A stretch of DNA of 64,000 bases. It comes from Roseovarius faecimaris (GTDB lineage: Bacteria; Pseudomonadota; Alphaproteobacteria; Rhodobacterales; Rhodobacteraceae). Shown piece by piece: positions 1 through 64,000 of the stretch. The notes beneath the pieces are model-generated. The model did not search any database. It saw only the letters and a list, made by a program, of their open reading frames with translations, and had not been told where the DNA came from. Positions within the stretch are counted from its first letter, which is position 1; each line of letters opens with the position of its first letter. The translations under genes and the position numbers were made by a program. The stretch covers positions 3,106,501-3,170,500 of the forward strand of contig NZ_CP034348.1 of NCBI RefSeq assembly GCF_009762325.1, written 5' to 3'.

Positions 1-536
1 GGACGCACGAAGTAGGAAATCACCTCGATCAGCGCCAGGATCGGGCGCAGCGCCAGCGGGGCCGAGCTGATCCAGAACAGGCTGAAGAAGCCGACCCCGT
101 TCTTCACGAAGCCCAGGATGGTCACGAAAAGGAACACCGCCATGGCCATCACCGCGGTCACGGCGATATGGCTGGTGGTCGTGAACGAGCCCGGGATCAG
201 CCCCAGGAAGTTCGAGAAGACAATAAACATGAACAGGGTCATGATCATCGGGAAGTACGGCAGCGCGTCCTTGCCGGCCACATCCTCGACCATCTTGCGG
301 ATGAAGCCGTAGGCGAGCTCGGCAATGGATTGCATCCGGCTCGGCACCGTGGCCCGGCCCGAGGTGCCCAGCACCAGAAGGCCGATGATGGCCAGCAATG
401 TCAGCGCCATCCAGAACGTCACGTTGGTAATCGTGAACGTGCCCACCGCGCCGTCACCGAGAAGCGGCTTCACGATGAACTGATCCATCGGGTGAAAAAC
501 CAGCTCCGTCCCGCCGTCTTTCGCTTCACTCGCCAT
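1..536 (-). CDS. atpB: ATP synthase F0 subunit a, 3' part missing at window edge
   Basis: Membrane subunit a forms the proton half-channels of the F1Fo ATP synthase. The visible 178 codons begin MASEAKDGG and continue through the conserved N-terminal FHPMDQF segment, several hydrophobic helices ([31 protein letters not shown]) and the subunit-a signature region [15 protein letters not shown]. The C-terminal helix with the essential arginine lies beyond the window. ATG at 536 is chosen because AGAGGG stands about 8 bases upstream; an in-frame ATG at 551 would lie further inside atpI. The start overlaps the end of atpI by 11 bases, so translational coupling is likely. Family and context agree; certainty is high. 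Confidence 0.93.
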
Positions 537-900
537 GCTTTGCCCTCTCATCTCCCCCGCTGCGGGGGGCGGTCTTCGCGGCCTCAGATGTGCTCTCTGC
601 GGCCAGGTTCTGATTCTGGATCTCCTCGGCGCTGCGCATCATCGTCTTGATGCCCGCCGCGAGGCCCAGCAATGTAAACAGCACGAGGAAGATCGGAAGC
701 GTCCCGAACAGGCTGTCCAGCCCGTATCCCATGCCAAAACCGATCAAAAGACCGGTCACCAACTCGATCACCATCCGCCAGGCATGCTGTGCCTGGGAGT
801 AGTGTTCTTCCGTGTGCGGCTTCGGCGCGTCCTTCTCTTTCAAGGCCCTGATCCGGGCATCCAGCTGCGCCAAACGCTCAGCATCGTCGGGATCGGTCAC
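526..900 (-). CDS. atpI: AtpI, F0 assembly/accessory membrane protein
   Basis: 124-residue small membrane protein of the AtpI family, which helps c-ring assembly or Mg2+ handling of the ATP synthase. A charged N-terminus (about residues 1-40, with a short coiled region [18 protein letters not shown]) is followed by two hydrophobic helices, about residues 46-65 ([15 protein letters not shown]) and 70-88 ([20 protein letters not shown]), the usual AtpI hairpin. It is first in the atp operon and overlaps atpB by 11 bases. The ATG at 900 is the only sensible start. About 250 bases separate it from the divergent DJ-1 gene and must hold promoters for both. Confidence 0.93.
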
Positions 901-1005
901 GCATTTGCCCCCTTCGGAAGACTTGGCGCTTTGCTAAGCCTGCGGGGGCGATGAGTCAAGCGCTCCGAACGGGCCGGATATCTTGCCTCAACCTTCTGTT
1001 TTATT

Positions 1006-1030
1006 GAGTATTTTTGGAACAATGAAAGGG
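1006..1030 (+). repeat. 25-bp dispersed intergenic element, copy A
   Basis: Twenty-five bases starting GAGTATTTTTGG and ending with ATGAAAGGG. The same element occurs inverted at 21810-21834 and 37417-37441, differing only at one to three internal positions. Here it lies between atpI and the DJ-1 gene with no gene over it. The embedded AACAATGAAAGGG looks like a start codon context but the frame has no gene. Role unknown; it could be a promoter or RNA element in the divergent atpI/DJ-1 spacer. Confidence 0.6.
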
Positions 1031-1153
1031 ATTGGAGACTGTGTCGCAGGGCAGGTTTGGGCGCTAACAGGGGATTTGTCATATTCAACCATCTGGTTGA
1101 TCTTTCCTGCCGACCTGCACCACTCTGCAGATGCAAGAGGGAGGCGTCAGACC

Positions 1154-1762
1154 ATGACGATGCGCATTGGCTGTGTGCTTTTTGACGGGTTCGAGACACT
1201 CGACATGTTCGGGCCGGTGGAGCTATTTGGCATGCATGAAGCGGCGTTCGAGATGCGGCTCGTGGCCGAGGCGCCCGGCCCGGTGCGCAGCGCGCAAGGC
1301 TGGCAGGCGGTGGCGGAGGCCGGGTTTGACGACCTGGCGCAGTATGACATCCTGCTGGTCCCGGGCGGGGCGGGCACGCGGCGTGAGGTGGACAATCCGG
1401 CGCTGCTCGGCTGGCTGAAGGCGCAAGCCGAAGCTGCGCGGTTCATCACCTCGGTCTGCACCGGCAGCGCGCTTCTGGCGCGGGCCGGGCTGCTGGACGG
1501 CAAGCGGGCCACCTCCAACAAACGCGCCTTCGACTGGGTGACGCAAACCGGGCCCCGGGTCGATTGGGTCTATCATGCGCGCTGGGTCGAGGACGGCCGG
1601 TTCTGGACCTCATCCGGCGTGTCGGCCGGCATGGACATGACGCTGGCGCTTATCGCGCATCTGCTTGGCAGGCCCGCCGCCGAGAATGCCGCCGATTGGG
1701 CCGAATACACATGGCACCGGGACGCGGACCACGATCCTTTCGCAACACGGGACCGCGCCTAG
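1154..1762 (+). CDS. DJ-1/PfpI family protein, isonitrile-hydratase-like
   Basis: 202-residue single-domain DJ-1/PfpI protein (glutamine-amidotransferase-like fold). Visible motifs are VPGGAGTRREVDN at about 69-81 and the nucleophile elbow TSVCTGSALLARAGLLDGKRA, with the predicted catalytic Cys at residue 102, then the C-terminal SSGVSAGMDMTLALIAHLLG typical of the isonitrile hydratase / AraC-N-terminal-domain branch. No DNA-binding domain follows. ATG 1154 has GAGG about 10 bases upstream; longer frames begin in noncoding DNA carrying the dispersed element. Substrate unknown. It converges on the stress-protein gene and its TAG stop shares CTAG (1759-1762) with that gene's stop. Confidence 0.85.
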   Translation: MTMRIGCVLFDGFETLDMFGPVELFGMHEAAFEMRLVAEAPGPVRSAQGWQAVAEAGFDDLAQYDILLVPGGAGTRREVDNPALLGWLKAQAEAARFITSVCTGSALLARAGLLDGKRATSNKRAFDWVTQTGPRVDWVYHARWVEDGRFWTSSGVSAGMDMTLALIAHLLGRPAAENAADWAEYTWHRDADHDPFATRDRA

Positions 1763-2181
1763 CCACCGGCCCGCACCACGAAAACCGACACCGGCGCCCG
1801 CCGCGCCAGCCGCCCGCCGTGGGAGTTGACGAAAATATCGGTCCAGTTCGGCTGATGCGACGCGATCACGACAAGGTCCACCTCCTGCGCCTCGATCTGT
1901 TCCAGCAGCACCTGATCCACCTCCACGCTCGGGTCCGGCACGCTGATGTTCCGGCTGCCGATCTCGATGTCATTGCGGGCGCCCATCTCGGCGGCGAAGT
2001 CCGCGAGCTTCTCGCCGTAACGCTCATGCGAGTGCGACACGCGCCCCTGAAGACCGCCGCTCACGCTGATCAGGCCCAGCGTTGCACCGTAATGCTTTGC
2101 CAGGTCGGCGGCCACATCCACCGCATGGGTCAGCGTGTCAGCCGTGGCCATATCGACCGGCACCATGATCCGTTTGAACAT
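1759..2181 (-). CDS. Universal stress protein (UspA domain)
   Basis: 140-residue single Usp domain. It begins MFKRIMVPVD, the standard first beta strand, and has DLVVIASHQPNWTDIFVNSHGGRLARRAPVSVFVV at the C-terminus; the G-2X-G-9X-G(S/T) ATP-binding signature is not clean (the region reads SHQPNWTDIFVNSHGGRLARRA), so ATP binding is uncertain. The start at 2181 has GGGAGGATCAAGGA just upstream. Proteins of this family respond to growth arrest and stress; the specific role is not shown here. Its stop overlaps that of the convergent DJ-1 gene by three bases. Confidence 0.88.
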   Translation of the reverse strand: MFKRIMVPVDMATADTLTHAVDVAADLAKHYGATLGLISVSGGLQGRVSHSHERYGEKLADFAAEMGARNDIEIGSRNISVPDPSVEVDQVLLEQIEAQEVDLVVIASHQPNWTDIFVNSHGGRLARRAPVSVFVVRAGG

Positions 2182-2295
2182 TCCTTGATCCTCCCTGTTG
2201 ACCGTCTGAGTATAGACCGGGCGACACCTGGCGACCTTAAGCTGGATCAACCCTGCCTTGACGCGGCGCAGCCCTTGCCGCAATAGAGCCGCAAC

Positions 2296-2643
2296 ATGAC
2301 CAACCCGCTCGACATGCAGTTCGCTGCTCTGGCCGACCCGACCCGCCGCGCCATCCTGATGATGCTGCTGGAGGACGATATGGCCGTCACCGACGTGGCC
2401 GAGCCCTTCGAGATGAGCCTTGCCGCGATCTCGAAACACCTCAACATCCTATCACGCGCGGGCCTGATCAGCCAGGAACGGCGCGGACGGGTGAAATGGT
2501 GCAAGCTGGAGCCGGACGCGATGCGCGATGCCTCGATCTGGATGCAGAGCTTCGGTCAGTTCGAGGCGATCAACCTGGACGCGTTCGAGCGGTTCCTGCA
2601 ATCCGAACTCACCGCCGAGGGGGACCCGGATGAGCACGGTTGA
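2296..2643 (+). CDS. ArsR-family winged-helix repressor
   Basis: 115 residues, the usual ArsR/SmtB length. The winged helix runs over nearly the whole protein: FAALADPTRRAILMMLLEDD (helix 1-2), VTDVAEPFEMSLAAISKHLNILSRAGLI (recognition helix), QERRGRVKWCKLEP (wing). No CVC or other classical metal-site cysteine pair is present; the only cysteine is in the wing. Such non-metal ArsR proteins often precede SRPBCC or methyltransferase genes, but here the next gene is a glycosyltransferase whose ATG (2630) overlaps its end by 14 bases, so the two are co-translated. The target is unknown. Confidence 0.88.
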   Translation: MTNPLDMQFAALADPTRRAILMMLLEDDMAVTDVAEPFEMSLAAISKHLNILSRAGLISQERRGRVKWCKLEPDAMRDASIWMQSFGQFEAINLDAFERFLQSELTAEGDPDEHG

Positions 2644-3628
2644 CATGACAGTACAGACGCCGCTGTCACCGGACCGGCTACCGCCGCCCATCATCGAGCC
2701 GGTGGAGGAGGCCCGGATCGTCCCGGTCGAGCAGGACGAGGGGCTCGGATGCGGCGTCTTCCGCCCCGATGGCAGCTTTTGCGAGCTGTCGCGCACCCGC
2801 ATCTCCGACGACAGGTTCACCGCCCAACCCGCCTTGCCGGATATGCGCGACGCCGCCCGGCTTGAGGGCACCTATCTCTTCGGCGGGCTGGGGCGGCACC
2901 ATTTCGGGCATTTCCTGATGGAAAGCATCGCGCGCGTCTGGGCCATGGATGGCCGGTACGAGCGGTTCGACGGGCTGATCATGCTGCCCTTTCAACAGAC
3001 CGATTTCGGCTCGGTTCTGCGGCGTCGCCTGCTGGCCTTTTTCGAGATCATGGGCGTGGATATGCCGCTGCATCTGGTGAAGGTGCCGCTGGTGGCGGAA
3101 CGGCTTCTGATCCCGGCGCAGGGATTTGGGCATCAGGACTGGGCCAGCGGCACCGAAGAATTCCGCACCTATGTCCGCGGCCGCATCGCCGCCAATTGCC
3201 CGGCACAGGGACCCGAGAAAATCTATATCTCCCGCTCCAAGCTGAAACACGGGCATCAGAAAGTCGACCAGGAAGAGCGTATCGAACGCATGATGCGCGC
3301 TGCGGGCTATGAGATTTTCCACCCGCAACGGCACAGTATCGCGGCGCAAATCCGGGTCTACCGCGCAGCCAAGGTGATTGTCGGCGGCGATGGCTCGGCC
3401 TTTCACATGGTGCCTTTCGCCATGCGGGAAGGCGCGCGGATCGGTCTGATCCAGCGCCGCGCCCGCGACCGGGCCGTACAGGCCATCGCCAACCAGATCA
3501 CCGCCTTCGAAAAGGTGAAACTGACCCGCATTGATGCGCTCACCGGCACCGCGCGTCATTCCGGCCTGCCCGATCCGATGGACATCGCCGCGCTTCAGGC
3601 GCAGCTGTCCGAAACCGGCTTCATCTGA
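2630..3628 (+). CDS. GT61/DUF563-type glycosyltransferase
   Basis: 332 residues. The family motif FGGLGRHHFGHFLMESIARVWA is at about residues 83-104, followed by EKIYISRSK and the C-terminal AAKVIVGGDGSAFHMVPFA segment, all characteristic of the glycosyltransferase 61 (DUF563) family, which in bacteria modifies capsular or surface polysaccharide. No signal peptide or membrane segment, so it is cytoplasmic. The start at 2630 has GAGGGGG seven bases before it and lies inside the ArsR gene. Acceptor and donor sugar cannot be told from sequence. Confidence 0.8.
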   Translation: MSTVDMTVQTPLSPDRLPPPIIEPVEEARIVPVEQDEGLGCGVFRPDGSFCELSRTRISDDRFTAQPALPDMRDAARLEGTYLFGGLGRHHFGHFLMESIARVWAMDGRYERFDGLIMLPFQQTDFGSVLRRRLLAFFEIMGVDMPLHLVKVPLVAERLLIPAQGFGHQDWASGTEEFRTYVRGRIAANCPAQGPEKIYISRSKLKHGHQKVDQEERIERMMRAAGYEIFHPQRHSIAAQIRVYRAAKVIVGGDGSAFHMVPFAMREGARIGLIQRRARDRAVQAIANQITAFEKVKLTRIDALTGTARHSGLPDPMDIAALQAQLSETGFI

Positions 3629-3671
3629 TCACCGCCCCGGCCAGGGCCGCACGCTCTATGCCCGGGATACG

Positions 3672-3700
3672 AAAAAGGCGGCCCCGTCTCCGGCGCCGCC
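3672..3700 (-). terminator. Rho-independent terminator of the formaldehyde dehydrogenase gene
   Basis: Read on the minus strand: GGCGGC, a 12-base loop, GCCGCC, then TTTTT. It begins 35 bases past the stop codon of the class III alcohol dehydrogenase at 3735. Stem and T-tract are both good. Confidence 0.75.
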
Positions 3701-3734
3701 CTCATAGCTCTGAAACCGAAGCTCTGTCAGCCGA

Positions 3735-4847
<1,113 letters not shown>

Positions 4848-4969
4848 GATCTGTCCTCCCATTCTGTTTGAGCCGACCATGGGCGAAACGGCGCGGAGTT
4901 TCAACAATTGCTTGCACCTTTTGCGCGGCGCGCGCACCCTGCTCGCAAGGGCATGGAGGACAGACAGCC

Positions 4970-5239
4970 ATGAGATACGCCATCCTTTGCGGCCTTCTTC
5001 TGGCCGGATGCATGCAAACCACCGCCCCGGCCCCCGCGCCGGATCCCGACGATAGCTGCGGCAAGGCCATGTTTGCCGATCTCGTGGGCGAACCTGCGGC
5101 CAACCACAGCTTTGACGCCGCCCCCGGCGATGTGCGCGTGATCTATCCCGGTCAGGCCGTGACGATGGATCACCGCCCCGACCGGCTGAATGTGGATGTG
5201 AACCGCAATGGCGATATCGGGCGGCTCTGGTGCGGCTGA
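4970..5239 (+). CDS. Peptidase inhibitor I78-like lipoprotein
   Basis: 89-residue small secreted protein. A lipoprotein signal with lipobox LLLAGC places the lipidated Cys at residue 14, then a Pro/Ala linker, then the compact domain [17 protein letters not shown] ... [23 protein letters not shown] ... IGRLWCG typical of the inhibitor I78 family (elafin-like potato-inhibitor fold). The paired cysteines near both ends of the domain probably form a disulfide. ATG 4970 has GGAGGA about 9 bases upstream. Its target protease is unknown. It is divergent from the formaldehyde dehydrogenase. Confidence 0.82.
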
Positions 5240-5426
5240 GTGACATCGGCACTGTCTGCGTTTGAAATTTCGACCGGCGAACAGAGCCGCCTTCTGGTTT
5301 TCCAGGCCCTGAGCCGCGCAATGCGCACACATCACATGTCTGCAAAGGGCTCAAAGCGGATTATCAAACCGTGACACGTCCAAGAAATCACTTGCCTTGC
5401 CAGCCCGATAGCGCAAATCTGAGCGC

Positions 5427-5771
5427 ATGAGCTTTCAGTCTCCGACCTCCCTTCCCCTCTCCGGACGCGCCGAAACCGTCGCCTTTCACCGCACCGAGCT
5501 GAGCGTGATCCTGTCGCTCTATGGCCGTATGGTGGCGGCCGGGGAATGGCGCGACTATGGCATTTCCTGCCTGCGCGATGTGGCCGTGTTTTCGGTCTTC
5601 CGGCGTACCGCCGAACATCCGCTCTACCGGATTGAGAAACGCCCCAAACTGCGCGGGCGGCAAGGCCAGTATGCGGTGATCGGCATGGACGGCCAGATCC
5701 TCAAACGCGGCTCCGATCTCAGGACCGTTCTGCGCGTGCTCGAGCGCAAGCTCATCCGCGCCGTCGACTGA
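5427..5771 (+). CDS. DUF2794 protein
   Basis: 114 residues matching the alphaproteobacterial DUF2794 family: FHRTELSVILSLYGRMVAAGEWRDYGI, then SVFRRTAEHPLYRIEKRPKLRGRQGQYAV and a basic C-terminus with KRGSDLRTVLRVLERKL. Cytoplasmic, no membrane segment. Function of the family is not established. The 187 bases upstream contain no other gene. The hairpin repeat at 5814-5839 lies between its stop and the next gene. Confidence 0.85.
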   Translation: MSFQSPTSLPLSGRAETVAFHRTELSVILSLYGRMVAAGEWRDYGISCLRDVAVFSVFRRTAEHPLYRIEKRPKLRGRQGQYAVIGMDGQILKRGSDLRTVLRVLERKLIRAVD

Positions 5772-5813
5772 CGGGCCGCCCTATGATGCCGCGCACCATC
5801 TCATACCTCCTCC

Positions 5814-5839
5814 GTAGGGTGCGTGATTTCACGCACCAT
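5814..5839 (+). repeat. GTAGGGTGCGTG hairpin repeat, copy 1
   Basis: Twenty-six bases GTAGGGTGCGTGATTT...CACCAT, with a nine-base stem (GGTGCGTGA / TCACGCACC) around TT. An identical copy is at 17101-17126 and variants with CTTG or CAAG loops form an inverted pair at 42405-42465. It is intergenic here. It looks like a REP-type palindromic element; no transposase of the RAYT type is in the window. Confidence 0.75.
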
Positions 5840-5859
5840 TCCCAGCCGGACCCTGTGAC

Positions 5860-6714
5860 ATGACCGAGACCCCCAATTCCGGGCAAGCCGAATACTGGAG
5901 CACCTCCGGCCAAAGCTGGATCACCCATCAGGCCGCGATGGATCAGCTTCTGTCGGAGCCGCTCAACACCCTGCTGGCCCATGCCGCACCGCGCGAGGGC
6001 GAGAGGGTGCTCGATATCGGTTGCGGCACCGGGGCAAGCTGCCTCAAACTCTCCGCCGCGGTCGGCGAAGGCGGCCATGTCACCGCGCTCGATATCGCCG
6101 GTCCGTTGCTCGACATGGCGCGGGCACGGGGCGAAGCCGAAAGCCGCTCGAATATCACCTATCTTCTGGGGGACGCGCAGGTGCACGACTTTGCCCCCGG
6201 CGCGGCCGATCTGGTCTTCTCCCGTTTCGGCGTCATGTTCTTCGACGATCCCGTCGCCGCCTTCCAGAACCTGCGTGCCGCCACGCGCCCGGGCGGGCGC
6301 CTCGCCATGCTGTGCTGGCAGGGCGCACCGGAAAACCCGTGGTTCATGCTGCCGATGCAGGCCGCGATGGACCGGCTCGGCCGCCCCGAGCCGTTGGACC
6401 CGCACGCGCCCGGCCCCATGGCCTTCAAGGACGTGGACCGTGTCACCGGCATCCTGCGCGATGCAGGCTGGGCCGAGGCCACCGGCACGCGCATCGAGGC
6501 CGATCTGCTGCCGCCGCAAACCCTGCCCGACGCCGCCGACATGGCCGCGACGGTCGGCCCGGCCACCCGGCTCATGCGCGAAAAAAATGGCACGGAGGCC
6601 GATCTTGCCGCCATCAGGTCTGCGGTCGCATCCGCCCTGGCGCCCTATCAGGGCGACACCGGCCTGCGCATCCCCGCGCGGCTGATCGTCTATAGTGGCA
6701 CCAACCCCGGCTGA
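5860..6714 (+). CDS. Class I SAM-dependent methyltransferase
   Basis: 284 residues. Motif I is clear (VLDIGCGTGASCL at about 51-63), followed by VTALDIAGPLLDMARAR (motif with the acidic ribose-binding residue), ITYLLGDAQVHDF and DLVFSRFGVMFFDDPVAAFQNL (motifs II-III), in the ubiE/methyltransf_11 style. The C-terminal third is a less conserved substrate cap. The start ATG 5860 lacks a strong Shine-Dalgarno but gives the normal N-terminus. Substrate unknown. Confidence 0.82.
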   Translation: MTETPNSGQAEYWSTSGQSWITHQAAMDQLLSEPLNTLLAHAAPREGERVLDIGCGTGASCLKLSAAVGEGGHVTALDIAGPLLDMARARGEAESRSNITYLLGDAQVHDFAPGAADLVFSRFGVMFFDDPVAAFQNLRAATRPGGRLAMLCWQGAPENPWFMLPMQAAMDRLGRPEPLDPHAPGPMAFKDVDRVTGILRDAGWAEATGTRIEADLLPPQTLPDAADMAATVGPATRLMREKNGTEADLAAIRSAVASALAPYQGDTGLRIPARLIVYSGTNPG

Positions 6715-6746
6715 CCCCGCCCCGGACCGGCGCCGGGCACCCGGCC

Positions 6747-7625
6747 TCACTCATCCTTCAGCAGCAACGCCAGCGCCACCACCGTCAGCCCCACGCCCAC
6801 CGCCACCAGCCCCGAGGGCAGCCCGTGCCCGAGCGCGGCTTGCCAGCAGATCACCCAGCTTGGCGTCAGATAGGTATAGGCCATCACCTTGGCCGAGGGC
6901 AGGCGCAGCGTGGCGTATTGCAGCAAGACAAACGTCACCGCCGTTGCCGCGACCGCCGTATAGGCGATGGTGATCCAGACGATCGCGGGCAGGCTGACCC
7001 AATCCGTGGCCAGCATGTCGCGCCCGCCTGCCACCACCAGCAGCAGCGCCGCCGCCACCATCGCCCCGAAAGAGAAAACCACCGGTTTCTCCCCCCGGTT
7101 CAGCTTGCGCACCAGCGGCGTGTAAAGCGCGTGCGCAATGACTCCGACGAAATAGACCGCCTCGCCCCGCCCCACCTGAAACCGCAGAAACGCCTGCCAG
7201 TCGGCGCGGAAGATCACCCAAAGCGCCCCCGCGCCGCCCACCGCCAGCGCCAGCGCCATGCGCCGTGTCATCACCTGCCGGAGCAGCACATAGCCGAAGG
7301 CCCCCGAAATGATCGGCGTCAGCGTAAAAACCGCCGCGGCCGATACCGGCGGCGCCGTCTTCAACCCCTCGAACATCAGCACGAAATAGATCGCCATCGA
7401 CGCGCCCATCGCCAGATAGCGCCAGGGCGCGGCAAAGGCGCTGCGGTCGATACCCGTATAGGACCACGCCAGCACCCCAAGCAGCACCGAGGCCAATACG
7501 AAGCGCACCGCATTCAGCGCCATCGGCGCGATATGCGGCGCCGCCATCGACCCCAGCGCGAACGAGCCCGCAATCAGCCCCGAAAAGGCCAGCATGGCCA
7601 GATGGCCGCGCAACCGGTCACTCAT
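6747..7625 (-). CDS. EamA-family (DMT) transporter
   Basis: 292 residues with ten predicted transmembrane helices in two EamA repeats (about 7-135 and 148-288), for example AMLAFSGLIAGSFALGSMAA, FTLTPIISGAFGYVLLRQ and VGVGLTVVALALLLKD. The family exports amino acids, purines or other small metabolites; the substrate is unknown. ATG 7625 overlaps the stop of the upstream LysR gene as ATGA, so the two are translationally coupled and the LysR gene sits first in the operon. A longer frame upstream is a reading of the regulator gene in another frame. Confidence 0.85.
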   Translation of the reverse strand: MSDRLRGHLAMLAFSGLIAGSFALGSMAAPHIAPMALNAVRFVLASVLLGVLAWSYTGIDRSAFAAPWRYLAMGASMAIYFVLMFEGLKTAPPVSAAAVFTLTPIISGAFGYVLLRQVMTRRMALALAVGGAGALWVIFRADWQAFLRFQVGRGEAVYFVGVIAHALYTPLVRKLNRGEKPVVFSFGAMVAAALLLVVAGGRDMLATDWVSLPAIVWITIAYTAVAATAVTFVLLQYATLRLPSAKVMAYTYLTPSWVICWQAALGHGLPSGLVAVGVGLTVVALALLLKDE

Positions 7626-8506
7626 GATGCGGCATCCAACTCCCTGACCCGCGCCTTGAGAAAGGTCAGAAAGGCCTGCACTTTCGTAGTCCGGTGCAGA
7701 TCCATATGCGTGACCAGCCACAGCGGCACCGCCCAGTCCTCGCGCGGCTCGGTCACCTCGATCAGCCCGCCCACCTCGCGCGCATGCAGCACCGACATAA
7801 AGCCGATCCCCGCCCCCTCCTGAATGGCGCGGCGCTGCGCATGCACGTCGCCGCTGCGGAAGACGATGTTCTGCGCCGGGACATGCTCTCGCATCCAAGC
7901 CGCGAAGGGCGCGCGCGATTTGGGATCATCCGCCCCGACAAACCGATGCTTGTGAAACTCGTCCCAGTTCTTGGGGCAGCCATACCTGTCCACATAGGAC
8001 TGGCTGGCATAAAGCGTGGTCTGCTGCGTGGTGAAGGCCTGCACCACGTTATCCGGCTGATCCGGGGCGCGCCCGGCCCGGATCGCCACATGCGCCTCGC
8101 CATATTCCAGCCGGAACAGCCGGTCGCTGGTCAGATAGCGCACGATGATCTCCGGATACTCGGCCTGAAACTCCGTCAGGATCGGCACAAGCAGCGGGCT
8201 GTAGCCCCCCAGCGACGTGACCACAAGCTCACCGCCCACCTCGTTGCCGCGCCCCTTCAGCCGCCCCGCAAGCTGGCTGAACTGGTCATCCGTCGCCTGG
8301 GCCACGCGCAGCAGGTCCTCACCCGCCTCCGTGGGAGTGTAGCCGCGCGCATGACGCTGAAACAGCTTGGTGCCAAGCCGCTCCTCCAGCGCGTCGATAT
8401 GCCGGATCACCGTCGCATGATGCACCCCCAGCGCCTCTGCCGCGCCGCTGACCGTGCCCACTCGGGCCACATGGTAAGCGGTCCGGATCTCATCCCAGTT
8501 ATCCAT
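7622..8506 (-). CDS. LysR-family transcriptional regulator
   Basis: 294 residues. N-terminal helix-turn-helix (AYHVARVGTVSGAAEALGVHHATVIRHIDALEERLGTKLFQR, about 9-51), then the periplasmic-binding-like effector domain starting near VGGELVVTSLGGYSPLLVP. ATG 8506 is taken because an upstream extension would cross the divergent promoter. It is head to head with the azoreductase-like gene (8634) and likely controls it and possibly the coupled EamA transporter. The AT-rich inverted repeat at 8552-8580 is the best operator candidate. Confidence 0.9.
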   Translation of the reverse strand: MDNWDEIRTAYHVARVGTVSGAAEALGVHHATVIRHIDALEERLGTKLFQRHARGYTPTEAGEDLLRVAQATDDQFSQLAGRLKGRGNEVGGELVVTSLGGYSPLLVPILTEFQAEYPEIIVRYLTSDRLFRLEYGEAHVAIRAGRAPDQPDNVVQAFTTQQTTLYASQSYVDRYGCPKNWDEFHKHRFVGADDPKSRAPFAAWMREHVPAQNIVFRSGDVHAQRRAIQEGAGIGFMSVLHAREVGGLIEVTEPREDWAVPLWLVTHMDLHRTTKVQAFLTFLKARVRELDAAS

Positions 8507-8551
8507 GTGATCAGCCCTCGTCACTCTCTGCAAATACGCACATTTATACCC

Positions 8552-8580
8552 GCAATATCCAAGGTTGTGTTGATATTTGC
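8552..8580. promoter_or_regulatory. Candidate LysR operator between regulator and azoreductase genes
   Basis: An imperfect inverted repeat, GCAATATC and GATATTTGC, separated by 12 bases, in the 127-base AT-rich divergent spacer. A further GCAATATACAATATCC follows immediately. Spacing and position suit a LysR-type binding region. Binding is inference. Confidence 0.4.
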
Positions 8581-8633
8581 AATATACAATATCCACCCCA
8601 TCCACATAATCAGACCCATCAGAGGATCACCCG

Positions 8634-9212
8634 ATGACACAGACCCTTCTTCAGATCGACAGCTCCGCCCGTATGCAGGGCTCCACCACCCGCGCCCTGA
8701 CCACCCGGATCGCCGAACGGCTCGGCGGCGCGCTCACCCGCCGAGACCTGTCCTCCGCCCTGCCCCAGATCGACGAAAACTGGGTCAATGCGAATTTCAC
8801 GCCCGAAGCGGATCGCACCCCGGCCCAGCGCGCCGCGCTAGCGCTTTCGGATCAACTGGTGGCCGAGATCAAGGCGGCGGATGTGCTGATCATCGGCGTG
8901 CCGGTCTACAATTTCGGCATCCCCACCGCGCTCAAGGCCTGGATCGACCAGATCGCCCGCGCCGGTGTCACCTTCCGCTATACCGAAGCCGGGCCCGAAG
9001 GGCTGCTGAACGGCAAACGCGCCATCCTCGCTGTGGCCTCTGGCGGCACGAAAGTCGGCTCCGACATCGACTTCGCCACCGGGTACATGCGGCACATTCT
9101 CGGCTTCATCGGCATCACCGATGTGACACTCGTTTCCGCCGATGAACAGATGATCGACGCCGAGCGCGCCGCGCAATCCGCCGAGGACGCCATCGCCCGC
9201 CTCGCCGCCTGA
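8634..9212 (+). CDS. FMN-dependent NADH-azoreductase-like flavodoxin-fold protein
   Basis: 192 residues of the AzoR / NAD(P)H-quinone oxidoreductase flavodoxin-like family. Seen: LLQIDSSARMQGSTTRALT (phosphate-binding loop for FMN), ADVLIIGVPVYNFGIPTALKAWIDQIARAGVTFRYT (FMN ring contact) and VASGGTKVGSDIDFATGYMRHILGFIGITDV. These enzymes reduce quinones and azo dyes with NADH; quinone detoxification is the likely native role. The divergent LysR gene is the probable regulator. Confidence 0.88.
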   Translation: MTQTLLQIDSSARMQGSTTRALTTRIAERLGGALTRRDLSSALPQIDENWVNANFTPEADRTPAQRAALALSDQLVAEIKAADVLIIGVPVYNFGIPTALKAWIDQIARAGVTFRYTEAGPEGLLNGKRAILAVASGGTKVGSDIDFATGYMRHILGFIGITDVTLVSADEQMIDAERAAQSAEDAIARLAA

Positions 9213-9238
9213 CCCCGCTTCCGGGCCAGCCCCCCCGT

Positions 9239-9286
9239 CGCTCGTCACCCCCTCAGCGAGGCACGCATGCAAGGGCGTGACGAGCG
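9239..9286. other. Ten-base inverted repeat downstream of azoreductase gene
   Basis: CGCTCGTCAC and GTGACGAGCG, separated by 28 bases, starting 27 bases after the azoreductase stop. No T-tract follows, so a rho-independent terminator is not supported; it may be a processed 3' structure or a repeat remnant. Confidence 0.35.
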
Positions 9287-9328
9287 GCGCCCTTTGCGCG
9301 CGACGGCATCGCGCGCTAGGCTCGCGTC

Positions 9329-9850
9329 ATGAAGGTCACTCACGACAGCCACGACACGCTGATCCTCGATCATATCCCCTGGGCGCTCGCCATCGGGCTG
9401 AGTTGCCTGATCGTGCTTTTCGTGGGCATCGGCCTCGTCCCGCTGGGCCTGTCACCCGATCCACTCTGGTGGCTCTTCTCCGCCCTCTTCATCATCGTCG
9501 GCGGCGGCCTGTGGCTCATGGCGCTGGAGCTTTTCGCCCGCCGCCTGCAATTCGTCTTCGACCGCAGCCAGGACCGCATCACCATCCGGCGCGTCTCCGT
9601 GTTCAGGCGCCGCGAGGCCAGTCACAGGCTCTCCCGGCTGATCGAGGCCCGCATCGAACAAAGCACCGGCCAGAACGGTCAGGCCCTCACCCGCCCCGTT
9701 CTGATCCTGCGCGGCAAATCGGCCGATCAGACCGTGCCGCTGCACAGCTACTACACCTCCGGCAACGGCCCCGAGGCCATGGTCGCGGCGATCAACAACT
9801 GGTGGCTCCGCGACGGATCCGGACAGGCCGGACACCCGTCCCGGGCCTGA
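9329..9850 (+). CDS. Hypothetical two-helix membrane protein
   Basis: 173 residues; family not recognised. Two transmembrane helices at about 18-38 (WALAIGLSCLIVLFVGIGLV) and 45-66 (LWWLFSALFIIVGGGLWLMAL) are followed by a basic soluble domain of about 105 residues (FDRSQDRITIRRVSVFRRREASHRL ...), a layout like PH-domain-type membrane proteins. The body looks coding and ATG 9329 is the natural start. The TGA stop lies in the loop of the hairpin at 9838-9858. Confidence 0.65.
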   Translation: MKVTHDSHDTLILDHIPWALAIGLSCLIVLFVGIGLVPLGLSPDPLWWLFSALFIIVGGGLWLMALELFARRLQFVFDRSQDRITIRRVSVFRRREASHRLSRLIEARIEQSTGQNGQALTRPVLILRGKSADQTVPLHSYYTSGNGPEAMVAAINNWWLRDGSGQAGHPSRA

Positions 9851-9858
9851 CCCGGGAC
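9838..9858. repeat. Perfect 8-bp palindromic hairpin containing a stop codon
   Basis: GTCCCGGG, loop CCTGA, CCCGGGAC. The TGA of the upstream membrane protein falls across loop and stem. No T-tract, so it is more like a dispersed palindromic unit than a classical terminator. Confidence 0.5.
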
Positions 9859-9889
9859 CTCAGCGACCACAGGTCCGGGACGCAGAGCC

Positions 9890-11194
9890 CTAATCCGCCG
9901 CCTCATCCTTCTTCAGCAGGTTCTTCAGCTTGTCGAGCGCCCCGGGCTTGTCCTCCTCCCCGGCCTCTTCCGCCTTTTCGTCCTCATCCGCGCCATCCTT
10001 CGCACCGAACTTGAGAAACCCGCCCAGCACCGTGTCCCAGAACTGATCCAGATCACCGGATCGCAGCGCCCTGATCTGCTCCGGGTCAAGCTCCAGCCGA
10101 TACGCGAAATCTGCATTTCCGCCTTGTGCCGCCACCAGCTTGGCCAGCGCCCCGCCCAAAAGCTTCTCGGTCCGGCCCGCCTCGCGCGGCACCTGAATGC
10201 GCACATCTTCAAGAACGATCCGCCAGTCCATATCGACAAAATCATCCGACAGGCTCCAGCGATCCTCGACGCGGGCGGTCAGGCGTCCGCCCGAGAACCA
10301 GGTCAGCGGCGCCTTCGGCACCAGAAGCTGCAACTTCTCGGCCTCCACATCCTCAAACAGCCACCGCGTCTCGCGGCCACGGTCCGTCAGCCGCGCCGTC
10401 TCCACCCTGAGGTCCTGCCCCGCGATCTGCGCCACCATGTTGGACCGGAACAGCAGGCTGAACAGCGCCGTGGAGCTTCGGAACGGGGCCACCTCCGCCG
10501 TCTCGATCACCAGCGGATAAGCCTCCGAGCCTTTCGGCCTGATCTCCAGCGCCACGTCCTTCACATCCACCTGCGTGATCACGAAGGGGCGTTTTTCCTT
10601 CTTCTCCGGCCTGGGCTTGTCCGGGTCGCGCCGGGGCGGGCTGACCGTGCCGGTCACGCCGTCCACCCGCGCCAGGCTGATCACCGGGGTGCGGCTCAGC
10701 AAGGTCAGCACATCCACCTCCGCGTCCAGCCGGGCAATTGCCATGTCAAACCCCAGCCCCTCTGGTGCCGCGCGTCTGGCCGTGATCCCGTAAAGCGTCA
10801 CATCCCCGGTCAGCAGCATCCCGTCCGCCCGCTCAAAGCGGATCTCGGCCCCCGCCCTGGCGCTCGCCGTGTCCATCACATAGCGCAGGATGGGCTGCAT
10901 GAAGAGAACCGACGCCAGAACCCCAACAGCACCCAGCGCCACAAGACCGCCCGCCGCCCAATGCACGACCTTTCGCGGAACAAGCGGTTTGCGTGGCGCT
11001 TTCGGTGCGCGTCCGGCCGCCTCCCTCTTCATCCTGCGGCTCTCGCGCCAGACCTCGAACACCCCGCCGAAGACCAGCGCCAGAAAACCCAGCACCGCCT
11101 CCAGCACCACGGCCAACGCGGCCCCGGCAAGCGCCAGCAGCGGCGCCAGACAGGCCAGCAGAATCTCGGCAAAAATCAGGACAAGTGCTTCCAT
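9890..11194 (-). CDS. AsmA-like envelope protein
   Basis: 434 residues. Two hydrophobic stretches near the N-terminus (about 4-45, and 76-98 WAAGGLVALGAVGVLASVLF) anchor it, and a large domain of about 300 residues follows with alternating short beta segments (DVKDVALEIRPKG, IAGQDLRVETARLTD, DWRIVLEDVRIQVP), reminiscent of AsmA/TamB-type or DUF748 repeat proteins that face the periplasm. The C-terminus is a Lys/Glu-rich tail. ATG 11194 has AAGGAA upstream; a TTG at 11200 is possible. The family call is tentative. It is divergent from ffh. Confidence 0.6.
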   Translation of the reverse strand: MEALVLIFAEILLACLAPLLALAGAALAVVLEAVLGFLALVFGGVFEVWRESRRMKREAAGRAPKAPRKPLVPRKVVHWAAGGLVALGAVGVLASVLFMQPILRYVMDTASARAGAEIRFERADGMLLTGDVTLYGITARRAAPEGLGFDMAIARLDAEVDVLTLLSRTPVISLARVDGVTGTVSPPRRDPDKPRPEKKEKRPFVITQVDVKDVALEIRPKGSEAYPLVIETAEVAPFRSSTALFSLLFRSNMVAQIAGQDLRVETARLTDRGRETRWLFEDVEAEKLQLLVPKAPLTWFSGGRLTARVEDRWSLSDDFVDMDWRIVLEDVRIQVPREAGRTEKLLGGALAKLVAAQGGNADFAYRLELDPEQIRALRSGDLDQFWDTVLGGFLKFGAKDGADEDEKAEEAGEEDKPGALDKLKNLLKKDEAAD

Positions 11195-11290
11195 GCTCAA
11201 ATTCCTTGAATCTTCGAGCAGCAGAATAGCCCGCCTCGCCCCGGTGCACCAACGCTTGACTCACGGCCCTTTCCCCCATAAACGCAGGCC

Positions 11291-11304
11291 AACTTCCGGA
11301 AGTT
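11291..11304. promoter_or_regulatory. 14-bp palindrome in the spacer upstream of ffh
   Basis: AACTTCCGGAAGTT is a perfect palindrome in the 245-base divergent spacer between the AsmA-like gene and ffh. It could be an operator. No SRP RNA-like sequence is present in the spacer. No factor is proposed. Confidence 0.3.
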
Positions 11305-11439
11305 CATCGCTTCCGGTCCCTTGGCCTTTGGCCGGGATCGCCCTCCACCAGCGCGTTGCGCCCGTGGGGGCGCTTATCGTTTGAACCGCTCCTTCCTATA
11401 TGATGGGGCAGACCAGAAACCGCGCCAAGGAGGCCGCAC

Positions 11440-12951
11440 ATGTTCGAAAGTCTTTCAGACCGCCTGTCCGGCGTATTCGACCGGCTCACCAAGCAAGGCG
11501 CGCTTTCCGAGGATGATGTCAAATCCGCCCTGCGCGAGGTCCGCGTCGCCCTGCTTGAGGCCGACGTGTCCCTGCCCGTCGCGCGCGACTTCATCAAACG
11601 TGTGCAGGACGGCGCCACCGGCCAGGCGGTCACCAAATCGGTCACCCCCGGCCAGCAGGTCGTCAAGATCGTGCATGACGCCCTCGTTGAGACGCTGACC
11701 GGCTCCGACGATCCCGGCAAGCTCAAGATCGACAACCCGCCCGCGCCGATCCTGATGGTCGGCCTGCAGGGCTCGGGCAAGACGACGACCACCGCCAAGC
11801 TCGCCAAGCGCCTCAAGGAACGCGAGGGCAAGCGCGTGCTCATGGCCTCGCTCGACGTGAACCGCCCCGCGGCCATGGAGCAGCTTGCCATCCTCGGCAC
11901 CCAGATCGGCGTCGATACCCTGCCCATCGTCAAGGGCGAAGACCCCGTGGCCATCGCCAAACGCGCCAAGACGCAAGCCGGCCTTGGTGGCTATGACGTT
12001 TACATGCTCGACACAGCCGGGCGCTTGCATATCGACCAGGAGCTGATCGCCCAGGCGGCCGCCGTGCGCGATGTCGCCAATCCGCGCGAAACCCTGCTGG
12101 TGGTCGATGGCCTGACCGGTCAGGACGCGGTCAACGTCGCCACCGAGTTCGACGACAAGATCGGCGTCACCGGCGTCGTGCTCACCCGGATGGACGGCGA
12201 CGGGCGCGGCGGCGCGGCCCTGTCGATGCGCGCCGTCACCGGCAAGCCGATCCGCTTCGTCGGCCTGGGCGAAAAGATGGACGCCATCGAGACCTTCGAG
12301 CCCGAGCGCATCGCGGGCCGTATTCTCGGAATGGGCGATATCGTCTCCCTTGTGGAAAAAGCGCAGGAAACCATCGAGGCCGAACAGGCCGAAAAGATGA
12401 TGAAGCGCTTCCAGAAGGGCATGTTCAACATGAACGACCTGAAGATGCAGCTGGAACAGATGCAGAAGATGGGCGGCATGGAAGGGGTCATGTCGATGAT
12501 GCCCGGCATGGGCAAGATGAAAGGCCAGATGGACGAGGCCGGCATCGACGACAAGATGCTGTCGCGCCAGATCGCGCTGATCAATTCGATGACCAAGAAA
12601 GAGCGCGCCAATCCCAAACTCCTGCAGGCCTCCCGCAAAAAACGCATCGCGCGTGGTGCCGGGCTGGAAGTCTCCGAGCTGAACAAGCTTCTCAAGATGC
12701 AGCGCCAGATGGGCGACATGATGAAGAAGATGGGCAAGATGGGCAAAGGCGGGATGCTCAAACAGGCGATGAAGGGCATGTTCGGCAAAGGCGGCCCCTC
12801 GCCCGAGGATATGGCGGGCATGGACCCAAAAGCCCTCGAACAGGCCGCCAAGCAAATGGGCAAGGGCCTGCCCGGCGGCGGTCTTCCGGGCCTGGGCGGC
12901 GGCGGGCTCTCCCTGCCCCCGGGCCTCTCCGGCTTCGGCAAGAAGAAGTAA
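11440..12951 (+). CDS. ffh: Signal recognition particle protein Ffh (SRP54)
   Basis: 503-residue GTPase that binds signal sequences and 4.5S RNA for co-translational membrane targeting. The N-domain starts MFESLSDRLSGVFDRL; the G-domain has the P-loop GLQGSGKTTTTAKLA at about 104-118, DTAGRLHID, and TRMDGDGRGGAALS; the Met-rich M-domain runs from about 300 (MKRFQKGMFNMNDLKMQ) through the RNA-binding segment MTKKERANPKLLQASRKKRIARGAG. It ends in a Gly/Met/Pro-rich tail of about 60 residues, longer than in E. coli but common in alphaproteobacteria. It is followed by a noncoding gap of about 200 bases. Confidence 0.97.
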   Translation: MFESLSDRLSGVFDRLTKQGALSEDDVKSALREVRVALLEADVSLPVARDFIKRVQDGATGQAVTKSVTPGQQVVKIVHDALVETLTGSDDPGKLKIDNPPAPILMVGLQGSGKTTTTAKLAKRLKEREGKRVLMASLDVNRPAAMEQLAILGTQIGVDTLPIVKGEDPVAIAKRAKTQAGLGGYDVYMLDTAGRLHIDQELIAQAAAVRDVANPRETLLVVDGLTGQDAVNVATEFDDKIGVTGVVLTRMDGDGRGGAALSMRAVTGKPIRFVGLGEKMDAIETFEPERIAGRILGMGDIVSLVEKAQETIEAEQAEKMMKRFQKGMFNMNDLKMQLEQMQKMGGMEGVMSMMPGMGKMKGQMDEAGIDDKMLSRQIALINSMTKKERANPKLLQASRKKRIARGAGLEVSELNKLLKMQRQMGDMMKKMGKMGKGGMLKQAMKGMFGKGGPSPEDMAGMDPKALEQAAKQMGKGLPGGGLPGLGGGGLSLPPGLSGFGKKK

Positions 12952-13149
12952 GCCCATGCTTTCATCTTTCTGCTCCATAGGGCTCCGCCCGTTCACGGCT
13001 GAAACGCTCCCTCAGAGTGTATCCTTGTCGCCGTTCACCCCCCGCCGGAGGCTTGCGCCCGTGGCAAAGGCACCGCTCTTCTGTGCTGCGCGTCGCCTCG
13101 CCACTGCCTGCATAAAAGACGCGCGGCAGCGCGACCGCTGGATCACGTC

Positions 13150-13578
13150 ATGATCCAGATCGCTTGGATATACGGCCTGATCGGCGGGCTGATGATCGGC
13201 GGCGCCGCCGCGCTTTTCCTGCTGGTCAATGGCCGCATCATGGGCGCCAGCGGGATTCTGGGCAGCGTCGTGGACGGCTCCGGCTGGTCCAGCCTGGCCG
13301 AACGGCTCGCCTTTCTTGCCGGGCTGATCGGTCTTCCCGCGCTGGTGATGCTCGCGGGCCACGCCCCCGAAACCCACCTGACCGGCAATTGGGCTGTTGT
13401 GATGATCGCCGGTCTCGCCGTGGGCCTCGGCACGCGCATGGCCAATGGCTGCACCTCCGGGCATGGCGTCTGCGGCATTTCGCGCCTCTCCCTGCGCGGG
13501 ATCGTGGCGACGCTGGTCTATCTCGGCGCGGGCATGGTCACCATGCTGATCGCCCGGCACCTGCTGGAGGTGATCTGA
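13150..13578 (+). CDS. YeeE/YedE transporter half, N-type
   Basis: 142 residues with about four transmembrane helices. It carries the diagnostic NGCTSGHGVCGISRLSLRG motif (about 99-117) of the YeeE/YedE (DUF395) family, whose conserved cysteines carry thiosulfate or other sulfur compounds across the membrane. In this split form two short genes make one transporter. Its TGA overlaps the ATG of the second half (TGATG). It may start the operon that continues through the GNAT array. Confidence 0.88.
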   Translation: MIQIAWIYGLIGGLMIGGAAALFLLVNGRIMGASGILGSVVDGSGWSSLAERLAFLAGLIGLPALVMLAGHAPETHLTGNWAVVMIAGLAVGLGTRMANGCTSGHGVCGISRLSLRGIVATLVYLGAGMVTMLIARHLLEVI

Positions 13579-14012
13579 TGCGCCTCGTCTTTGCCTGTCT
13601 TGCCGGTGGTCTCTTCGGGGCGGGCCTGATGCTGTCGGGCATGACCGACACGCGCAAGGTGCAGGGCTGGCTCGACATCTTCGGCGCCTGGGACCCGACG
13701 CTGGCCTTCGTGCTGGGCGGTGCGATCCTGCCCATGCTGGTGGCCTGGCGCGTGGCGGCCCGCCGCACCAACGCAATCCTCGGCACCCCGCTGCCGCCCA
13801 AGCCCACCCCGCTGCTCGACAGCCGCCTGCTTGCTGGCTCGGCGCTTTTCGGCTTTGGCTGGGCGCTCGCGGGTCTCTGCCCCGGCCCGGCCCTGGCCTC
13901 GCTCTCCTATGGCGGCGTGCAGGGGCTTGTGTTCCTCGGCGCGATGATCGTCGGCATGCTGGGCTGGCGCGGGCTCAGCGCAGCCCTCGTCCGCAGGGGG
14001 GCACCCGCATGA
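13578..14012 (+). CDS. YeeE/YedE transporter half, C-type (DUF6691)
   Basis: 144 residues, four transmembrane helices. Contains GLMLSGMTDTRKVQGWLD near the N-terminus and the second-half signature GFGWALAGLCPGPALASLSYGG with the conserved Cys. It pairs with the preceding gene as a two-subunit sulfur-compound permease. Its stop overlaps the first acetyltransferase start as ATGA (14009), so membrane transporter and acetyltransferase genes are in one translational chain. Confidence 0.88.
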   Translation: MRLVFACLAGGLFGAGLMLSGMTDTRKVQGWLDIFGAWDPTLAFVLGGAILPMLVAWRVAARRTNAILGTPLPPKPTPLLDSRLLAGSALFGFGWALAGLCPGPALASLSYGGVQGLVFLGAMIVGMLGWRGLSAALVRRGAPA

Positions 14013-14530
14013 CCGCCCTGCCCGAACTGACCACCGAGCGCCTGACCCTGCGCGCGCCCACCCCGGACGACCTGCCCGCCTACCGGGCGTTCTATGCCGC
14101 CTCCGACGCCACCGTCGGCGCCTACCGAGGCCAGCGCAGCGCCGACGAGGTTGCCGCTATTCATGCCGCCGATATGGCACATTGGAAGGCCAAGGGCTTT
14201 GGCGTCTGGCTCCTGCGCCGCATCGGTGACGAGACGGTTCTGGGCGGCGCGGGCCTGGTGCGCGATGACGACTGGCCCAGCCACGAGCTGACCTGGTGGC
14301 TCATGCCCGCCGTACGCGGCAAGGGCTTCGCCTCCGAGGCCAGCCGCGCGATCATCGCCTATGCCTATGACACGCTTGGCTGGGATCAGGTCCGCACCTT
14401 CATGCGTGACCACAACACGCCCGCCCACCGCCTGGCCCAGCGCCTCGGCGGCACCAGGATCGACCGCCAGGTCTTTCCCGATGGCGTCACCCGCGACATC
14501 TATGCCTTCCCGCGGGAGACAGCCCTGTGA
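14009..14530 (+). CDS. GNAT acetyltransferase 1 of 5
   Basis: 173 residues, RimJ/RimL-like GNAT domain (Acetyltransf_3 type). Starts with LTTERLTLRAPTPDDLPAYRAF, the usual first strand and helix; the acetyl-CoA pyrophosphate loop is MPAVRGKGFASEASRAIIAYA (about 95-115), then VRTFMRDHNTPAHRLAQRLGG. It overlaps the preceding transporter half and the following GNAT by 4 bases on each side. Among the five it is the most divergent and lacks the C-terminal YRHPSP motif. Substrate unknown. Confidence 0.87.
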   Translation: MTALPELTTERLTLRAPTPDDLPAYRAFYAASDATVGAYRGQRSADEVAAIHAADMAHWKAKGFGVWLLRRIGDETVLGGAGLVRDDDWPSHELTWWLMPAVRGKGFASEASRAIIAYAYDTLGWDQVRTFMRDHNTPAHRLAQRLGGTRIDRQVFPDGVTRDIYAFPRETAL

Positions 14531-15096
14531 CAACCGCTCTGATCATCCCCCGGCTCGAAACCGAGCATCTGATCCTGCGCGCGCCCGAAGCAGGCGATTT
14601 CGACACCTATTGCGCCTTCGCCACCGATCCGGTGCGCTCCGCGGGCTTCGGCACCGAAGAGAACCGCTCCAAGGCGTGGCGCTGGTTCGCCTGCAACCTG
14701 GGCCACTGGGCCCTGCGCGGCTATGGCTATTTCACGATCGAAGAGAAAGCCTCGGGCAAACCCTGCGGCCTCAGCGGCATCTGGGCGCCCGAAGGCTGGC
14801 CCGAGCCCGAGATCGGCTGGGTCGTCTATGAGGGCTATGAGGGCAAGGGCATCGCCTTCGAGGCCGCCACCCGCGTGCGCGAATGGGCCTATACCGATCT
14901 TGGCTTCACCACGCTCACCTCCAATATCGTGCCGGGCAACACCCGCTCCGTGGCGCTGGCCGAACGGCTGGGCGCCTGGTTCGAACGTGAATATGACAAT
15001 GTACACATGGGCGCCGAGCAGCTTTACCGGCACCCCTCGCCCGCCGATCTGGGCCTTGTGGCCGACGCTGACGGCAACCCGGAGGCCTACGCATGA
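14527..15096 (+). CDS. GNAT acetyltransferase 2 of 5
   Basis: 189 residues. Begins with LETEHLILRAPEAGDFDTYCAF; a WALRGYGYFTI segment replaces the strand before the CoA loop; CoA-binding loop is YEGYEGKGIAFEAATRVREWA, then VPGNTRSVALAERLGAWFE and the terminal YRHPSPADLGL shared with three other members. Start ATG overlaps the previous stop (14527-14530). Cytoplasmic; the acceptor amine is unknown. Confidence 0.87.
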   Translation: MTTALIIPRLETEHLILRAPEAGDFDTYCAFATDPVRSAGFGTEENRSKAWRWFACNLGHWALRGYGYFTIEEKASGKPCGLSGIWAPEGWPEPEIGWVVYEGYEGKGIAFEAATRVREWAYTDLGFTTLTSNIVPGNTRSVALAERLGAWFEREYDNVHMGAEQLYRHPSPADLGLVADADGNPEAYA

Positions 15097-15635
15097 TACA
15101 GGCCGCCGCCAAGACCCCGGTGCTGGAAACCGCCCGCCTCACCCTGCGCGCCTTCGCGCCGCAGGATATGGAGGCCGGTGTGGACTTCCTGATGCAGCCG
15201 CGCACCCGCTACATGGGCGGGCCGTTCTCGCGCGCCGCCGCCTGGGACCATTGCGCGGTTCAGATCGGACATTGGGCGATCCGGGGCTATGGCCTCTTTA
15301 CGATCTGCCTCAAGGGCACCGATGAGGCCATCGGCGATGCCGGGCTGATCTGCCCCGGCGGCTATCACGAGCCCGAGCTGGGCTGGGGCCTGTGGTCCCC
15401 CGCGCATGAAGGCCAGGGCTTCGCCCACGAGGCCGCCCTTGCCGTGCGCGCCCATGCCTATCGGGATCTCGGCTGGTCCACCCTGATCAGCTATATCGAC
15501 CCCGACAATGCCCGCTCCATCGCTCTGGCCAAGCGGCTTGGCTGCACGCTGGACAGCGACGCAAAGCTGCCGGACCTGCCCGACTGGGAGGGCACGCTCA
15601 CCTTCCGCCACCCCGGCCCGGAGGCGCTGGCATGA
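15093..15635 (+). CDS. GNAT acetyltransferase 3 of 5
   Basis: 180 residues, same family: VLETARLTLRAFAPQDMEAGV, GHWAIRGYGLFTI, CoA loop SPAHEGQGFAHEAALAVRAHA, IDPDNARSIALAKRLGC. The C-terminal motif is FRHPGPEALA, a variant of YRHPSP. Overlaps its neighbours on both sides with 4-base ATGA junctions (15093-15096 and 15632-15635). Confidence 0.87.
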   Translation: MIQAAAKTPVLETARLTLRAFAPQDMEAGVDFLMQPRTRYMGGPFSRAAAWDHCAVQIGHWAIRGYGLFTICLKGTDEAIGDAGLICPGGYHEPELGWGLWSPAHEGQGFAHEAALAVRAHAYRDLGWSTLISYIDPDNARSIALAKRLGCTLDSDAKLPDLPDWEGTLTFRHPGPEALA

Positions 15636-16210
15636 GCATGTATTGCGAAACCAACCCCACCGGCACCGCCGCCGGGATGGCCGCGCGCTTCGCCGCGCTG
15701 GTGCCGGTGCTGACCACCGAGCGTCTGACCCTGCGCGCGCCTCAAGCCGCCGATTTCGCGCTTTATGCCGAAATCGCCTGCGGCCCGCGCAGCAAGGGCA
15801 TCGGCGGCCCGATGACGCGCGATGAAGCCTGGTATGACTTCGCCACGCTCGCCTCCTGCTGGATGCTGCGGGGCCATGGCGGCTGGACCATCACGCTCAC
15901 CCGAACGGGCGCGCCCATAGGTTTTGCCCTGATCGGGGCCGAACCCGGTGATCAGGCCCCCGAACTGGGCTATCTGCTCATCGAAGCGCAGGAAGGCCAG
16001 GGTTACGCGACCGAGGCCGCCGAAGCGGTGCGCGACTACGCCTTCGGCACGCTGCGCCTGCCCGAGCTTGTCAGCTACATCGCCCCCGGCAATGCGCGCT
16101 CCGTCGCCGTGGCCGAGCGGCTCGGCGCCATCCGCTCGGGTAACGTGACCTATCCCGAGGGCGACACGCCGGCCCTGGTCTATCGCCACCCCAGCCCGGA
16201 GGACGTGTAA
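15632..16210 (+). CDS. GNAT acetyltransferase 4 of 5
   Basis: 192 residues. An extra N-terminal stretch of about 25 residues precedes VLTTERLTLRAPQAADFALYAE. CoA loop is IEAQEGQGYATEAAEAVRDYA, then IAPGNARSVAVAERLGA and terminal YRHPSPEDV. The junction to the fifth gene is TAATG (stop ends where the next ATG begins at 16210). Confidence 0.87.
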   Translation: MSMYCETNPTGTAAGMAARFAALVPVLTTERLTLRAPQAADFALYAEIACGPRSKGIGGPMTRDEAWYDFATLASCWMLRGHGGWTITLTRTGAPIGFALIGAEPGDQAPELGYLLIEAQEGQGYATEAAEAVRDYAFGTLRLPELVSYIAPGNARSVAVAERLGAIRSGNVTYPEGDTPALVYRHPSPEDV

Positions 16211-16815
16211 TGGCAACACAAAACATTCCCGTGCTCGAAACGCGCCGCCTGATCCTGCGCGGGCCCGAGGCTGAGGATTATCCCGATTTCAAGGCCACGT
16301 TCAGCTCCTACCGCTCGCGCTTCATGGGCGGGCCGCTGAACCCGTATGAGGCCTGGATGCTCTATGCCGCCGAGATCGGCCACTGGAACATTCGCGGCTA
16401 TGGCATGTGGATGATCCACGACAAGGCGACCGACAAGACCCTCGGCATGGCCGGCGGCTGGTTCCCGGCCAAATGGCCCGAACGCGAGATCGCATGGATC
16501 ATCTGGCCCAATGAGGCCGGCCACGGCTACGCGCTCGAGGCCACCCACGCGGTGCGTAAACATCTTTATGCCCATTGCGGCTGGGACGGGGCGGTCAGCT
16601 ATATCGACCCCAAGAACCTCGACAGTATCCGCCTGGCCGAGCGGCTGGGCTGCGTCAAGGACCACGACGCCGCCACCATCGACGGCAATGACGCGGTCTA
16701 TCGCCACCCCTCGCCCGAGCGGCTCAAATCCGGCCAGCTCGCCGACGGGATCGAGCTGGAAATCAGCCATTACTGCGATCCGCTCTTCAAACCGAAAGGA
16801 ATGCCCATTGACTGA
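16210..16815 (+). CDS. GNAT acetyltransferase 5 of 5
   Basis: 201 residues. VLETRRLILRGPEAEDYPDFKA, GHWNIRGYGMWMI, CoA loop WPNEAGHGYALEATHAVRKHL, then IDPKNLDSIRLAERLGC and YRHPSPERL, after which a tail of about 28 residues is unique to this copy. The loop reads NEAGHGYA rather than the usual R/Q-x-x-G-x-G/A basic form, so CoA affinity might differ. Its end overlaps the chorismate mutase start (16808) by 8 bases. Confidence 0.86.
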   Translation: MATQNIPVLETRRLILRGPEAEDYPDFKATFSSYRSRFMGGPLNPYEAWMLYAAEIGHWNIRGYGMWMIHDKATDKTLGMAGGWFPAKWPEREIAWIIWPNEAGHGYALEATHAVRKHLYAHCGWDGAVSYIDPKNLDSIRLAERLGCVKDHDAATIDGNDAVYRHPSPERLKSGQLADGIELEISHYCDPLFKPKGMPID

Positions 16816-17104
16816 CGCATCCTCCCGCGCCGCCGAGCTCCTGAAAGAGCATCGCGACAGCATCGACCGGCTCGATGCCGTGCTCGTCTATACCCTGGCC
16901 GAGCGGTTCAAGCACACACAGGCCGTGGGCCGTCTCAAGGCCGAACACGCCCTTCCCCCCTCCGATCCGCTGCGCGAAAGCCAGCAGATCGAGCGGCTTC
17001 AGCGCATGGCGCTCGATGCCGATCTCGACCCGGAATTCGCCAAGAATTTCCTGAATTTCATCATTGGCGAAGTCATCCAGCACCACAAGAAACACCAATC
17101 GTAG
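16808..17104 (+). CDS. AroQ-type chorismate mutase, TTG start
   Basis: 98 residues. Chorismate mutase rearranges chorismate to prephenate for Phe/Tyr synthesis. The fold is all-helical: HRDSIDRLDAVLVYTLAERFKHTQAVGRLKAEHALPPSDPLRESQQ and a C-terminal helix NFLNFIIGEVIQHHKKHQ; the Arg and Lys of the first helix pair match the AroQ active-site positions. No ATG exists in frame. TTG 16808 has AAAGGA seven bases upstream, inside the last codons of GNAT 5, so coupling is likely. The TAG stop falls inside the hairpin repeat at 17101-17126. Confidence 0.85.
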   Translation: MTDASSRAAELLKEHRDSIDRLDAVLVYTLAERFKHTQAVGRLKAEHALPPSDPLRESQQIERLQRMALDADLDPEFAKNFLNFIIGEVIQHHKKHQS

Positions 17105-17126
17105 GGTGCGTGATTTCACGCACCAT
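17101..17126 (+). repeat. GTAGGGTGCGTG hairpin repeat, copy 2
   Basis: Identical over 26 bases to copy 1 at 5814-5839. The chorismate mutase TAG stop uses bases 2-4 of the repeat. It lies between that gene and rpsP, where a nine-base stem could act on the polycistronic message. Confidence 0.75.
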
Positions 17127-17155
17127 CCCACGCCATTCAAAAGGAGAACTCAACA

Positions 17156-17575
17156 ATGGCTATGAAAATCCGTCTCGCCCGTGGCGGCTCCAAGAAACGC
17201 CCCTTCTACCGCATCGTGGCCACTGACAGCCGCATGCCGCGCGATGGCCGCTTCATCGAGAAGCTGGGCACCTACAACCCGCTTCTGCCGAAAGACAGCG
17301 AAGACCGCGTCAAGATGGACATGGAGCGCGTGCAGTACTGGCTCGACCAGGGCGCCAAACCGACCGACCGCGTCAGCCGCTTCCTCGAAGCCGCCGGCAC
17401 GATCGAGAAGAAAGAGCGCGCCAACCTCAAGAAAGGCGAGCCCGGCGCCAAGGCCAAGGAACGCCTCGAAGAGAAAGCCGCCAAGGCCGCTGCCGCCGAA
17501 GAGGCCGCCAACGCCCCTGCCGAAGACGCGGCACCCGCTGAAGACGCAGCCGCCGAAGAAAACGCGGAAAGCTAA
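17156..17575 (+). CDS. rpsP: 30S ribosomal protein S16
   Basis: 139 residues. The core S16 domain is [43 protein letters not shown]..., followed by a long Ala/Glu/Lys-rich extension of about 55 residues (from about 85) that is typical of alphaproteobacterial S16 and absent from E. coli. AAAGGAG stands 9 bases before the ATG. It heads the rpsP-rimM-trmD-rplS set, here interrupted by bluB and others. Confidence 0.97.
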
Positions 17576-17592
17576 GCGACAGGCTTCCGAGC

Positions 17593-18222
17593 ATGTCGCG
17601 CTTTTCGGCCTCGTTTCAGGCGGAACTGCGGGATCTCATGCGTTGGCGGCGCGATGTGCGCCGCTTTCGCACGGGTCCCGTGGACGAGGCGCTGCTCACC
17701 CGGTGCCTTGACGCCTTCGCGCTGGCCCCCTCCGTGGGGCTGAGCGAGCCGTGGCGGATTGTCCGGCTCGACAGCGCCGGAATGCGTGCCGCCGCGCTCG
17801 CCAATTTCTCGGCCGCCAATGCCGAGGCGCTGGCGGGCTACGGCGGTGACAAGGCGGCGCTCTACAGCCGCCTCAAGCTCTCGGGCATGCAGGAGGCGCC
17901 AGTGCAACTGGCGGTCTTTAGCGACGAGACGACCGACAAGGGCGCCGGGCTGGGTGCGCGCACCATGCCCGAGATGCGGCGCTATTCCGTGGTGGCCGCA
18001 ATCACCCAGTTCTGGCTCGCCGCGCGGGCCGAGGGGCTTGGCGTGGGCTGGGTTTCGGTGCTCGACCCCGACCGGCTTTGCCGCGACCTGGCCGTGCCCG
18101 AAGACTGGGCGCTTGTCGCCTATCTCTGCATCGGCTGGCCCGAGGCCGAGGCCGACACGCCCGAGCTGGAGCGCGCGGGCTGGGAAACCCGGCGCGCGCA
18201 TGTGCCCCTGGAGGTGCGATGA
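17593..18222 (+). CDS. bluB: 5,6-dimethylbenzimidazole synthase BluB
   Basis: 209-residue flavin-destructase of the nitroreductase fold. BluB fragments FMNH2 with O2 to make 5,6-dimethylbenzimidazole, the lower ligand of cobalamin. Seen: LMRWRRDVRRFRTGPVDEALL, APSVGLSEPWRIVRLDS (about 45-61), GARTMPEMRRYSVVAAITQFWLAARAEGLGVGWVSVLDP (flavin/dimer region). Other cobalamin genes are not in the window. It is inserted 18 bases after rpsP and overlaps the next small gene as ATGA, so it is expressed with the ribosomal operon. Confidence 0.9.
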   Translation: MSRFSASFQAELRDLMRWRRDVRRFRTGPVDEALLTRCLDAFALAPSVGLSEPWRIVRLDSAGMRAAALANFSAANAEALAGYGGDKAALYSRLKLSGMQEAPVQLAVFSDETTDKGAGLGARTMPEMRRYSVVAAITQFWLAARAEGLGVGWVSVLDPDRLCRDLAVPEDWALVAYLCIGWPEAEADTPELERAGWETRRAHVPLEVR

Positions 18223-18374
18223 GCCTGCTCTTGAAACCCATTCGGCTGATCCTGCTCTGCGGCGGCGCCTTCATCGCCGGTGTGTTCTATGAACGCACCC
18301 AGTCCGGCACCGAATGCGCCAGCCTGGCCCTGAACCCGGGGCCGACCTGCACCGAGGAGACCGCCCATGGATGA
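18219..18374 (+). CDS. 51-residue single-span membrane protein
   Basis: Short gene between bluB and rim[29 protein letters not shown]... with one hydrophobic helix (about 7-24) and a Cys-containing tail ([13 protein letters not shown]). ATG overlaps the bluB stop (18219-18222), and its 3' end overlaps the rimM start (18367) by 8 bases; this tight packing is the main evidence that it is translated. Family not recognised. Confidence 0.65.
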
Positions 18375-18870
18375 TCCGATCTGCATCGGGGCCATCGCCG
18401 GCGCCTTCGGCGTCCACGGCGAGGTGCGGCTCAAAAGCTTCACGGCCCAGCCCGAAGACATCGCCGCCTATGGCGCTCTGAGCACCGAGGACGGCACACA
18501 GCGCTTCACCATCACGCTCACCGGCCAGACCAAGAACGGCTTGCTTGCCCGGCTTTCCGGCATCACCAGCAAGGAAGCGGCCGATGCCCTGCGCGGCACC
18601 CGGCTCTATGCCGAGCGCGCACAGCTCCCCACCCTGCCGGACGATGAATATTACCATGCCGATCTGATCGGGCTTGAGGTCTACGACACCGGCGGCACGC
18701 TGCTGGGCCGTGTGAAATCCGTGCTCAATCACGGCGCCTCGGACCTGCTCGAAATCCACGGGCCGGGCCTGAAGGACACCGTGCTTCTGCCCTTCACGCT
18801 TGAGGCGGTGCCCACTGTCGATCTCGCCGCAGGGCGCATCGTCGCCGACCCGCCGGACGGGCTGTTCTGA
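18367..18870 (+). CDS. rimM: Ribosome maturation factor RimM
   Basis: 167 residues. RimM binds S19 and assists 30S head maturation. N-terminal domain begins [32 protein letters not shown] (the GxfGxxGxvrl signature); the PRC-barrel half includes [38 protein letters not shown]. Start overlaps the preceding small gene; GAGGAGA is about 8 bases upstream of the ATG. Confidence 0.96.
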
Positions 18871-18873
18871 GCG

Positions 18874-19695
18874 ATGCGCATCCTGCTGCATCCGGGCTTT
18901 CACAAGACAGGCACCTCCAGCCTGCAACGCGGAGCCGAGGCGCGGATGGATGTGCTTGCACCGCATCTGCGCCTGATGGTCACCGCGGATGTGATCGAGG
19001 CCGCCCGGGCCGCGCGCAAGTTTTCCGCCCAGCCCGACATGACCCTCCTGCGCAGCTTCGCCGAGCGGCTGGCCGAGGCGGTCGAGCCGCTGGACCCTTC
19101 CGACCCCCGCGCGCTGCTGATCAGCGCCGAGGATCTCAGCGGCTACATCCCCGGCCATCACGGCGTTGCGGGCTATGACGCCGCCCCGCCCCTGATGAAC
19201 GTGGCCACCGCCGTGCTGCGCAGCCATTTCGGCCCGGACGCCGAGGTGACCATCTGGTACACCACCCGCACCGCCCGCGACTGGCAGCGCAGCGTCTACT
19301 GGCAGAACCTGCGCGCCCTGCGCCTGACACAGGAGTTCGAGGAGTACCGCGTCACCCTCACTCATGCGGCGCGGCTTGGCGATGTGGTGCGCGCCGTGGC
19401 CGACCGGCTCGGCCCCCGCGCCCGGGTCACCCACACCCCCATCGAAAACTGCGGCGCCACCCCGCTTGGCCCGCTCGGTGCGGCCCTTGACCTGCTGGGC
19501 ATCCCGACCGACGATATCGCCCCTCTGCCTGCGCATAACGTGCAGCCCGACGGCGCCGCCGAGGAGCTTCTGGCGCTCAACCGTTCCGATCTGGACGATA
19601 CCGCCCTCGCCGACGCCAAGCGCGAGGTGATCCGCGCCCATCGCCGGCTGGGCTACACCCACCGCGCGCCCCGCTCCGACGGCCCCGGGGCTTGA
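18874..19695 (+). CDS. Sulfotransferase-like P-loop protein
   Basis: 273 residues. The N-terminal ILLHPGFHKTGTSSLQRGAE is the PAPS 5'-phosphosulfate loop (HKTGTTSLQ type) of bacterial sulfotransferase-like proteins; EVTIWYTTRTARDWQRSVYWQNLR at about 124-147 fits the 3'-phosphate-binding strand, with an Arg-rich helix. The acceptor is unknown. It sits between rimM (3 bases away) and trmD, an unusual place, and is probably co-transcribed. Catalytic activity is not proven by sequence. Confidence 0.72.
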   Translation: MRILLHPGFHKTGTSSLQRGAEARMDVLAPHLRLMVTADVIEAARAARKFSAQPDMTLLRSFAERLAEAVEPLDPSDPRALLISAEDLSGYIPGHHGVAGYDAAPPLMNVATAVLRSHFGPDAEVTIWYTTRTARDWQRSVYWQNLRALRLTQEFEEYRVTLTHAARLGDVVRAVADRLGPRARVTHTPIENCGATPLGPLGAALDLLGIPTDDIAPLPAHNVQPDGAAEELLALNRSDLDDTALADAKREVIRAHRRLGYTHRAPRSDGPGA

Positions 19696-19752
19696 CCCGC
19701 GCGCACCCCTCGGGCCAAAGACGCAAAAGACCTGACCACAAGGCGCATCGAC

Positions 19753-20562
19753 ATGCCCGACACCCCGAGCCGCTCTCATGGCCGCAAATCCATCACCGCC
19801 TCGCTCGCCCCGCGCAGCCTGATCGACGGCAACCCGCGCCTCGCCGGTGTCTGGCGCGCGCAGGTGATCACGCTTCTGCCGCAGGCCTTTCCCGGCGTGT
19901 TGGGCGAAAGCCTGACCGGGCGCGCCCTCAAGGACGGGCTCTGGCAGCTCGACGCCATCGACCTGCGCCCCTTCGGTGAGGGCAAACACCGCAACGTCGA
20001 TGACACCCCGGCAGGCGGCGGTGCGGGCATGGTCCTGCGCGCCGATGTCATGGGCCGCGCCATCGACCATGCTCTCAAACTCGCCCCGGCAGGCGCACCG
20101 CTGATCTATCTCAGCCCGCGCGGCACCCCCTTCACGCAAGCCATGGCGCAAAAACTGGCGGATGGGCCGGGCGTGAGCCTCATCTGTGGCCGCTTCGAAG
20201 GGCTCGACCAGCGCGTGATCGACCATTACGGCATCACCGAGGTCTCTCTGGGCGATTTCGTCCTCACCGGCGGCGAGATCGCGGCGCAGGCCCTGCTTGA
20301 CGCCACCATCCGCCTGCGTCCCGGCATCCTCGGCAACGAGGCCTCAACCGAGGAGGAAAGCTTTTCCGCCGGCCTGCTGGAACACCCGCAATACACCCGA
20401 CCGGCCGAGTGGCAGGGCCACGCCATCCCCGAGGTGCTTCTGTCCGGCGATCACGGCAAAATCGGCCAGTGGCGCCGCGCGCAATCGGAGGCGCTGACCC
20501 GCGCCCGCCGCCCCGACCTGTGGCAGGCGCACCTCGCCGCGAAACACGGGACGGATGAGTAA
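19753..20562 (+). CDS. trmD: tRNA (guanine-N1-)-methyltransferase TrmD
   Basis: 269-residue SPOUT methyltransferase that makes m1G37 in tRNA and prevents frameshifting. Trefoil-knot signatures are present: TPAGGGAGMVLRADVMGRAID, LIYLSPRGTPFTQAMAQ, LICGRFEGLDQRVIDHY, SLGDFVLTGGEIAA. There is an N-terminal extension of about 30 residues before WRAQVITLLPQAFPGVLG, so an internal start cannot be ruled out, but no better-placed ATG is seen. Confidence 0.95.
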   Translation: MPDTPSRSHGRKSITASLAPRSLIDGNPRLAGVWRAQVITLLPQAFPGVLGESLTGRALKDGLWQLDAIDLRPFGEGKHRNVDDTPAGGGAGMVLRADVMGRAIDHALKLAPAGAPLIYLSPRGTPFTQAMAQKLADGPGVSLICGRFEGLDQRVIDHYGITEVSLGDFVLTGGEIAAQALLDATIRLRPGILGNEASTEEESFSAGLLEHPQYTRPAEWQGHAIPEVLLSGDHGKIGQWRRAQSEALTRARRPDLWQAHLAAKHGTDE

Positions 20563-20605
20563 CGCCTCCGATGCAGCCGCCGCCCTGCGATAAAGGCCCG
20601 AACCC

Positions 20606-21802
20606 ATGCTGAGCGCTGTCATCCTGTTCGCCACCCTGCTCGCCGGGGTGCTGCTGATCCATCCGCGCCTTTCCCGCGCCACCCATTGGCGCGCCACGGT
20701 CACGCCGCTCGCCTCGATCATCGGCAGCGGCTTTCTGGTGCTCGGCCCGATCCTGCATGGCGCCTATGGCACCTGGGCGCCCTTGGGCATGGTCGCGCTT
20801 TGTCTGCTGGCCTATGCCTTCGGCGCGGCGATCCGGTTCAACATCCGCTATCTCGATGCGCAGGCCTTGCCCCCATCTCGGCTCGACGGGTGGGGCGAGA
20901 TGCTGGCCGACTGGGTGCTTGCCTTCGCCTATGTGATCTCGGTGGCCTATTATCTCAACCTCTTCGGCGCCTTCGCCATGAGCCTCGCCGCGGCCCCCAT
21001 CGCACATGCCGCCGAACTTGTGACCACGGGCATTTTTGCGCTGATCCTGATCACCGGCCTCACCCGGGGCTTCGGCGCCCTGGAATGGATGGAGAAAGCC
21101 TCGGTCAGCCTCAAGCTTGCCATCATCACCGGATTGCTCGCCGGTCTGGCCTGGGTCTTTGCCGAACGCAGCGTGACGGGCGCGCTGATCTACTCGCCCG
21201 CCCAGATCGAAGGCTGGGCCGCGATAACGCTGATCTTCGGCCTGCTCGTGACCGTGCAGGGGTTCGAGACCTCTCGCTATCTGGGCGATGAATATGACGC
21301 GCCCACGCGCATCGCCTCCATGCGCACCGCGCAATGGATCTCGGGGGCCGTCTATATCGCCTACGCTCTGCTGCTCTGCGCGCTGTTTCTGCCCGACACC
21401 GGGCCGGTCTCCGAAACCGCGATCATCGGCATGATGGCCGGGATCGACCCGGTCCTGCCGACGCTGCTCATCATCGCCGCACTCAGCGCACAGTTCAGCG
21501 CCGCGGTGGCCGACACCGGCGGCTCGGGCGGCTTGCTGGCCGAACTGACCCGCGGCCGGATGAGCGCGCGGATGGGCTATGCTCTGCTGGCGGCCATCGG
21601 CGTGGGCATGACCTGGACGCTCAGCGTGTTCGAGATCATCGGCTATGCCTCCCGCGCCTTCGCGCTTTACTATGCGATGCAGGCGCTGCTGGCCGCGCGG
21701 CGCGCCTGGACACAGCCCCGCGGCCACCTGCCCGCAACAGGGTTTTTCCTTCTGGCGCTGCTGGGCCTTGCCATCGTGGCCCTCGGAACCCCGGTCGAAT
21801 GA
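20606..21802 (+). CDS. APC-superfamily-like permease
   Basis: 398 residues with about 11-12 hydrophobic helices. ASIIGSGFLVLGPILHGAYG near residues 32-51 has the GSGxL(V) unwound-helix motif of amino-acid/polyamine/organocation transporters; TVQGFETSRYLGDEYDAP at about 215-232 resembles the conserved E-rich loop of the family. Substrate unknown. It lies between trmD and rplS, a further non-ribosomal insertion. Membership of the superfamily is probable, not certain. Confidence 0.7.
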   Translation: MLSAVILFATLLAGVLLIHPRLSRATHWRATVTPLASIIGSGFLVLGPILHGAYGTWAPLGMVALCLLAYAFGAAIRFNIRYLDAQALPPSRLDGWGEMLADWVLAFAYVISVAYYLNLFGAFAMSLAAAPIAHAAELVTTGIFALILITGLTRGFGALEWMEKASVSLKLAIITGLLAGLAWVFAERSVTGALIYSPAQIEGWAAITLIFGLLVTVQGFETSRYLGDEYDAPTRIASMRTAQWISGAVYIAYALLLCALFLPDTGPVSETAIIGMMAGIDPVLPTLLIIAALSAQFSAAVADTGGSGGLLAELTRGRMSARMGYALLAAIGVGMTWTLSVFEIIGYASRAFALYYAMQALLAARRAWTQPRGHLPATGFFLLALLGLAIVALGTPVE

Positions 21803-21809
21803 GGCAAAT

Positions 21810-21834
21810 CCCTTTCATTGTTCCGAAAATACTC
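21810..21834 (-). repeat. 25-bp dispersed intergenic element, copy B
   Basis: Reverse-orientation copy beginning CCCTTTCATTGTTCC and ending ATACTC, one mismatch from copy A at 1006-1030. It starts 8 bases after the permease stop, in the spacer before rplS. Confidence 0.6.
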
Positions 21835-22106
21835 ATTTTCCCGGCCTCACAGGCCACGCAACGCTTGATTTCCTGTGCCATCCCCCATATGACCCGCCCA
21901 TTCCGGGCGCAGGCCCGCCTTTCGTGATTCCCGACCGCTTCGGCGGGAGCCCCGCGAAACGGCACCGCGGCAGCACCCGGACAAGGACATGACGATCTGA
22001 TCTCTGGCGGGCATGGGCACCATGAACCCGAACGAAGACCAAGAGCTCTCTGTATCGCGCAACCACCTTTGCGGATGAAACCGCAAGCAGCATAGGAGTT
22101 GATCAG
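21835..22106 (+). promoter_or_regulatory. Spacer and putative leader of rplS with hairpin at 22069-22086
   Basis: The stretch between the permease and rplS (21803-22106) has no convincing gene. Just upstream of the rplS ribosome-binding site is a perfect hairpin, TTGCGG ATGAAA CCGCAA (22069-22086). Six bases separate it from ATAGGAG. Position suits translational feedback by L19, but it does not match a leader that I recognise. Confidence 0.4.
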
Positions 22107-22490
22107 ATGGACCTGATCGCACAGCTCGAGGCCGAACAGATCGCCTCGCTGGGGAAAGACATCCCCGATTTCAAAGCCGGTGACACCGTGCGCGTCGGCT
22201 TCAAGGTGACCGAAGGGTCGCGCAGCCGGATCCAGAACTTCGAAGGCGTCTGCATCAGCCGCAAGAACGGCGCAGGCATCGCCGGGTCGTTCACCGTGCG
22301 CAAGATTTCCTTCGGCGAAGGCGTGGAACGTGTCTTCCCGCTCTACTCGACCAACATTGACAGCATCACCGTTGTCCGCCGTGGCCGTGTGCGCCGCGCC
22401 AAGCTCTACTACCTGCGCTCGCGTCGCGGCAAATCCGCCCGGATCGCAGAGGACACCACCTACAAACCCAAATCAGACGCGCGCGTCTAA
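22107..22490 (+). CDS. rplS: 50S ribosomal protein L19
   Basis: 127 residues. L19 sits at the 30S-50S interface. Typical sequence: [100 protein letters not shown] stands 8 bases before the ATG. rpmE follows 14 bases later. Confidence 0.97.
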
Positions 22491-22504
22491 GAGGAGCGGA
22501 TCAG

Positions 22505-22726
22505 ATGAAAAACGACATCCACCCCGACTATCACGTGATCGACGTCAAGATGACGGACGGCACCATCGTGCAGATGCGCTCGACCTACGGCAAGGAAGGC
22601 GACACTCTGTCGCTCGACATCGACCCCAGCGTGCACCCCGCCTGGACCGGTGGCGGCACCCGCCTGATGGACGCCGGCGGCCGCGTGTCGAAGTTCAAGA
22701 ACAAATACGCAGGCCTCGGCTTCTGA
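22505..22726 (+). CDS. rpmE: 50S ribosomal protein L31, zinc-free form
   Basis: 73 residues, [19 protein letters not shown]... to [12 protein letters not shown]. It has no cysteine, so it is a C-minus L31 that does not bind zinc. Many bacteria encode a zinc-binding and a zinc-free copy and swap them under zinc limitation; only this copy is in the window. AAGAGGAG precedes the ATG. The strong terminator at 22749-22778 ends the operon. Confidence 0.95.
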
Positions 22727-22748
22727 GCCACCCGCCTCGCGCAGAGTC

Positions 22749-22778
22749 GAAACGCCGCCCCGGTTCGGGCGGCGTTTC
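22749..22778 (+). terminator. Terminator after rpmE, probably bidirectional
   Basis: A perfect 12-base stem GAAACGCCGCCC / GGGCGGCGTTTC around CGGTTC, with TTTC at the 3' side. It stands between convergent rpmE and the DUF1330 gene, whose stop is at 22784, and is symmetric enough to serve both. Confidence 0.88.
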
Positions 22779-22783
22779 TCGTT

Positions 22784-23077
22784 TCAGGATGCGTCGGAAT
22801 AGGCGACCAGCACCTGGTCCGACGCGGCCTCCCTCAGCGGGACAATCGCCTTGTATTCCGGATCGTCGAACCACCCGCGCAGGGCAGCCCTGTCCGGAAA
22901 CCGCACCATGACGATCATCCGGTGCGCGACCGGCGTGCCATGCAGCACGTCCTGCACCTGACCGGCATAAAGCAGCTCCGCCCCGTAGCGGCCCGCGACA
23001 GACTTGGATTTGCCAAGGTAGTCCTGAAACTTTTCAGGGTCCTTGACGGTGATTTGCGACAGCATGACAGTACTCAT
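22784..23077 (-). CDS. DUF1330 family protein
   Basis: 97 residues with a ferredoxin-like dimeric alpha-beta-barrel fold: SQITVKDPEKFQDYLGKSKSVAGRYGAELLYAG then MIVMVRFPDRAALRGWFDDPEYKAIVPLREAASDQVLVAY, the pattern of DUF1330. GAAGGAGG eight bases before ATG 23077 decides the start. It follows the NmrA-type gene on the same strand by 14 bases, so they are an operon. Function of the family unknown. Confidence 0.88.
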   Translation of the reverse strand: MSTVMLSQITVKDPEKFQDYLGKSKSVAGRYGAELLYAGQVQDVLHGTPVAHRMIVMVRFPDRAALRGWFDDPEYKAIVPLREAASDQVLVAYSDAS

Positions 23078-23091
23078 GGAAACCTCCTTCT

Positions 23092-24189
23092 TCAGGCGCT
23101 GATGCGGTTGACTAGCGGTGTGGGGTGCCCGTGCGCCCATTCCCGGCTTTCGTTCGAAAAGACCGGCGCGCGCAGAACCGGCAGGTCCCGGTCGCGGATG
23201 ATCGCGCGCAGATCGGGCGTGGGCGTCAGGCCGGTTTTCAGAAACCCCCAGATGGCCGACATCCGGTTCGACAGCCGGTTTTGCGTTTCCGGCACTGCTG
23301 CCGCCGCCCGCCTCGCCGTATCGCTGAAACGCTCCGGCGCCAGCCCTCCCACGGTCTCCACCACATCGGTCGGCGCGCCTATGGCAAACGTGCCGCGCCG
23401 GTACTCCTCGGCATAAAGCGCCAGTTGCGACAGCGCCTGATACGAAAAATTGCCCGGCGGGTTTGCCGTCAGCGCTTTCAGGAACAGCCTTTCGCCAATG
23501 GCGCGATAGCGCACCCGCCGGCCAAGGGCCTCCCCCATCGCCGCCGCGATCTCATTCGGGCTCAGCAGCTCCGGCCCGGTCGGGCGGTATGTCTTGCCCG
23601 CATGCGCGCCGGGATCGGCCAGACAGGCGGCGGCCACCGCGGCAATCGCCTCGTTCGAGGGCGGGGCGTTCTTCTTCACGTCCCCGTCGCCCAGCGGCAT
23701 CGGCATCACCCCAAGCTGCGCCGCCAGCCCCATCACCATGAAGTAATTCTGCGCGAACCAGCCCGGATTGACGACACTCAGCGTGGTGTCGGGCAGCGCC
23801 CGCAGCATTGCCTCGGACAACCACACATCGCGGGTGAACACCGACGGATGATCGGGCTGCGACAACCACTGCCCCAGCATCACCACATGCTCCAGCCGCG
23901 CCTCCTCGGCGGCTGCGGCGAACACCGCACCGTAATGCAGCCCGTTCGGGGCCGTCGGCGCACAATGATAGGCCCGCTGCGTCCCCGCCATGGCCCTTCT
24001 CATATCCGCAACCGAATAGACATCGCCCACCATCACCTCGGCCCCTGCCGCCGCCAGGCGATCAGCGCGCGCATCCTGCGCACGCACCACAGCCCTCACG
24101 GGGAACCCCTGCGCGCGCAAGCGCAGGGCCACCTGCAGGCCGGTATTCCCCGCCGCACTGGTCACAAGAATAGTCGCCTTACTGGACAT
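23092..24189 (-). CDS. NmrA/atypical-SDR NAD(P)-binding protein
   Basis: 365 residues. N-terminal TILVTSAAGNTGLQVALRLRAQGFPVRAVVR has the GxxGxxG-like (SAAGNTG) dinucleotide motif of NmrA-like and QOR2-type atypical SDRs; MVGDVYSVADMRRAMAGTQRAYHCAPTAP follows. The C-terminal about 100 residues (from ERLFLKALTANPPGNF) are longer than the usual 290-residue family. Such proteins sense or reduce quinones and are often regulated by a divergent HxlR protein, as here. Start ATG 24189 has AGGAG upstream; the preceding GTG is less likely. Confidence 0.8.
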   Translation of the reverse strand: MSSKATILVTSAAGNTGLQVALRLRAQGFPVRAVVRAQDARADRLAAAGAEVMVGDVYSVADMRRAMAGTQRAYHCAPTAPNGLHYGAVFAAAAEEARLEHVVMLGQWLSQPDHPSVFTRDVWLSEAMLRALPDTTLSVVNPGWFAQNYFMVMGLAAQLGVMPMPLGDGDVKKNAPPSNEAIAAVAAACLADPGAHAGKTYRPTGPELLSPNEIAAAMGEALGRRVRYRAIGERLFLKALTANPPGNFSYQALSQLALYAEEYRRGTFAIGAPTDVVETVGGLAPERFSDTARRAAAAVPETQNRLSNRMSAIWGFLKTGLTPTPDLRAIIRDRDLPVLRAPVFSNESREWAHGHPTPLVNRISA

Positions 24190-24257
24190 CACCTCTCCTT
24201 TCAGCTTTGACAGAACAGACCGTTCATCCGGCCTATCCTCTGTGTGCTTTATTATTT

Positions 24258-24284
24258 AAAGTATGCAGTTTAATTTATAAAGTA
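24258..24284. promoter_or_regulatory. Paired AAAGTA direct repeats, candidate HxlR operator
   Basis: Two AAAGTA hexamers begin 21 bases apart (24258 and 24279), two helical turns, in a very AT-rich stretch within an otherwise GC-rich region. They lie in the spacer between the NmrA-type gene and the HxlR gene. A dimeric winged-helix protein could occupy both. Binding is inference. Confidence 0.4.
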
Positions 24285-24316
24285 ACATGCCCGTGATCGC
24301 TCACGAAAGAACCGCA

Positions 24317-24976
24317 ATGGCCAAATCGCGAAGCTACAACCTGCTCTGTCCCATCGCCCGCGCGCTCGATGCGGTGGGCGACCGGTGGAGCCTGCTGATC
24401 CTGCGGGATCTGCATGCCGGCCCGGCACGGTTCGCCGATCTGCAAACCGGCCTGACGGGCATCGCCTCGAATCTACTGACCGACCGGCTGGCGCATCTGA
24501 CCGCCGAGGGGCTGATCGAGAAAGTCAGCGGGCCGCATGGCGCGATGCTCTATCAACTCACCGATACCGGGCGCTCCACCCGCGGCCTGCTTTTTGCTCT
24601 GGCCCGCACCGGCGCGCAGCTTGCACCGGTGCCCGAACCCAGAAAGCCGGGGAACCTGCGCACCATCGCCGTCACGCTTGCCGCTTCGCTCGATCTGGTG
24701 ATCGAGGCGGATACCCGGCTCGACGCCGAACTGACCGTTGATGATGAGCCCTTCACCATCCGGGTCCGCGACGGCTCGGTCACGGTGCTCGCCGGGCCGA
24801 ACCCTGCCGCCACGGCCCGTCTGGCCACGTCTTACGACGCCCTCCTGTCCGCCGCGGCCGGGATCATGCCGTTTGAGGAATTTGCCGCGCACCACGCCAC
24901 GGCATCGGCATCCGATCCCGGCGCACTCAGCCGGTTTACTGCCCTGATGGCCGCGGCATTGGCGCAATTGCAATAA
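24317..24976 (+). CDS. HxlR-family winged-helix regulator with SCP2-like tail
   Basis: 219 residues from ATG 24317 (GAAAGA upstream); an in-frame ATG at 24287 is an alternative. The HxlR domain is ARALDAVGDRWSLLILRDLHAGPARFADLQTGLTGIASNLLTDRLAHLTAEGLIEKV (about 15-72). The C-terminal about 95 residues are an extra domain resembling a small sterol-carrier-like fold (LDAELTVDDEPFTIRVRDGSVTVLAG), seen in some longer HxlR regulators. It is divergent from the NmrA-type gene and likely represses it. Confidence 0.83.
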   Translation: MAKSRSYNLLCPIARALDAVGDRWSLLILRDLHAGPARFADLQTGLTGIASNLLTDRLAHLTAEGLIEKVSGPHGAMLYQLTDTGRSTRGLLFALARTGAQLAPVPEPRKPGNLRTIAVTLAASLDLVIEADTRLDAELTVDDEPFTIRVRDGSVTVLAGPNPAATARLATSYDALLSAAAGIMPFEEFAAHHATASASDPGALSRFTALMAAALAQLQ

Positions 24977-25000
24977 ATTCGAACAAAGCGATATGGCGTC

Positions 25001-25029
25001 TTCACCGGGGCGCGTCCGCAACATATAGT
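25001..25029 (+). promoter_or_regulatory. Candidate sigma-70 promoter of mipZ
   Basis: TTCACC, 17 bases, TATAGT, ending 51 bases before the mipZ start. Four of six and five of six matches to the consensus hexamers. No experimental start is known. Confidence 0.45.
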
Positions 25030-25080
25030 ATGACGCAAACAGAGCAGACGGTCCCCTCTCGGGCAAGGTAAGGTTCAGGC

Positions 25081-25890
25081 ATGGCGCATATCATTGTCGT
25101 CGGAAACGAAAAGGGTGGTGCCGGCAAATCCACCGTGGCGATGCATGTGGCCACCGCTCTTTGCCGCCTGGGCCACATGGTCAGCGCGCTCGATCTCGAC
25201 CTGCGCCAGAAGACCTTCGGCCGCTACGCCGCCAACCGGCAGCGCTTTCTCGAAAAGTCCGGTCTGCACCTGCCCAGCCCGCGCTATCACGATCTGCCCG
25301 AGGTGGATCAGGCCAGCCTCCAGCCCGGCGAAAACATGTATGACCGCCGCCTCTCGGCCGCCGTGGCCGAACTGGAGCCCGACAGCGACTTCATCCTGAT
25401 CGATTGCCCCGGCTCGCACACGCGCCTCTCTCAGGTGGCCCATAGCCTTGCCGACACGCTGATCACGCCGCTGAATGACAGCTTCGTCGATTTCGACCTG
25501 CTTGCCCATGTCAACGAGGACGGCACCAAGATCCTCGGCCCGTCGGTCTATGCCGAAATGGTCTGGAACGCCCGCCAGCTCCGGGCGCAGGCCGGTCTCT
25601 CCCCGATCGACTGGATCGTCGTGCGCAACCGGCTCGGCGCCCAGCGCATGGTCAACAAGGAAAAGATGGGCGCGGCGCTGGAAAACCTGGCCAAGCGCAT
25701 CGGCTTCCGCACGGCCCCGGGCTTCAACGAGCGGGTGATCTTCCGCGAGCTTTTCCCCCGCGGCCTGACGCTTCTGGACCTCAAGGATATCGGCGTCAAA
25801 CAGCTCAACATCTCCAACGTCGCCGCACGGCAAGAGCTTCGCGACCTGATCAAGGCGCTGAACCTGCCCGGGATCGAGCCGGATTTCTGA
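25081..25890 (+). CDS. mipZ: Division-plane positioning ATPase MipZ
   Basis: 269-residue ParA-like ATPase. In Caulobacter MipZ forms a bipolar gradient through ParB and blocks FtsZ away from midcell. Seen: deviant Walker A GNEKGGAGKSTVAMHVATALCRLGH (about 9-33), SALDLDLRQKTFGRYAANR, Walker B region DFILIDCPGSHTRLSQVAHSLADTLITPLNDSFVDFDLLA, all matching MipZ rather than general ParA. Stands alone, with no parAB nearby. Confidence 0.93.
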   Translation: MAHIIVVGNEKGGAGKSTVAMHVATALCRLGHMVSALDLDLRQKTFGRYAANRQRFLEKSGLHLPSPRYHDLPEVDQASLQPGENMYDRRLSAAVAELEPDSDFILIDCPGSHTRLSQVAHSLADTLITPLNDSFVDFDLLAHVNEDGTKILGPSVYAEMVWNARQLRAQAGLSPIDWIVVRNRLGAQRMVNKEKMGAALENLAKRIGFRTAPGFNERVIFRELFPRGLTLLDLKDIGVKQLNISNVAARQELRDLIKALNLPGIEPDF

Positions 25891-26134
25891 CGCGCCCGCA
25901 TTCATTTGTGAAGGTCGATGACCGCTCCGAGCCCAATCTACCATTTCGTCGGGGGAAAGCGAATGGCCGCTTTTCTCAGGTCTGATACGAGATGCTGAGC
26001 TGATGCCGTCCACGTATTACATAGGAGTTGCAAAGGAATCGGCCTGAACCTGGGCTATTGCCGTGTCGGTCGGTTGATGCGTCAAAACGGTATACTCCAT
26101 CCGTAGTCAAATAGATTTCGGAGCGACGACTACG

Positions 26135-28327
26135 CTATTTTCGCACCGTGAACCCACTGGGCACACCAACTTCGTCTGCAGAAAGTGGCTCACCCTCCAA
26201 GTAGACATTGAGATAACCTGATTCTCTAATTACTTGGGTAATCCGTCGTACGTCTCCATTCCCAAACTCCACGTTACGGCCAGGACGAAACTGACTAATG
26301 AATTGGTCGAGATCGGGAAGGAAAAACCCTGCCCAGTTACGAGCGACACCCATATCCCAGTTATCGTCGGTAAGATAGAACGTGTCTGGTGAGCCCTTGT
26401 GTAAAACACCCGCTCCAGGATTCGGCAAAACTGAAGCTTCGCACCAATCGATGGATGCAAATGCTGTCTGATTGCCGATCAATTGCAGATCGAAAAGGGG
26501 TTCTCCCGCTAAGTAGCGCAGGACTGGAAACGTTGCCTCTGTTCGCGCGGGGTCGACAGATAGGTACCCCCTCGCAGCTGAGGCGAAGGAAATATTGTTT
26601 CTGACCATAAATAGCAACCTGGAATTCTCAGGATTATAAATCTCGAATCCAATCTTCACTCGAAAAAACTCATCCTTTTCATTGGCGATCAAAAAGCCTT
26701 GTCCATCTGCTGTCACCTCGCATCCAGCATCAACAGGTGCAGGCGGTTTATCGGCCTTTGCCCACACAATCGTGTTCGGAGACAAGAGAACCGGCTCCCA
26801 GAGAGAAAACAATTTGTCGTAGAACCAGAAATTTTGGCTTACGCTCCAAGGTTGCCATGTGGGCGAGAATTCGAATTTTGAGGTGACCACTATTTCTGCA
26901 TTTTCGATACTACTTGCGGTAATTCTGCGGGTCTGACCGAGCGCATGTATGACGGAATCCACTGGCCAAACTGGATCTGCCGAATTGATGGCGCTGAAGA
27001 TCCCCCAATATTCTTCGATAACCGGGACATCCATGTTTTCTCGCGCGAAGGCCAGATACGGTTGCCAGTCCTTCGACAAGTATCCGCCGAGCTCCGGAAC
27101 GTAGATCTTGTCGGAGTTCGCTGCTATATGCTTTTCCAGAGCCTTCAAATCAAGGTAACTCTGCAACGCTGAGTGAATCAACAGCGCTAACGCTATGATA
27201 AAAGCGCTTGAAGCAATCCAATTTGGCAAAATCCTGAGGGTTTTCAAGCTCGTGTGATTTCGGATCGAAAACACAACCAATGAAGCTCCTGTTGTCGCTG
27301 CCCAGAACTTAAACACCTCGAAGTAGCCCCAGATGTGTCCACCAACTGATGCGATAAGACCTGATGCGAACGTTGCCAGGCCGATGCCGAACACTAGCAA
27401 GATTTCCTGGCGTCCGTCGGCAATCCAAATAGCGAAGACGATGGCTAGGACCGCAATGGAAAGCAAAACTTCCGTACTCATGACTTTTCCAATATCACCA
27501 AGGCCGAAGATACGACTTGTGGTTTCATATGGACCGAAATACCACCATTGGTCGACTGCGACGTCCCTAAATCCGTACAGCAGATAGTCGATTGGATGTC
27601 CGGCGGTCGACAGAGTTAGAAAAAGAGCACCTAAAATTATGAATGTCGCGGCGAATATGCAAAGATTGGCCAAGCGACTATCATTGAATGATCGCAGAAC
27701 TGCTAGGGTAAAGCAGAGAGAAAATGCTATGGAAGTTGTGTAGGCATAATCGTTCGACCATATAAGGCTCAGCGCGACGGCTGAACCTGACATAATCGAT
27801 TTCACTTTGTTCTTAGCGTTAACTCTCAAAACCAAGTACAGCGCAATCGCTGTAAGGTATGGAAGAAAGGCTCTGATAAACCTCAGTGACATGCCAGGAT
27901 TTACCAAAACATCCAGAATGTAGTGGCCCGCGCCTTGCGAGCTTAGGTGAAGAATTCCAAGGTAGCAAAATGCGGAGAACAGTGCCGATAGCAGAATTCG
28001 CTTAGGGAAAGCGATCAAGAATGTAATTGTGAACAACGCCGCCCATGCCGCGAAGTAGGTGAACAGCTGTGCAATCATGACGCTACTTGCCAGATCAGAC
28101 CCCGCGGCAAGAAATCCGGGGTACAAAAGATACAAGGGACCTGCGCCGAGATAGGGGAAAAAATCCCTTCCAGGGAACTCCCCATTGGTCAAGCGGAAAA
28201 GACCGCTTGCCGTTTGAAAAGCACCGTCGATGTGCTGTGTTGGGAGGTCAAGGGATTGCGCCCAAGCTTGAAAGATAAGCGTGAGGCCAAAAAAAACCAG
28301 CGCAAATAACTGTAAAAAACGTGCCAT
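26135..28327 (-). CDS. Large polytopic membrane protein, possible GT-C glycosyltransferase
   Basis: 730 residues. About eleven hydrophobic helices occupy residues 1-400, with an acidic first loop (THIDGAFQTASGLFRLTNGEFPGRDFFPYLG) like the catalytic Asp loop of GT-C enzymes that use lipid-linked sugars. The last about 300 residues are soluble, probably periplasmic. Codon usage is clearly AT-richer than in the flanks, suggesting acquired DNA. ATG 28327 is chosen; a TTG three bases earlier is possible. Specific family not recognised, so the GT-C reading is tentative. Confidence 0.62.
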   Translation of the reverse strand: MARFLQLFALVFFGLTLIFQAWAQSLDLPTQHIDGAFQTASGLFRLTNGEFPGRDFFPYLGAGPLYLLYPGFLAAGSDLASSVMIAQLFTYFAAWAALFTITFLIAFPKRILLSALFSAFCYLGILHLSSQGAGHYILDVLVNPGMSLRFIRAFLPYLTAIALYLVLRVNAKNKVKSIMSGSAVALSLIWSNDYAYTTSIAFSLCFTLAVLRSFNDSRLANLCIFAATFIILGALFLTLSTAGHPIDYLLYGFRDVAVDQWWYFGPYETTSRIFGLGDIGKVMSTEVLLSIAVLAIVFAIWIADGRQEILLVFGIGLATFASGLIASVGGHIWGYFEVFKFWAATTGASLVVFSIRNHTSLKTLRILPNWIASSAFIIALALLIHSALQSYLDLKALEKHIAANSDKIYVPELGGYLSKDWQPYLAFARENMDVPVIEEYWGIFSAINSADPVWPVDSVIHALGQTRRITASSIENAEIVVTSKFEFSPTWQPWSVSQNFWFYDKLFSLWEPVLLSPNTIVWAKADKPPAPVDAGCEVTADGQGFLIANEKDEFFRVKIGFEIYNPENSRLLFMVRNNISFASAARGYLSVDPARTEATFPVLRYLAGEPLFDLQLIGNQTAFASIDWCEASVLPNPGAGVLHKGSPDTFYLTDDNWDMGVARNWAGFFLPDLDQFISQFRPGRNVEFGNGDVRRITQVIRESGYLNVYLEGEPLSADEVGVPSGFTVRK

Positions 28328-28858
28328 CAATTAAAGTTCCTAGTGACCTGTAATCATACCTTGATCATCCAGTCGAGGTGACAGGGCTCAAAACAACCCC
28401 GGTTTTTTTGTTGCCTGCCATCGGCTATACCGTTCGCGGTAACCCCAATTTCCCTAGAATATTAAACATCTTGATGACGGACAATAAGTATCGAGTCGCG
28501 CCTGCTGCCGCCTGAAGCGGGCATTGGTGCAACCACAGCGAACTCGCGCTCTATCCACACACCACCGGTTCGCCACCTGAAAGATTTTGCACATGCAGCG
28601 AATGGCGGGGCTGACGGGCCGCACCGTAGCTACAGTTACGCACGGCCAAGGTCCGGATTGGGCCGTTCAAATCGCCGCGATCTAGTCCTTCAAGTAAGAT
28701 GCTGCGGTCGCTCCGATGGCGGCGACGAGCCCAAATTGACCGATGCTGCGGTTTGAACAAAAGACGGCTTTCTACTTAACAGCACAGGTAGCGCCGGTGT
28801 GTCTGTCAGTGGTAGTGTACATCTGAACCGCTGCCTCCAAGCGTCAGAACTGACCGTT
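28328..28858. other. Noncoding accessory DNA between membrane protein and DUF1963 gene
   Basis: About 530 bases without a convincing gene. Base composition is mixed and the reading frames are short or broken. ATGCAGCGAATGGCG at 28593-28607 has a near copy at 30483 (ATGCAGCGAATTGGCG) on the other side of the DUF1963 gene. The segment 28495-28790 looks like degenerate roseobacter intergenic sequence. A promoter for the membrane protein must lie near 28340-28440. Confidence 0.5.
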
Positions 28859-30331
28859 CTACGTGTACTCCATCGTTGTGATCACCCGGTCAAACCGGCC
28901 GACGGACAGGTCTTCGTGCGTGATCCACATCTGAATGATCCCATCTTCGAACAAGAGTCCCCCGGCATCGCTGAGCTGGAACAAAAGCACCTTGTCTTCA
29001 TGTTCAACCGCGGCATGCTGCAACAGATAGCCTGCCCCGAACATCTGTACATTCCGTGCCTGCTGATCGGCTTCGCCATAATCGTTCTTTGGCTCCGGCG
29101 ACCGATCAGGATGCAAAGGTTGCAACGCATGGGCCGTGTGGTTGAACGCTTTTGTCATATCCTTCCGCACGTAATCGTTACGGACCCGGTGTTCCTTGAA
29201 GTGCCGCATTGATTCCAGATCTACCTTGCCCCCCGCCCGCGCTTTGCGCTCGACGAGTTTGAGTAGTTCCACAAAGGCGAGCTTGTCCGCCGTCGACATC
29301 GGCCCTTTGTTCTGCATCAGCCGGGCATAGCCCATCCAGCGCTGCAATTGTACGTCAACCCGCAAATTGACGGCTGGAACATGATCGCAGGAAATCCTCT
29401 CCCACCACCCCGGTTTATCACCGAACTGCTGAGCGAGGATTTCTTTCTTTTTCTCTTCAAACCTGCGGATCAGCTTGCGGTAGCGTGGTTGATCGTCACC
29501 ATTGTGTATCCATGTTTCAAGCTCATCCACAGGCAGTTGCTGGCACTGTGCATAGGCCATTTTTGTCACTTCGAAGATGTAGGGCCAGTCGAACTGAAAA
29601 ACCCCCCTGGTAAAGAAGCCAAGGAAGGTTTCCGGAATATCGTGAATGAACGGTTCTTTTGTTGCGGCGGGTTCTGGTATTGGCAGCGGATGATCGATAC
29701 CCAGCGCCCGAAGCTGTTCGGCATAGGCCAGATCACGGGCAAAAACGTCTTCTTCGGACAGCGCTGCTCGATCCATGTTTCGCATGAGCGGGTTTTCCGC
29801 GCGCGCAGACAAAAATGGCCTGGCAGCCATAAACCCCGTTATCAGCGAACAGCCATCAGGCGCCACCTGTTCGGGGTGAAAGACATAGGCATCATCCGGA
29901 TCAAGTTGCGGCAATTCTTCGGGTGGCCGACGCACTGGCGTCACGTCATTCGCGTCGGGTGCGTAAACCACGACGGGTCTTCCCTCGTTCAAGATCCAGT
30001 CTTGATTGAGCGAAAGGAAGATAAACAATCGCCCGCCGTCCGGAAAGCTGGGCATGTGATAATGCCGCTCTGCCTGCATCATGCTTCGCGGAAGGGCTGA
30101 AAGGTCAATTTCTGCAAAGAAATGCATCGGCTTTCTATTCGATGTCATTGGCCAGTCGTACCTGTCAGGCAGATGGGGATATCCACCATAACGGATAGGC
30201 CCAGACCCAGAATCCGAGAACGTCAGCGCAGGCAGAGCGATGGGTAGTGTTTCGTGTAACAAGTGGCAGGCGCCTTCCAAAGATGACTTGTAAGGCAGAA
30301 AAACACGTGTTCTCGACAAGATTGGGGCCAA
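28859..30331 (-). CDS. DUF1963 (YwqG-like) protein
   Basis: About 490 residues. The N-terminal half has the DUF1963 pattern: [44 protein letters not shown], and the C-terminal part returns to HEDKVLLFQLSDAGGLLFEDGIIQMWITHEDLSVGRFDRV, the standard family ending. A helical insertion (about 250-400) makes it roughly twice the usual length. No ATG fits; TTG 30331 is the longest start and TTG 30319 is possible, so the 5' end is uncertain and could be truncated. Function unknown; relatives occur in polymorphic-toxin neighbourhoods, but no toxin is seen here. Confidence 0.68.
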   Translation of the reverse strand: MAPILSRTRVFLPYKSSLEGACHLLHETLPIALPALTFSDSGSGPIRYGGYPHLPDRYDWPMTSNRKPMHFFAEIDLSALPRSMMQAERHYHMPSFPDGGRLFIFLSLNQDWILNEGRPVVVYAPDANDVTPVRRPPEELPQLDPDDAYVFHPEQVAPDGCSLITGFMAARPFLSARAENPLMRNMDRAALSEEDVFARDLAYAEQLRALGIDHPLPIPEPAATKEPFIHDIPETFLGFFTRGVFQFDWPYIFEVTKMAYAQCQQLPVDELETWIHNGDDQPRYRKLIRRFEEKKKEILAQQFGDKPGWWERISCDHVPAVNLRVDVQLQRWMGYARLMQNKGPMSTADKLAFVELLKLVERKARAGGKVDLESMRHFKEHRVRNDYVRKDMTKAFNHTAHALQPLHPDRSPEPKNDYGEADQQARNVQMFGAGYLLQHAAVEHEDKVLLFQLSDAGGLLFEDGIIQMWITHEDLSVGRFDRVITTMEYT

Positions 30332-30554
30332 AACGGTTTTTGTCTGTGATGCGAAGCCTGGCCGAGGCCTGCATCGGTGATTTGTGGGCGGTATGCTGCT
30401 CTGATCAGGGCCGAAATGGACATGACGGTGGGCAGGAAGAGGACCGGTTTCGGCTCAACCCCCGAAGCGGCCATATGTTCAAATGCAGCGAATTGGCGCA
30501 TTGTCCCGCCAAGCAGACTTCAACCGCCCACGGCGCTGTTGCATGGCAAAAAAC

Positions 30555-31433
30555 TTACCCGCCGGACCGCATCCGTCGCCGTCCGCGCGCCAGAACCACC
30601 AGGTTCGACACCAGCAGCGCGCCGATGACCACCGCGCCCCCGATCAGGGTCAGGTGCCCCGGATCCTCTCCGATCACCACCCAGACCAGGATCGGTGCCA
30701 GGATCGACTCGAGCAGGATCAGCAGCGACACTTCGGCGGTCGAGATATAGCGCGGGCCCAGCGTCAGAAAGCAGGTGGCGATGGCAATGAACGCGCCATG
30801 CCCCAAAAGCAGGTGCCACTGCATCGCCACCGGCTCCATCGGGGCGGCAAAGGGCAGCAGCACCAGCGCCGAGCCGATATAGGCGATGGGAATGGCCGGG
30901 ATCATCGAAATATCGCGCACCTTGCGCACCGCCGTCAGCGCCGCCGCATAGGCAAAGGCCACGTAGAGCGCGAAAAGGTCACCCGACCAATGGGCGATCT
31001 CATTCTCGCCCGAGCCATAGGCGATGATCGACAGCCCCGCCGCCACCGCGAGCATGGTCACCACCATGCGCCGGCTGATCGTCTCGCCCAGGATCACCCG
31101 GCTCAGAACCGCCGCAAAGACCGGCATGGAGGCGAAGATAAAGACCACATTGGCGACACTCGTATTGGTCACCGCCAGAACGAAACCGGGCGTCGTGGAC
31201 CCGATCAGAAACATGTAGAGCCAGCCGGGCCAGCCGCTGCCCAGCACCTCTCGAAACCCGCGCAGCCCCTGCACCGCCAAGAGCCCCAGCAGGATCAGCA
31301 CACCCGAGGACATGCCGCGCCAGAAGGCGGTCGTCATCGGCTCGGCCACGATCAGCCGCACGAACAGGCTGTCAGGCACCACAAAAAGCACCCCCAGCGT
31401 CGTGATCAGCAATCCCTTTGCGTGATCGTTCAT
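30555..31433 (-). CDS. EamA-family (DMT) transporter
   Basis: 292 residues, ten predicted helices in two EamA repeats, for example KGLLITTLGVLFVVPDSLFVR and LTLIGGAVVIGALLVSNLVVL, ending in a basic tail RGRRRMRSGG. Conserved proline and glycine positions fit small-metabolite exporters. Substrate unknown. The DUF2585 gene lies immediately upstream on the same strand, 3 bases away, so they share a transcript. Confidence 0.84.
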   Translation of the reverse strand: MNDHAKGLLITTLGVLFVVPDSLFVRLIVAEPMTTAFWRGMSSGVLILLGLLAVQGLRGFREVLGSGWPGWLYMFLIGSTTPGFVLAVTNTSVANVVFIFASMPVFAAVLSRVILGETISRRMVVTMLAVAAGLSIIAYGSGENEIAHWSGDLFALYVAFAYAAALTAVRKVRDISMIPAIPIAYIGSALVLLPFAAPMEPVAMQWHLLLGHGAFIAIATCFLTLGPRYISTAEVSLLILLESILAPILVWVVIGEDPGHLTLIGGAVVIGALLVSNLVVLARGRRRMRSGG

Positions 31434-31436
31434 GGC

Positions 31437-31997
31437 CTAGCCCCCCGCCGCCTGCCAGTCGCGGATCGCCTCCAGCGGCGCGAGCAGCATGATGATATTC
31501 AGAGCCAGCCCGTCGCGGATGATCGCCATCGTCAAAAGCTCGAACCCGATCACGATCGCCACGCTCGCCCAGACCGGCAAGCGCATGCTGAGCCAGAAGC
31601 CCAGCACCATGGCCAGCATATCCATCACCGAGTTGAGCACGCTGTCGCCGAAATAATCGAGCGAGATCGTCACCTCGCGATAGCGCTCGATCACGGCGTC
31701 GGTGTTCTCCAAGATCTCCCAGGCGGCCTCGACCGCCATCGCCACGACCAGCCGCCAGCCCACATCCATCCGCCGCGCCACCAGCCACAGGATCGCGTAG
31801 AAGATGAACCCGTGCAGCAGATGGCTCGGCGTGTACCAGTCAAAGAATTGCTGCGACCCTTCCGACGTGCCCACCGTCCCCCACAGGTCGACCCCACAGG
31901 CACACCACGGCACCCGCCCCATACCCAGCAGGATAAGTGCGGTGGCCACCACCATCAGCGCGGTGATCACATAAGGGGTGCGGTTGGACGCTGTCAT
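31437..31997 (-). CDS. DUF2585 (UPF0314) membrane protein
   Basis: 186 residues with four or five helices. Family signatures: CACGVDLWGTVGTSEGSQQFFDWYTPSHLLHGFIFYAILW and VAMAVEAAWEILENTDAVIERYREVTISLDYFGDSVLNSVMDMLAM. The His, Glu and Asp residues in membrane-near positions are conserved in the family and suggest a membrane enzyme, but no activity is known. ATG 31997 gives the usual N-terminus; ATG 32033 is an alternative. Confidence 0.85.
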   Translation of the reverse strand: MTASNRTPYVITALMVVATALILLGMGRVPWCACGVDLWGTVGTSEGSQQFFDWYTPSHLLHGFIFYAILWLVARRMDVGWRLVVAMAVEAAWEILENTDAVIERYREVTISLDYFGDSVLNSVMDMLAMVLGFWLSMRLPVWASVAIVIGFELLTMAIIRDGLALNIIMLLAPLEAIRDWQAAGG

Positions 31998-32100
31998 GCG
32001 CGCACTCAACCATGCAGGTCTGCCCTTGTCCATCCGCTCTCGCCATCGGCGCGCTGTTTGGTCTAAGCTGCGGACGACCACGCCAAGGGAGCCGCGCCTC

Positions 32101-32385
32101 ATGCCGAACGCCGCGCTGATTCACCTGATCGCCATGAGCCTTGTCTTTGCTTTCTGGGCCTTTCTGATGTTCCGCATGCTCTGGCGTCTCACCCGCCGCT
32201 CGCTTGACAAGCAGGCCAAGACCGGCGGCGGCTATTTCACCTGGGTCGGCCATTCCCTGCGCAGCTTCGGCGAGGCCGCCACCTCTGCCCAGGACGGCCC
32301 CATGCGGCGGCAGCTCCTGTGGGTGACGCTGGCGATGATTGCCCTGATTGCCCTCTATCCCCTCACCGTCGGCCTGGCCCGGTAA
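32101..32385 (+). CDS. 94-residue hypothetical membrane protein
   Basis: Two hydrophobic helices (about 7-27 LIAMSLVFAFWAFLMFRMLW and 73-91 LLWVTLAMIALIALYPLTV) flank a basic cytoplasmic or periplasmic loop (RRSLDKQAKTGGGYFTWVGHSLRSFGEAA). Start ATG has AAGGGAG upstream. Family not recognised. It is divergent from the DUF2585 gene and 20 bases ahead of the aldolase gene. Confidence 0.62.
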   Translation: MPNAALIHLIAMSLVFAFWAFLMFRMLWRLTRRSLDKQAKTGGGYFTWVGHSLRSFGEAATSAQDGPMRRQLLWVTLAMIALIALYPLTVGLAR

Positions 32386-32405
32386 CAGCAGCAAAAGGAG
32401 CCTAC

Positions 32406-33176
32406 ATGCCTGCGCCTCTCAACCCCTTCAAAGCCGCCCTCGCCCGGGGCGAGCGACAAATCGGCTGCTGGGCCGCATTTGCCGACGCCTATGCCACCGA
32501 ATTGCTGGCCACCGCCGGGTTCGACTGGCTGGTGATCGACGGCGAACACGCACCCAACGACCTGCCCACCATCACCCGGCAATTGCAGGCACTGCATGGC
32601 TATGACAGCCACGCGGTCGTGCGCCTGCCCATGGGCGAGGCCTGGGCGATCAAGCAGGTGCTGGATGCAGGCGCGCAAACCCTGCTGATCCCTCTGGTGG
32701 AAAGCGCCGAAGAGGCCGCCACCCTTGTGCGCGCCATGCGGTATCCTCCCGACGGCATTCGCGGCTCCGGCGCGGCTCTGGCGCGGGCCTCCGGCTTTTC
32801 CTCGATCCCCGATTACACGAAGACGGCCAATGACCAGATGTGCCTTCTGGTGCAGGTCGAGACGGTGGCGGGTCTTGATGCCCTGGACGACATCCTGACG
32901 GTCGAAGGCGTGGACGGGGTATTTATCGGCCCTTCCGATCTTGCCGCCGATATGGGCTATCTCGGAGCCAAATCCGACGCGCCCGTGCAGGACGCGATCC
33001 GCGACGCGCTCGGGCGTATCGCCGCCTCGGGCAAACCCGCGGGCTGCCTTTCGATGGATCACGATCAGGCCCGTCAATATGTGGACTGGGGCGCACAGTT
33101 CATCGCCGTGGGCATCGACGTGCTGATGCTGGCCCAGACCGCCCGGGCCACGGCGGCCCGCTGGCGCGATGGCTGA
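32406..33176 (+). CDS. HpcH/HpaI-family aldolase
   Basis: 256 residues of the 2,4-dihydroxyhept-2-ene-1,7-dioate / 2-keto-3-deoxy aldolase family (class II, metal-dependent TIM barrel). Seen: WLVIDGEHAPNDLPTITRQL with catalytic His, VRLPMGEAWAIKQVLDAGAQTLLIPLVESAEEA (metal Glu nearby), LVQVETVAGLDALDDI and VFIGPSDLAADMGYLG. AAAGGAG is placed well before ATG 32406. It splits or makes pyruvate-linked hydroxyketo acids; exact substrate unknown. It overlaps the sugar kinase gene. Confidence 0.85.
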   Translation: MPAPLNPFKAALARGERQIGCWAAFADAYATELLATAGFDWLVIDGEHAPNDLPTITRQLQALHGYDSHAVVRLPMGEAWAIKQVLDAGAQTLLIPLVESAEEAATLVRAMRYPPDGIRGSGAALARASGFSSIPDYTKTANDQMCLLVQVETVAGLDALDDILTVEGVDGVFIGPSDLAADMGYLGAKSDAPVQDAIRDALGRIAASGKPAGCLSMDHDQARQYVDWGAQFIAVGIDVLMLAQTARATAARWRDG

Positions 33177-34110
33177 GCGCTGGCTTCTGGCCGATTTCGG
33201 CGGCACGCACACGCGGGCGGGCCTTGCCGAAAACGGCAGGCTCGCCGCGCAAAGCGTCACGCGTTTCCGCAATGACGGGTTCGACGGGCCGCAGGCGCTT
33301 CTGCACGCCTATCTCGCCGATCAGGGCAGCCCTGCGATCACTGCGATCTGTGCGGGGGTGGCCGGGCCGGTGCGGTACGGCATCGCCCAGCTCACGAACC
33401 ACCGCTGGCAGGTCAACGGTGCCGCTCTGGCCGCGGATTTGGGCGCGCGGTCCTGTCACCTGCTGAACGACCTGCAAGCCCAGGCCTATGCGCTCGATGA
33501 CCTGCCCGACACCGCGATAACGCCGCTCTTTCCCGGCACGCCGCCACCGCCCGGCGCCACCCGCCTGGTCATGGGGATGGGCACCGGCAGCAATGTCGCG
33601 GTGGCCCACAGGATCGGGCCGGATCTCTTCGTGCCTCCGGCCGAGTCGGGCCATGCCGGCCTGCCCTTCGCCAGCGGGATACAGGCCGACCTGCTCGCCT
33701 GGCTTGAAACCCTGCACACTCATAACCCGATGGAAAAGGCGCTTTCGGGCCCCGGCCTGAGCAATATTCACCGCTTCGTCACCGGCCGCTCGCTGACGCC
33801 GCGCGACATCCTCGCCGCCTATGATGCCGACGATGCCGATGCCGCCCGGACCCTGCGCCTCTTTGTGCAGCTCCTGGGCCAGGTGGCGGGCGATCTGGCG
33901 CTGGCGCATCTGCCCATGGGCGGGGTCTTTTTCATCGGCGGGCTGGCGCGCGCCGTCGCGCCGCTGCTGGCGCCGCTGGGCTTTCTCGACAGGTTCACCG
34001 CCAAGGGCCCCTACACACCGATCCTTCAGGATATCCCTGTTTCGCTGATCACCGATGACACCGCCGCGCTGCTCGGCTGTGCCCGCGCCCTGCGCCAGCG
34101 GACCCTTTGA
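33169..34110 (+). CDS. Glucokinase-like sugar kinase
   Basis: 313 residues with the Glk-family actin-like fold: N-terminal LLADFGGTHTRAGLAENG (phosphate 1), ICAGVAGPVRYG, LLNDLQAQAYAL, MGMGTGSNVAVA (phosphate 2 region) and ESGHAGLPFA; the C-terminal GGVFFIGGLARAVAPLL is the adenosine motif. It could phosphorylate glucose or another hexose/ketodeoxy sugar. Overlap of 8 bases with the aldolase gene suggests a shared sugar-acid pathway. The convergent DeoR gene may be its regulator. Confidence 0.84.
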   Translation: MAERWLLADFGGTHTRAGLAENGRLAAQSVTRFRNDGFDGPQALLHAYLADQGSPAITAICAGVAGPVRYGIAQLTNHRWQVNGAALAADLGARSCHLLNDLQAQAYALDDLPDTAITPLFPGTPPPPGATRLVMGMGTGSNVAVAHRIGPDLFVPPAESGHAGLPFASGIQADLLAWLETLHTHNPMEKALSGPGLSNIHRFVTGRSLTPRDILAAYDADDADAARTLRLFVQLLGQVAGDLALAHLPMGGVFFIGGLARAVAPLLAPLGFLDRFTAKGPYTPILQDIPVSLITDDTAALLGCARALRQRTL

Positions 34111-34119
34111 GGCGCGAAA

Positions 34120-34135
34120 CCGCCTGTAAGGGCGG
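34120..34135. terminator. Weak hairpin between convergent kinase and DeoR genes
   Basis: CCGCC, loop TGTAAG, GGCGG in the 34-base gap between convergent stops. No T-tract, so only a possible terminator. Confidence 0.35.
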
Positions 34136-34144
34136 GTGAGCGGC

Positions 34145-34930
34145 TCAGCCCTCCACCACCATCACCTCGACCCCGTTCCCGGCAAGGCACTCGGCCATTT
34201 GCGGCGGCAGGACGCGGTCGGTCACCACCACATCCACCGCTCCGGGCGCACAGGCCACCATCGGCGCGTTCTGACCGAACTTGGTGTGATCTGTCACGAC
34301 GATCACCCGATGCGCGCGCGCCGTCACCGCCCGCGCCAATGCCGCCTCGGGCGCGGCCGCCAGCAGGAAGCCGGACCGCGGGTCGAAGCCGTCGACGCTG
34401 ATCACCGCCACGTCGAGGTTGAACCGCTCCACAAAGGCAATCGTCTCGGGACCGAACACCCCGCTTGATACCGCCTGAAGCTCGCCCCCGGCCAGAAACA
34501 CCCGGTTGTTGTTGATGTCGCTCAGCGCCTGCGCCGCGTGCAACCCGTTGGTCACAACGGTCATGTCACGGTGGTTCCTGAGATTCTGGGCCACAAAGGC
34601 TGTGGTGCTGCCCACATCAAGAAACACACAAGACCCCGACGGGATCAGCTCCGCCGCCGCCGCCGCGATCCGTGCCTTCTCTTCCGGCCGCTTGCCCAGA
34701 CGGGTCACCACCGGGGCGAGCGCCTCGGTATTGGCCAGGTACACCCCGCCATGCACCCGCTGCACAACACCCGACTTGGCCAGCGCCTTCACCGTGCGGC
34801 GCACGGTCTCCTCGGAGACATCCAGCGCCTCGGCCAGCACCGCCGTCCGCGCCGATCCCCCCATGGCGCGCAACCGGTCAAGCAGCTCCACCTCACGATG
34901 CGTGCTGTGCTTTTCCCGCGACTTGGCCAT
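34145..34930 (-). CDS. DeoR-family transcriptional repressor
   Basis: 261 residues. N-terminal DeoR helix-turn-helix: REVELLDRLRAMGGSARTAVLAEALDVSEETVRRTVKALAKSGVVQRVHGGVYLA (about 12-66). C-terminal DeoRC sugar-phosphate sensor: AELIPSGSCVFLDVGSTTAFVAQNLRNHRDMTVVTNGLHAA and VDGFDPRSGFLLAAAPEAALARAVTARAHRVIVVTDHTKFGQNA. Family members sense phosphosugars and usually control neighbouring sugar genes, here probably the kinase/aldolase pair. Confidence 0.92.
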   Translation of the reverse strand: MAKSREKHSTHREVELLDRLRAMGGSARTAVLAEALDVSEETVRRTVKALAKSGVVQRVHGGVYLANTEALAPVVTRLGKRPEEKARIAAAAAELIPSGSCVFLDVGSTTAFVAQNLRNHRDMTVVTNGLHAAQALSDINNNRVFLAGGELQAVSSGVFGPETIAFVERFNLDVAVISVDGFDPRSGFLLAAAPEAALARAVTARAHRVIVVTDHTKFGQNAPMVACAPGAVDVVVTDRVLPPQMAECLAGNGVEVMVVEG

Positions 34931-35020
34931 GCGCCCCTCCCCGACTTTGGGAGAGGTTAGACAATCTGACGCTTCAAAAGTCCAGTTTCTTAAAATGCCC
35001 CCGGGTTTCGCCCGCGCATG

Positions 35021-35042
35021 AGAAAATTCGTACGAATTTTCT
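35021..35042. repeat. 22-bp perfect palindrome with TTCGTACGAA core, copy 1
   Basis: AGAAAATTCGT followed by its exact complement. It lies 14 bases past the stop of the hydroxyacid dehydrogenase. A second perfect 22-bp palindrome with the same 10-bp core is at 37455-37476. Could act as an AT-rich hairpin terminator or a binding site. Confidence 0.6.
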
Positions 35043-35056
35043 TGGCCGCGCCCGGC

Positions 35057-36067
35057 TCAGCCGAAGCGCACTCCCCGGCGTTGGGCCCGCAAACGGGGGT
35101 CATGCGACAGGATCAGCACATCCCGCCCCTCGATCACCTCCTGACAGCGCGCCAGCGTCTCCGCCTCCAGCCGCGCCATCGCCTCATGGGTATAGAATGT
35201 CAGGTGCGGGCTCAGGATCACGTTGTCGCGGCCAAAAAGCGGGCTCAGCTTGTGACCCTCAAGCGCCAGCGGCTCGGCACTGTACACATCCAGCCCCGCC
35301 CCCGCGATCCAGCCTTCATCCAGCGCCCGGATCAGCGCCTGCTCGTCCACAATCGCCCCCCGCGCCACGTTGATCAGGCAGGCCGACGGCTTCATCGCGC
35401 GCAGCTCCGCCTCCCCGATCAGCCCTTTCGTCTCGGCGTTCAGCACCGCATGCACGCTGACAAAATCGCACTGGCCCAGCATGGCCTGCAGATCGTCGCA
35501 GCGGGTCACCCCGGCCGCCTCGAACCGCTCCGGCGGCGTATGCGGGCTATAGCCCAGCACCCGCGCGCCAAACCCCGCGCCCGCCATCCGCGCCATGGCG
35601 CTGCCGATCTTGCCAAGGCCCACGATCCCCACCGTGCTGCCCGCGATATCACGCCCGAGCCAGCGCGCCTCGGGCCAGGCCCAGCCCTCTTGCTGCATCG
35701 CCCGGTCAAGCTCCGTCAGCCGCTTGGCAAGCGCGATCATCAGGGCAAAGGCCCCCTCGGCCACGGTGTTTTCGCCATACTCCGGGATATTGACCACCGG
35801 GATGCCCCGCTCCATCGCCGCCGGGATATCAATCGCGTCGATCCCGACGCCATATTTCACGATCCCGCGCAAGCCCGGCGCCGCCGCGATCACCCGCGCC
35901 GTGATCGGCTGGTAACACATCAGGATCAGCTCCGCGCCCGCAACCGCCTCACACAGCGCATCTTCCTCCACCCCATCCGGCAGCAGGATCAGCTCATGCC
36001 CCGCCTCCCGCAGGGCCGCATCGGTCAGCGGCATCTCCAGATTGGCATCCGTGCGGACGATCCTCAC
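35057..36067 (-). CDS. D-2-hydroxyacid dehydrogenase in phosphonate operon
   Basis: 336 residues of the D-isomer-specific 2-hydroxyacid dehydrogenase family (PGDH/GHPR-like). NAD motif GIVGLGKIGSAMARM at about 153-167; LINVARGAIVDEQAL with the catalytic Arg, the Glu in AEPLALEG and the catalytic His in LSPHLTFYTHE complete the active site. ATG 36067 overlaps the PbfA-like gene stop by 4 bases (ATGA), so it is part of the phn operon. It is not a known step in phosphonate breakdown; the substrate could be a hydroxy- or keto-acid linked to the pathway. Confidence 0.86.
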   Translation of the reverse strand: MRIVRTDANLEMPLTDAALREAGHELILLPDGVEEDALCEAVAGAELILMCYQPITARVIAAAPGLRGIVKYGVGIDAIDIPAAMERGIPVVNIPEYGENTVAEGAFALMIALAKRLTELDRAMQQEGWAWPEARWLGRDIAGSTVGIVGLGKIGSAMARMAGAGFGARVLGYSPHTPPERFEAAGVTRCDDLQAMLGQCDFVSVHAVLNAETKGLIGEAELRAMKPSACLINVARGAIVDEQALIRALDEGWIAGAGLDVYSAEPLALEGHKLSPLFGRDNVILSPHLTFYTHEAMARLEAETLARCQEVIEGRDVLILSHDPRLRAQRRGVRFG

Positions 36068-37425
36068 GCGGTGACCTCGCGGATCGCGTCTTCGACAATG
36101 CTCAGGGCGCGATCCAGATCGTCCTCCGGAATGGTCAGCGGCGGCGACAGCGTCAGCACCGACCCGGCACTGATCTTGAAACTCAGCCCCCTCTCCAGAC
36201 AGGCGTAATAAATCTTCTCCGCCGTCGCGTGATCCGTTTCCCGCGTGTCGCGGTCCTTGACCATCTCGACCCCGAACATCAACCCGCGCCCGCGAATATC
36301 ACCCACTCGCGCGTGACCTCCAAGGCTCTCGTGCAGCCGGTCCATCGCCGCACGGCCCAGCTTGTCCGCCCGCTCCACCAGGCCCTCATCCTCGATAATA
36401 TCCAGCGTGGTCAGCGCCGCCCTTGCCGTCACCGGGTTCTTCTCATGGGTATAATGCCCGATCGCGAACTCTCCGCAGACATCCAGATCGCGCCGCGCAA
36501 TCACCGCTGCCAGCGGCAGCATCCCGCCGCCCAGCGCCTTCCCGAGTGTGACGATATCCGGCACGATCCCGTCATGATCAAAGGCAAACATCCGCCCCGT
36601 CTTGCCCAGCCCCGTCGGGATCTCATCCATGATCAACAGCGCCCCGTGCCGGTTGCAGGCCTCGCGCACCGCGCGCCAGTACCCCGGCGGCGGCACCACC
36701 GGCACGGCGCGCATGGGCTCTGCGATCACCGCCGCCACATCTCCCTCGCGCGCCAGCACATACTCGACCATCTTCGCACAGGCGAGGCCGCATGCCTCCG
36801 GCCCGGGATGACCATAGGCACAGCGATAGCAGTGAAACGGTGCCACATGCTCCGTCCCCGGCATCAGCGGCCCGGCAATATGGCTGCGAAATGTCGCCTC
36901 GCCCCCCACGCTGGCCGACCCGAACCCGGCCCCGTGAAACGCATCCCAGAAACTCAGCGTCTTGAACCGGCCCGTTGCGGCCCGCGCGATCTTCAGCGCC
37001 ACCTCATTGGCATCCGATCCTCCGGTGGTGAACAACACCTTCGACAGATCCCCCGGCGCCAGCTTTCCCAACCTTTCCGCCAGCTCGACCGACACCGCAT
37101 TGGTGAACCGGCGCGGCGAAAACGGCAGCGCATCCATCTGCGCCTTCACCGCCTCCACAAGCCTCGGATGGCCATAGCCGATGTGATGCACCGAGTTGCC
37201 ATGAAAATCCATGAAGCGCCGCCCGGCAGTGTCCTCGATCCATATCCCTTCGGCCCTGGCAATCGTGGCCACGCAGGGCGACGACAGCGACTGGTGCAAG
37301 AACGCCTCCGCATCCCGGTTCAGCAAGTCCCGGGTCGGTCCATGATCCTCTCGCGCCGCCCACTCGGCCCGCGCCTCCGAGGTATTGGCCTCCCCTTCCG
37401 TATGCTGCACCACGCGCCCTTTCAT
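36064..37425 (-). CDS. pbfA: PbfA-like PLP lyase of class III aminotransferase fold
   Basis: 453 residues from ATG 37425. PLP enzyme with TTGGSDANEVALKIARAATG, AVIAEPMRAVPVVPPPGYW, LLIMDEIPTGLGKTGRMFAF and the Schiff-base Lys in VTLGKALGGGMLPLA. Together with phnWAY this suggests (R)-1-hydroxy-2-aminoethylphosphonate ammonia-lyase, which releases phosphonoacetaldehyde and ammonia; a true aminotransferase is the alternative. The ATG lies inside a dispersed 25-bp element (37417-37441), and the apparent N-terminal extension up to 37515 is translated noncoding DNA. A GTG near 37413 is another possible start. The Cys-rich region CYRCAYGHPGPEACGLAC is notable. Confidence 0.78.
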   Translation of the reverse strand: MKGRVVQHTEGEANTSEARAEWAAREDHGPTRDLLNRDAEAFLHQSLSSPCVATIARAEGIWIEDTAGRRFMDFHGNSVHHIGYGHPRLVEAVKAQMDALPFSPRRFTNAVSVELAERLGKLAPGDLSKVLFTTGGSDANEVALKIARAATGRFKTLSFWDAFHGAGFGSASVGGEATFRSHIAGPLMPGTEHVAPFHCYRCAYGHPGPEACGLACAKMVEYVLAREGDVAAVIAEPMRAVPVVPPPGYWRAVREACNRHGALLIMDEIPTGLGKTGRMFAFDHDGIVPDIVTLGKALGGGMLPLAAVIARRDLDVCGEFAIGHYTHEKNPVTARAALTTLDIIEDEGLVERADKLGRAAMDRLHESLGGHARVGDIRGRGLMFGVEMVKDRDTRETDHATAEKIYYACLERGLSFKISAGSVLTLSPPLTIPEDDLDRALSIVEDAIREVTA

Positions 37426-37441
37426 TGTTCCCCAAATACTC
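37417..37441 (-). repeat. 25-bp dispersed intergenic element, copy C
   Basis: Third copy, starting CCCTTTCATTGTTCC and ending AAATACTC, in the same orientation as copy B at 21810. It covers the PbfA start codon (ATGAAAGGG on the minus strand). It continues into CCGCCGGAGGCC at 37441-37453, a GC extension that other copies in this window lack. Confidence 0.65.
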
Positions 37442-37454
37442 CCGCCGGAGGCCA

Positions 37455-37476
37455 AGATTTTTCGTACGAAAAATCT
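37455..37476. repeat. 22-bp perfect palindrome with TTCGTACGAA core, copy 2
   Basis: AGATTTTTCGT followed by its exact complement, four bases beyond the phnY stop and 30 bases before the PbfA start. Shares TTCGTACGAA and the AG...CT ends with copy 1 at 35021-35042. Confidence 0.65.
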
Positions 37477-37480
37477 CTGC

Positions 37481-38938
37481 TCACCCCGGCCAGGGCAGGG
37501 AATAGGTTTTGACATTTGTGAAGAACTTCATCGCTTCGATGACGCCTTCCTTCACCCCGTTGCCCGAATCCTTGATGCCGCCAAACGGGCTCATCTCGAT
37601 CCGGTAACCGGGCTGCTCCCAGATATTGCAGGTCCCCACGTTCAGCCCGTTGATATAGGCAATCGCGCGGTTCAGGTCGTTGGTGCACACGCCCGAGCTC
37701 AGGCCGAACTGTGTGCCGTTCGAGATGCGCATCACCTCCGCATCATCGTCCGGCACCCGCACGATGGGCACGATCGGGCCAAAGGTCTCTTCCATCACCA
37801 GTTCGCTGTCATGGGGCACGTGATCCACCACGATGGGCGGCAGCAGGGCGCCCTGACGGCCCGGATGATAGAGGATCTTGGCCCCCTGTTCCTCGGCCAT
37901 GTAGACGCGCTTTTCAAACAGCTCCGCCGCGGCTGCATGGATCACACAGCCCAGCTCGGTCTCCGGGTCCTGCGGATCGCCGAACCGGATCGCTTTCGCC
38001 TTTTCCAGCACTTTCGGCACAAAGGCATCGGCCACGCTCTCCTGCACCAGAATGCGCTTGATCGCGGTACAGCGCTGGCCCGAATTGCCCGTCGCACCCG
38101 CCACCGCAATCGTCGCGGCGCGGTCCAGATCCGCGTCACTCAGGTCATTGCAGATGATCAGCGGATCGTTTCCACCCAGCTCCAGTGCCTGCCGCTTATA
38201 GCCCGCCTTCGCGGCGATCAGCATCCCAACCGGCACGCCACCGGTGAAGGTGATGATGTCGATATTGTCGTTGGTGATCATCTCGTCGCCAATATCCCCC
38301 GGCAGCCCCGTGACCACCTGGAACATCTCCGGCGGCAGCCCGGCCTCGTAAAGGATATCCGCCAGCGCGATACAGGTCAGCGGTGTCAGCTCGGTCGGCT
38401 TGCAGACCATGCAGTTATTCGTGGCGATGCTCGGCGCGATCTTGTGGCTCACCATGTTCAGCGGATGGTTGAACGGGGTGATCGCGCTGATCGCGCGCAC
38501 CGGCTCTCGCATCGTGTAGATCTTGCGCTGCTTGCCGTTATGGGTCAGGTCGCAGGAGAAGATCTCGCCATCATCCTTCATCGCCTGCGCCGCGGCAAAC
38601 TGATAGACATCCTGCGCCCGCTTGGTCTCGTAAATCGCGTGCTGGTGGCAGATGCCCAGCTCCAGCGTCAGCCATTTCGCCAGCCACTCGCGCTTTTCGC
38701 CGATCAACTCGCCCGCGCGGGTCAGGATCTGGCTGCGCTCGTACCGGCTCAGCTTCGGCTTGTAATTGGCCGCGATCTCAAAGGCGCGGCGCGCATGGCT
38801 CGCATCGCCTGCCGGCACCGTGCCCACCACCTCCTCGGTATAGGGATAGAGGACCTCAACCACATCGTCGGTAAAGACCACCTCGCCACCAATGCGCATG
38901 CCTTCGCGGCGAATCTCCGTCTGAGCCATCTTGTTCAT
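37481..38938 (-). CDS. phnY: Phosphonoacetaldehyde dehydrogenase PhnY
   Basis: 485 residues of the ALDH superfamily, oxidising phosphonoacetaldehyde to phosphonoacetate with NAD+. General-base Glu in [19 protein letters not shown], catalytic Cys in [18 protein letters not shown] (about 282-299), and [20 protein letters not shown] near the end. Start ATG 38938 overlaps the phnA stop by 4 bases. Position next to phnA and phnW supports the PhnY assignment over a general ALDH. Confidence 0.9.
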
Positions 38939-40194
38939 GCAGGCACCTCTTCCAGCGCTGCGGCCTGCGCCGCGTAGTAGAACGCGTCGAAATTGCGCAA
39001 ACTGGGCGCATTCGGCAGATCCAGCACCCGGTTGCAGATGAACGGCACCTCCTGCTCGGTCAGCCCGCCATGGCTGCGCAGCGGTTCCTTGAGCGCGGCC
39101 AGATCATGCCGGTGCGCCGACGTGCCGATGGTCATGTTCTCGGTCGAGATCATCACGATATCGCCAATCCGGTCGCCCGGCAGCTCGAACCGCTCCATCG
39201 CGGTTTCCTTATCCACCACTTCAAGGATTTCCGGCAGGGCCGCAACCTTTGCTATGATCTCCGCGCGGTCCGCACCCTCGGGCAGATAGCAGGTGGCAAA
39301 CGAGCCCAGCGCGCCGTGATGCACCACATAAGGATCGGTGATCGGCAGGATCACCCGCGCCGCGGCCTCGCCCAGCCACTCATCCATCTTGTCCTGCATA
39401 TAGATCACCGCCGGTTCGCCATTCGCATCATGCTTGGGCTTCATGCCGTGATCCGCGGTCACCACGATGGCCGCGCCCAGGGCATCCAGCTCGCCCAGGT
39501 AACGATCGAACATAGCATAGAAATCCTTGGCGCCCTGCTCATCAGGGGCAAACTTGTGCTGGATATAGTCGGTCGTGGACAGATACATCACATCGGGCTT
39601 CCACTCTTTCAGGAGCTTCACGCCCGCCGCGAAAACGAACTCGCTCAGCTCTGACGAATAGACCTCCGGCACCGGCATGCCCAGCCATTCGCTGGCATTG
39701 TCGATCCCGTGCTCGGCCTTCGTGGTCTCGCCCGACCGTTCCGAGGAAAACGCCACCGCGCGATCCTCGTCGAACTTCAGCCCTGCCCCCAGAAGCGCGC
39801 GCAGCTTGTCCTTGGCCGTGACCATCGCCACCCGTGCGCCCGCCTCGTAATATTTCGAAAAGATCGTCGGCGCGCGCAGGAAGCGCACATCGTTCATCAT
39901 CACTTCCTCGCCGGTGTCCGGATCATAAAGGAAGTTGCCGCAGATCCCGTGCACCGCCGGCGGCCGCCCCGTGGCAATGCTGAGGTTGTTGGGGTTGGTG
40001 AAGGACGGGATCACCGAATGCGCCAGCCGGTCCGTGCCGGTCTCGCGCATCGCCTTGAGGTTCGGCATCAGCCCCTCGGCGATGGCAACTTCCAGGTACT
40101 CCGGCTCGCAGCCGTCGAGGCAAATCGCAATCGCGCAGGTCTTGGGCACGGCATAGGTGCGGTCATTGGCGACAACAGGGGTAGAAATCGTCAT
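38935..40194 (-). CDS. phnA: Phosphonoacetate hydrolase PhnA
   Basis: 419-residue zinc enzyme of the alkaline phosphatase superfamily that cleaves the C-P bond of phosphonoacetate to acetate and phosphate. Seen: metal Asp in [15 protein letters not shown], nucleophile Thr in [20 protein letters not shown] (about 62-81), [34 protein letters not shown], and metal His in [12 protein letters not shown] 40194 has AAGGA upstream. It is 23 bases after phnW. Confidence 0.93.
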
Positions 40195-40217
40195 ATCAGT
40201 CAGTCCTTTCAGCCGCC

Positions 40218-41405
40218 TCACGCGGCCAGTTTCTTGCGTTCTTCCAGCGCTTCGGCTGGCGGGGCGGCGCTCTCCACCCCCATATCCTTCAGCGCGGCGC
40301 GGGCGGCCTCGACCACCTTGCGCATCACATGCGCGTCCATCTGCCCGATGCAGCCCACACGGAAACTGTCCACCACGGTCAGCTTGCCCGGATAGATGAT
40401 GAACCCTTGCGCCTTCATCAGCTCATAAAAGCGCGCGAATTCAAACTTCGGATCGGCGGGGCAGAAGAATGTCACGATGATAGGGCTCAGCCAGCGATCG
40501 GCCAGCAGGGTCTCAAACCCCAGGCCGCGCATCCCGGCCACCATCACATCGCGGTTTTCGGTATAGCGCGCTCCGCGCCCTTCGACGCCGCCCTCGGCCT
40601 CGTGCGCCTTGAGCGCCTCGATAAAGGCCGCGACCACATGCGTGGGCGGGGTAAACCGCCATTGCCCGGTCTTTTCCATCGTCGCCCATTGCGCATGCAC
40701 ATCAAGGCTCAGCGAATGCGAGTTGCCCCTGGCCGCCTCGATCTCGTCCTTGCGGGCAATGACAAAGCCAAAGCCCGGCACGCCCTCGATACATTTGTTG
40801 GCGCTGCTCACCATCGCCGTATAGCCCAGCTTGCCCGCATCGAGCTCGACCGCGCCAAAGGCCGACATGCTGTCAATCAGAAGCTTACGGCCCGCCGCAC
40901 GCGTGGCCTCCGCGATCTCCTCCACCGGGTTCAGAATGCCCGAGGAAGTCTCGCAATGAATGGCCAGAACATGGGTAATGGCCGGATCATCGGCCAGCGC
41001 CTGCGCCACTTCGGCACCGCGCGGGGGCAGGTAATCGCCCTTGTTGATCAGGGTAAAGGCCCGGCCCAGATACTCCATCGTCTGCGCCGCGCGCAGCCCA
41101 TAGGCGCCATTGGCCAGCACCAGAACCTTGCCATCCTTCGGCACGAAAGAGCCCAGCATCGCCTCAACGCAATAGCTGCCCGACCCCTGGATCGGCACGC
41201 AATCATTCGCGTCCGCGCCCGTACCCACCAGCGCCAGCAAACGGCTGCGCAACTCGCGCGTCATGGCGCGGAAATCGTCATCCCAGCTGCCCCAGTCGCG
41301 CAGCATGGCCTGCTTGACCTCATACGCGGTGGTCAGCGGCCCGGGGGTCAGAAGGTAAGGCTCCCCAAGGCGGGGCGCAGGAAGAGGCGGTTTTTCGGTG
41401 CTCAT
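40218..41405 (-). CDS. phnW: 2-aminoethylphosphonate:pyruvate transaminase PhnW
   Basis: 395-residue PLP class V aminotransferase that converts 2-aminoethylphosphonate and pyruvate to phosphonoacetaldehyde and alanine. Typical PhnW stretches: [65 protein letters not shown], and the PLP-Lys in [20 protein letters not shown]. First gene of the catabolic operon; the divergent LysR gene starts 110 bases away. Confidence 0.95.
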
Positions 41406-41472
41406 GGGGTCATCCTCCCGGAAGGGTCTCTGACGGGATATGCAGATAAGTCTCGCATATGTAAAATCTCTA

Positions 41473-41497
41473 TTTTATATTGATCCATAAGATAAAA
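41473..41497. promoter_or_regulatory. Candidate LysR operator between phnW and regulator
   Basis: TTTTAT and ATAAAA arms with a 13-base centre (ATTGATCCATAAG) in a strongly AT-rich spacer. Location between divergent phnW and the LysR gene suits autoregulation and activation of the phn operon. Inference. Confidence 0.45.
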
Positions 41498-41514
41498 CGA
41501 TACCTGGTCCCCCG

Positions 41515-42375
41515 ATGCGCCACAGCCAGCTCCGCGCCTTTCACCACGTCGCCCTGCATGGCGGCTTTTCCCGCGCCGCCGAGGCCCTGCATCAGACGCA
41601 GCCCGCGCTCTCGGATCAGGTGCGCAAACTGGAACAGGCGCATGACACGCTTCTGTTTCACCGCGACCGCCGCGAGGTGCGCCTGACAGAGGCCGGCGAG
41701 GGCCTCTTTCGCCTGACCCGCCAGTATTTCGAACAGGAAGGCGCCATTGCCGATTATCTCAGCCAGTCGCGCGCCTCGGTGCATGGCACGCTGCGCATCA
41801 TCGCCGACAGCGCCCTGCATGTCACCGACGCGCTGCGCCGGTTTCAGGCGGCGCATCCACGGGTCTCCGTCCTTCTGCAAACCGGCAACACCGCCGAAGT
41901 GCTGGCCCAGCTGCGCAACTACGACGCCGAGGTGGGCGTCGTCGGCAATCTCGATCCGGCACCGGACCTGATCCCCCGGGAGCTTTCGCGCTCTCCGATT
42001 ATTGCCATCGCCGCAAAGGGGCTTTTGCCCAGGGGCGTCACCTCGCTGACGCTGGCCGAGCTGCGCGACTGGCCGCTCGTGTTCCGCGAATCCGGCTCGC
42101 ATACGCGGCTCGCGCTCGAGGAAGAAGCCGCCCGCCGCCGCCTGCCCCTGCGCCCGACCATCACCGTCGATGGCCGCGAGGCGATGCGCGAGGTCGTGGC
42201 CTCCGGCACCGGGCTCGGCTTTGTGTCGGAAGCAGAGTTCGGACAGGACAGGCGGCTGGTGAAAGTGCCGATCACCGATCTGAACGCCGAAATGACCGAA
42301 ACGCTCGTGCATCTCGGCATGCGCGCCGACGTGCCGGTGATCCGCGCGTTCCTGCGCAGTGTCGAAGAGGGCTGA
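41515..42375 (+). CDS. LysR-family regulator of the phn operon
   Basis: 286 residues. Helix-turn-helix RHSQLRAFHHVALHGGFSRAAEALHQTQPALSDQVRKLEQAHDTLLFHRDRREVRLTEAG (about 2-61); effector domain from about 90 with GTLRIIADSALHVTDALRRFQAAHP. ATG 41515 is taken. Divergence from phnW and AT-rich operator support control of phnW-phnA-phnY-pbfA, probably by 2-aminoethylphosphonate or an intermediate. Inducer is inference. Confidence 0.9.
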   Translation: MRHSQLRAFHHVALHGGFSRAAEALHQTQPALSDQVRKLEQAHDTLLFHRDRREVRLTEAGEGLFRLTRQYFEQEGAIADYLSQSRASVHGTLRIIADSALHVTDALRRFQAAHPRVSVLLQTGNTAEVLAQLRNYDAEVGVVGNLDPAPDLIPRELSRSPIIAIAAKGLLPRGVTSLTLAELRDWPLVFRESGSHTRLALEEEAARRRLPLRPTITVDGREAMREVVASGTGLGFVSEAEFGQDRRLVKVPITDLNAEMTETLVHLGMRADVPVIRAFLRSVEEG

Positions 42376-42404
42376 TGATGCGCGCCGTCACGGCGACGGG
42401 CATA

Positions 42405-42465
42405 CGGTGCGTGCAAGCACGCACCCTACGGCGTGATTGGTAGGGTGCGTGCTTGCACGCACCTT
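42405..42465. repeat. Inverted pair of GGTGCGTG hairpin repeats
   Basis: Two variants of the repeat seen at 5814 and 17101 face each other: CGGTGCGTGCAAGCACGCACC plus tail CTACG (42405-42430) and GGTAGGGTGCGTGCTTGCACGCACC (42439-42465). Each is itself a hairpin; the pair forms a BIME-like unit between the LysR gene and the PMH-like gene. Confidence 0.75.
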
Positions 42466-42633
42466 ATGCAGGCCCCTTCGCCTCACCTCCTGCCAAATTG
42501 TTGAGTGTTTCTCAAAACCGCGCAAATCAAGAAAACAAATTCAAACATTATCCCACATTATTCCACAAACCGCTTGATCTGTGCCGCGAATCTGGATTTT
42601 CTGCCTCTGCCAAGTCTGAGGGAGAGCACCCGC

Positions 42634-44172
42634 GTGCAGCACCGCCGCAATATTCTGTTCATCGTCATCGACCAGCTTCGCGCGGATTGCCTGACCGGCG
42701 CCCTGGCGGATCATGTGGATATGCCCCACCTGCAATCCCTGCGGGACGAGGCGCTGACCTTCGCCAATCACTACTCGGTCTGCAACCCCTGCGGGCCCTC
42801 GCGCGCCTCCATGCTGACCGGGCAATATGCCATGAACCACCGCGCCGTGCGCAACGGCACGCCCCTGCCCGCCGACACGCCCACGCTTGGCACCGAGCTG
42901 CGCGCCGCGGGCTACCTGCCGCTGCTCTATGGCTATACCGACAGCGCCCAGGACCCGCGCGGGCGCGCGCCCGATGACCCGGCGCTCACTTCCTATGAAG
43001 AGGTCATGCCGGGCTTTCACGAAGTGGTCGAAATGCGGCTGGAGCAATCGCACCCCTGGCGTGCCTATCTTGCTGTAAAAGGCTATGATGTCTCGGGCTT
43101 TCCCGACATTTTCCGCGCGCAGGGGCCGGATATCTGCGACCCGGCGATGTACCGCGCCGAGGACAGCGACACCGCCTTTCTCACCGACCGCTTCCTTGAG
43201 GATATCGCCACACGGGGCGCGGGCTGGTGCGCGCATCTCACCTATATCCGCCCGCATCCGCCGCTCGTCGCCCCGGCCCCCTACAACCGCATGTATGACC
43301 CGGCGACGCTGCCCGCTCCGCAACCCTGCGGCGACGCGCACCCGTTTCACACCTCCCTTGTGGCCACCAAACCCCCGTCCTGCATGCTCGACGGGCACCC
43401 GGACCTGCCCGACGCCCCGGAAAACATCGCCAAGCTGCGCGCGCTCTATCTCGGCCTCACCACCGAGGTGGACCACCATATCGGCCGCATCATCAGCTGG
43501 CTGAAGGAAAGCGGCCAGTATGACGACACGCTGCTGATCGTTACCGCCGATCACGCCGAATTGCTGGGCGATCACGGTGCCTGGGGCAAGATGAGCTATC
43601 ACGACGCGGCCTACCACGTCCCGCTGATCATCCGCGATCCGCACGCTCCGGACCGGCATGGCCAGACCGAGACGGCGCTGACCGAATCGGTGGACCTGAT
43701 GCCGACGATTCTCGATCTGGCGGGCCACCTGCCGCCCGACACGGTCGATGGCACAAGCCTCGCCCCGCTGCTCACCGGCCCCGCCCCGGCGGGCTGGCGC
43801 AGTCATACGTTCAGCGAGCTCGACTTCGGCGACCCGCTCACCCCGACCACCCTTCAAACCCGGCTGAACCTGCCTCTGACCGAGGCCAGCCTGGCCGTCC
43901 TGCGCAACGGCGCGCAGCGCCTGGTGCATTTTGCCGGGGGGCTGCCATCGCTCCTGCTGGAGGTGGACGAGACCGGGCAGAGCCGTGACATCACCGATCA
44001 ACCGGGGGCTGAACAGGCCATTCTGCGGTTGTCACAGGCGATGTTAGACCACAGAATGCGCCATGCCGGGGGGCGCTTCAATCACACGATGATCACGCCC
44101 AATGGGCCGAAAAACGCCCCGCGGCATCAAAAAACGCCAGATCGCGCAACGCGGCTGGCCCAGGTTTCATGA
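42634..44172 (+). CDS. Phosphonate monoester hydrolase / sulfatase-family enzyme
   Basis: 512 residues, alkaline phosphatase superfamily. Metal Asp13 in ILFIVIDQLRADCL; Cys53 in HYSVCNPCGPSRASML is the formylglycine-forming C-x-P-x-R motif; TADHAELLGDHGAWGKMSYHD gives the second metal pair. Segments such as MNHRAVRNGTPLP and TESVDLMPTILDLAG follow the Rhizobium/Burkholderia phosphonate monoester hydrolases, which are about 514 residues; general arylsulfatase is the alternative. GTG 42634 is chosen since GAGGGAGAG stands 8 bases before it and the frame upstream is AT-rich noncoding. Next to phn genes. Confidence 0.8.
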   Translation: MQHRRNILFIVIDQLRADCLTGALADHVDMPHLQSLRDEALTFANHYSVCNPCGPSRASMLTGQYAMNHRAVRNGTPLPADTPTLGTELRAAGYLPLLYGYTDSAQDPRGRAPDDPALTSYEEVMPGFHEVVEMRLEQSHPWRAYLAVKGYDVSGFPDIFRAQGPDICDPAMYRAEDSDTAFLTDRFLEDIATRGAGWCAHLTYIRPHPPLVAPAPYNRMYDPATLPAPQPCGDAHPFHTSLVATKPPSCMLDGHPDLPDAPENIAKLRALYLGLTTEVDHHIGRIISWLKESGQYDDTLLIVTADHAELLGDHGAWGKMSYHDAAYHVPLIIRDPHAPDRHGQTETALTESVDLMPTILDLAGHLPPDTVDGTSLAPLLTGPAPAGWRSHTFSELDFGDPLTPTTLQTRLNLPLTEASLAVLRNGAQRLVHFAGGLPSLLLEVDETGQSRDITDQPGAEQAILRLSQAMLDHRMRHAGGRFNHTMITPNGPKNAPRHQKTPDRATRLAQVS

Positions 44173-44182
44173 CCCGCCCGGG

Positions 44183-44200
44183 CTGTCATGAACCGGTCAC
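44183..44200 (+). promoter_or_regulatory. PhoB-box-like sequence upstream of the ABC importer
   Basis: CTGTCAT, GAAC, CGGTCAC: a perfect first half site, four-base spacer and a second half site with 5 of 7 matches, 12 of 14 overall to the CTGTCAT-N4-CTGTCAT Pho box. It points toward the importer operon (start 44438). It sits in the loop of an inverted repeat GCCCGGG...CCCGGGC (44176-44211), which may be the terminator of the preceding gene. Regulation by phosphate is inference. Confidence 0.55.
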
Positions 44201-44437
44201 AAAACCCGGGCAATCAGGGGCAGCCTGGCGTCATTCCCGTCGCCGATGCTCTGACGAGGCAGGATAAGGGAGGTACGAAACACTGGACAGCTTAACACGC
44301 GTTCCGGGCGAAAACTGGTCTTTGCAGATCGGGAATCTGGCCCTAACGTAGCCATTCGTTTGCGGCCTATGATCCGGCCACAGACACAACATTGGGAAAC
44401 GGACCCCGCAGTTTGAAGTCCGACAACAGGAGAGACT

Positions 44438-46477
44438 ATGAAAAAGTATCTTTTAAGCGGCGTAGCGCTACTGGCCCTTCCGGCAGCCGCCTATGCCAAC
44501 TGCCCCGCCATCAGCGTGGCTGATATGCAGGGCGTCGCCCCCGGGGCCTTCCCGCAGCAATATGAGCTGGCCGAGTTCCAGGACGCCGCGGGCTGCACCA
44601 TGGCGTTTTCGGAAAACCCCGACATCGCGGCGCTGAACGGCAAGATCGTCGGCAACCCCGACCTGCCGCCGCTGGCCGAGCGCCTGCCCGAAGAGCCGCT
44701 TGTCGTCGTGCCCTATGCCAGCATCGGCCAGTATGGCGGCACGCTCGATGTGCTGTCGAACGCGACCGAGGCCGGCACGTCCGACTTCCTGTCGGTCCGC
44801 CATGTCAACCTCGTGCGCTATTCCGATGACCTTCAGACCATCGTGCCCAACATCGCCAAGTCCTGGGAATGGAACGACGATTTCACCCAGCTGACCTTCA
44901 AGCTGCGCAAGGGCCACAAATGGTCGGACGGCGCGCCCTTCACCTCGGCCGATGTGAAGTTCTGGCATGACAACCTGATGCTCGACACCAACATCTTCGA
45001 AAAGCCCAAGGATTACGTGACCGTGGGCGGCGAAACGATGACCGTCGATGCACCGGACGAGACCACCGTCGTCTTCAACCTGCCGGCACCCAAGCCGGGC
45101 CTTCTGGCGCACTTCGCCACGCACTTTGGTCAGGGCTTCCAGCCCAAGCACTTCCTGGGTCAGTTCCACCCGGCGATCAATGCCGATGCGGACGCCTATG
45201 CGCAGTCGCTCGGATTTGAAAACGGCTATGACGCGATCAAGGCTTACTACGGCAACTCGGACTGGACGGACACGCCCACCCCGATGCTCTCGAAGCCTGA
45301 CCTCGTGGGCGGCCTGCCCAAGCACACGCATCCCACGCTGGAAAGCCACATCTATATCGGCGACACCACCGAGGGCCGTCAGCTCGTGGCCAACCCCTAC
45401 TTCCACCAGGTCGACCCGACCGGCCAGCAACTGCCCTATATCTCGGAGCAGGACGAGGTCTATATCAACGACAACGAGGTGCGTATCCTCAAGATCGTGA
45501 ACGGCGAGGTCGACTACAAGTCGCAATCGCTGCAACTGGCCTCGGCCCCGATCCTGCTGGAAAGCCAGGAAAGCGGCGGCTATTCGGTGCAGCTCAAGCC
45601 TGAAATCACCATTGGTGCCTTCGGCTTCAACGTGACCCATGAAGACCCCGAAAAGCGCAAGGTCTTCGGCGACGTGAAGTTCCGCGAAGCGATGTCGCTG
45701 GCGATCAACCGCGCAGAGCTGAACGAAGTGGGCTTCTTCGGCCAGGGCACGCCGCAGCAATATGTCGGCTTCTCGCCCCTGCCTGAGTTTGCCGATCCGG
45801 CGATGCTCACCTACATGGCGGAGTTCGACAAGGCCGGTGCCATGGCGCGCCTCGATGAGCTCGGGATGGCCGACACCGATGGCGACGGCTTCCGCGAGCT
45901 GCCCAATGGCGACAAGCTGGTGCTGAACCTCAACTACTCGACCCAGGGCATTGCCGGTCAGACCGTCGAACTGGTCAGCCAGTACTGGGCCGATGTGGGC
46001 ATCCAGTCGGTCGTCAAGGAAGTGACGCCGGATGAATACCGCTCGGCGCAATCGTCGAACAAGCTCGACGTTTCGATGTGGCGCAAAGGTCAGCCCGTGG
46101 CCATCGTGCTCGGCAATAACGAGCTCTGGGTGCCGCCGTTCGAGAACTACTTCGGCAACCGCAACGGCATGCTGTGGGCCGAATGGGTCGACAGCGATGG
46201 CGCCGCAGGCGTCGAGCCGCCGGAAGATGTGAAACAGCTCATCGCTGACATCAACGCCTTCCAGTCGGCTGACCAGTCCTCGGACGAATATGCGATGCTG
46301 GGCGCACGCCTGGTGGAGAACATGACCAAGAACCTGTTCTTCATCGGCACCGTGAATGCCCCGGCACCGCTCATTCACCACAACAACTTGAACAACTTCA
46401 CCGAGTTCAAGACCCACAGCTATGAGTATTACCGGACCTACCCGTACCGGGCGACTCAGTGGTGGCTTTCCGAGTAA
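44438..46477 (+). CDS. ABC importer substrate-binding protein, family 5 (peptide/opine/nickel type)
   Basis: 679 residues with signal peptide MKKYLLSGVALLALPAAAYA; periplasmic. Core SBP_bac_5 features: KLRKGHKWSDGAPFTSADVKFWHDN (about 156-180), DAPDETTVVFNLPAPKP, KFREAMSLAINRAELNEV. An N-terminal region of about 100 residues with two cysteines makes it longer than typical Opp/Dpp proteins of about 520-550 residues. First gene of a five-gene importer after a PhoB-like box and an AGGAGAG ribosome site. Ligand unknown; phosphonate ester is inferred from context. Confidence 0.88.
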   Translation: MKKYLLSGVALLALPAAAYANCPAISVADMQGVAPGAFPQQYELAEFQDAAGCTMAFSENPDIAALNGKIVGNPDLPPLAERLPEEPLVVVPYASIGQYGGTLDVLSNATEAGTSDFLSVRHVNLVRYSDDLQTIVPNIAKSWEWNDDFTQLTFKLRKGHKWSDGAPFTSADVKFWHDNLMLDTNIFEKPKDYVTVGGETMTVDAPDETTVVFNLPAPKPGLLAHFATHFGQGFQPKHFLGQFHPAINADADAYAQSLGFENGYDAIKAYYGNSDWTDTPTPMLSKPDLVGGLPKHTHPTLESHIYIGDTTEGRQLVANPYFHQVDPTGQQLPYISEQDEVYINDNEVRILKIVNGEVDYKSQSLQLASAPILLESQESGGYSVQLKPEITIGAFGFNVTHEDPEKRKVFGDVKFREAMSLAINRAELNEVGFFGQGTPQQYVGFSPLPEFADPAMLTYMAEFDKAGAMARLDELGMADTDGDGFRELPNGDKLVLNLNYSTQGIAGQTVELVSQYWADVGIQSVVKEVTPDEYRSAQSSNKLDVSMWRKGQPVAIVLGNNELWVPPFENYFGNRNGMLWAEWVDSDGAAGVEPPEDVKQLIADINAFQSADQSSDEYAMLGARLVENMTKNLFFIGTVNAPAPLIHHNNLNNFTEFKTHSYEYYRTYPYRATQWWLSE

Positions 46478-46592
46478 GCCTTTGCGCTTGCTTGACTGAC
46501 CTCGTTCCGGGCGGACCGCTCTCGCCCGGAACACCCAATCACAAGGACGCGGGGACGAACCCGCGCCTCACGGACGACAGGGATCCCGGGGA

Positions 46593-47600
46593 ATGCTGCA
46601 ATTCGGCAAGTTTGTACTGACACGCGCTGTCATGGCGTTGATCACGCTGATCATCGTTTCGCTCGTCGTGTTCTCGCTCATGGAGCTGGTGCCAGGCGAC
46701 TGCGCCGAACGCTACCTCGCCTTCAAGAACACCCAAGGCTCCTCGATCCAGATCGCCAACGAGCTGGAAGCCGAACGCATCCGCCTCGGGCTCGACCGGC
46801 CCTTCCTCGAACGCTGGGGCAAGTGGATCGTCGGCGCCTTCCAGGGCGATTTCGGCGATAGCTGCATCCTGCGGGTCAACATTGCCCAGCTTCTGGGCGA
46901 CAAGTTCTGGCTGTCGCTGGCACTCTGCCTCTCGGCGCTGCTTCTGGCCTATGCCATCGCCATCCCGGTGGGCATCATCGCGGCTGCCTCCAGCAACGCC
47001 GCGCTCAACAACGGGCTGCGGCTCTTCTCCTATCTCGGGCTCGCCATGCCCAACTTCCTTCTGGCGCTGATGATCATGCTGATCGGCACCGTCTATTTCG
47101 GTGAGACGCTGACCGGCCTGTTCTCCAGCGAATACCGCGATGCGCCCTGGAGCTGGGACAAGATCGTGGACCTGATGAAACACGCCTGGCTGCCCATCTT
47201 CATCCTCGGCTGGTCGGCCACGGCCTTTGCCCTGCAAACCGTGCGCGCGCTGATGTCGGATGAGATCGGTAAGCTTTACGTGACCGCCGCCGCCGCGCGC
47301 GGGGTCTATGGCCGCCGCCTGCTGTGGCGCTACCCGGCCCGGCACGCGCTGGGGCCGATCGTCAACTCGCTTGGCTTCGACCTCAACCGCATCTTCAACG
47401 AGCTGCCCGTCGTGGCCCTGATCCTGATCCTGACCGACGCGGGCTATCTGCTTCTCGAAGCGCTGGCGCGCTCCAATGACCAGCAGCTTGCCGGCGCCAT
47501 CATCTTCCTGCTCACGGCCTCCATCGTGACGCTGAACTTTTTGACCGACGTCCTGCTCGCGGTGCTCGATCCGCGCGTCCGCAAGAGCATCCTGAGGTAA
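46593..47600 (+). CDS. ABC importer permease, DppB/OppB type
   Basis: 335 residues, six helices. Binding-protein-dependent transport domain: SALLLAYAIAIPVGIIAAASSNAALNNGLRLFSYLGLAMPNFLLAL and the EAA-loop region VRALMSDEIGKLYVTAAAARGVYGRRLLWRYPARHALGPIVNSLG. Between helix 1 and the domain there is a periplasmic loop of about 60 residues with a Cys (PGDCAERYLAF). Pairs with the next gene. Confidence 0.9.
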   Translation: MLQFGKFVLTRAVMALITLIIVSLVVFSLMELVPGDCAERYLAFKNTQGSSIQIANELEAERIRLGLDRPFLERWGKWIVGAFQGDFGDSCILRVNIAQLLGDKFWLSLALCLSALLLAYAIAIPVGIIAAASSNAALNNGLRLFSYLGLAMPNFLLALMIMLIGTVYFGETLTGLFSSEYRDAPWSWDKIVDLMKHAWLPIFILGWSATAFALQTVRALMSDEIGKLYVTAAAARGVYGRRLLWRYPARHALGPIVNSLGFDLNRIFNELPVVALILILTDAGYLLLEALARSNDQQLAGAIIFLLTASIVTLNFLTDVLLAVLDPRVRKSILR

Positions 47601-47605
47601 CCGAC

Positions 47606-48772
47606 ATGACAAGCCAGACCGATCCCCAGATCAACACCCCGCTGTCAGCCGAGGACCAGAAGGCGAAAGAGGCCTATTTCACCGCCTCACAGGGTCAGCT
47701 CATCTGGGCCCGTTTCAAGAAACAGCGCGCCGCCATGATCGCCGCCAGCGTGCTGTTGGTGCTGATCCTGTCGGGCATCTTCGCGCCGTTCCTGTCGCCC
47801 TACGATCCCACCATCGCGGGCAAGAACAAGGACTATACCAACGGCGCCCCCCAGATCCCGCAGTTCTGCGACAAGAACGGCTGTTCCCTGCGCCCCTTCG
47901 TCCACGCGGTCGAGCGTGAACGCTCCATGGCAACCAATTTCCGCTGGGTGACCCAGGTCAACGAAGACAAGCGCGTCTATGTCCATTTCTTCGTCGAAGG
48001 CTGGGATTACAAGCTCTTCGGCTTTATCCCGATGGACACGCATCTTTTCGGCACCAAGGCCGAAGGCGGCTTCGTGCATCTCTTCGGCACCGATGCGTCG
48101 GGCAAGGATATCTTCTCGCGCACGCTGCATGCCATCTGGACCTCGATGCAGGTCGGCACCATCGGCGTGTTCATCGCCTTCGTGCTGGCGCTGATCATCG
48201 GCGGCGTGTCGGGCTATTACGGCGGCTGGATCGACAGTATCATCCAGATGATCACCGATGCCGTCCGAACGGTGCCCCCGATACCGCTTTTCATGGCCGT
48301 CGCCGCCTTCATGCCGCCCGAAATGACGGCCGAGGCCAGGTTCTTCTACATATCACTCATCCTGGGCTTCATCGGCTGGCCCACCCTGGCCCGGCGGGTG
48401 CGCACGCACCTTCTGACCGAACGCAATCAGGAATACGTGCTGGCCGCCCAGCTTTGTGGCGCGCCCGCGGGCCATGTGATCCGCCGTCACCTGCTGCCCA
48501 GTTTCACCAGCTACATCATCGTCGATCTGGTCATCTCCTTTCCCTACATGGTGCTCTCCGAGACCGCGCTCAGCTTCATCGGCCTCGGCCTGAAGGACCC
48601 GGTCAACTCTCTCGGCGTCATGCTGCAAAACGTGACCAGCGCCGACGTGCTGCTGAACTACCAGTGGTATTTCATTCCCGTCATCTTCTTCATCGCCCTC
48701 GTGATGGCCTTCGTCTTTGTCGGCGACGGGCTGCGCGACGCGGCCGACCCCTATTCGGATAGCCACAAATGA
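47606..48772 (+). CDS. ABC importer permease, DppC/OppC type with large periplasmic insert
   Basis: 388 residues. N-terminal cytoplasmic part and first helix (about 49-67), then an unusually long periplasmic insert (about 70-165; includes CDKNGCS with two cysteines) before FGTDASGKDIFSRTLHA, where ordinary DppC proteins resume after about 20 residues. EAA loop RRVRTHLLTERNQEYVLAAQLCGAPAGHVIRRHLLPSFTSYIIVDL is intact. Overlaps the ATPase gene by 4 bases. Confidence 0.9.
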   Translation: MTSQTDPQINTPLSAEDQKAKEAYFTASQGQLIWARFKKQRAAMIAASVLLVLILSGIFAPFLSPYDPTIAGKNKDYTNGAPQIPQFCDKNGCSLRPFVHAVERERSMATNFRWVTQVNEDKRVYVHFFVEGWDYKLFGFIPMDTHLFGTKAEGGFVHLFGTDASGKDIFSRTLHAIWTSMQVGTIGVFIAFVLALIIGGVSGYYGGWIDSIIQMITDAVRTVPPIPLFMAVAAFMPPEMTAEARFFYISLILGFIGWPTLARRVRTHLLTERNQEYVLAAQLCGAPAGHVIRRHLLPSFTSYIIVDLVISFPYMVLSETALSFIGLGLKDPVNSLGVMLQNVTSADVLLNYQWYFIPVIFFIALVMAFVFVGDGLRDAADPYSDSHK

Positions 48773-49767
48773 GCGACCTGATCACAGTCCAGAACCTCAC
48801 GCTGCAATTCCGCACCGACGAGGGCCTGATCACCGCGGTGGAGGATGTGTCCTTCCGCGTCCGCAAGGGCGAGGTGATGGGCCTTGTCGGCGAAAGCGGC
48901 TCGGGCAAATCCGTGACCGCCAAGGCGCTGATGCATCTCAACGCCAAGAACGCCGTCTACGCGCCTGAAAGCAAGATCATCCTGCACACCGATAATGGCG
49001 ATATCGACGTGCTGAGCTTGCGCAAACCTTCCGACATGACGGTGATCCGCGGCGGGGCGATCTCGATGATCTTCCAGGAACCCATGGCCAGCTTCGCGCC
49101 GGCCATGACCATCGGCACGCAGATGATCGAACAGCTTCAGCTGCATTCCGACATGACCAAGAAACAGGCCCGCGACCGCTCCATCGAGATGCTCGACCGG
49201 GTGGGCATCTCCGACCCGCACAAGCGCGTCGACCAATACGCGTTCGAGCTCTCGGGCGGGATGCGCCAGCGCGCCATGATCGCCATGGCGCTGTCGACCA
49301 ATCCGCGCCTGCTGATCGCGGACGAACCCACCACGGCGCTCGACGTGACGATCCAGGCCCAGGTGATCGACCTCATGCACGACCTGGTCAAAGAGTTCGA
49401 CATGGGCATCATCTTCATCACCCATGATCTCGGCGTCGTGGCGCAGACCTGCGATTACGTCTCGGTCATGTATCTCGGCCGCCTGATCGAAAAGGGGCCG
49501 GTGCGCGAGGTCATCCGCGACCCCCGCCACCCCTATACCCAGGGTCTCATCGCGGCCCTGCCCAAGCTCGACGATCTCGACAGCCCGCTCACCCCGGTGC
49601 CGGGCGATATCCCCTCACCGCTGGAGCGCCCGCGCGGCTGCGTTTTCAACACCCGCTGCTCCAAGATCGTCGGCGTTCAGTGCTACTCCCAGATCCCCCC
49701 TGACCTGCGGATCGACCCGGTGCACCGCGTCTGCTGTCACATCTACACAGAGGAGGGCGTGGCATGA
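48769..49767 (+). CDS. ABC importer ATPase, DppD/OppD type
   Basis: 332 residues. Walker A GLVGESGSGKSVTAKALM (about 41-58), signature LSGGMRQRAMIAMALS, Walker B LLIADEPTTALDVTIQAQ, H-loop FITHDLGVV. C-terminal oligopeptide-ABC region with Cys-rich CVFNTRCSKIVGVQCY, which in relatives holds an Fe-S cluster or zinc. ATG overlaps the preceding stop and its stop overlaps the next ATG (49764). Confidence 0.93.
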   Translation: MSDLITVQNLTLQFRTDEGLITAVEDVSFRVRKGEVMGLVGESGSGKSVTAKALMHLNAKNAVYAPESKIILHTDNGDIDVLSLRKPSDMTVIRGGAISMIFQEPMASFAPAMTIGTQMIEQLQLHSDMTKKQARDRSIEMLDRVGISDPHKRVDQYAFELSGGMRQRAMIAMALSTNPRLLIADEPTTALDVTIQAQVIDLMHDLVKEFDMGIIFITHDLGVVAQTCDYVSVMYLGRLIEKGPVREVIRDPRHPYTQGLIAALPKLDDLDSPLTPVPGDIPSPLERPRGCVFNTRCSKIVGVQCYSQIPPDLRIDPVHRVCCHIYTEEGVA

Positions 49768-50774
49768 GCGACGACAATATTCTCATCTCCGCCCGTGGCC
49801 TCTCCGTGGGCTTCCAGATCGGCAAGGGGCTGTTTGACAAACGTGTGCTCAAGGCCGTCAACGGCGTCGACGTGGATATCGAGCGCGGCTCGTTCTTCGG
49901 CCTCGTCGGCGAAAGCGGCTCGGGCAAGACCACCCTGGGCCGCGCCTTTCTCAAGGCGGTCCCGATCACCGAAGGCTCCGCCTCCTACACCGATGGCGAG
50001 GTCAGCTATGACCTGACCACGCTCGACGGCGCCGATCTCAAGGATTACCGCAAACGCGCCCAGCTCATCTTTCAGGACCCTTACGCCGCGCTCTCCCCGC
50101 GCATGACCGTGCGCGACATCATCGCCGAGCCGCTCGAAGTCATGGGCCTCACCAAGACCCGCGAGGAAACCGACGCCCGCGTGCGCGAGATCGCCGCCAA
50201 ATGCCGACTCAACCTCGAACACCTGCGCCGCTTCCCGCATGCCTTCTCCGGCGGCCAGCGTCAGCGTATCTCGATCGCCCGCGCCCTCGTGTCCGGGCCG
50301 AAATTCGTGGTGGCCGATGAAAGCGTCGCCGCCCTGGATGTGTCCATTCAGGCTGACGTGCTGAACCTGCTGAAAGAGCTTCAGCGCGACCTCGGCATCA
50401 CCTTCATGTTCATCTCCCACGATCTCTCCGTGGTCGCCCATACCTGCGACCACGTCGCGGTGATGTATCTCGGCCGCCTCGTCGAAAGCGCCCCCACCCG
50501 GCAGCTCTTCGAGGCCCCGCGCCACCCCTATACCAAGGCGCTGTTCTCGGCGATCCCGTCGCTCGACCCCGATGACACCAAATCGGCCCAGAAACTCGAA
50601 GGCGAAATTCCCTCCCCCACCAATCAGCCGCCGGGCTGCAAGTTCCACACCCGCTGCCCCTTCGCCGTGGACCGCTGCAAGGTGGAAGAACCGAAGCTGG
50701 AACATGCCGATGGCACCGGTCACGAGGTCGCCTGCCACCGCTGGGTCGAACTGATGGAGCAACACGCGCTCTGA
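49764..50774 (+). CDS. ABC importer ATPase, DppF/OppF type
   Basis: 336 residues. Walker A GLVGESGSGKTTLGRAFL, Q-loop LIFQDPYAALSPRMTV, signature FSGGQRQRISIARALV, Walker B FVVADESVAALDVSIQADVL (Ser replaces the usual Pro after the catalytic Glu), H-loop FISHDLSVV, C-terminal CKFHTRCPFAVDRC cluster. Works as heterodimer with the previous gene. Last gene of the importer operon. Confidence 0.93.
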   Translation: MSDDNILISARGLSVGFQIGKGLFDKRVLKAVNGVDVDIERGSFFGLVGESGSGKTTLGRAFLKAVPITEGSASYTDGEVSYDLTTLDGADLKDYRKRAQLIFQDPYAALSPRMTVRDIIAEPLEVMGLTKTREETDARVREIAAKCRLNLEHLRRFPHAFSGGQRQRISIARALVSGPKFVVADESVAALDVSIQADVLNLLKELQRDLGITFMFISHDLSVVAHTCDHVAVMYLGRLVESAPTRQLFEAPRHPYTKALFSAIPSLDPDDTKSAQKLEGEIPSPTNQPPGCKFHTRCPFAVDRCKVEEPKLEHADGTGHEVACHRWVELMEQHAL

Positions 50775-50851
50775 CCCCGCCCCTGGCCTCTTGCTGGCGT
50801 AAATACTCAAAATACACGGCTCACCCGCAGCACCCCATCGCCAATCCCGCC

Positions 50852-50904
50852 GCCCCCTGTTCCGGGCGCGGGGTGGGCGGGCGGGCGCGCCCGGGACAGG
50901 GGGC
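50852..50904 (+). other. 19-bp stem-loop with a G-quadruplex motif in the loop
   Basis: Arms 50852-50870 and 50886-50904 pair over 19 bases with a single wobble. With the last arm base, the loop reads GGGGTGGGCGGGCGGG (50870-50885), four G-runs separated by single bases. No T-tract follows. It lies 78 bases after the last ATPase gene and 124 bases before the Na/Pi transporter. Could act as transcription end, RNA stabiliser or structural DNA element. Confidence 0.7.
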
Positions 50905-50953
50905 ATGAGACGGCCTGATCCTGTCGAATTTGCAACAAAATGTGTGTTTATGT

Positions 50954-50982
50954 TTGTTATTGTGCAACTCAACCCCTATACT
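50954..50982 (+). promoter_or_regulatory. Candidate sigma-70 promoter of the Na/Pi cotransporter
   Basis: TTGTTA, 17 bases, TATACT in an AT-rich stretch, 45 bases before the ATG at 51028. Supports independent transcription from the importer operon. Confidence 0.5.
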
Positions 50983-51027
50983 CTCAGATCAACCACCGCC
51001 ACCGGGCCATAAATCGAGCACCCCTAG

Positions 51028-52713
51028 ATGCCCATTCTCAGCTTCCTCATTCATCTCGCCGGGGCGACGATGCTCCTGCTCTTCGCCGTGCGGATGGTGC
51101 GCACGGGCATCGAGCGCAGCTATGGCGACCGCTTCCAGGTGCTGCTCACGCAAAACCGGTGGCCACCGCGCGCGGCCCTCATCGGGGTGATGCTGGCCAT
51201 CGTTCTGCAAAGCTCGGCAGCGGTCACGCTGCTCTCGGCCGGGTTTGTCGGCAACGGGCTTCTGGGCTTCACCACCGCGCTGGCCGTGGTGCTGGGCGGC
51301 GATCTCGGCTCGGCCATCGTGATCCGCATCCTCTCGCTCGATCTGGCCTGGCTGATCCCGGTCCTGCTCGCCATTGGCGGCACGCTCTTCATCAAATCGA
51401 CCCAGCGCCACTGGCGCCAGATGGGGCGTATCCTGATGGGCGTGGCCTTCATCCTGATCGCGCTCCAGTTCCTGCGCGAGGCGATGGACCCCATCCGCGA
51501 CAGCGCCTTCCTGCCCGCCATCGCCAATTACCTCGCCGCCGATTTCGTCACCGCCTTCCTGGTGGGCGCAGCACTGGCCTTTGTCATGCATTCCTCGGTC
51601 GCGGCGATCCTGATGTGCGTGACCCTGGTTCAGATCGGGGCGATCCCCTTTGCCGCGGGCATCTCTCTCCTGCTCGGCGCCAATCTGGGCGGCGCGCTCA
51701 TTCCGGTCTGGCTCTCGCGTGGCCTGACGACCCCGGCGCGGCGCGTGCCCTGGGCCAACGCCATCCTGCGCGGCGGCTGGGCGCTTCTCGCCCTGCTCGC
51801 GGTCAACCTGCTGCCGCTGGGCGATCTGCTGCACGCGCGCGGCGGCGCCGGACTGCTCATCGCCGTGCATGTCAGCTTCAACGCGGCCCTGCTTCTTCTG
51901 ACCCTGCCGATCCTGCCTCTGGTGGAGCGCGCGGCGCAACGCCTCATGCCCGAGCCGGACACCACCCTGCCCGGCCTCGCCCCCATCGCCGAGCCCGTCT
52001 CGGCGCTCGATCCCGACATGCTCGATCAGCCGACCCTGGCGCTGGCCTGCCTCAAACGCGAACTATTGCGGATGAACGGGCTGGTCGAGGCGATGTTCGC
52101 CCCGGTGCTGCAGATCTACGACACCGGCGACCCGACCCGCATCCGCGCCCTGCGACGGGCGGATGATCAGGTCAATGACTGCCTGTCGAATATCCGCGAC
52201 TACGTTGCCTCCATCACCCCCGGAAGCTGGCAGAAATCCGAGCGCCGGGCCGCCCGCGACATGGTGGACTATGCCATCGCTCTCGAAAGCGCGGGCGATC
52301 TGATCACCCGCCGTTTCACCACGCTCGCCGAAGAGCTGCACCAGACCGGCGCCCAGTTCAGCGCCGAAGGCTGGGCCGAGATCGCCGCCCTGCACCGCCG
52401 CATCGTGGCCAATCAAAAACTGGCCGGCAACGTGCTCGTCTCCGACGATCTGGAAAGCGCGCGGCTGCTCAGTCAGGAAAAGTCCGAGCTCAAACGCGCC
52501 GAACGCACCAGCCGCAAGCGCCACCTCAAACGGCTGCAACAGGGGATGCAGGAAAGCATCGAAACCTCAGACATCCACCTTGAGACGCTGATGGCCTTCC
52601 GCGAATTCAACAACCATATCTCGGCCGTGGCCTTCCCGATCCTCTACGCCAACGGTCAGCTGCTCGAAACCCGCCTGATCGACGATCTGCCCAAGGCCGA
52701 ACGTCAGGCCTGA
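51028..52713 (+). CDS. Na+/Pi cotransporter family protein with PhoU-like C-terminus
   Basis: 561 residues. Two Na_Pi_cotrans repeats carry the QSSAAVTLLSAGFVG (about 60-74) and HSSVAAILMCVTLVQIGAI (about 190-208) motifs; about eight to nine helices end near 310. A PhoU-like helical domain follows (about 350-545; LLRMNGLVEAMFAPVLQIYDTGD, ALESAGDLITRRF). Related proteins import or export phosphate with sodium. Placement behind the phosphonate genes suggests balancing the phosphate released, but direction is unknown. Confidence 0.9.
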   Translation: MPILSFLIHLAGATMLLLFAVRMVRTGIERSYGDRFQVLLTQNRWPPRAALIGVMLAIVLQSSAAVTLLSAGFVGNGLLGFTTALAVVLGGDLGSAIVIRILSLDLAWLIPVLLAIGGTLFIKSTQRHWRQMGRILMGVAFILIALQFLREAMDPIRDSAFLPAIANYLAADFVTAFLVGAALAFVMHSSVAAILMCVTLVQIGAIPFAAGISLLLGANLGGALIPVWLSRGLTTPARRVPWANAILRGGWALLALLAVNLLPLGDLLHARGGAGLLIAVHVSFNAALLLLTLPILPLVERAAQRLMPEPDTTLPGLAPIAEPVSALDPDMLDQPTLALACLKRELLRMNGLVEAMFAPVLQIYDTGDPTRIRALRRADDQVNDCLSNIRDYVASITPGSWQKSERRAARDMVDYAIALESAGDLITRRFTTLAEELHQTGAQFSAEGWAEIAALHRRIVANQKLAGNVLVSDDLESARLLSQEKSELKRAERTSRKRHLKRLQQGMQESIETSDIHLETLMAFREFNNHISAVAFPILYANGQLLETRLIDDLPKAERQA

Positions 52714-53120
52714 TCGCCCTGCACCTCATGCACCTCGATGACATTGCCATCGGGGTCATAGAAAAAGATCTGGTGCCACCCCGTCACGGCGGCATGTGCC
52801 CAATCCGAATAGGGAATGCCCTGGGCGTCCAGATGCGCCTTGAACGCGGCGAGGTCATCGGTGCGATAGGCGATATGGCCCGTCGACACCGGGTTGACGA
52901 TCTGGCCCGTCTTGAACCCGGCCATCACGTCGCGCTGCGCAAGGTGGGTCTGAATATGCCCGTCGCTGACAAAGGCCACATCCCCGGCATAGCCCTTGCC
53001 CTTCTCCAGATTGGGCAGGTCCGAGACCGGCGGCTCCAACCCCATCACATCGCGATAGAACGCCTCCATCCGGGCCACGTTTTCCGTGGCCAGATTGACG
53101 TGATGCAGTTTCAGTTTCAT
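52704..53120 (-). CDS. VOC-family (glyoxalase-like) protein
   Basis: 138 residues, one vicinal-oxygen-chelate domain: LHHVNLATENVARMEAFYRDVMGLEPP, HIAYRTDDLAAFKAHLDAQGIPYSDWA, HQIFFYDPDGNVIEVHEV. Metal ligands by family are the His of LHHVNL, His of GHIAYR and Glu of NVIEVHEV. Could be a dioxygenase, glyoxalase or resistance protein. Its stop overlaps the end of the Na/Pi gene by 10 bases, and the palindromes at 53176-53219 lie in its promoter region. Confidence 0.86.
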   Translation of the reverse strand: MKLKLHHVNLATENVARMEAFYRDVMGLEPPVSDLPNLEKGKGYAGDVAFVSDGHIQTHLAQRDVMAGFKTGQIVNPVSTGHIAYRTDDLAAFKAHLDAQGIPYSDWAHAAVTGWHQIFFYDPDGNVIEVHEVQGDQA

Positions 53121-53175
53121 GGCGTCCGCTCCTCTGCCGGGATCTTCGGCAAAACCCTGTCAATCCCCCTGCCGC

Positions 53176-53219
53176 GTTTTGTACAAAACAGGGGGTGATT
53201 TTGTACAAAACGTACAAAA
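53176..53219. promoter_or_regulatory. Repeated TTTTGTACAAAA operators upstream of VOC gene
   Basis: GTTTTGTACAAAAC (53176-53189) and TTTTGTACAAAA (53199-53210) are perfect palindromes with centres 22 bp apart, then a half-like GTACAAAA (53212-53219). They lie 56-99 bases before the VOC start and after the dapA stop. The 22-bp spacing puts the two dimer sites on the same DNA face. The factor is not recognised. Confidence 0.6.
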
Positions 53220-53235
53220 TTCTCTACGTTAACGC

Positions 53236-54111
53236 TTAATTCATCAACCCGGCAAAGCGCATCGCATCTTCGACCAGCACCTTGGTGCCGTCGCTCAGTC
53301 CGGTCAGCGGTGAACGCACTTCCTCGCTGCACAGCCCCAGCTTGGACATGGCGTATTTCGCGCCCACCAGCCCCGGCTCGGTAAAGATCGCCTTGTGCAG
53401 CGGCATCAGCTTGTCCTGAAGCTCCAGCGCGCGGGCGTAATCGCCTTCCAGCGTGGCCTCCTGCACCTGTGCCACAAGCTTGGGCGCCACGTTCGCCGTG
53501 ACCGAGATCACCCCCACGCCGCCTTGGGCGTTGAACCCATGGGCGGTGGCATCCTCTCCGGATAACTGTATGAAATCCTTGCCACAAGTCATGCGCTGAT
53601 GGCTGACCCGGGCCAGATCGCCGGTGGCATCCTTGACCCCGACAATCCGCGGCAGCTTGGCCAGCTCGCCCATGGTCTCGGGGCTCATATCCACGACCGA
53701 GCGGCCGGGAATGTTGTAGATGATGATCGGCAGCTCACAGCAATCGTGCAGCGCCGTGTAATGGGCAATCAACCCGCGCTGGGTGGGCTTGTTGTAATAG
53801 GGCGTCACCACCAGCGCCGCGTTGGCGCCCACCTTCTCGGCATGCTGCATAAACCGCATGGATTCCAAGGTGTTATTCGATCCAGCCCCGGCAATGACAG
53901 GGATCCGGCCGGCGGCGGCACGCACCACTTCCTCGACCACCGTCTCATGCTCTTCATGGCTCAGCGTCGGGCTTTCACCGGTCGTGCCCACAGGGACCAG
54001 CCCGTGCGAACCTTCCCCGATATGCCATTCCACGAGTTTCTTGAGCGTATCGAGGTCCAGCTCACCGTTCTTGAACGGTGTGACCAGGGCAGGAAAAGAT
54101 CCTTTGAACAT
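53236..54111 (-). CDS. dapA: 4-hydroxy-tetrahydrodipicolinate synthase
   Basis: 291 residues, class I aldolase barrel that condenses pyruvate with aspartate semialdehyde in lysine/meso-diaminopimelate synthesis. Seen: [33 protein letters not shown] (about 40-56), Tyr in [33 protein letters not shown], and Schiff-base Lys in [20 protein letters not shown] precedes ATG 54111. Divergent from the lytic transglycosylase, both serving cell-wall metabolism. Confidence 0.95.
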
Positions 54112-54277
54112 GATACACTCCTCTTTCGTTTCAATGGCTTAGGCCAATCGGCCTGATGATCCCCAGGTGCTGCGCCAAGCGGGAAGCCGCCCAGATGCCA
54201 TGTTTGTGCATGGACGGCTGACAGGTGCGCCCCTAGGTTGGCGTTGTCTACTCTTTGGTTAAGCGGAATTGCAAGAG

Positions 54278-56293
54278 ATGTTGCGCCGGCTCGCTGTTTT
54301 ATTGGGGTTTTTGTGCTCTGCGGTCGCCGCAGGCGCGCAGTCTCCGCCCGGCACAGCGACGCTGATTCTGCCCGAGCCGCCGCCCCGTATCGCCCCGCGC
54401 CCCCTCGCCTCCGCGCTTCATGCCATGCGCGAGGGCCGCTGGGACGTGGCCCGCGAGCTTGCCGCGCGCGACGGTCCGGCCGCCAGCCAGATGATTGACT
54501 GGTACTGGCTTCTGGCCGGGTTCGGCACCCTGCGCGAGATCATGGATTTCACCAATGCGCATCCCGACTGGCCCGCGCGGGATTACCTTCGCAAGCAGGC
54601 CGAAACCAAGGTGGATGAAGCGGATCAAACTGATATTCTTGAGTTTTTTCGCTTCGAGCCACCCCAGACCGGCGCCGGGGTTCTCGCCCATGCCGCGGCG
54701 CTCAGCACCATCGGCCAACAGGGCGATGCAGAGGCCAGCCTCGTCCTGGCCTGGCGGTCCTTTGACCTGAGCACCGAGGAACACAACGCGTTTCTGGCAG
54801 CGCATGAACCTTTGCTCAAACCGCATCACGAGGCACGGCTCGACATGGCCTGGTGGCGCGGGCTGAAGGATGTGGAGCTGATGCTTCCCCTGGTCAGCGA
54901 GACCAGGCGCAATCTGATCGCGGCGCGGCAACTGGCCAAATCCGGCGGTTCGGGGCTGAACGAGGCGATTGAGGCCCTGCCCGAGGCTTTGCGTACCGAC
55001 GCCGGGATCGCCTATGGGCAGTTCAACCGATTTGTAAAATCCGACGCAGACGCCGCTATCGCTTTGTTATTAAAGCAAAGTCGTCTGGAGAACGGCCTCG
55101 GCCAGCCCGAGAAATGGGCCAGCTGGCGCCGCGCCCTGGCCCGCGCTCAGATGCGCGAGGGCAACCCCGCCGTGGCCTATGAACTGGCCGCCCTGCACCA
55201 GTTGGTCGAAGGATCCTCCTATTCCGATCTCGAATGGCTGTCAGGCTATCTCGCCCTGACCTACCTGAAAGAACCGGAACTGGCCCTGGACCATTTCCAG
55301 CGGTTCCGCGCCGCGGTTGGCTCGCCCATTTCGCTGGGCCGCGCCGGGTACTGGATCGGCCGCGCCCAAGAGGCATTGGGAGATGCCGAAGCCGCCCAGC
55401 TTGCCTATGCCGAAGGGGCGAAGCATCAGACGAGTTTCTATGGCCTTCTGGCCGCCGAACGCGCGGGACTGCCCGTGGACCCTGAGCTGTCCGGTCAGGA
55501 GCGGTTTTCGTCAATAAAAGAAGGGCCTCTGGCGCAATCCAGTGCCGTGGAGGCGATGGTTCTGTCCTTTGCCATGGGCGACCGGAACAAGGCCGAACGC
55601 TTCGTGCGCCATATGGCCGACACGCTGCCGCGCGCGCAGCTTGGTCAACTCGCGGCGCTGCTGGAAGAGCTGGGGGCCGCGCATCTGCTGGTGATGCTGG
55701 GCAAGGGCGCCGCACAGCGCGGGATCGTGCTGCATGGGGCGTATTATCCACTGCACCCGCTGACCGAAATGACACTGCCTGTTCCCGAGGAGCTGGCTTT
55801 GGCCATTGCCCGCCGCGAAAGCGAGTTTGACCCGGATGTGGTCAGCGGCGCGGGCGCGCAGGGTCTGATGCAGGTGATGCCCGGCACCGCGCGCGATGTG
55901 GCACGGGATCTGGGCCTTGAGCACGATCCGTCCCGGGTGCTGTCCGACTGGACCTATAACGCCACGCTGGGCGCGGAGTACCTGGCCCAGATGGCAGAGC
56001 AGTTTGACGGGAATATCGTCATGATTTCAGCCGCCTATAATGCAGGCCCGGCCCGCCCGCCACGCTGGATGGAGACGTTCGGAGACCCGCGCGGCAGCCG
56101 CGCGGATGACACCAATATCGTCGACTGGATCGAACATATCCCTTTCCGGGAAACGCGGAACTACGTGATGCGGGTCTCGGAAAGCCTGCCGGTCTATCGC
56201 GCGCGTCTGGGCAAGGATCCGCTGCCGCAGCCGTTCAGCGCAGAGCTGACGGGGCGCAGCATCGAACCGCGCCCCCTGGCCCCCGGAGAGTGA
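54278..56293 (+). CDS. Soluble lytic murein transglycosylase (Slt type)
   Basis: 671 residues. Signal peptide MLRRLAVLLGFLCSAVAAGAQ; a long alpha-superhelical region (about 40-490) of the Slt70 kind; C-terminal GH23 domain with catalytic Glu in LALAIARRESEFDPDVVSGAGAQGLMQVMPGTARDVA (about 505-541) and ISAAYNAGPARPPRW. Cleaves MurNAc-GlcNAc bonds to 1,6-anhydro products in the periplasm. ATG 54278 is preferred over TTG 54269. Divergent from dapA. Confidence 0.92.
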   Translation: MLRRLAVLLGFLCSAVAAGAQSPPGTATLILPEPPPRIAPRPLASALHAMREGRWDVARELAARDGPAASQMIDWYWLLAGFGTLREIMDFTNAHPDWPARDYLRKQAETKVDEADQTDILEFFRFEPPQTGAGVLAHAAALSTIGQQGDAEASLVLAWRSFDLSTEEHNAFLAAHEPLLKPHHEARLDMAWWRGLKDVELMLPLVSETRRNLIAARQLAKSGGSGLNEAIEALPEALRTDAGIAYGQFNRFVKSDADAAIALLLKQSRLENGLGQPEKWASWRRALARAQMREGNPAVAYELAALHQLVEGSSYSDLEWLSGYLALTYLKEPELALDHFQRFRAAVGSPISLGRAGYWIGRAQEALGDAEAAQLAYAEGAKHQTSFYGLLAAERAGLPVDPELSGQERFSSIKEGPLAQSSAVEAMVLSFAMGDRNKAERFVRHMADTLPRAQLGQLAALLEELGAAHLLVMLGKGAAQRGIVLHGAYYPLHPLTEMTLPVPEELALAIARRESEFDPDVVSGAGAQGLMQVMPGTARDVARDLGLEHDPSRVLSDWTYNATLGAEYLAQMAEQFDGNIVMISAAYNAGPARPPRWMETFGDPRGSRADDTNIVDWIEHIPFRETRNYVMRVSESLPVYRARLGKDPLPQPFSAELTGRSIEPRPLAPGE

Positions 56294-56300
56294 GGCCAGA

Positions 56301-57443
56301 TCAGAAGGATGTGCGCCAGGCGAGGCCCAGCATCCAATCGGTCTTGAGCATCGGCCCGTTGAGATCCTGATAGACCGGCACGCCCAGCTCCACGCCAAAC
56401 TTGTGGCCCTTGAGCAGCCCCTGCTGCGGGCTGAAATCAGCCCCGGCAAAGAGCGTCACCCGGTCGCCGCCATAGCTAAGCGGGTCCGCCCCCGGCGATG
56501 CCCCGCCAATATTGACATCGATCCCGTCGATCCGGCCAAGGCGCGCGGCCTCGGCCCGGCCCGAGAGGCTCACCCAGGGGGCGGCCCTGTAGCTGACCCA
56601 GGCGGTTGCCGCGATCTCATCCCCCAGCGAATACCCCTCGTCATTGGACCCAAGCCTGATTGTCCCGCGCAGTTGTGCGCCATAACTGATCGCCCCCTTG
56701 CTGGCCTGGTAGGTCAGCGCGGGACGCAGGTCATAGGTGCCCGAGCCAAGCTGCATCGCATAACCAAGCCGCCGTGTGGGGCGCATCCCCATGGGTGTGA
56801 ACATCTGACCGGTTTCGGTGATCGATCCCGTCGGCAGGCTCAGCCCCAGCGTGGCGTTGAGCCTGTGCGGGCCTTTTGTCAGCAATCCCATCGTGGCCCC
56901 GATCCGGATGTCACCCAGCCCTTCCGAATGGCGCTTTGACGTGCCGAGTACGGTCGTGCCAACCGGCCCCTGATAGGTGATCGCGGTCATGTCCTTTTCG
57001 ATATAGGGCACCATGGCCATCACGGTCACATTGTCGCTCAGCCCATACATCGCGCTGATCATATGCATTTCGGTGGTCATACTGTCGGGAATAACCCGAA
57101 GCGTCGGCGGCATGCCCGGCATACCGGCAAAGCGATTGGGCTGGGTGGTCGCAGCCTGATCGGCGGTCAGATCACTGGTGCCAAGGCGCAGTCCGTCCAT
57201 GGACATATGGCCAAAGCGATAGCCAAGCATGACCTTTCCTTTCGGCAAAAGGTGCCGCCCCATCACACCGATCGGACCATGTGCATGCATCGCATGACCC
57301 ATGCCGCCATGGCCCATGGCCTTGTGATCCATATTAGTCTGATGGGTCATATCGCCGGTCATCTTGTCGCCCGCCAGGGCCACAGGCGCGCTCATCGCCA
57401 GCCCTGCGCCAAGGCAGAGGGCGGTCAGTTTTTTAAGTGTCAT
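56301..57443 (-). CDS. Outer-membrane beta-barrel protein with Met/His-rich N-terminus
   Basis: 380 residues. Signal peptide to about LAMSAPVALAG, then a Met/His-rich segment of about 35 residues (HQTNMDHKAMGHGG..., MGHAMHAHG) that looks metal binding, then a barrel with alternating strands ending in WMLGLAWRTSF, an aromatic C-terminus recognised by the Bam machinery. Resembles the MetA-pathway (phenol degradation) porin-like family (PF13557). ATG 57443 follows GAGAG; a GTG six bases earlier is possible. Copper handling is inference. Confidence 0.72.
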   Translation of the reverse strand: MTLKKLTALCLGAGLAMSAPVALAGDKMTGDMTHQTNMDHKAMGHGGMGHAMHAHGPIGVMGRHLLPKGKVMLGYRFGHMSMDGLRLGTSDLTADQAATTQPNRFAGMPGMPPTLRVIPDSMTTEMHMISAMYGLSDNVTVMAMVPYIEKDMTAITYQGPVGTTVLGTSKRHSEGLGDIRIGATMGLLTKGPHRLNATLGLSLPTGSITETGQMFTPMGMRPTRRLGYAMQLGSGTYDLRPALTYQASKGAISYGAQLRGTIRLGSNDEGYSLGDEIAATAWVSYRAAPWVSLSGRAEAARLGRIDGIDVNIGGASPGADPLSYGGDRVTLFAGADFSPQQGLLKGHKFGVELGVPVYQDLNGPMLKTDWMLGLAWRTSF

Positions 57444-57510
57444 TGTCACGTCTCTCGTTCGGGCCTGCCGGTCAGGCGGCCCTGTGTTCTGAATTCAAGG
57501 TGAAGAAAGG

Positions 57511-57876
57511 TCAGACCAGTGCGGGAGGCGCGCGAGACCGATAGGCCGATGGGATGACACCGGAGGGCAGGTTGTGCCCGGCGAGGGGGCGTGCCTCCAG
57601 CACGGAAAGAGAAACCGGGGCCGGATCTGGCGGATGCACATCGGCCAGCATCGACATGATACCGAAGAACGGGCACGGTTCGGCATCGAACCCGCTGTCA
57701 TCGTCAACGGGCTGGCCATCTTCCATCGAGATATAGATGATCTCGCCGCCCGCGCAGATCGCCATGATTCCGGGCGCGGGCGAGGCCATGATGAACGGGG
57801 CCGCCACCACACGCAGCGACAGCACCAGCACAAGGGCCAGGCAGAACAGGCTGTGGAAGATGCGTGGATGTTTCAT
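57511..57876 (-). CDS. Small secreted protein, DUF2946-like
   Basis: 121 residues starting MKHPRIFHSLFCLALVLVLSLRVVAA, a clear signal or anchor helix, then a short domain with Cys in MAICAGGEIIYISMEDG and AEPCPFFGIMSML. The Cys pair and length resemble DUF2946 proteins found beside copper outer-membrane genes. It is upstream of the Met/His-rich outer-membrane gene on the same strand, 67 bases away. Start uncertain: ATG 57903 would lengthen it by nine residues. Neither has a strong ribosome site. Confidence 0.6.
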   Translation of the reverse strand: MKHPRIFHSLFCLALVLVLSLRVVAAPFIMASPAPGIMAICAGGEIIYISMEDGQPVDDDSGFDAEPCPFFGIMSMLADVHPPDPAPVSLSVLEARPLAGHNLPSGVIPSAYRSRAPPALV

Positions 57877-57953
57877 GGGCCCGTAACTGTATTCTGCCGG
57901 CATTCAAACATCAGTCAGAGCGCAGGTCGCTGCGTCAAATCATCCACCTGAGA

Positions 57954-58826
57954 TCAGCCCTTGCTGCGGACCCGCTGACGCCAGAGCGTGAACAGCCCCG
58001 CCGCCACGACCAGGGCCGCGCCGAGCGCCACGTTGAGGCGGATGGTTTCGTTGAAGACGGTAATGCCCACCGCGCTGGCAAAGACCAGTTGCAGATAGGC
58101 AAAGGGCTGTACCGCGCTGGCCTCGGCCACCTCGTAACATTTGATCAGCGTATAATGCCCCAGCGCGCCGGTGATACAAAGTGCCCCCATCCACACCCAG
58201 TCAGACGCGATCATCGGTTCCCAGAACCAGATCCCGACCGCCGTCATCGCCACGCTGCCGACCGTTCCGGTCCAGAAAAAGCTTGTCGCCGCCGAATCCT
58301 TCCGGGCCACATAGCGCGTAAGCAGGCCATAGACGGCAAACATCAGCGCCGCCATCAGAGGCACCACCGCCTCGGGCTGAAACACGCCGAACCCGGGCTC
58401 CAGGATGATAATCACCCCGACGAAACCCACTCCGATGGCCGCCCAGCGGCGCCAGCCCACATGCTCTCCCAGGATCGGGCCGGACAGGGCCGCGATCAGA
58501 AGTGGATAACAGGCAAAGACCACGTGTGTTTCGATCAGCCCCAGAAGGGTGAAGCCCAGGATCATCACGCAAATCTCGGCCACCAGAAGAATGGCCCGAA
58601 ATCCTTGCAGGAATGGCTGCGTCGTGGCCGCGGCCGCGCGGATGCCCCCGGCCTTTCGGCTGGCCACGGCGATCACGAAGGCCGCGAAAAACCAATAGCG
58701 GATCATCACCACCATCAGCACGTTATACTCTCCCCCGAGATGGCGAGAGATGCCGTCCTGTACGGCAAAGATGAAGGTGGTGATCACCATCATCAGGATG
58801 CCAAGGCGCGTATTCTGTTCGGTCAT
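57954..58826 (-). CDS. EamA-family (DMT) transporter
   Basis: 290 residues, ten predicted helices in two EamA repeats: LGILMMVITTFIFAVQDGISRHLG, VVFACYPLLIAALSGPILGEHVG, SAVGITVFNETIRLNVALGAALVVAAGLF. The conserved DGISR and GE(x)VG motifs fit RarD/EamA exporters. Start overlaps the mnmD stop by 4 bases (ATGA), so they are coupled. Substrate unknown. Confidence 0.85.
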   Translation of the reverse strand: MTEQNTRLGILMMVITTFIFAVQDGISRHLGGEYNVLMVVMIRYWFFAAFVIAVASRKAGGIRAAAATTQPFLQGFRAILLVAEICVMILGFTLLGLIETHVVFACYPLLIAALSGPILGEHVGWRRWAAIGVGFVGVIIILEPGFGVFQPEAVVPLMAALMFAVYGLLTRYVARKDSAATSFFWTGTVGSVAMTAVGIWFWEPMIASDWVWMGALCITGALGHYTLIKCYEVAEASAVQPFAYLQLVFASAVGITVFNETIRLNVALGAALVVAAGLFTLWRQRVRSKG

Positions 58827-59500
58827 GGGCCGGGCTTTCGGGCAGTGGTCATGTGACGCTTGCGGCCATAGCCCGACACGCGGGTGACGTCAAAGCCTGC
58901 CGTCTCCAGCCCGCGCCGCACGAAGCCCGCCGCCGTATATGTCGCAGCGGTGCCTCCGGGGGTGGTGTGGCGCGCGACCTCGGCCATAAGCGAGGCTTCC
59001 CAAAGCTCGGGGTTTTTGGCCGGTGAAAACCCGTCGAGAAACCACGCATCGGCCCGGCCCTGCCAGGCGCTCAGCGTCTCGCGCGCATCGCCATGGATCA
59101 GGGTGAAATGCAGATCGGGCAGGCGAATGTCCTGCGCGCCGCGTCTCCAGAACGCGGCCAGCTCATCGGCCGGACCCGCCAGTTCGGAAAATGCCGCTTG
59201 CGCGCGGATCATCTCTTCTGCGCGCATCGGGTAGGCCTCGAAGGAGGTAAAGCGCAGCACACCCGGCACCTGTTGGGCGCGCCATGCCGCCAGCGTTGTC
59301 AGCAGGTTCAGCCCCGTGCCAAAGCCCAGTTCAGCCACGTGAAAGCCATCGACAAAGCGCGCGGGCAACCCGTTACCCGCCAGAAAAACATGGCGCGTCT
59401 CCGCCAGCCCGTTTTCAAGACTGAAATACGGGTCGTCAAACCGGGTCGAGACGGGCACATCGCCCGTCCGCCAGTCAAGCTCTGCGTGCTGGTCCTGCAT
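58823..59500 (-). CDS. mnmD: tRNA 5-(aminomethyl)uridine methyltransferase MnmD
   Basis: 225 residues, the methyltransferase part of MnmC. It adds the last methyl of mnm5(s2)U34 in tRNA. Seen: DWRTGDVPVSTRFDDPYFSLENGLAETRHVFLAGNGLPARF, SAM motif VAELGFGTGLNLLTTLAAW, LHFTLIHGDARETLSAW, ADAWFLDGFSPAKNPELWEASLM and AATYTAAGFVRRGLETAGFDV. ATG 59500 gives the full N-terminus; a longer frame runs into the divergent oxidoreductase gene. Divergent FAD gene may supply the other MnmC half. Confidence 0.9.
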   Translation of the reverse strand: MQDQHAELDWRTGDVPVSTRFDDPYFSLENGLAETRHVFLAGNGLPARFVDGFHVAELGFGTGLNLLTTLAAWRAQQVPGVLRFTSFEAYPMRAEEMIRAQAAFSELAGPADELAAFWRRGAQDIRLPDLHFTLIHGDARETLSAWQGRADAWFLDGFSPAKNPELWEASLMAEVARHTTPGGTAATYTAAGFVRRGLETAGFDVTRVSGYGRKRHMTTARKPGP

Positions 59501-59563
59501 GGGGCCTTCCGTTAGACAGGCAGGGAACACCCGCGACCATGCAGAGGAGTGCGCCGCTTGGCA

Positions 59564-60595
59564 ATGGCAGATGTCACCGTGATGGGGGCCGGAATATTCG
59601 GCCTCAGCATCGCCTGGGCGTGCCAGTCCAAAGGCGCGAAGGTGCGCGTAATCGACCCGGGCGGGCCGGGCGCCGGAGCCTCGGGCGGTGTGGTCGGGGC
59701 GCTGGCCCCGCATGTGCCGGAAAACTGGAACGACAAGAAGGCGTTTCAGCTCGACAGCCTGCTGATCGCGGAAGACTTCTGGCGGGATGTGCAGGCGGTT
59801 TCGGGTATCGATCCGGGCTATGCGCGACTTGGTCGGTTGCAGCCGCTGACCGATGCGGCGGCGGTCGGGTTGGCGCGGGCCCGCGAAGAAAACGCCAAGG
59901 GCCTGTGGCGCGGACAGGCCAGCTGGTCGGTCGTGGACGGGGGCGGTCATGACTGGGCACCCGTGTCGCCAACCGGCCTTCTTGTCCACGACACGCTGAC
60001 GGCCCGGCTGCACCCGCGGCGCGCCTGTGCCTCACTGGCCGCCGCCATTGCCAGCCGTGGCGGCGAGATTGCGCGGGACGGGACCGCAGAAGGCAAACGG
60101 ATCTGGGCCACCGGTGTTGCCGGGCTGGAAGAGCTGAACGCCGCGCACCACCGCACCGTGGGCAACGCGGTCAAGGGGCAAGGCGCGCTCTTGCAATTCG
60201 AGGCCCGCCACATGCCCCAGCTCTTTGCGGGTGGGGTGCATATCGTTCCGCATGGCGATGGCACGGTGGCGATCGGATCCACCAGCGAGCGTGACTTCGA
60301 CGACCCGACAGCCACCGATGCGCAGCTTGACGCGGTGATCGACGCGGCGATGCAGGCCGTGCCGGTGCTGCATGGCGCGCGGGTGATGGAACGCTGGGCC
60401 GGGCTGCGTCCGCGCAGTCGCTCGCGCGCGCCGATGCTGGGGTCCCATCCGCTGCGTGAGGGCGAGTTTATCGCCAATGGCGGTTTCAAGATCGGTTTTG
60501 GCATGGCGCCCGGGGTGGCGCAGGTCATGGCCGATCTGGTGCTGGAGGGTCATGACGCCATCCCGCAGGGTTTCCGCCCCGAAGCGTCGCTCTGA
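59564..60595 (+). CDS. FAD-dependent oxidoreductase, possible MnmC1-like
   Basis: 343 residues. DAO-type FAD fold: VTVMGAGIFGLSIAWACQSKGAKVRVIDPG (dinucleotide motif GxGxxG) and GAGASGGVVGALAPHVPENW at about 38-57, the GASG...GAL.P pattern of MnmC C-terminal domains; C-terminal GLRPRSRSRAPMLG and NGGFKIGFGMAPGVAQVMADL. Alternative: glycine oxidase/ThiO-like. Start uncertain among GTG 59549, TTG 59558 (best spaced from GAGGAG) and ATG 59564. Head to head with mnmD. Confidence 0.78.
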   Translation: MADVTVMGAGIFGLSIAWACQSKGAKVRVIDPGGPGAGASGGVVGALAPHVPENWNDKKAFQLDSLLIAEDFWRDVQAVSGIDPGYARLGRLQPLTDAAAVGLARAREENAKGLWRGQASWSVVDGGGHDWAPVSPTGLLVHDTLTARLHPRRACASLAAAIASRGGEIARDGTAEGKRIWATGVAGLEELNAAHHRTVGNAVKGQGALLQFEARHMPQLFAGGVHIVPHGDGTVAIGSTSERDFDDPTATDAQLDAVIDAAMQAVPVLHGARVMERWAGLRPRSRSRAPMLGSHPLREGEFIANGGFKIGFGMAPGVAQVMADLVLEGHDAIPQGFRPEASL

Positions 60596-60625
60596 TCCGG
60601 CACCCCGGTCCGGGCGCGGGACAGG

Positions 60626-61417
60626 TTACCCGGCCTCGGCCACCATGCATTGCCGACCATCCGGGCCCCGCACCCAGCCCGCTCCATCCTTCCAGCAGAA
60701 TTCAGCGGTTTCGAAATCCATCAGCGGCGATGTCGCCCGGAAGCTGAAGCGCGAAAGCCCGCCCAGCCTGGCCTCGGCCATCAGCATCAGGTGCTGCGCC
60801 AGCAAAGGACCATGCACCACCAGCCCGGTATAGCCTTCAAACTCACGCGCATAGTCGCGGTCATAATGGATACGATGGCCGTTGAAGGTCAGCGCCGAAT
60901 AGCGAAACAGCAAGGTCGCGTCAAAGCTGCGCGCCTCTGACAGCGCCTCATCGGTGCGCGCAACAGGCGCGGTGGGCCCGGGCGCGGCAGGGTCGGGATC
61001 TTCGCGATAGACCAGATCCTGCCAATCGGTGAGGCAACGCCGCCCGTCCTGCCAGATCTCGTGCCGGAGTGTGACGATCCCCAGGGCCCCGCTTCGCCCG
61101 GTCTTGCGCTTCGCCGTCTCGCAGACAGAGCGCCGCTGGGCGGGTTGGCCCGCGCGCAAAGGGGTCTCGAACTCCAGCCGCCCCCCGGCCCACATCCGCC
61201 GGGGCAGCCCCATATCGGGGATCAGCCCCCCAAGCTTCGGGTGCCCGTCGCGGCCCAATGCCCCGGGCGGTTTTGGCTCCCAGAAATACAGTTGGTGGAA
61301 AAAGGGCGGCAGCGCCTCGCCCGCCGCAAAACCGCGCGGCTGGCCCAGCGTCGCCATCATCGCCTCGGCCCGTGCCGGATCAATCACATCTTCGGAGATT
61401 TGCATTTCGGCGCTCAT
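60626..61417 (-). CDS. MaoC-like acyl-CoA hydratase (mesaconyl-C4-CoA hydratase type)
   Basis: 263 residues with two hot-dog halves. N-terminal half has HQLYFWEPKPPGALGRDGHPKLGGLIPDMGLPRRMWAGGRLEF, the pattern of FAS1-type/HTD2-like dehydratases; C-terminal half has LLFRYSALTFNGHRIHYDRDYAREFEGYTGLVVHGPLLAQHLM with hydratase Asp/His. Close to mesaconyl-C4-CoA hydratase-like proteins common in roseobacters, used for branched or methylated acyl-CoA. Exact substrate unknown. Divergent from the VOC gene. Confidence 0.82.
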   Translation of the reverse strand: MSAEMQISEDVIDPARAEAMMATLGQPRGFAAGEALPPFFHQLYFWEPKPPGALGRDGHPKLGGLIPDMGLPRRMWAGGRLEFETPLRAGQPAQRRSVCETAKRKTGRSGALGIVTLRHEIWQDGRRCLTDWQDLVYREDPDPAAPGPTAPVARTDEALSEARSFDATLLFRYSALTFNGHRIHYDRDYAREFEGYTGLVVHGPLLAQHLMLMAEARLGGLSRFSFRATSPLMDFETAEFCWKDGAGWVRGPDGRQCMVAEAG

Positions 61418-61459
61418 GCGGCGAAGCTACGGCGCGCGCCCGACAGGAACAATGCCGAA

Positions 61460-61849
61460 ATGCAACCGCATGTGACCTCACTCGACCATCTCGTGCTCAC
61501 CGTGGCCGAGTTTGACCGGACAATCACCTTTTACCGCGATGTGCTTGGCATGGAGCTTGTCACCTTTGGCGCGCCTCCAAGATATGCGCTGCGCTTCGGC
61601 GTGCAGAAGATCAATCTGCATCTTGCCGGGCAGGAACTGGAGCCCAAGGAACGTGCGCCCGGGCCGGGCACGGCCGACCTGTGCTTTCTGACGGACACAT
61701 CCCTCACGGACTGGCAGGCGCATCTGACCAGACAGGGGATTCCCGTCGAAGACGGCCCCGTGCCGCGCACCGGGGCCGCGGGGCCGATCATGTCGCTTTA
61801 TCTGCGTGATCCCGATGGGAACCTGATCGAGATTTCCCAACCGGCTTAA
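61460..61849 (+). CDS. VOC-family (glyoxalase-like) protein
   Basis: 129 residues: SLDHLVLTVAEFDRTITFYRDVLGMELVTF, RYALRFGVQKINLHLAGQELEPKERAPGPGTADLCFLTD and MSLYLRDPDGNLIEISQP, the usual glyoxalase/bleomycin/dioxygenase fold with metal ligands His, His and Glu. Close to virulence-associated VOC proteins. ATG 61460 chosen. Its stop overlaps that of the convergent MEMO1 fusion by 4 bases. Confidence 0.85.
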   Translation: MQPHVTSLDHLVLTVAEFDRTITFYRDVLGMELVTFGAPPRYALRFGVQKINLHLAGQELEPKERAPGPGTADLCFLTDTSLTDWQAHLTRQGIPVEDGPVPRTGAAGPIMSLYLRDPDGNLIEISQPA

Positions 61850-63231
61850 ACGCCGTCAGGTTCGGAAAAACTCTCGGCACAGAACCGGTGCACCTGCACT
61901 GTATCGCTCCAGTGTTCACGCGGCAGACCGGCCTTGAGCTTGAGCCCATCGACAAACGCGCGTGGGGTTTCAAGACTGTCCCAGACCATCGGAAGAAACG
62001 TGCCGCGGTGACGCCCATCCGTGAGGATCAGACCGTCGCGGCCCGGGGTGAGCTGCGTTTCCAGATCGTCCTGACTGGAAAACCGCATCGCACGCGCCGG
62101 TGACAGGACCGCGATCTTGAGTGTCACGCCGTCCAGCTCCTCTGCCGTCAGAGGCGCAAAGCGCGGATCCTGAGAGGCGGCCTTGATCGCGTTTTCCACC
62201 ACATCGGCAATCAGCGGGCGATGCGCGGCAAGCGAGCCGATACAGCCGCGCAACCTGCCGGCGCTTTGCAGGGACACAAAGGCGGCGGCATGGGTCTGAA
62301 GTTCCGCCGCAAAGCTTGCGACCCGGACCTCGGGCATCCGCCCTTTGGCGAGATATGACCGCAACGCCTGGCGCGCGGCGGTCAGCATTGCACTGCGCAG
62401 CGGCGGGGCCAAGATCTCAGCGGTGCTGTCGTAAAGTCCCCAGGCACCGTAGCCCACCGTTCGGCTGCTGTCGCCTGTGGCGCGGTGGGAATTGGCCATG
62501 CCAAGCCGCTGCAGCCGCATGCCCTGACCGAAGCGGGAGGCCAGAAAGCCCTTGATCGCCCGCGACCCGCAGGCATGTGCCGGGGTGAGCTTGTGGCTCT
62601 GCCCCGTCTCGATCAGCTTCGCGGCCTCGGCATCATGTGCCCTGGCCTTGTCGAGGGTGAGAAAATGGCTCAGGTCGCTCGACAACACGAAAAGCGGCGG
62701 CTTCTCAGACCGGGTGGCCAGGTAGTCGACCAAGCGGGCAACATCATCGGCCGTGGCCCGACCGATCACCACAGGAATGATTTCAGTATCCGGATGCAGG
62801 TGATGAAGGAAAGGAAGCTGCGTCTCGATCCCATGTTCCTGATCATGGGCCGCGTCTTCGACATGGGCAAGCTTTGCGTCCACAAGCGCCGCGCGGGCGG
62901 CGGCGTCGATCTTTATGTCAAAGCCCGGCATCCGGTAGCCTGAGGCGCTGGGCAAAGCCAGACCGGCAAAGCCATGCCGGTGCGAGGGCGACAGGATCAC
63001 GGCACTGCGGGGGCTGGCGGATGCGGTGGCCGCCAGCGCCGCCCCGGCCAGATGACCCGAGAACCGATACCCCGCATGCGGCGAGATCACCGCACAGGGT
63101 GCTGCTGTCCCGGCCAAGGGCAGCGTCGGCAAAGCATCCTCGACCGCTTGCGCCAATCGGGCGGGTTCGGCGGGGAAGAACCGACCTGCCATCACGGCGC
63201 TGCGCGGGGTCTCTTTCACAGGGGGTGTCAT
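61846..63231 (-). CDS. Fused MEMO1-AMMECR1 protein (AmmeMemoRadiSam B-A)
   Basis: 461 residues, two domains. MEMO1-like part about 10-275: AVISPHAGYRFSGHLAGAAL with His52, HVEDAAHDQEHGIETQLPFLHHL, FVLSSDLSHFLTLDKARAHD, all metal-site-like residues of the MEMO fold. AMMECR1 part about 278-455, with the LRGCIGSL hexapeptide-type motif at 327-334 and VTLKIAVLSPARAM. The two are separate genes in many species. Works with the divergent radical-SAM gene as the AmmeMemoRadiSam set; biochemical role not established. The start at 63231 is taken since MAGRFFP is preceded by a normal short leader. Confidence 0.9.
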   Translation of the reverse strand: MTPPVKETPRSAVMAGRFFPAEPARLAQAVEDALPTLPLAGTAAPCAVISPHAGYRFSGHLAGAALAATASASPRSAVILSPSHRHGFAGLALPSASGYRMPGFDIKIDAAARAALVDAKLAHVEDAAHDQEHGIETQLPFLHHLHPDTEIIPVVIGRATADDVARLVDYLATRSEKPPLFVLSSDLSHFLTLDKARAHDAEAAKLIETGQSHKLTPAHACGSRAIKGFLASRFGQGMRLQRLGMANSHRATGDSSRTVGYGAWGLYDSTAEILAPPLRSAMLTAARQALRSYLAKGRMPEVRVASFAAELQTHAAAFVSLQSAGRLRGCIGSLAAHRPLIADVVENAIKAASQDPRFAPLTAEELDGVTLKIAVLSPARAMRFSSQDDLETQLTPGRDGLILTDGRHRGTFLPMVWDSLETPRAFVDGLKLKAGLPREHWSDTVQVHRFCAESFSEPDGV

Positions 63232-63280
63232 GCGGCTATCCTACGCCCGACCTGCCCGTTCGAAAACCCATGGGAGCGCC

Positions 63281-64000
63281 ATGCACCCCGGCAAATTCGC
63301 TCAAATGCAAGAGGATGGCCGCCTGCGCTGTGAGCTGTGCCCGCGCTATTGCAGCCTGCGCGAGGGGCAGCGCGGCATGTGCTTTGTGCGGATGCGCCAG
63401 AACGACGGGATGGTGCTCGACACCTATGGCCGTTCAACCGGATTCTGCATCGATCCGATCGAGAAAAAACCGCTCAACCATTTTCACCCCGGCACGCCGG
63501 TGCTGAGCTTTGGCACGGCGGGGTGTAACCTGGCCTGCAAATTCTGCCAGAATCATGAAATTTCGAAAAGCCGCGAGGTGGACAGCCTCGCCCATGAGGC
63601 CTCGCCCGCGCGAATTGCCGAGGTGGCCCGGACCCAAGCATGCACCGCCGTGGCGTTTACCTATAATGATCCGGTGATCTTTCACGAATATGCGGTGGAT
63701 ACGGCAATGGCCTGCCGCGATGCGGGGGTGAAATCCGTTGCCGTCACGGCGGGCTATGTCTGCGATGCTCCGCGTGCGGAGTTCTTTGCGCATATGGATG
63801 CGGCGAATATCGACCTCAAGGCGTTCTCGCCTGAGTTTTATCGCAAGCTCACAGGCTCCGAGATCGGCCCGGTTCTGGACTGTATCCGCTATGCCGTGCA
63901 AGAAACCGATTGCTGGGTCGAGCTGACCACGCTCCTCATACCAGGCGAGAATGACAGCGCCGCCGAGCTGGAGGCACTGAGCGCTTGGGTGCTGGAGACC
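63281..64000 (+). CDS. amrS: AmmeMemoRadiSam radical-SAM enzyme, 3' end beyond window
   Basis: First 240 residues of a radical SAM protein. An N-terminal Cys-rich segment C17-x-x-C20-x3-C24 with C34 (CELCPRYCSLREGQRGMC) precedes the cluster motif GCNLACKFCQNH (Cys82, 86, 89), which binds the 4Fe-4S cluster that cleaves SAM. TYNDPVIFHEYAVDTAMAC and VTAGYVCDAPRAEFFAHMDAANIDLKAF follow as in pyruvate-formate-lyase-activase-like AmmeMemoRadiSam proteins. Divergent from the fused MEMO1-AMMECR1 gene by 49 bases. No ribosome site is strong. Confidence 0.92.
   Translation, partial: MHPGKFAQMQEDGRLRCELCPRYCSLREGQRGMCFVRMRQNDGMVLDTYGRSTGFCIDPIEKKPLNHFHPGTPVLSFGTAGCNLACKFCQNHEISKSREVDSLAHEASPARIAEVARTQACTAVAFTYNDPVIFHEYAVDTAMACRDAGVKSVAVTAGYVCDAPRAEFFAHMDAANIDLKAFSPEFYRKLTGSEIGPVLDCIRYAVQETDCWVELTTLLIPGENDSAAELEALSAWVLET

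Follow-up and report, generated by a model that had tools for sequence, protein, structure and literature searches.

A fused MEMO-AMMECR1 gene beside a divergent radical-SAM gene in Roseovarius faecimaris, a member of the AmmeMemoRadiSam system

The AmmeMemoRadiSam system and its relatives

The AmmeMemoRadiSam system consists of three proteins, an AMMECR1-like protein A (TIGR04335), a MEMO1-like protein B (TIGR04336) and a radical-SAM protein (TIGR04337), which in parts of the literature are also named amrA, amrB and amrS. An earlier gene-context analysis of the system was reportedly made by Burroughs et al. 2019. That paper is cited by both PMC7159879 and PMC7694686, and the available text of the former mentions "Memo-Ammecr1 systems" in one sentence. 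Elsewhere in the excerpts of the literature examined the AmmeMemoRadiSam system appears as annotation only, and the excerpts naming both MEMO1 and AMMECR1 do so in protein lists, or in a table and the title of a cited work. The original prediction described the substrate and product as not established, and in keeping with this the open-access literature yielded no substrate, nor any experiment on a bacterial member.

More is known about relatives of the individual parts. According to the available sections of an eLife study (PMC11081632), the iron ligands of human MEMO1 are H49, H81 and C244, with H131, D189 and H192 nearby; the protein binds iron and Cu(I), and dioxygenase activity was undetected with the substrates tried. 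The solved chain of human MEMO1 has no AMMECR1 part. AMMECR1 is represented by the human protein and by the archaeal proteins PH0010, MM0484 and ST0229, and the accessible part of one source lists it for 429 of 524 archaeal genomes. The human disease mutation AMMECR1 G177D falls within the LRGCIG motif, as stated in the portion of PMC5502304 consulted. In LigB-type extradiol dioxygenases (DesB, 1,6-APD, LigAB) a glutamate is the third metal ligand of a two-histidine, one-carboxylate site. The radical-SAM protein is predicted to share its core fold with the pyruvate formate-lyase activating enzyme.

The three-part locus and its conserved residues

The locus lies at the end of a 64,000-nucleotide stretch of Roseovarius faecimaris DNA (contig NZ_CP034348.1, positions 3,106,501 to 3,170,500), here called the window; the genome has 3.93 Mb in two contigs. 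The fused MEMO-AMMECR1 gene, an amrB-amrA fusion, occupies 61846..63231 of the minus strand as a single frame of 461 codons, which bears out the claim that AmrB and AmrA are one chain. Its 461-aa product consists of a MEMO domain (residues 10-263, 62443..63204, minus strand), a linker (residues 264-280, 62392..62442, minus strand) and an AMMECR1 domain (residues 281-455, 61867..62391, minus strand). The MEMO part scores 193.7 bits against TIGR04336 (cut-off 26) and the AMMECR1 part 193.4 bits against TIGR04335 (cut-off 99); the Pfam domains Memo and AMMECR1 are likewise matched. The AlphaFold model of the fused chain (pLDDT 94.9, pTM 0.86) predicts a well-packed two-domain fold. The linker is predicted to be ordered, with a mean pLDDT of 90 over residues 261-270 and of 86 over residues 271-280.

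The radical-SAM gene, amrS, reads away from the fused gene. Its first 240 codons are in the window (63281..64000, plus strand) and, from the genome contig sequence, its stop is 348 bases beyond the window end (L002:10348), which makes a protein of 355 aa counted from the ATG at 63281. An alternative in-frame ATG lies upstream at 63230, and the alignment of relatives favours the start at 63281. The protein read from the upstream ATG, minus its last residue, matches TIGR04337 with 582.7 bits (cut-off 220) over profile positions 2-349 of 349. The two genes are adjacent in the genome and start divergently, from ATG 63231 and ATG 63281, with the 49 intergenic bases (63232..63280) that had been reported between them. 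All three parts exceed their NCBIfam cut-offs, as expected from the identities first assigned to them, and the E-values of these matches, 1e-57 to 1e-175, exclude chance. Profile searches of the whole genome found one match to each family. Judged by these profile matches, the locus is confirmed as a complete AmmeMemoRadiSam system, which adds a member to a kind already described but functionally orphan. It resembles the described system in having the three proteins side by side, each over its curated cut-off. Proteins A and B form a single chain at this locus, as is commonly so in the system, unlike the human and archaeal AMMECR1 proteins.

The metal site of human MEMO1 was mapped onto the fusion by aligning a bacterial MEMO profile made from 36 rows with the human structure sequence 7kq8 (profile 8-263). 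The six human site residues correspond to identical letters here, H52, H84, C221, H133, D186 and H189. The first three are the equivalents of the iron ligands: H52 (63076..63078, minus strand) of H49, H84 (62980..62982, minus strand) of H81, and C221 (62569..62571, minus strand) of C244. The MEMO alignment held 113 rows, from which six without both ends were excluded (five partial rows and the degenerate L196). Among the remaining 107, H52, H84, C221 and D186 are found in every row and H133 and H189 in 105. The MEMO half of this protein may bind a metal, as its aligned ligands suggest. The third position is C221, placed by alignment via human MEMO1, and the glutamate of the LigB-type site is not found.

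Both rows that depart at H133 and H189, L077 and L100, come from genomes without the radical-SAM protein and have Ser in place of the AMMECR1 Cys. The fusions at these two loci, with their degenerate MEMO sites, stand beside genes for a ZnuA-like zinc-binding protein, a NUDIX protein and a CDP-alcohol transferase. A second candidate for the third metal ligand, D250 of the NSGDTAG stretch, apparently lost here, was rejected, since the alignment to 7kq8 places C244 on C221 and not on NSGDTAG. This region of the bacterial proteins differs from human MEMO1, and the window sequence departs from both. D250 is D in 98 of the 107 rows and is replaced variously in the own-family clade (by R here) and in L072 and L096.

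The AMMECR1 half carries the LRGCIG motif at residues 327-332 (62236..62253, minus strand). Its cysteine, C330, is kept in 97 of 102 AMMECR1 rows; the exceptions are L077, L100 and L196 (all Ser), L083 (Arg) and one fragment. The genome of L196 also has no radical-SAM protein and that of L083 has one, while other fusions without the radical-SAM protein keep C330, so that loss of the cysteine and absence of the radical enzyme follow no simple rule. At L105 (L105:5180-6967) an AMMECR1 domain was found in a 595-aa protein which has a hydrophobic stretch at its N-terminus and, C-terminally, a long part that matches no Pfam family; its genome, G201, gave no MEMO and no radical-SAM match.

In AmrS the radical-SAM cluster motif CNLACKFC (C82, C86, C89; 63524..63547, plus strand) was recognised by sequence, Pfam and alignment, and agrees with the CX3CX2C motif of activases. 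The additional N-terminal cysteines reported for the enzyme, C17, C20, C24 and C34 (63329..63382, plus strand), are present and are invariant in 26/26 class relatives and in 71/71 rows of a broader alignment. Near the C-terminus, beyond the window, AmrS has another group of four, C299, C302, C325 and C328, which shows the same invariance (26/26, 71/71). From these alignments the N-terminal four cysteines appear as a family trait, not special to this protein. An activase-like fold was predicted on a relative from Thalassovita aquimarina (L111), the nearest named relative among the best 80 of 585, which is 70% identical to AmrS in the best segment (pLDDT 91.5, pTM 0.91). The core shared with the pyruvate formate-lyase activating enzyme spans residues 58-296 of this modelled relative. 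AmrS without its two cysteine ends is thus predicted to have the pyruvate formate-lyase activase fold, and differs from that enzyme by adding N- and C-terminal four-cysteine parts. Its score against the activating enzyme family in NCBIfam is 54.6 bits, far under the cut-off of 231.75.

Variants of the radical-SAM protein were seen at other loci. A distant subfamily scoring about 280-300 bits (L229-L231) has Ser for the second N-terminal Cys, and the genome of one of these, L230 (G503), has no MEMO match. Eleven loci (L218-L228) have a shorter radical-SAM protein of the family, which is an extra copy in 9 of the 11 genomes; MEMO is in the stretch at 9 of the 11 and AMMECR1 at 10. Selenocysteine was considered for ten TIGR04337 matches (367-397 bits) containing one TGA and was rejected: the TGA is at the extreme end in all ten, one residue past the C-terminal GVW, and the apparent read-through is an ordinary stop. 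Further TGA-bearing TIGR04337 matches, of another kind, occur in G459 and G534, the one in G459 also being terminal. In a 1038-aa frame at L186 no family match precedes the radical-SAM part, and it looks like a chance frame.

Distribution, gene layout and fusions

Three profile searches over a class sample of 240 genomes found the radical-SAM protein over its cut-off in 36, MEMO in 40 and AMMECR1 in 42, and all three families together in 34. MEMO was always accompanied by AMMECR1 (40/40 MEMO genomes), and the Fisher p for co-occurrence of MEMO with the radical-SAM protein over the 240 genomes is 9e-33. Six of the 40 MEMO genomes, one of them only 78% complete, have MEMO and AMMECR1 without the radical-SAM protein; two of the 36 radical-SAM genomes are without MEMO, one having a divergent AMMECR1; and one genome has AMMECR1 without either. 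A phylum sample of 398 genomes divided into 95 with the radical-SAM protein and MEMO, 6 with the radical-SAM protein only, 10 with MEMO only, several of which are <80% complete, and 287 with neither. The genomes with MEMO and AMMECR1 but no radical-SAM protein, together with the radical-SAM genomes without MEMO, indicate that neither side strictly needs the other. Within the own family MEMO (80 bits or more) occurs in 7/149 genomes and is fused in all seven. The radical-SAM protein was found in 5 of 7 MEMO genomes (six other own-family genomes and Thalassovita L111) and was absent from two. It is distant from the fused gene in two genomes, G082 and G197.

Gene layout was compared in 47 class-sample neighbourhoods and 80 named loci, the latter being the best 80 of 585 confirmed relatives. 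MEMO and AMMECR1 are fused in 33 of the 41 class loci having both (L093, with its AMMECR1 part broken, is counted among these) and are in separate frames in 8, including L108, where the two lie in different frames. The named loci, the best 80 of 585, comprise 13 fused and 39 separate cases, 13 with MEMO but no AMMECR1 in the stretch and 15 without MEMO, some of the absences stemming from contig ends. Where the radical-SAM and MEMO genes are linked (97 loci), 83 pairs are divergent, 8 codirectional and 4 convergent, and 2 are single proteins. In the class, then, MEMO and AMMECR1 are usually fused, and a divergent arrangement prevails across the linked loci; both features of the present locus are ordinary, and neither is new.

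Fused and separate forms are interspersed across a MEMO tree of 110 rows, made by a quick method and having many weak branches. A minimum of 17 switches between the two forms is required on this tree, or 3 when trust is limited to the starred branches. The MEMO part studied here groups with others of its own family, in a clade of 7 rows with support 100. A triple fusion, radical-SAM-MEMO-AMMECR1, is encoded by two genomes from a single genus, at L066:5742-8369 and L109:1672-4320 (875 and 882 aa), and each of its parts is above its own NCBIfam cut-off. No earlier description of this triple fusion was found in the open-access literature.

Neighbouring genes were clustered from 128 loci (1067 ORFs), with annotation by a scan of 20 proteins, most clusters being unannotated. 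The widest clusters, as judged by their representatives, are histidine-kinase domains (15 loci), an M17 peptidase (9 loci) and a regulator of the GGDEF/EAL type (8 loci). None of the clusters is a widely recurrent third gene beside the system, so that context names no substrate. At two loci with fusions but no radical-SAM protein, the neighbouring gene (L072:5619-7340, L096:3935-5650) encodes a protein of 571-573 aa that matches no Pfam family and contains an HENxHS pattern reminiscent of M49 metallopeptidases; an L-serine dehydratase gene also stands beside both fusions.

Proposed function and alternatives

The reading that we prefer, at somewhat less than an even chance, is that MEMO-AMMECR1 acts as a single enzyme, by means of a metal and a thiol, on a substrate that it has in common with the radical enzyme AmrS. 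In the MEMO half H52, H84 and C221 would bind a single metal ion, most probably Fe(II), with H133, D186 and H189 surrounding it, and the AMMECR1 half would supply the LRGCIG loop with the C330 thiol and the conserved D355, R357 and K433. AmrS would cleave SAM at the C82/C86/C89 cluster, and its radical would carry out one step on a substrate also handled by the MEMO-AMMECR1 unit. The two extra four-cysteine sites of AmrS are probably further metal sites (iron-sulphur or zinc), which may supply electrons, anchor the substrate or have a structural role. The reading is supported by what was directly observed: membership of the three families, residue conservation, co-occurrence, the layout of the genes, and fusions that recur and in one genus join all three parts. 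The binding of a metal here, contact of AmrS with the fusion, a common substrate and the order of steps are inferred. The original prediction that fusion implies stable contact draws support from the packed model, the interspersed fused and separate forms and the three-way fusion, and is still unproven.

MEMO1 and AMMECR1 are both linked to human disease. In the bacterial fusion one chain combines the iron site of human MEMO1 with the loop mutated in disease, and the three-way fusion found in nature has a fixed stoichiometry, which together make contact, metal content and radical chemistry directly testable. Ordinary as a find, the locus is useful as a system and a handy test object.

The main other rival, which we consider unlikely, is that MEMO-AMMECR1 handles iron or copper on behalf of the metal sites of AmrS and others, with no metabolite chemistry. 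It agrees with the conserved MEMO ligands and with the iron and Cu(I) binding, and the dioxygenase activity undetected with the substrates tried, described for human MEMO1 in the available sections of PMC11081632. The conserved second-shell residues and the AMMECR1 loop, however, look catalytic, and metal-transport genes are single cases among the 20 scanned neighbours (ZnuA by L077/L100, CorA in L076).

A specific form of the shared-substrate explanation, rather improbable in our estimate, is that the three proteins modify either a base in a nucleic acid or an isoprenoid. Its source is Burroughs et al. 2019, who are said to have proposed such modification from gene context. Among the 20 scanned neighbour proteins, most clusters being unannotated, there is no isoprenoid gene, and the sole RNA-modification neighbour is a Sua5/YrdC protein, in a cluster of 4/128 loci.

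AmrS might instead be an activase that modifies MEMO-AMMECR1 itself by abstracting a hydrogen within the Gly-Cys-x-Gly segment of its LRGCIG loop, in the manner in which pyruvate formate-lyase activase generates a glycyl radical. Glycyl radicals are oxygen-sensitive, and many of the hosts are presumably aerobic. A peptide target fits the available text of PMC7159879, where a related radical-SAM domain is placed in peptide-processing systems, but the loop and its Cys persist without a detected radical-SAM protein (L072, L091, L096, L192) and in the human protein, and the GGE stretch of pyruvate formate-lyase activase is NDP in AmrS. With these points against it the proposal seems improbable. 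Improbable too, and if anything slightly more so, is a bolder version in which AmrS would install a radical or lasting modification on the AMMECR1 loop. MEMO-AMMECR1 would then be a metalloenzyme activated by a radical, without kinship to the glycyl-radical enzymes already known, and the human pair would be its activase-free descendant.

That the two loci are independent or decaying in this organism would fit the patchiness of the system in the own family (MEMO reaches 80 bits in 7/149 genomes) and the loss in the own-family clade of D250, otherwise D in 98/107 rows. None of the mapped metal and thiol residues is lost here, though, and the own genome has the radical-SAM gene, as do 5/7 other MEMO genomes searched; we hold this explanation to be quite improbable.

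No match to a glycyl-radical partner (PF01228) was found in the own genome, and over the 240 genomes PF01228 shows no association with the radical-SAM protein (2/36 with it, 9/204 without; p 0.67). In 8 of the 11 genomes with PF01228, a weak match of activase type lies directly beside that gene, as expected for true activases. That AmrS is the activase of an ordinary glycyl-radical enzyme, beside MEMO-AMMECR1 by accident, is hardly credible despite its fold and sequence similarity to activases; the classical activase identity was rejected on the PF01228 absence and the 240-genome counts, and the genomes point to a job for AmrS other than that of an ordinary activase.

Several minor features of the window surround the locus. 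A promoter-like site (63215-63242, 9 of 12) is directed at the radical-SAM gene, one being found against 0.1 expected in shuffles. A gene of the glyoxalase/dioxygenase superfamily (61472-61849, plus strand) is convergent with the fused gene, the stop codons of the two overlapping. A MnmC2 tRNA methyltransferase gene (58826-59671, minus strand; 267 bits, cut-off 136) and an FAD oxidoreductase gene (59549-60595, plus strand), whose similarity to ThiO and MnmC1 is below cut-off, are divergent, as if the bifunctional MnmC were split into two genes here.
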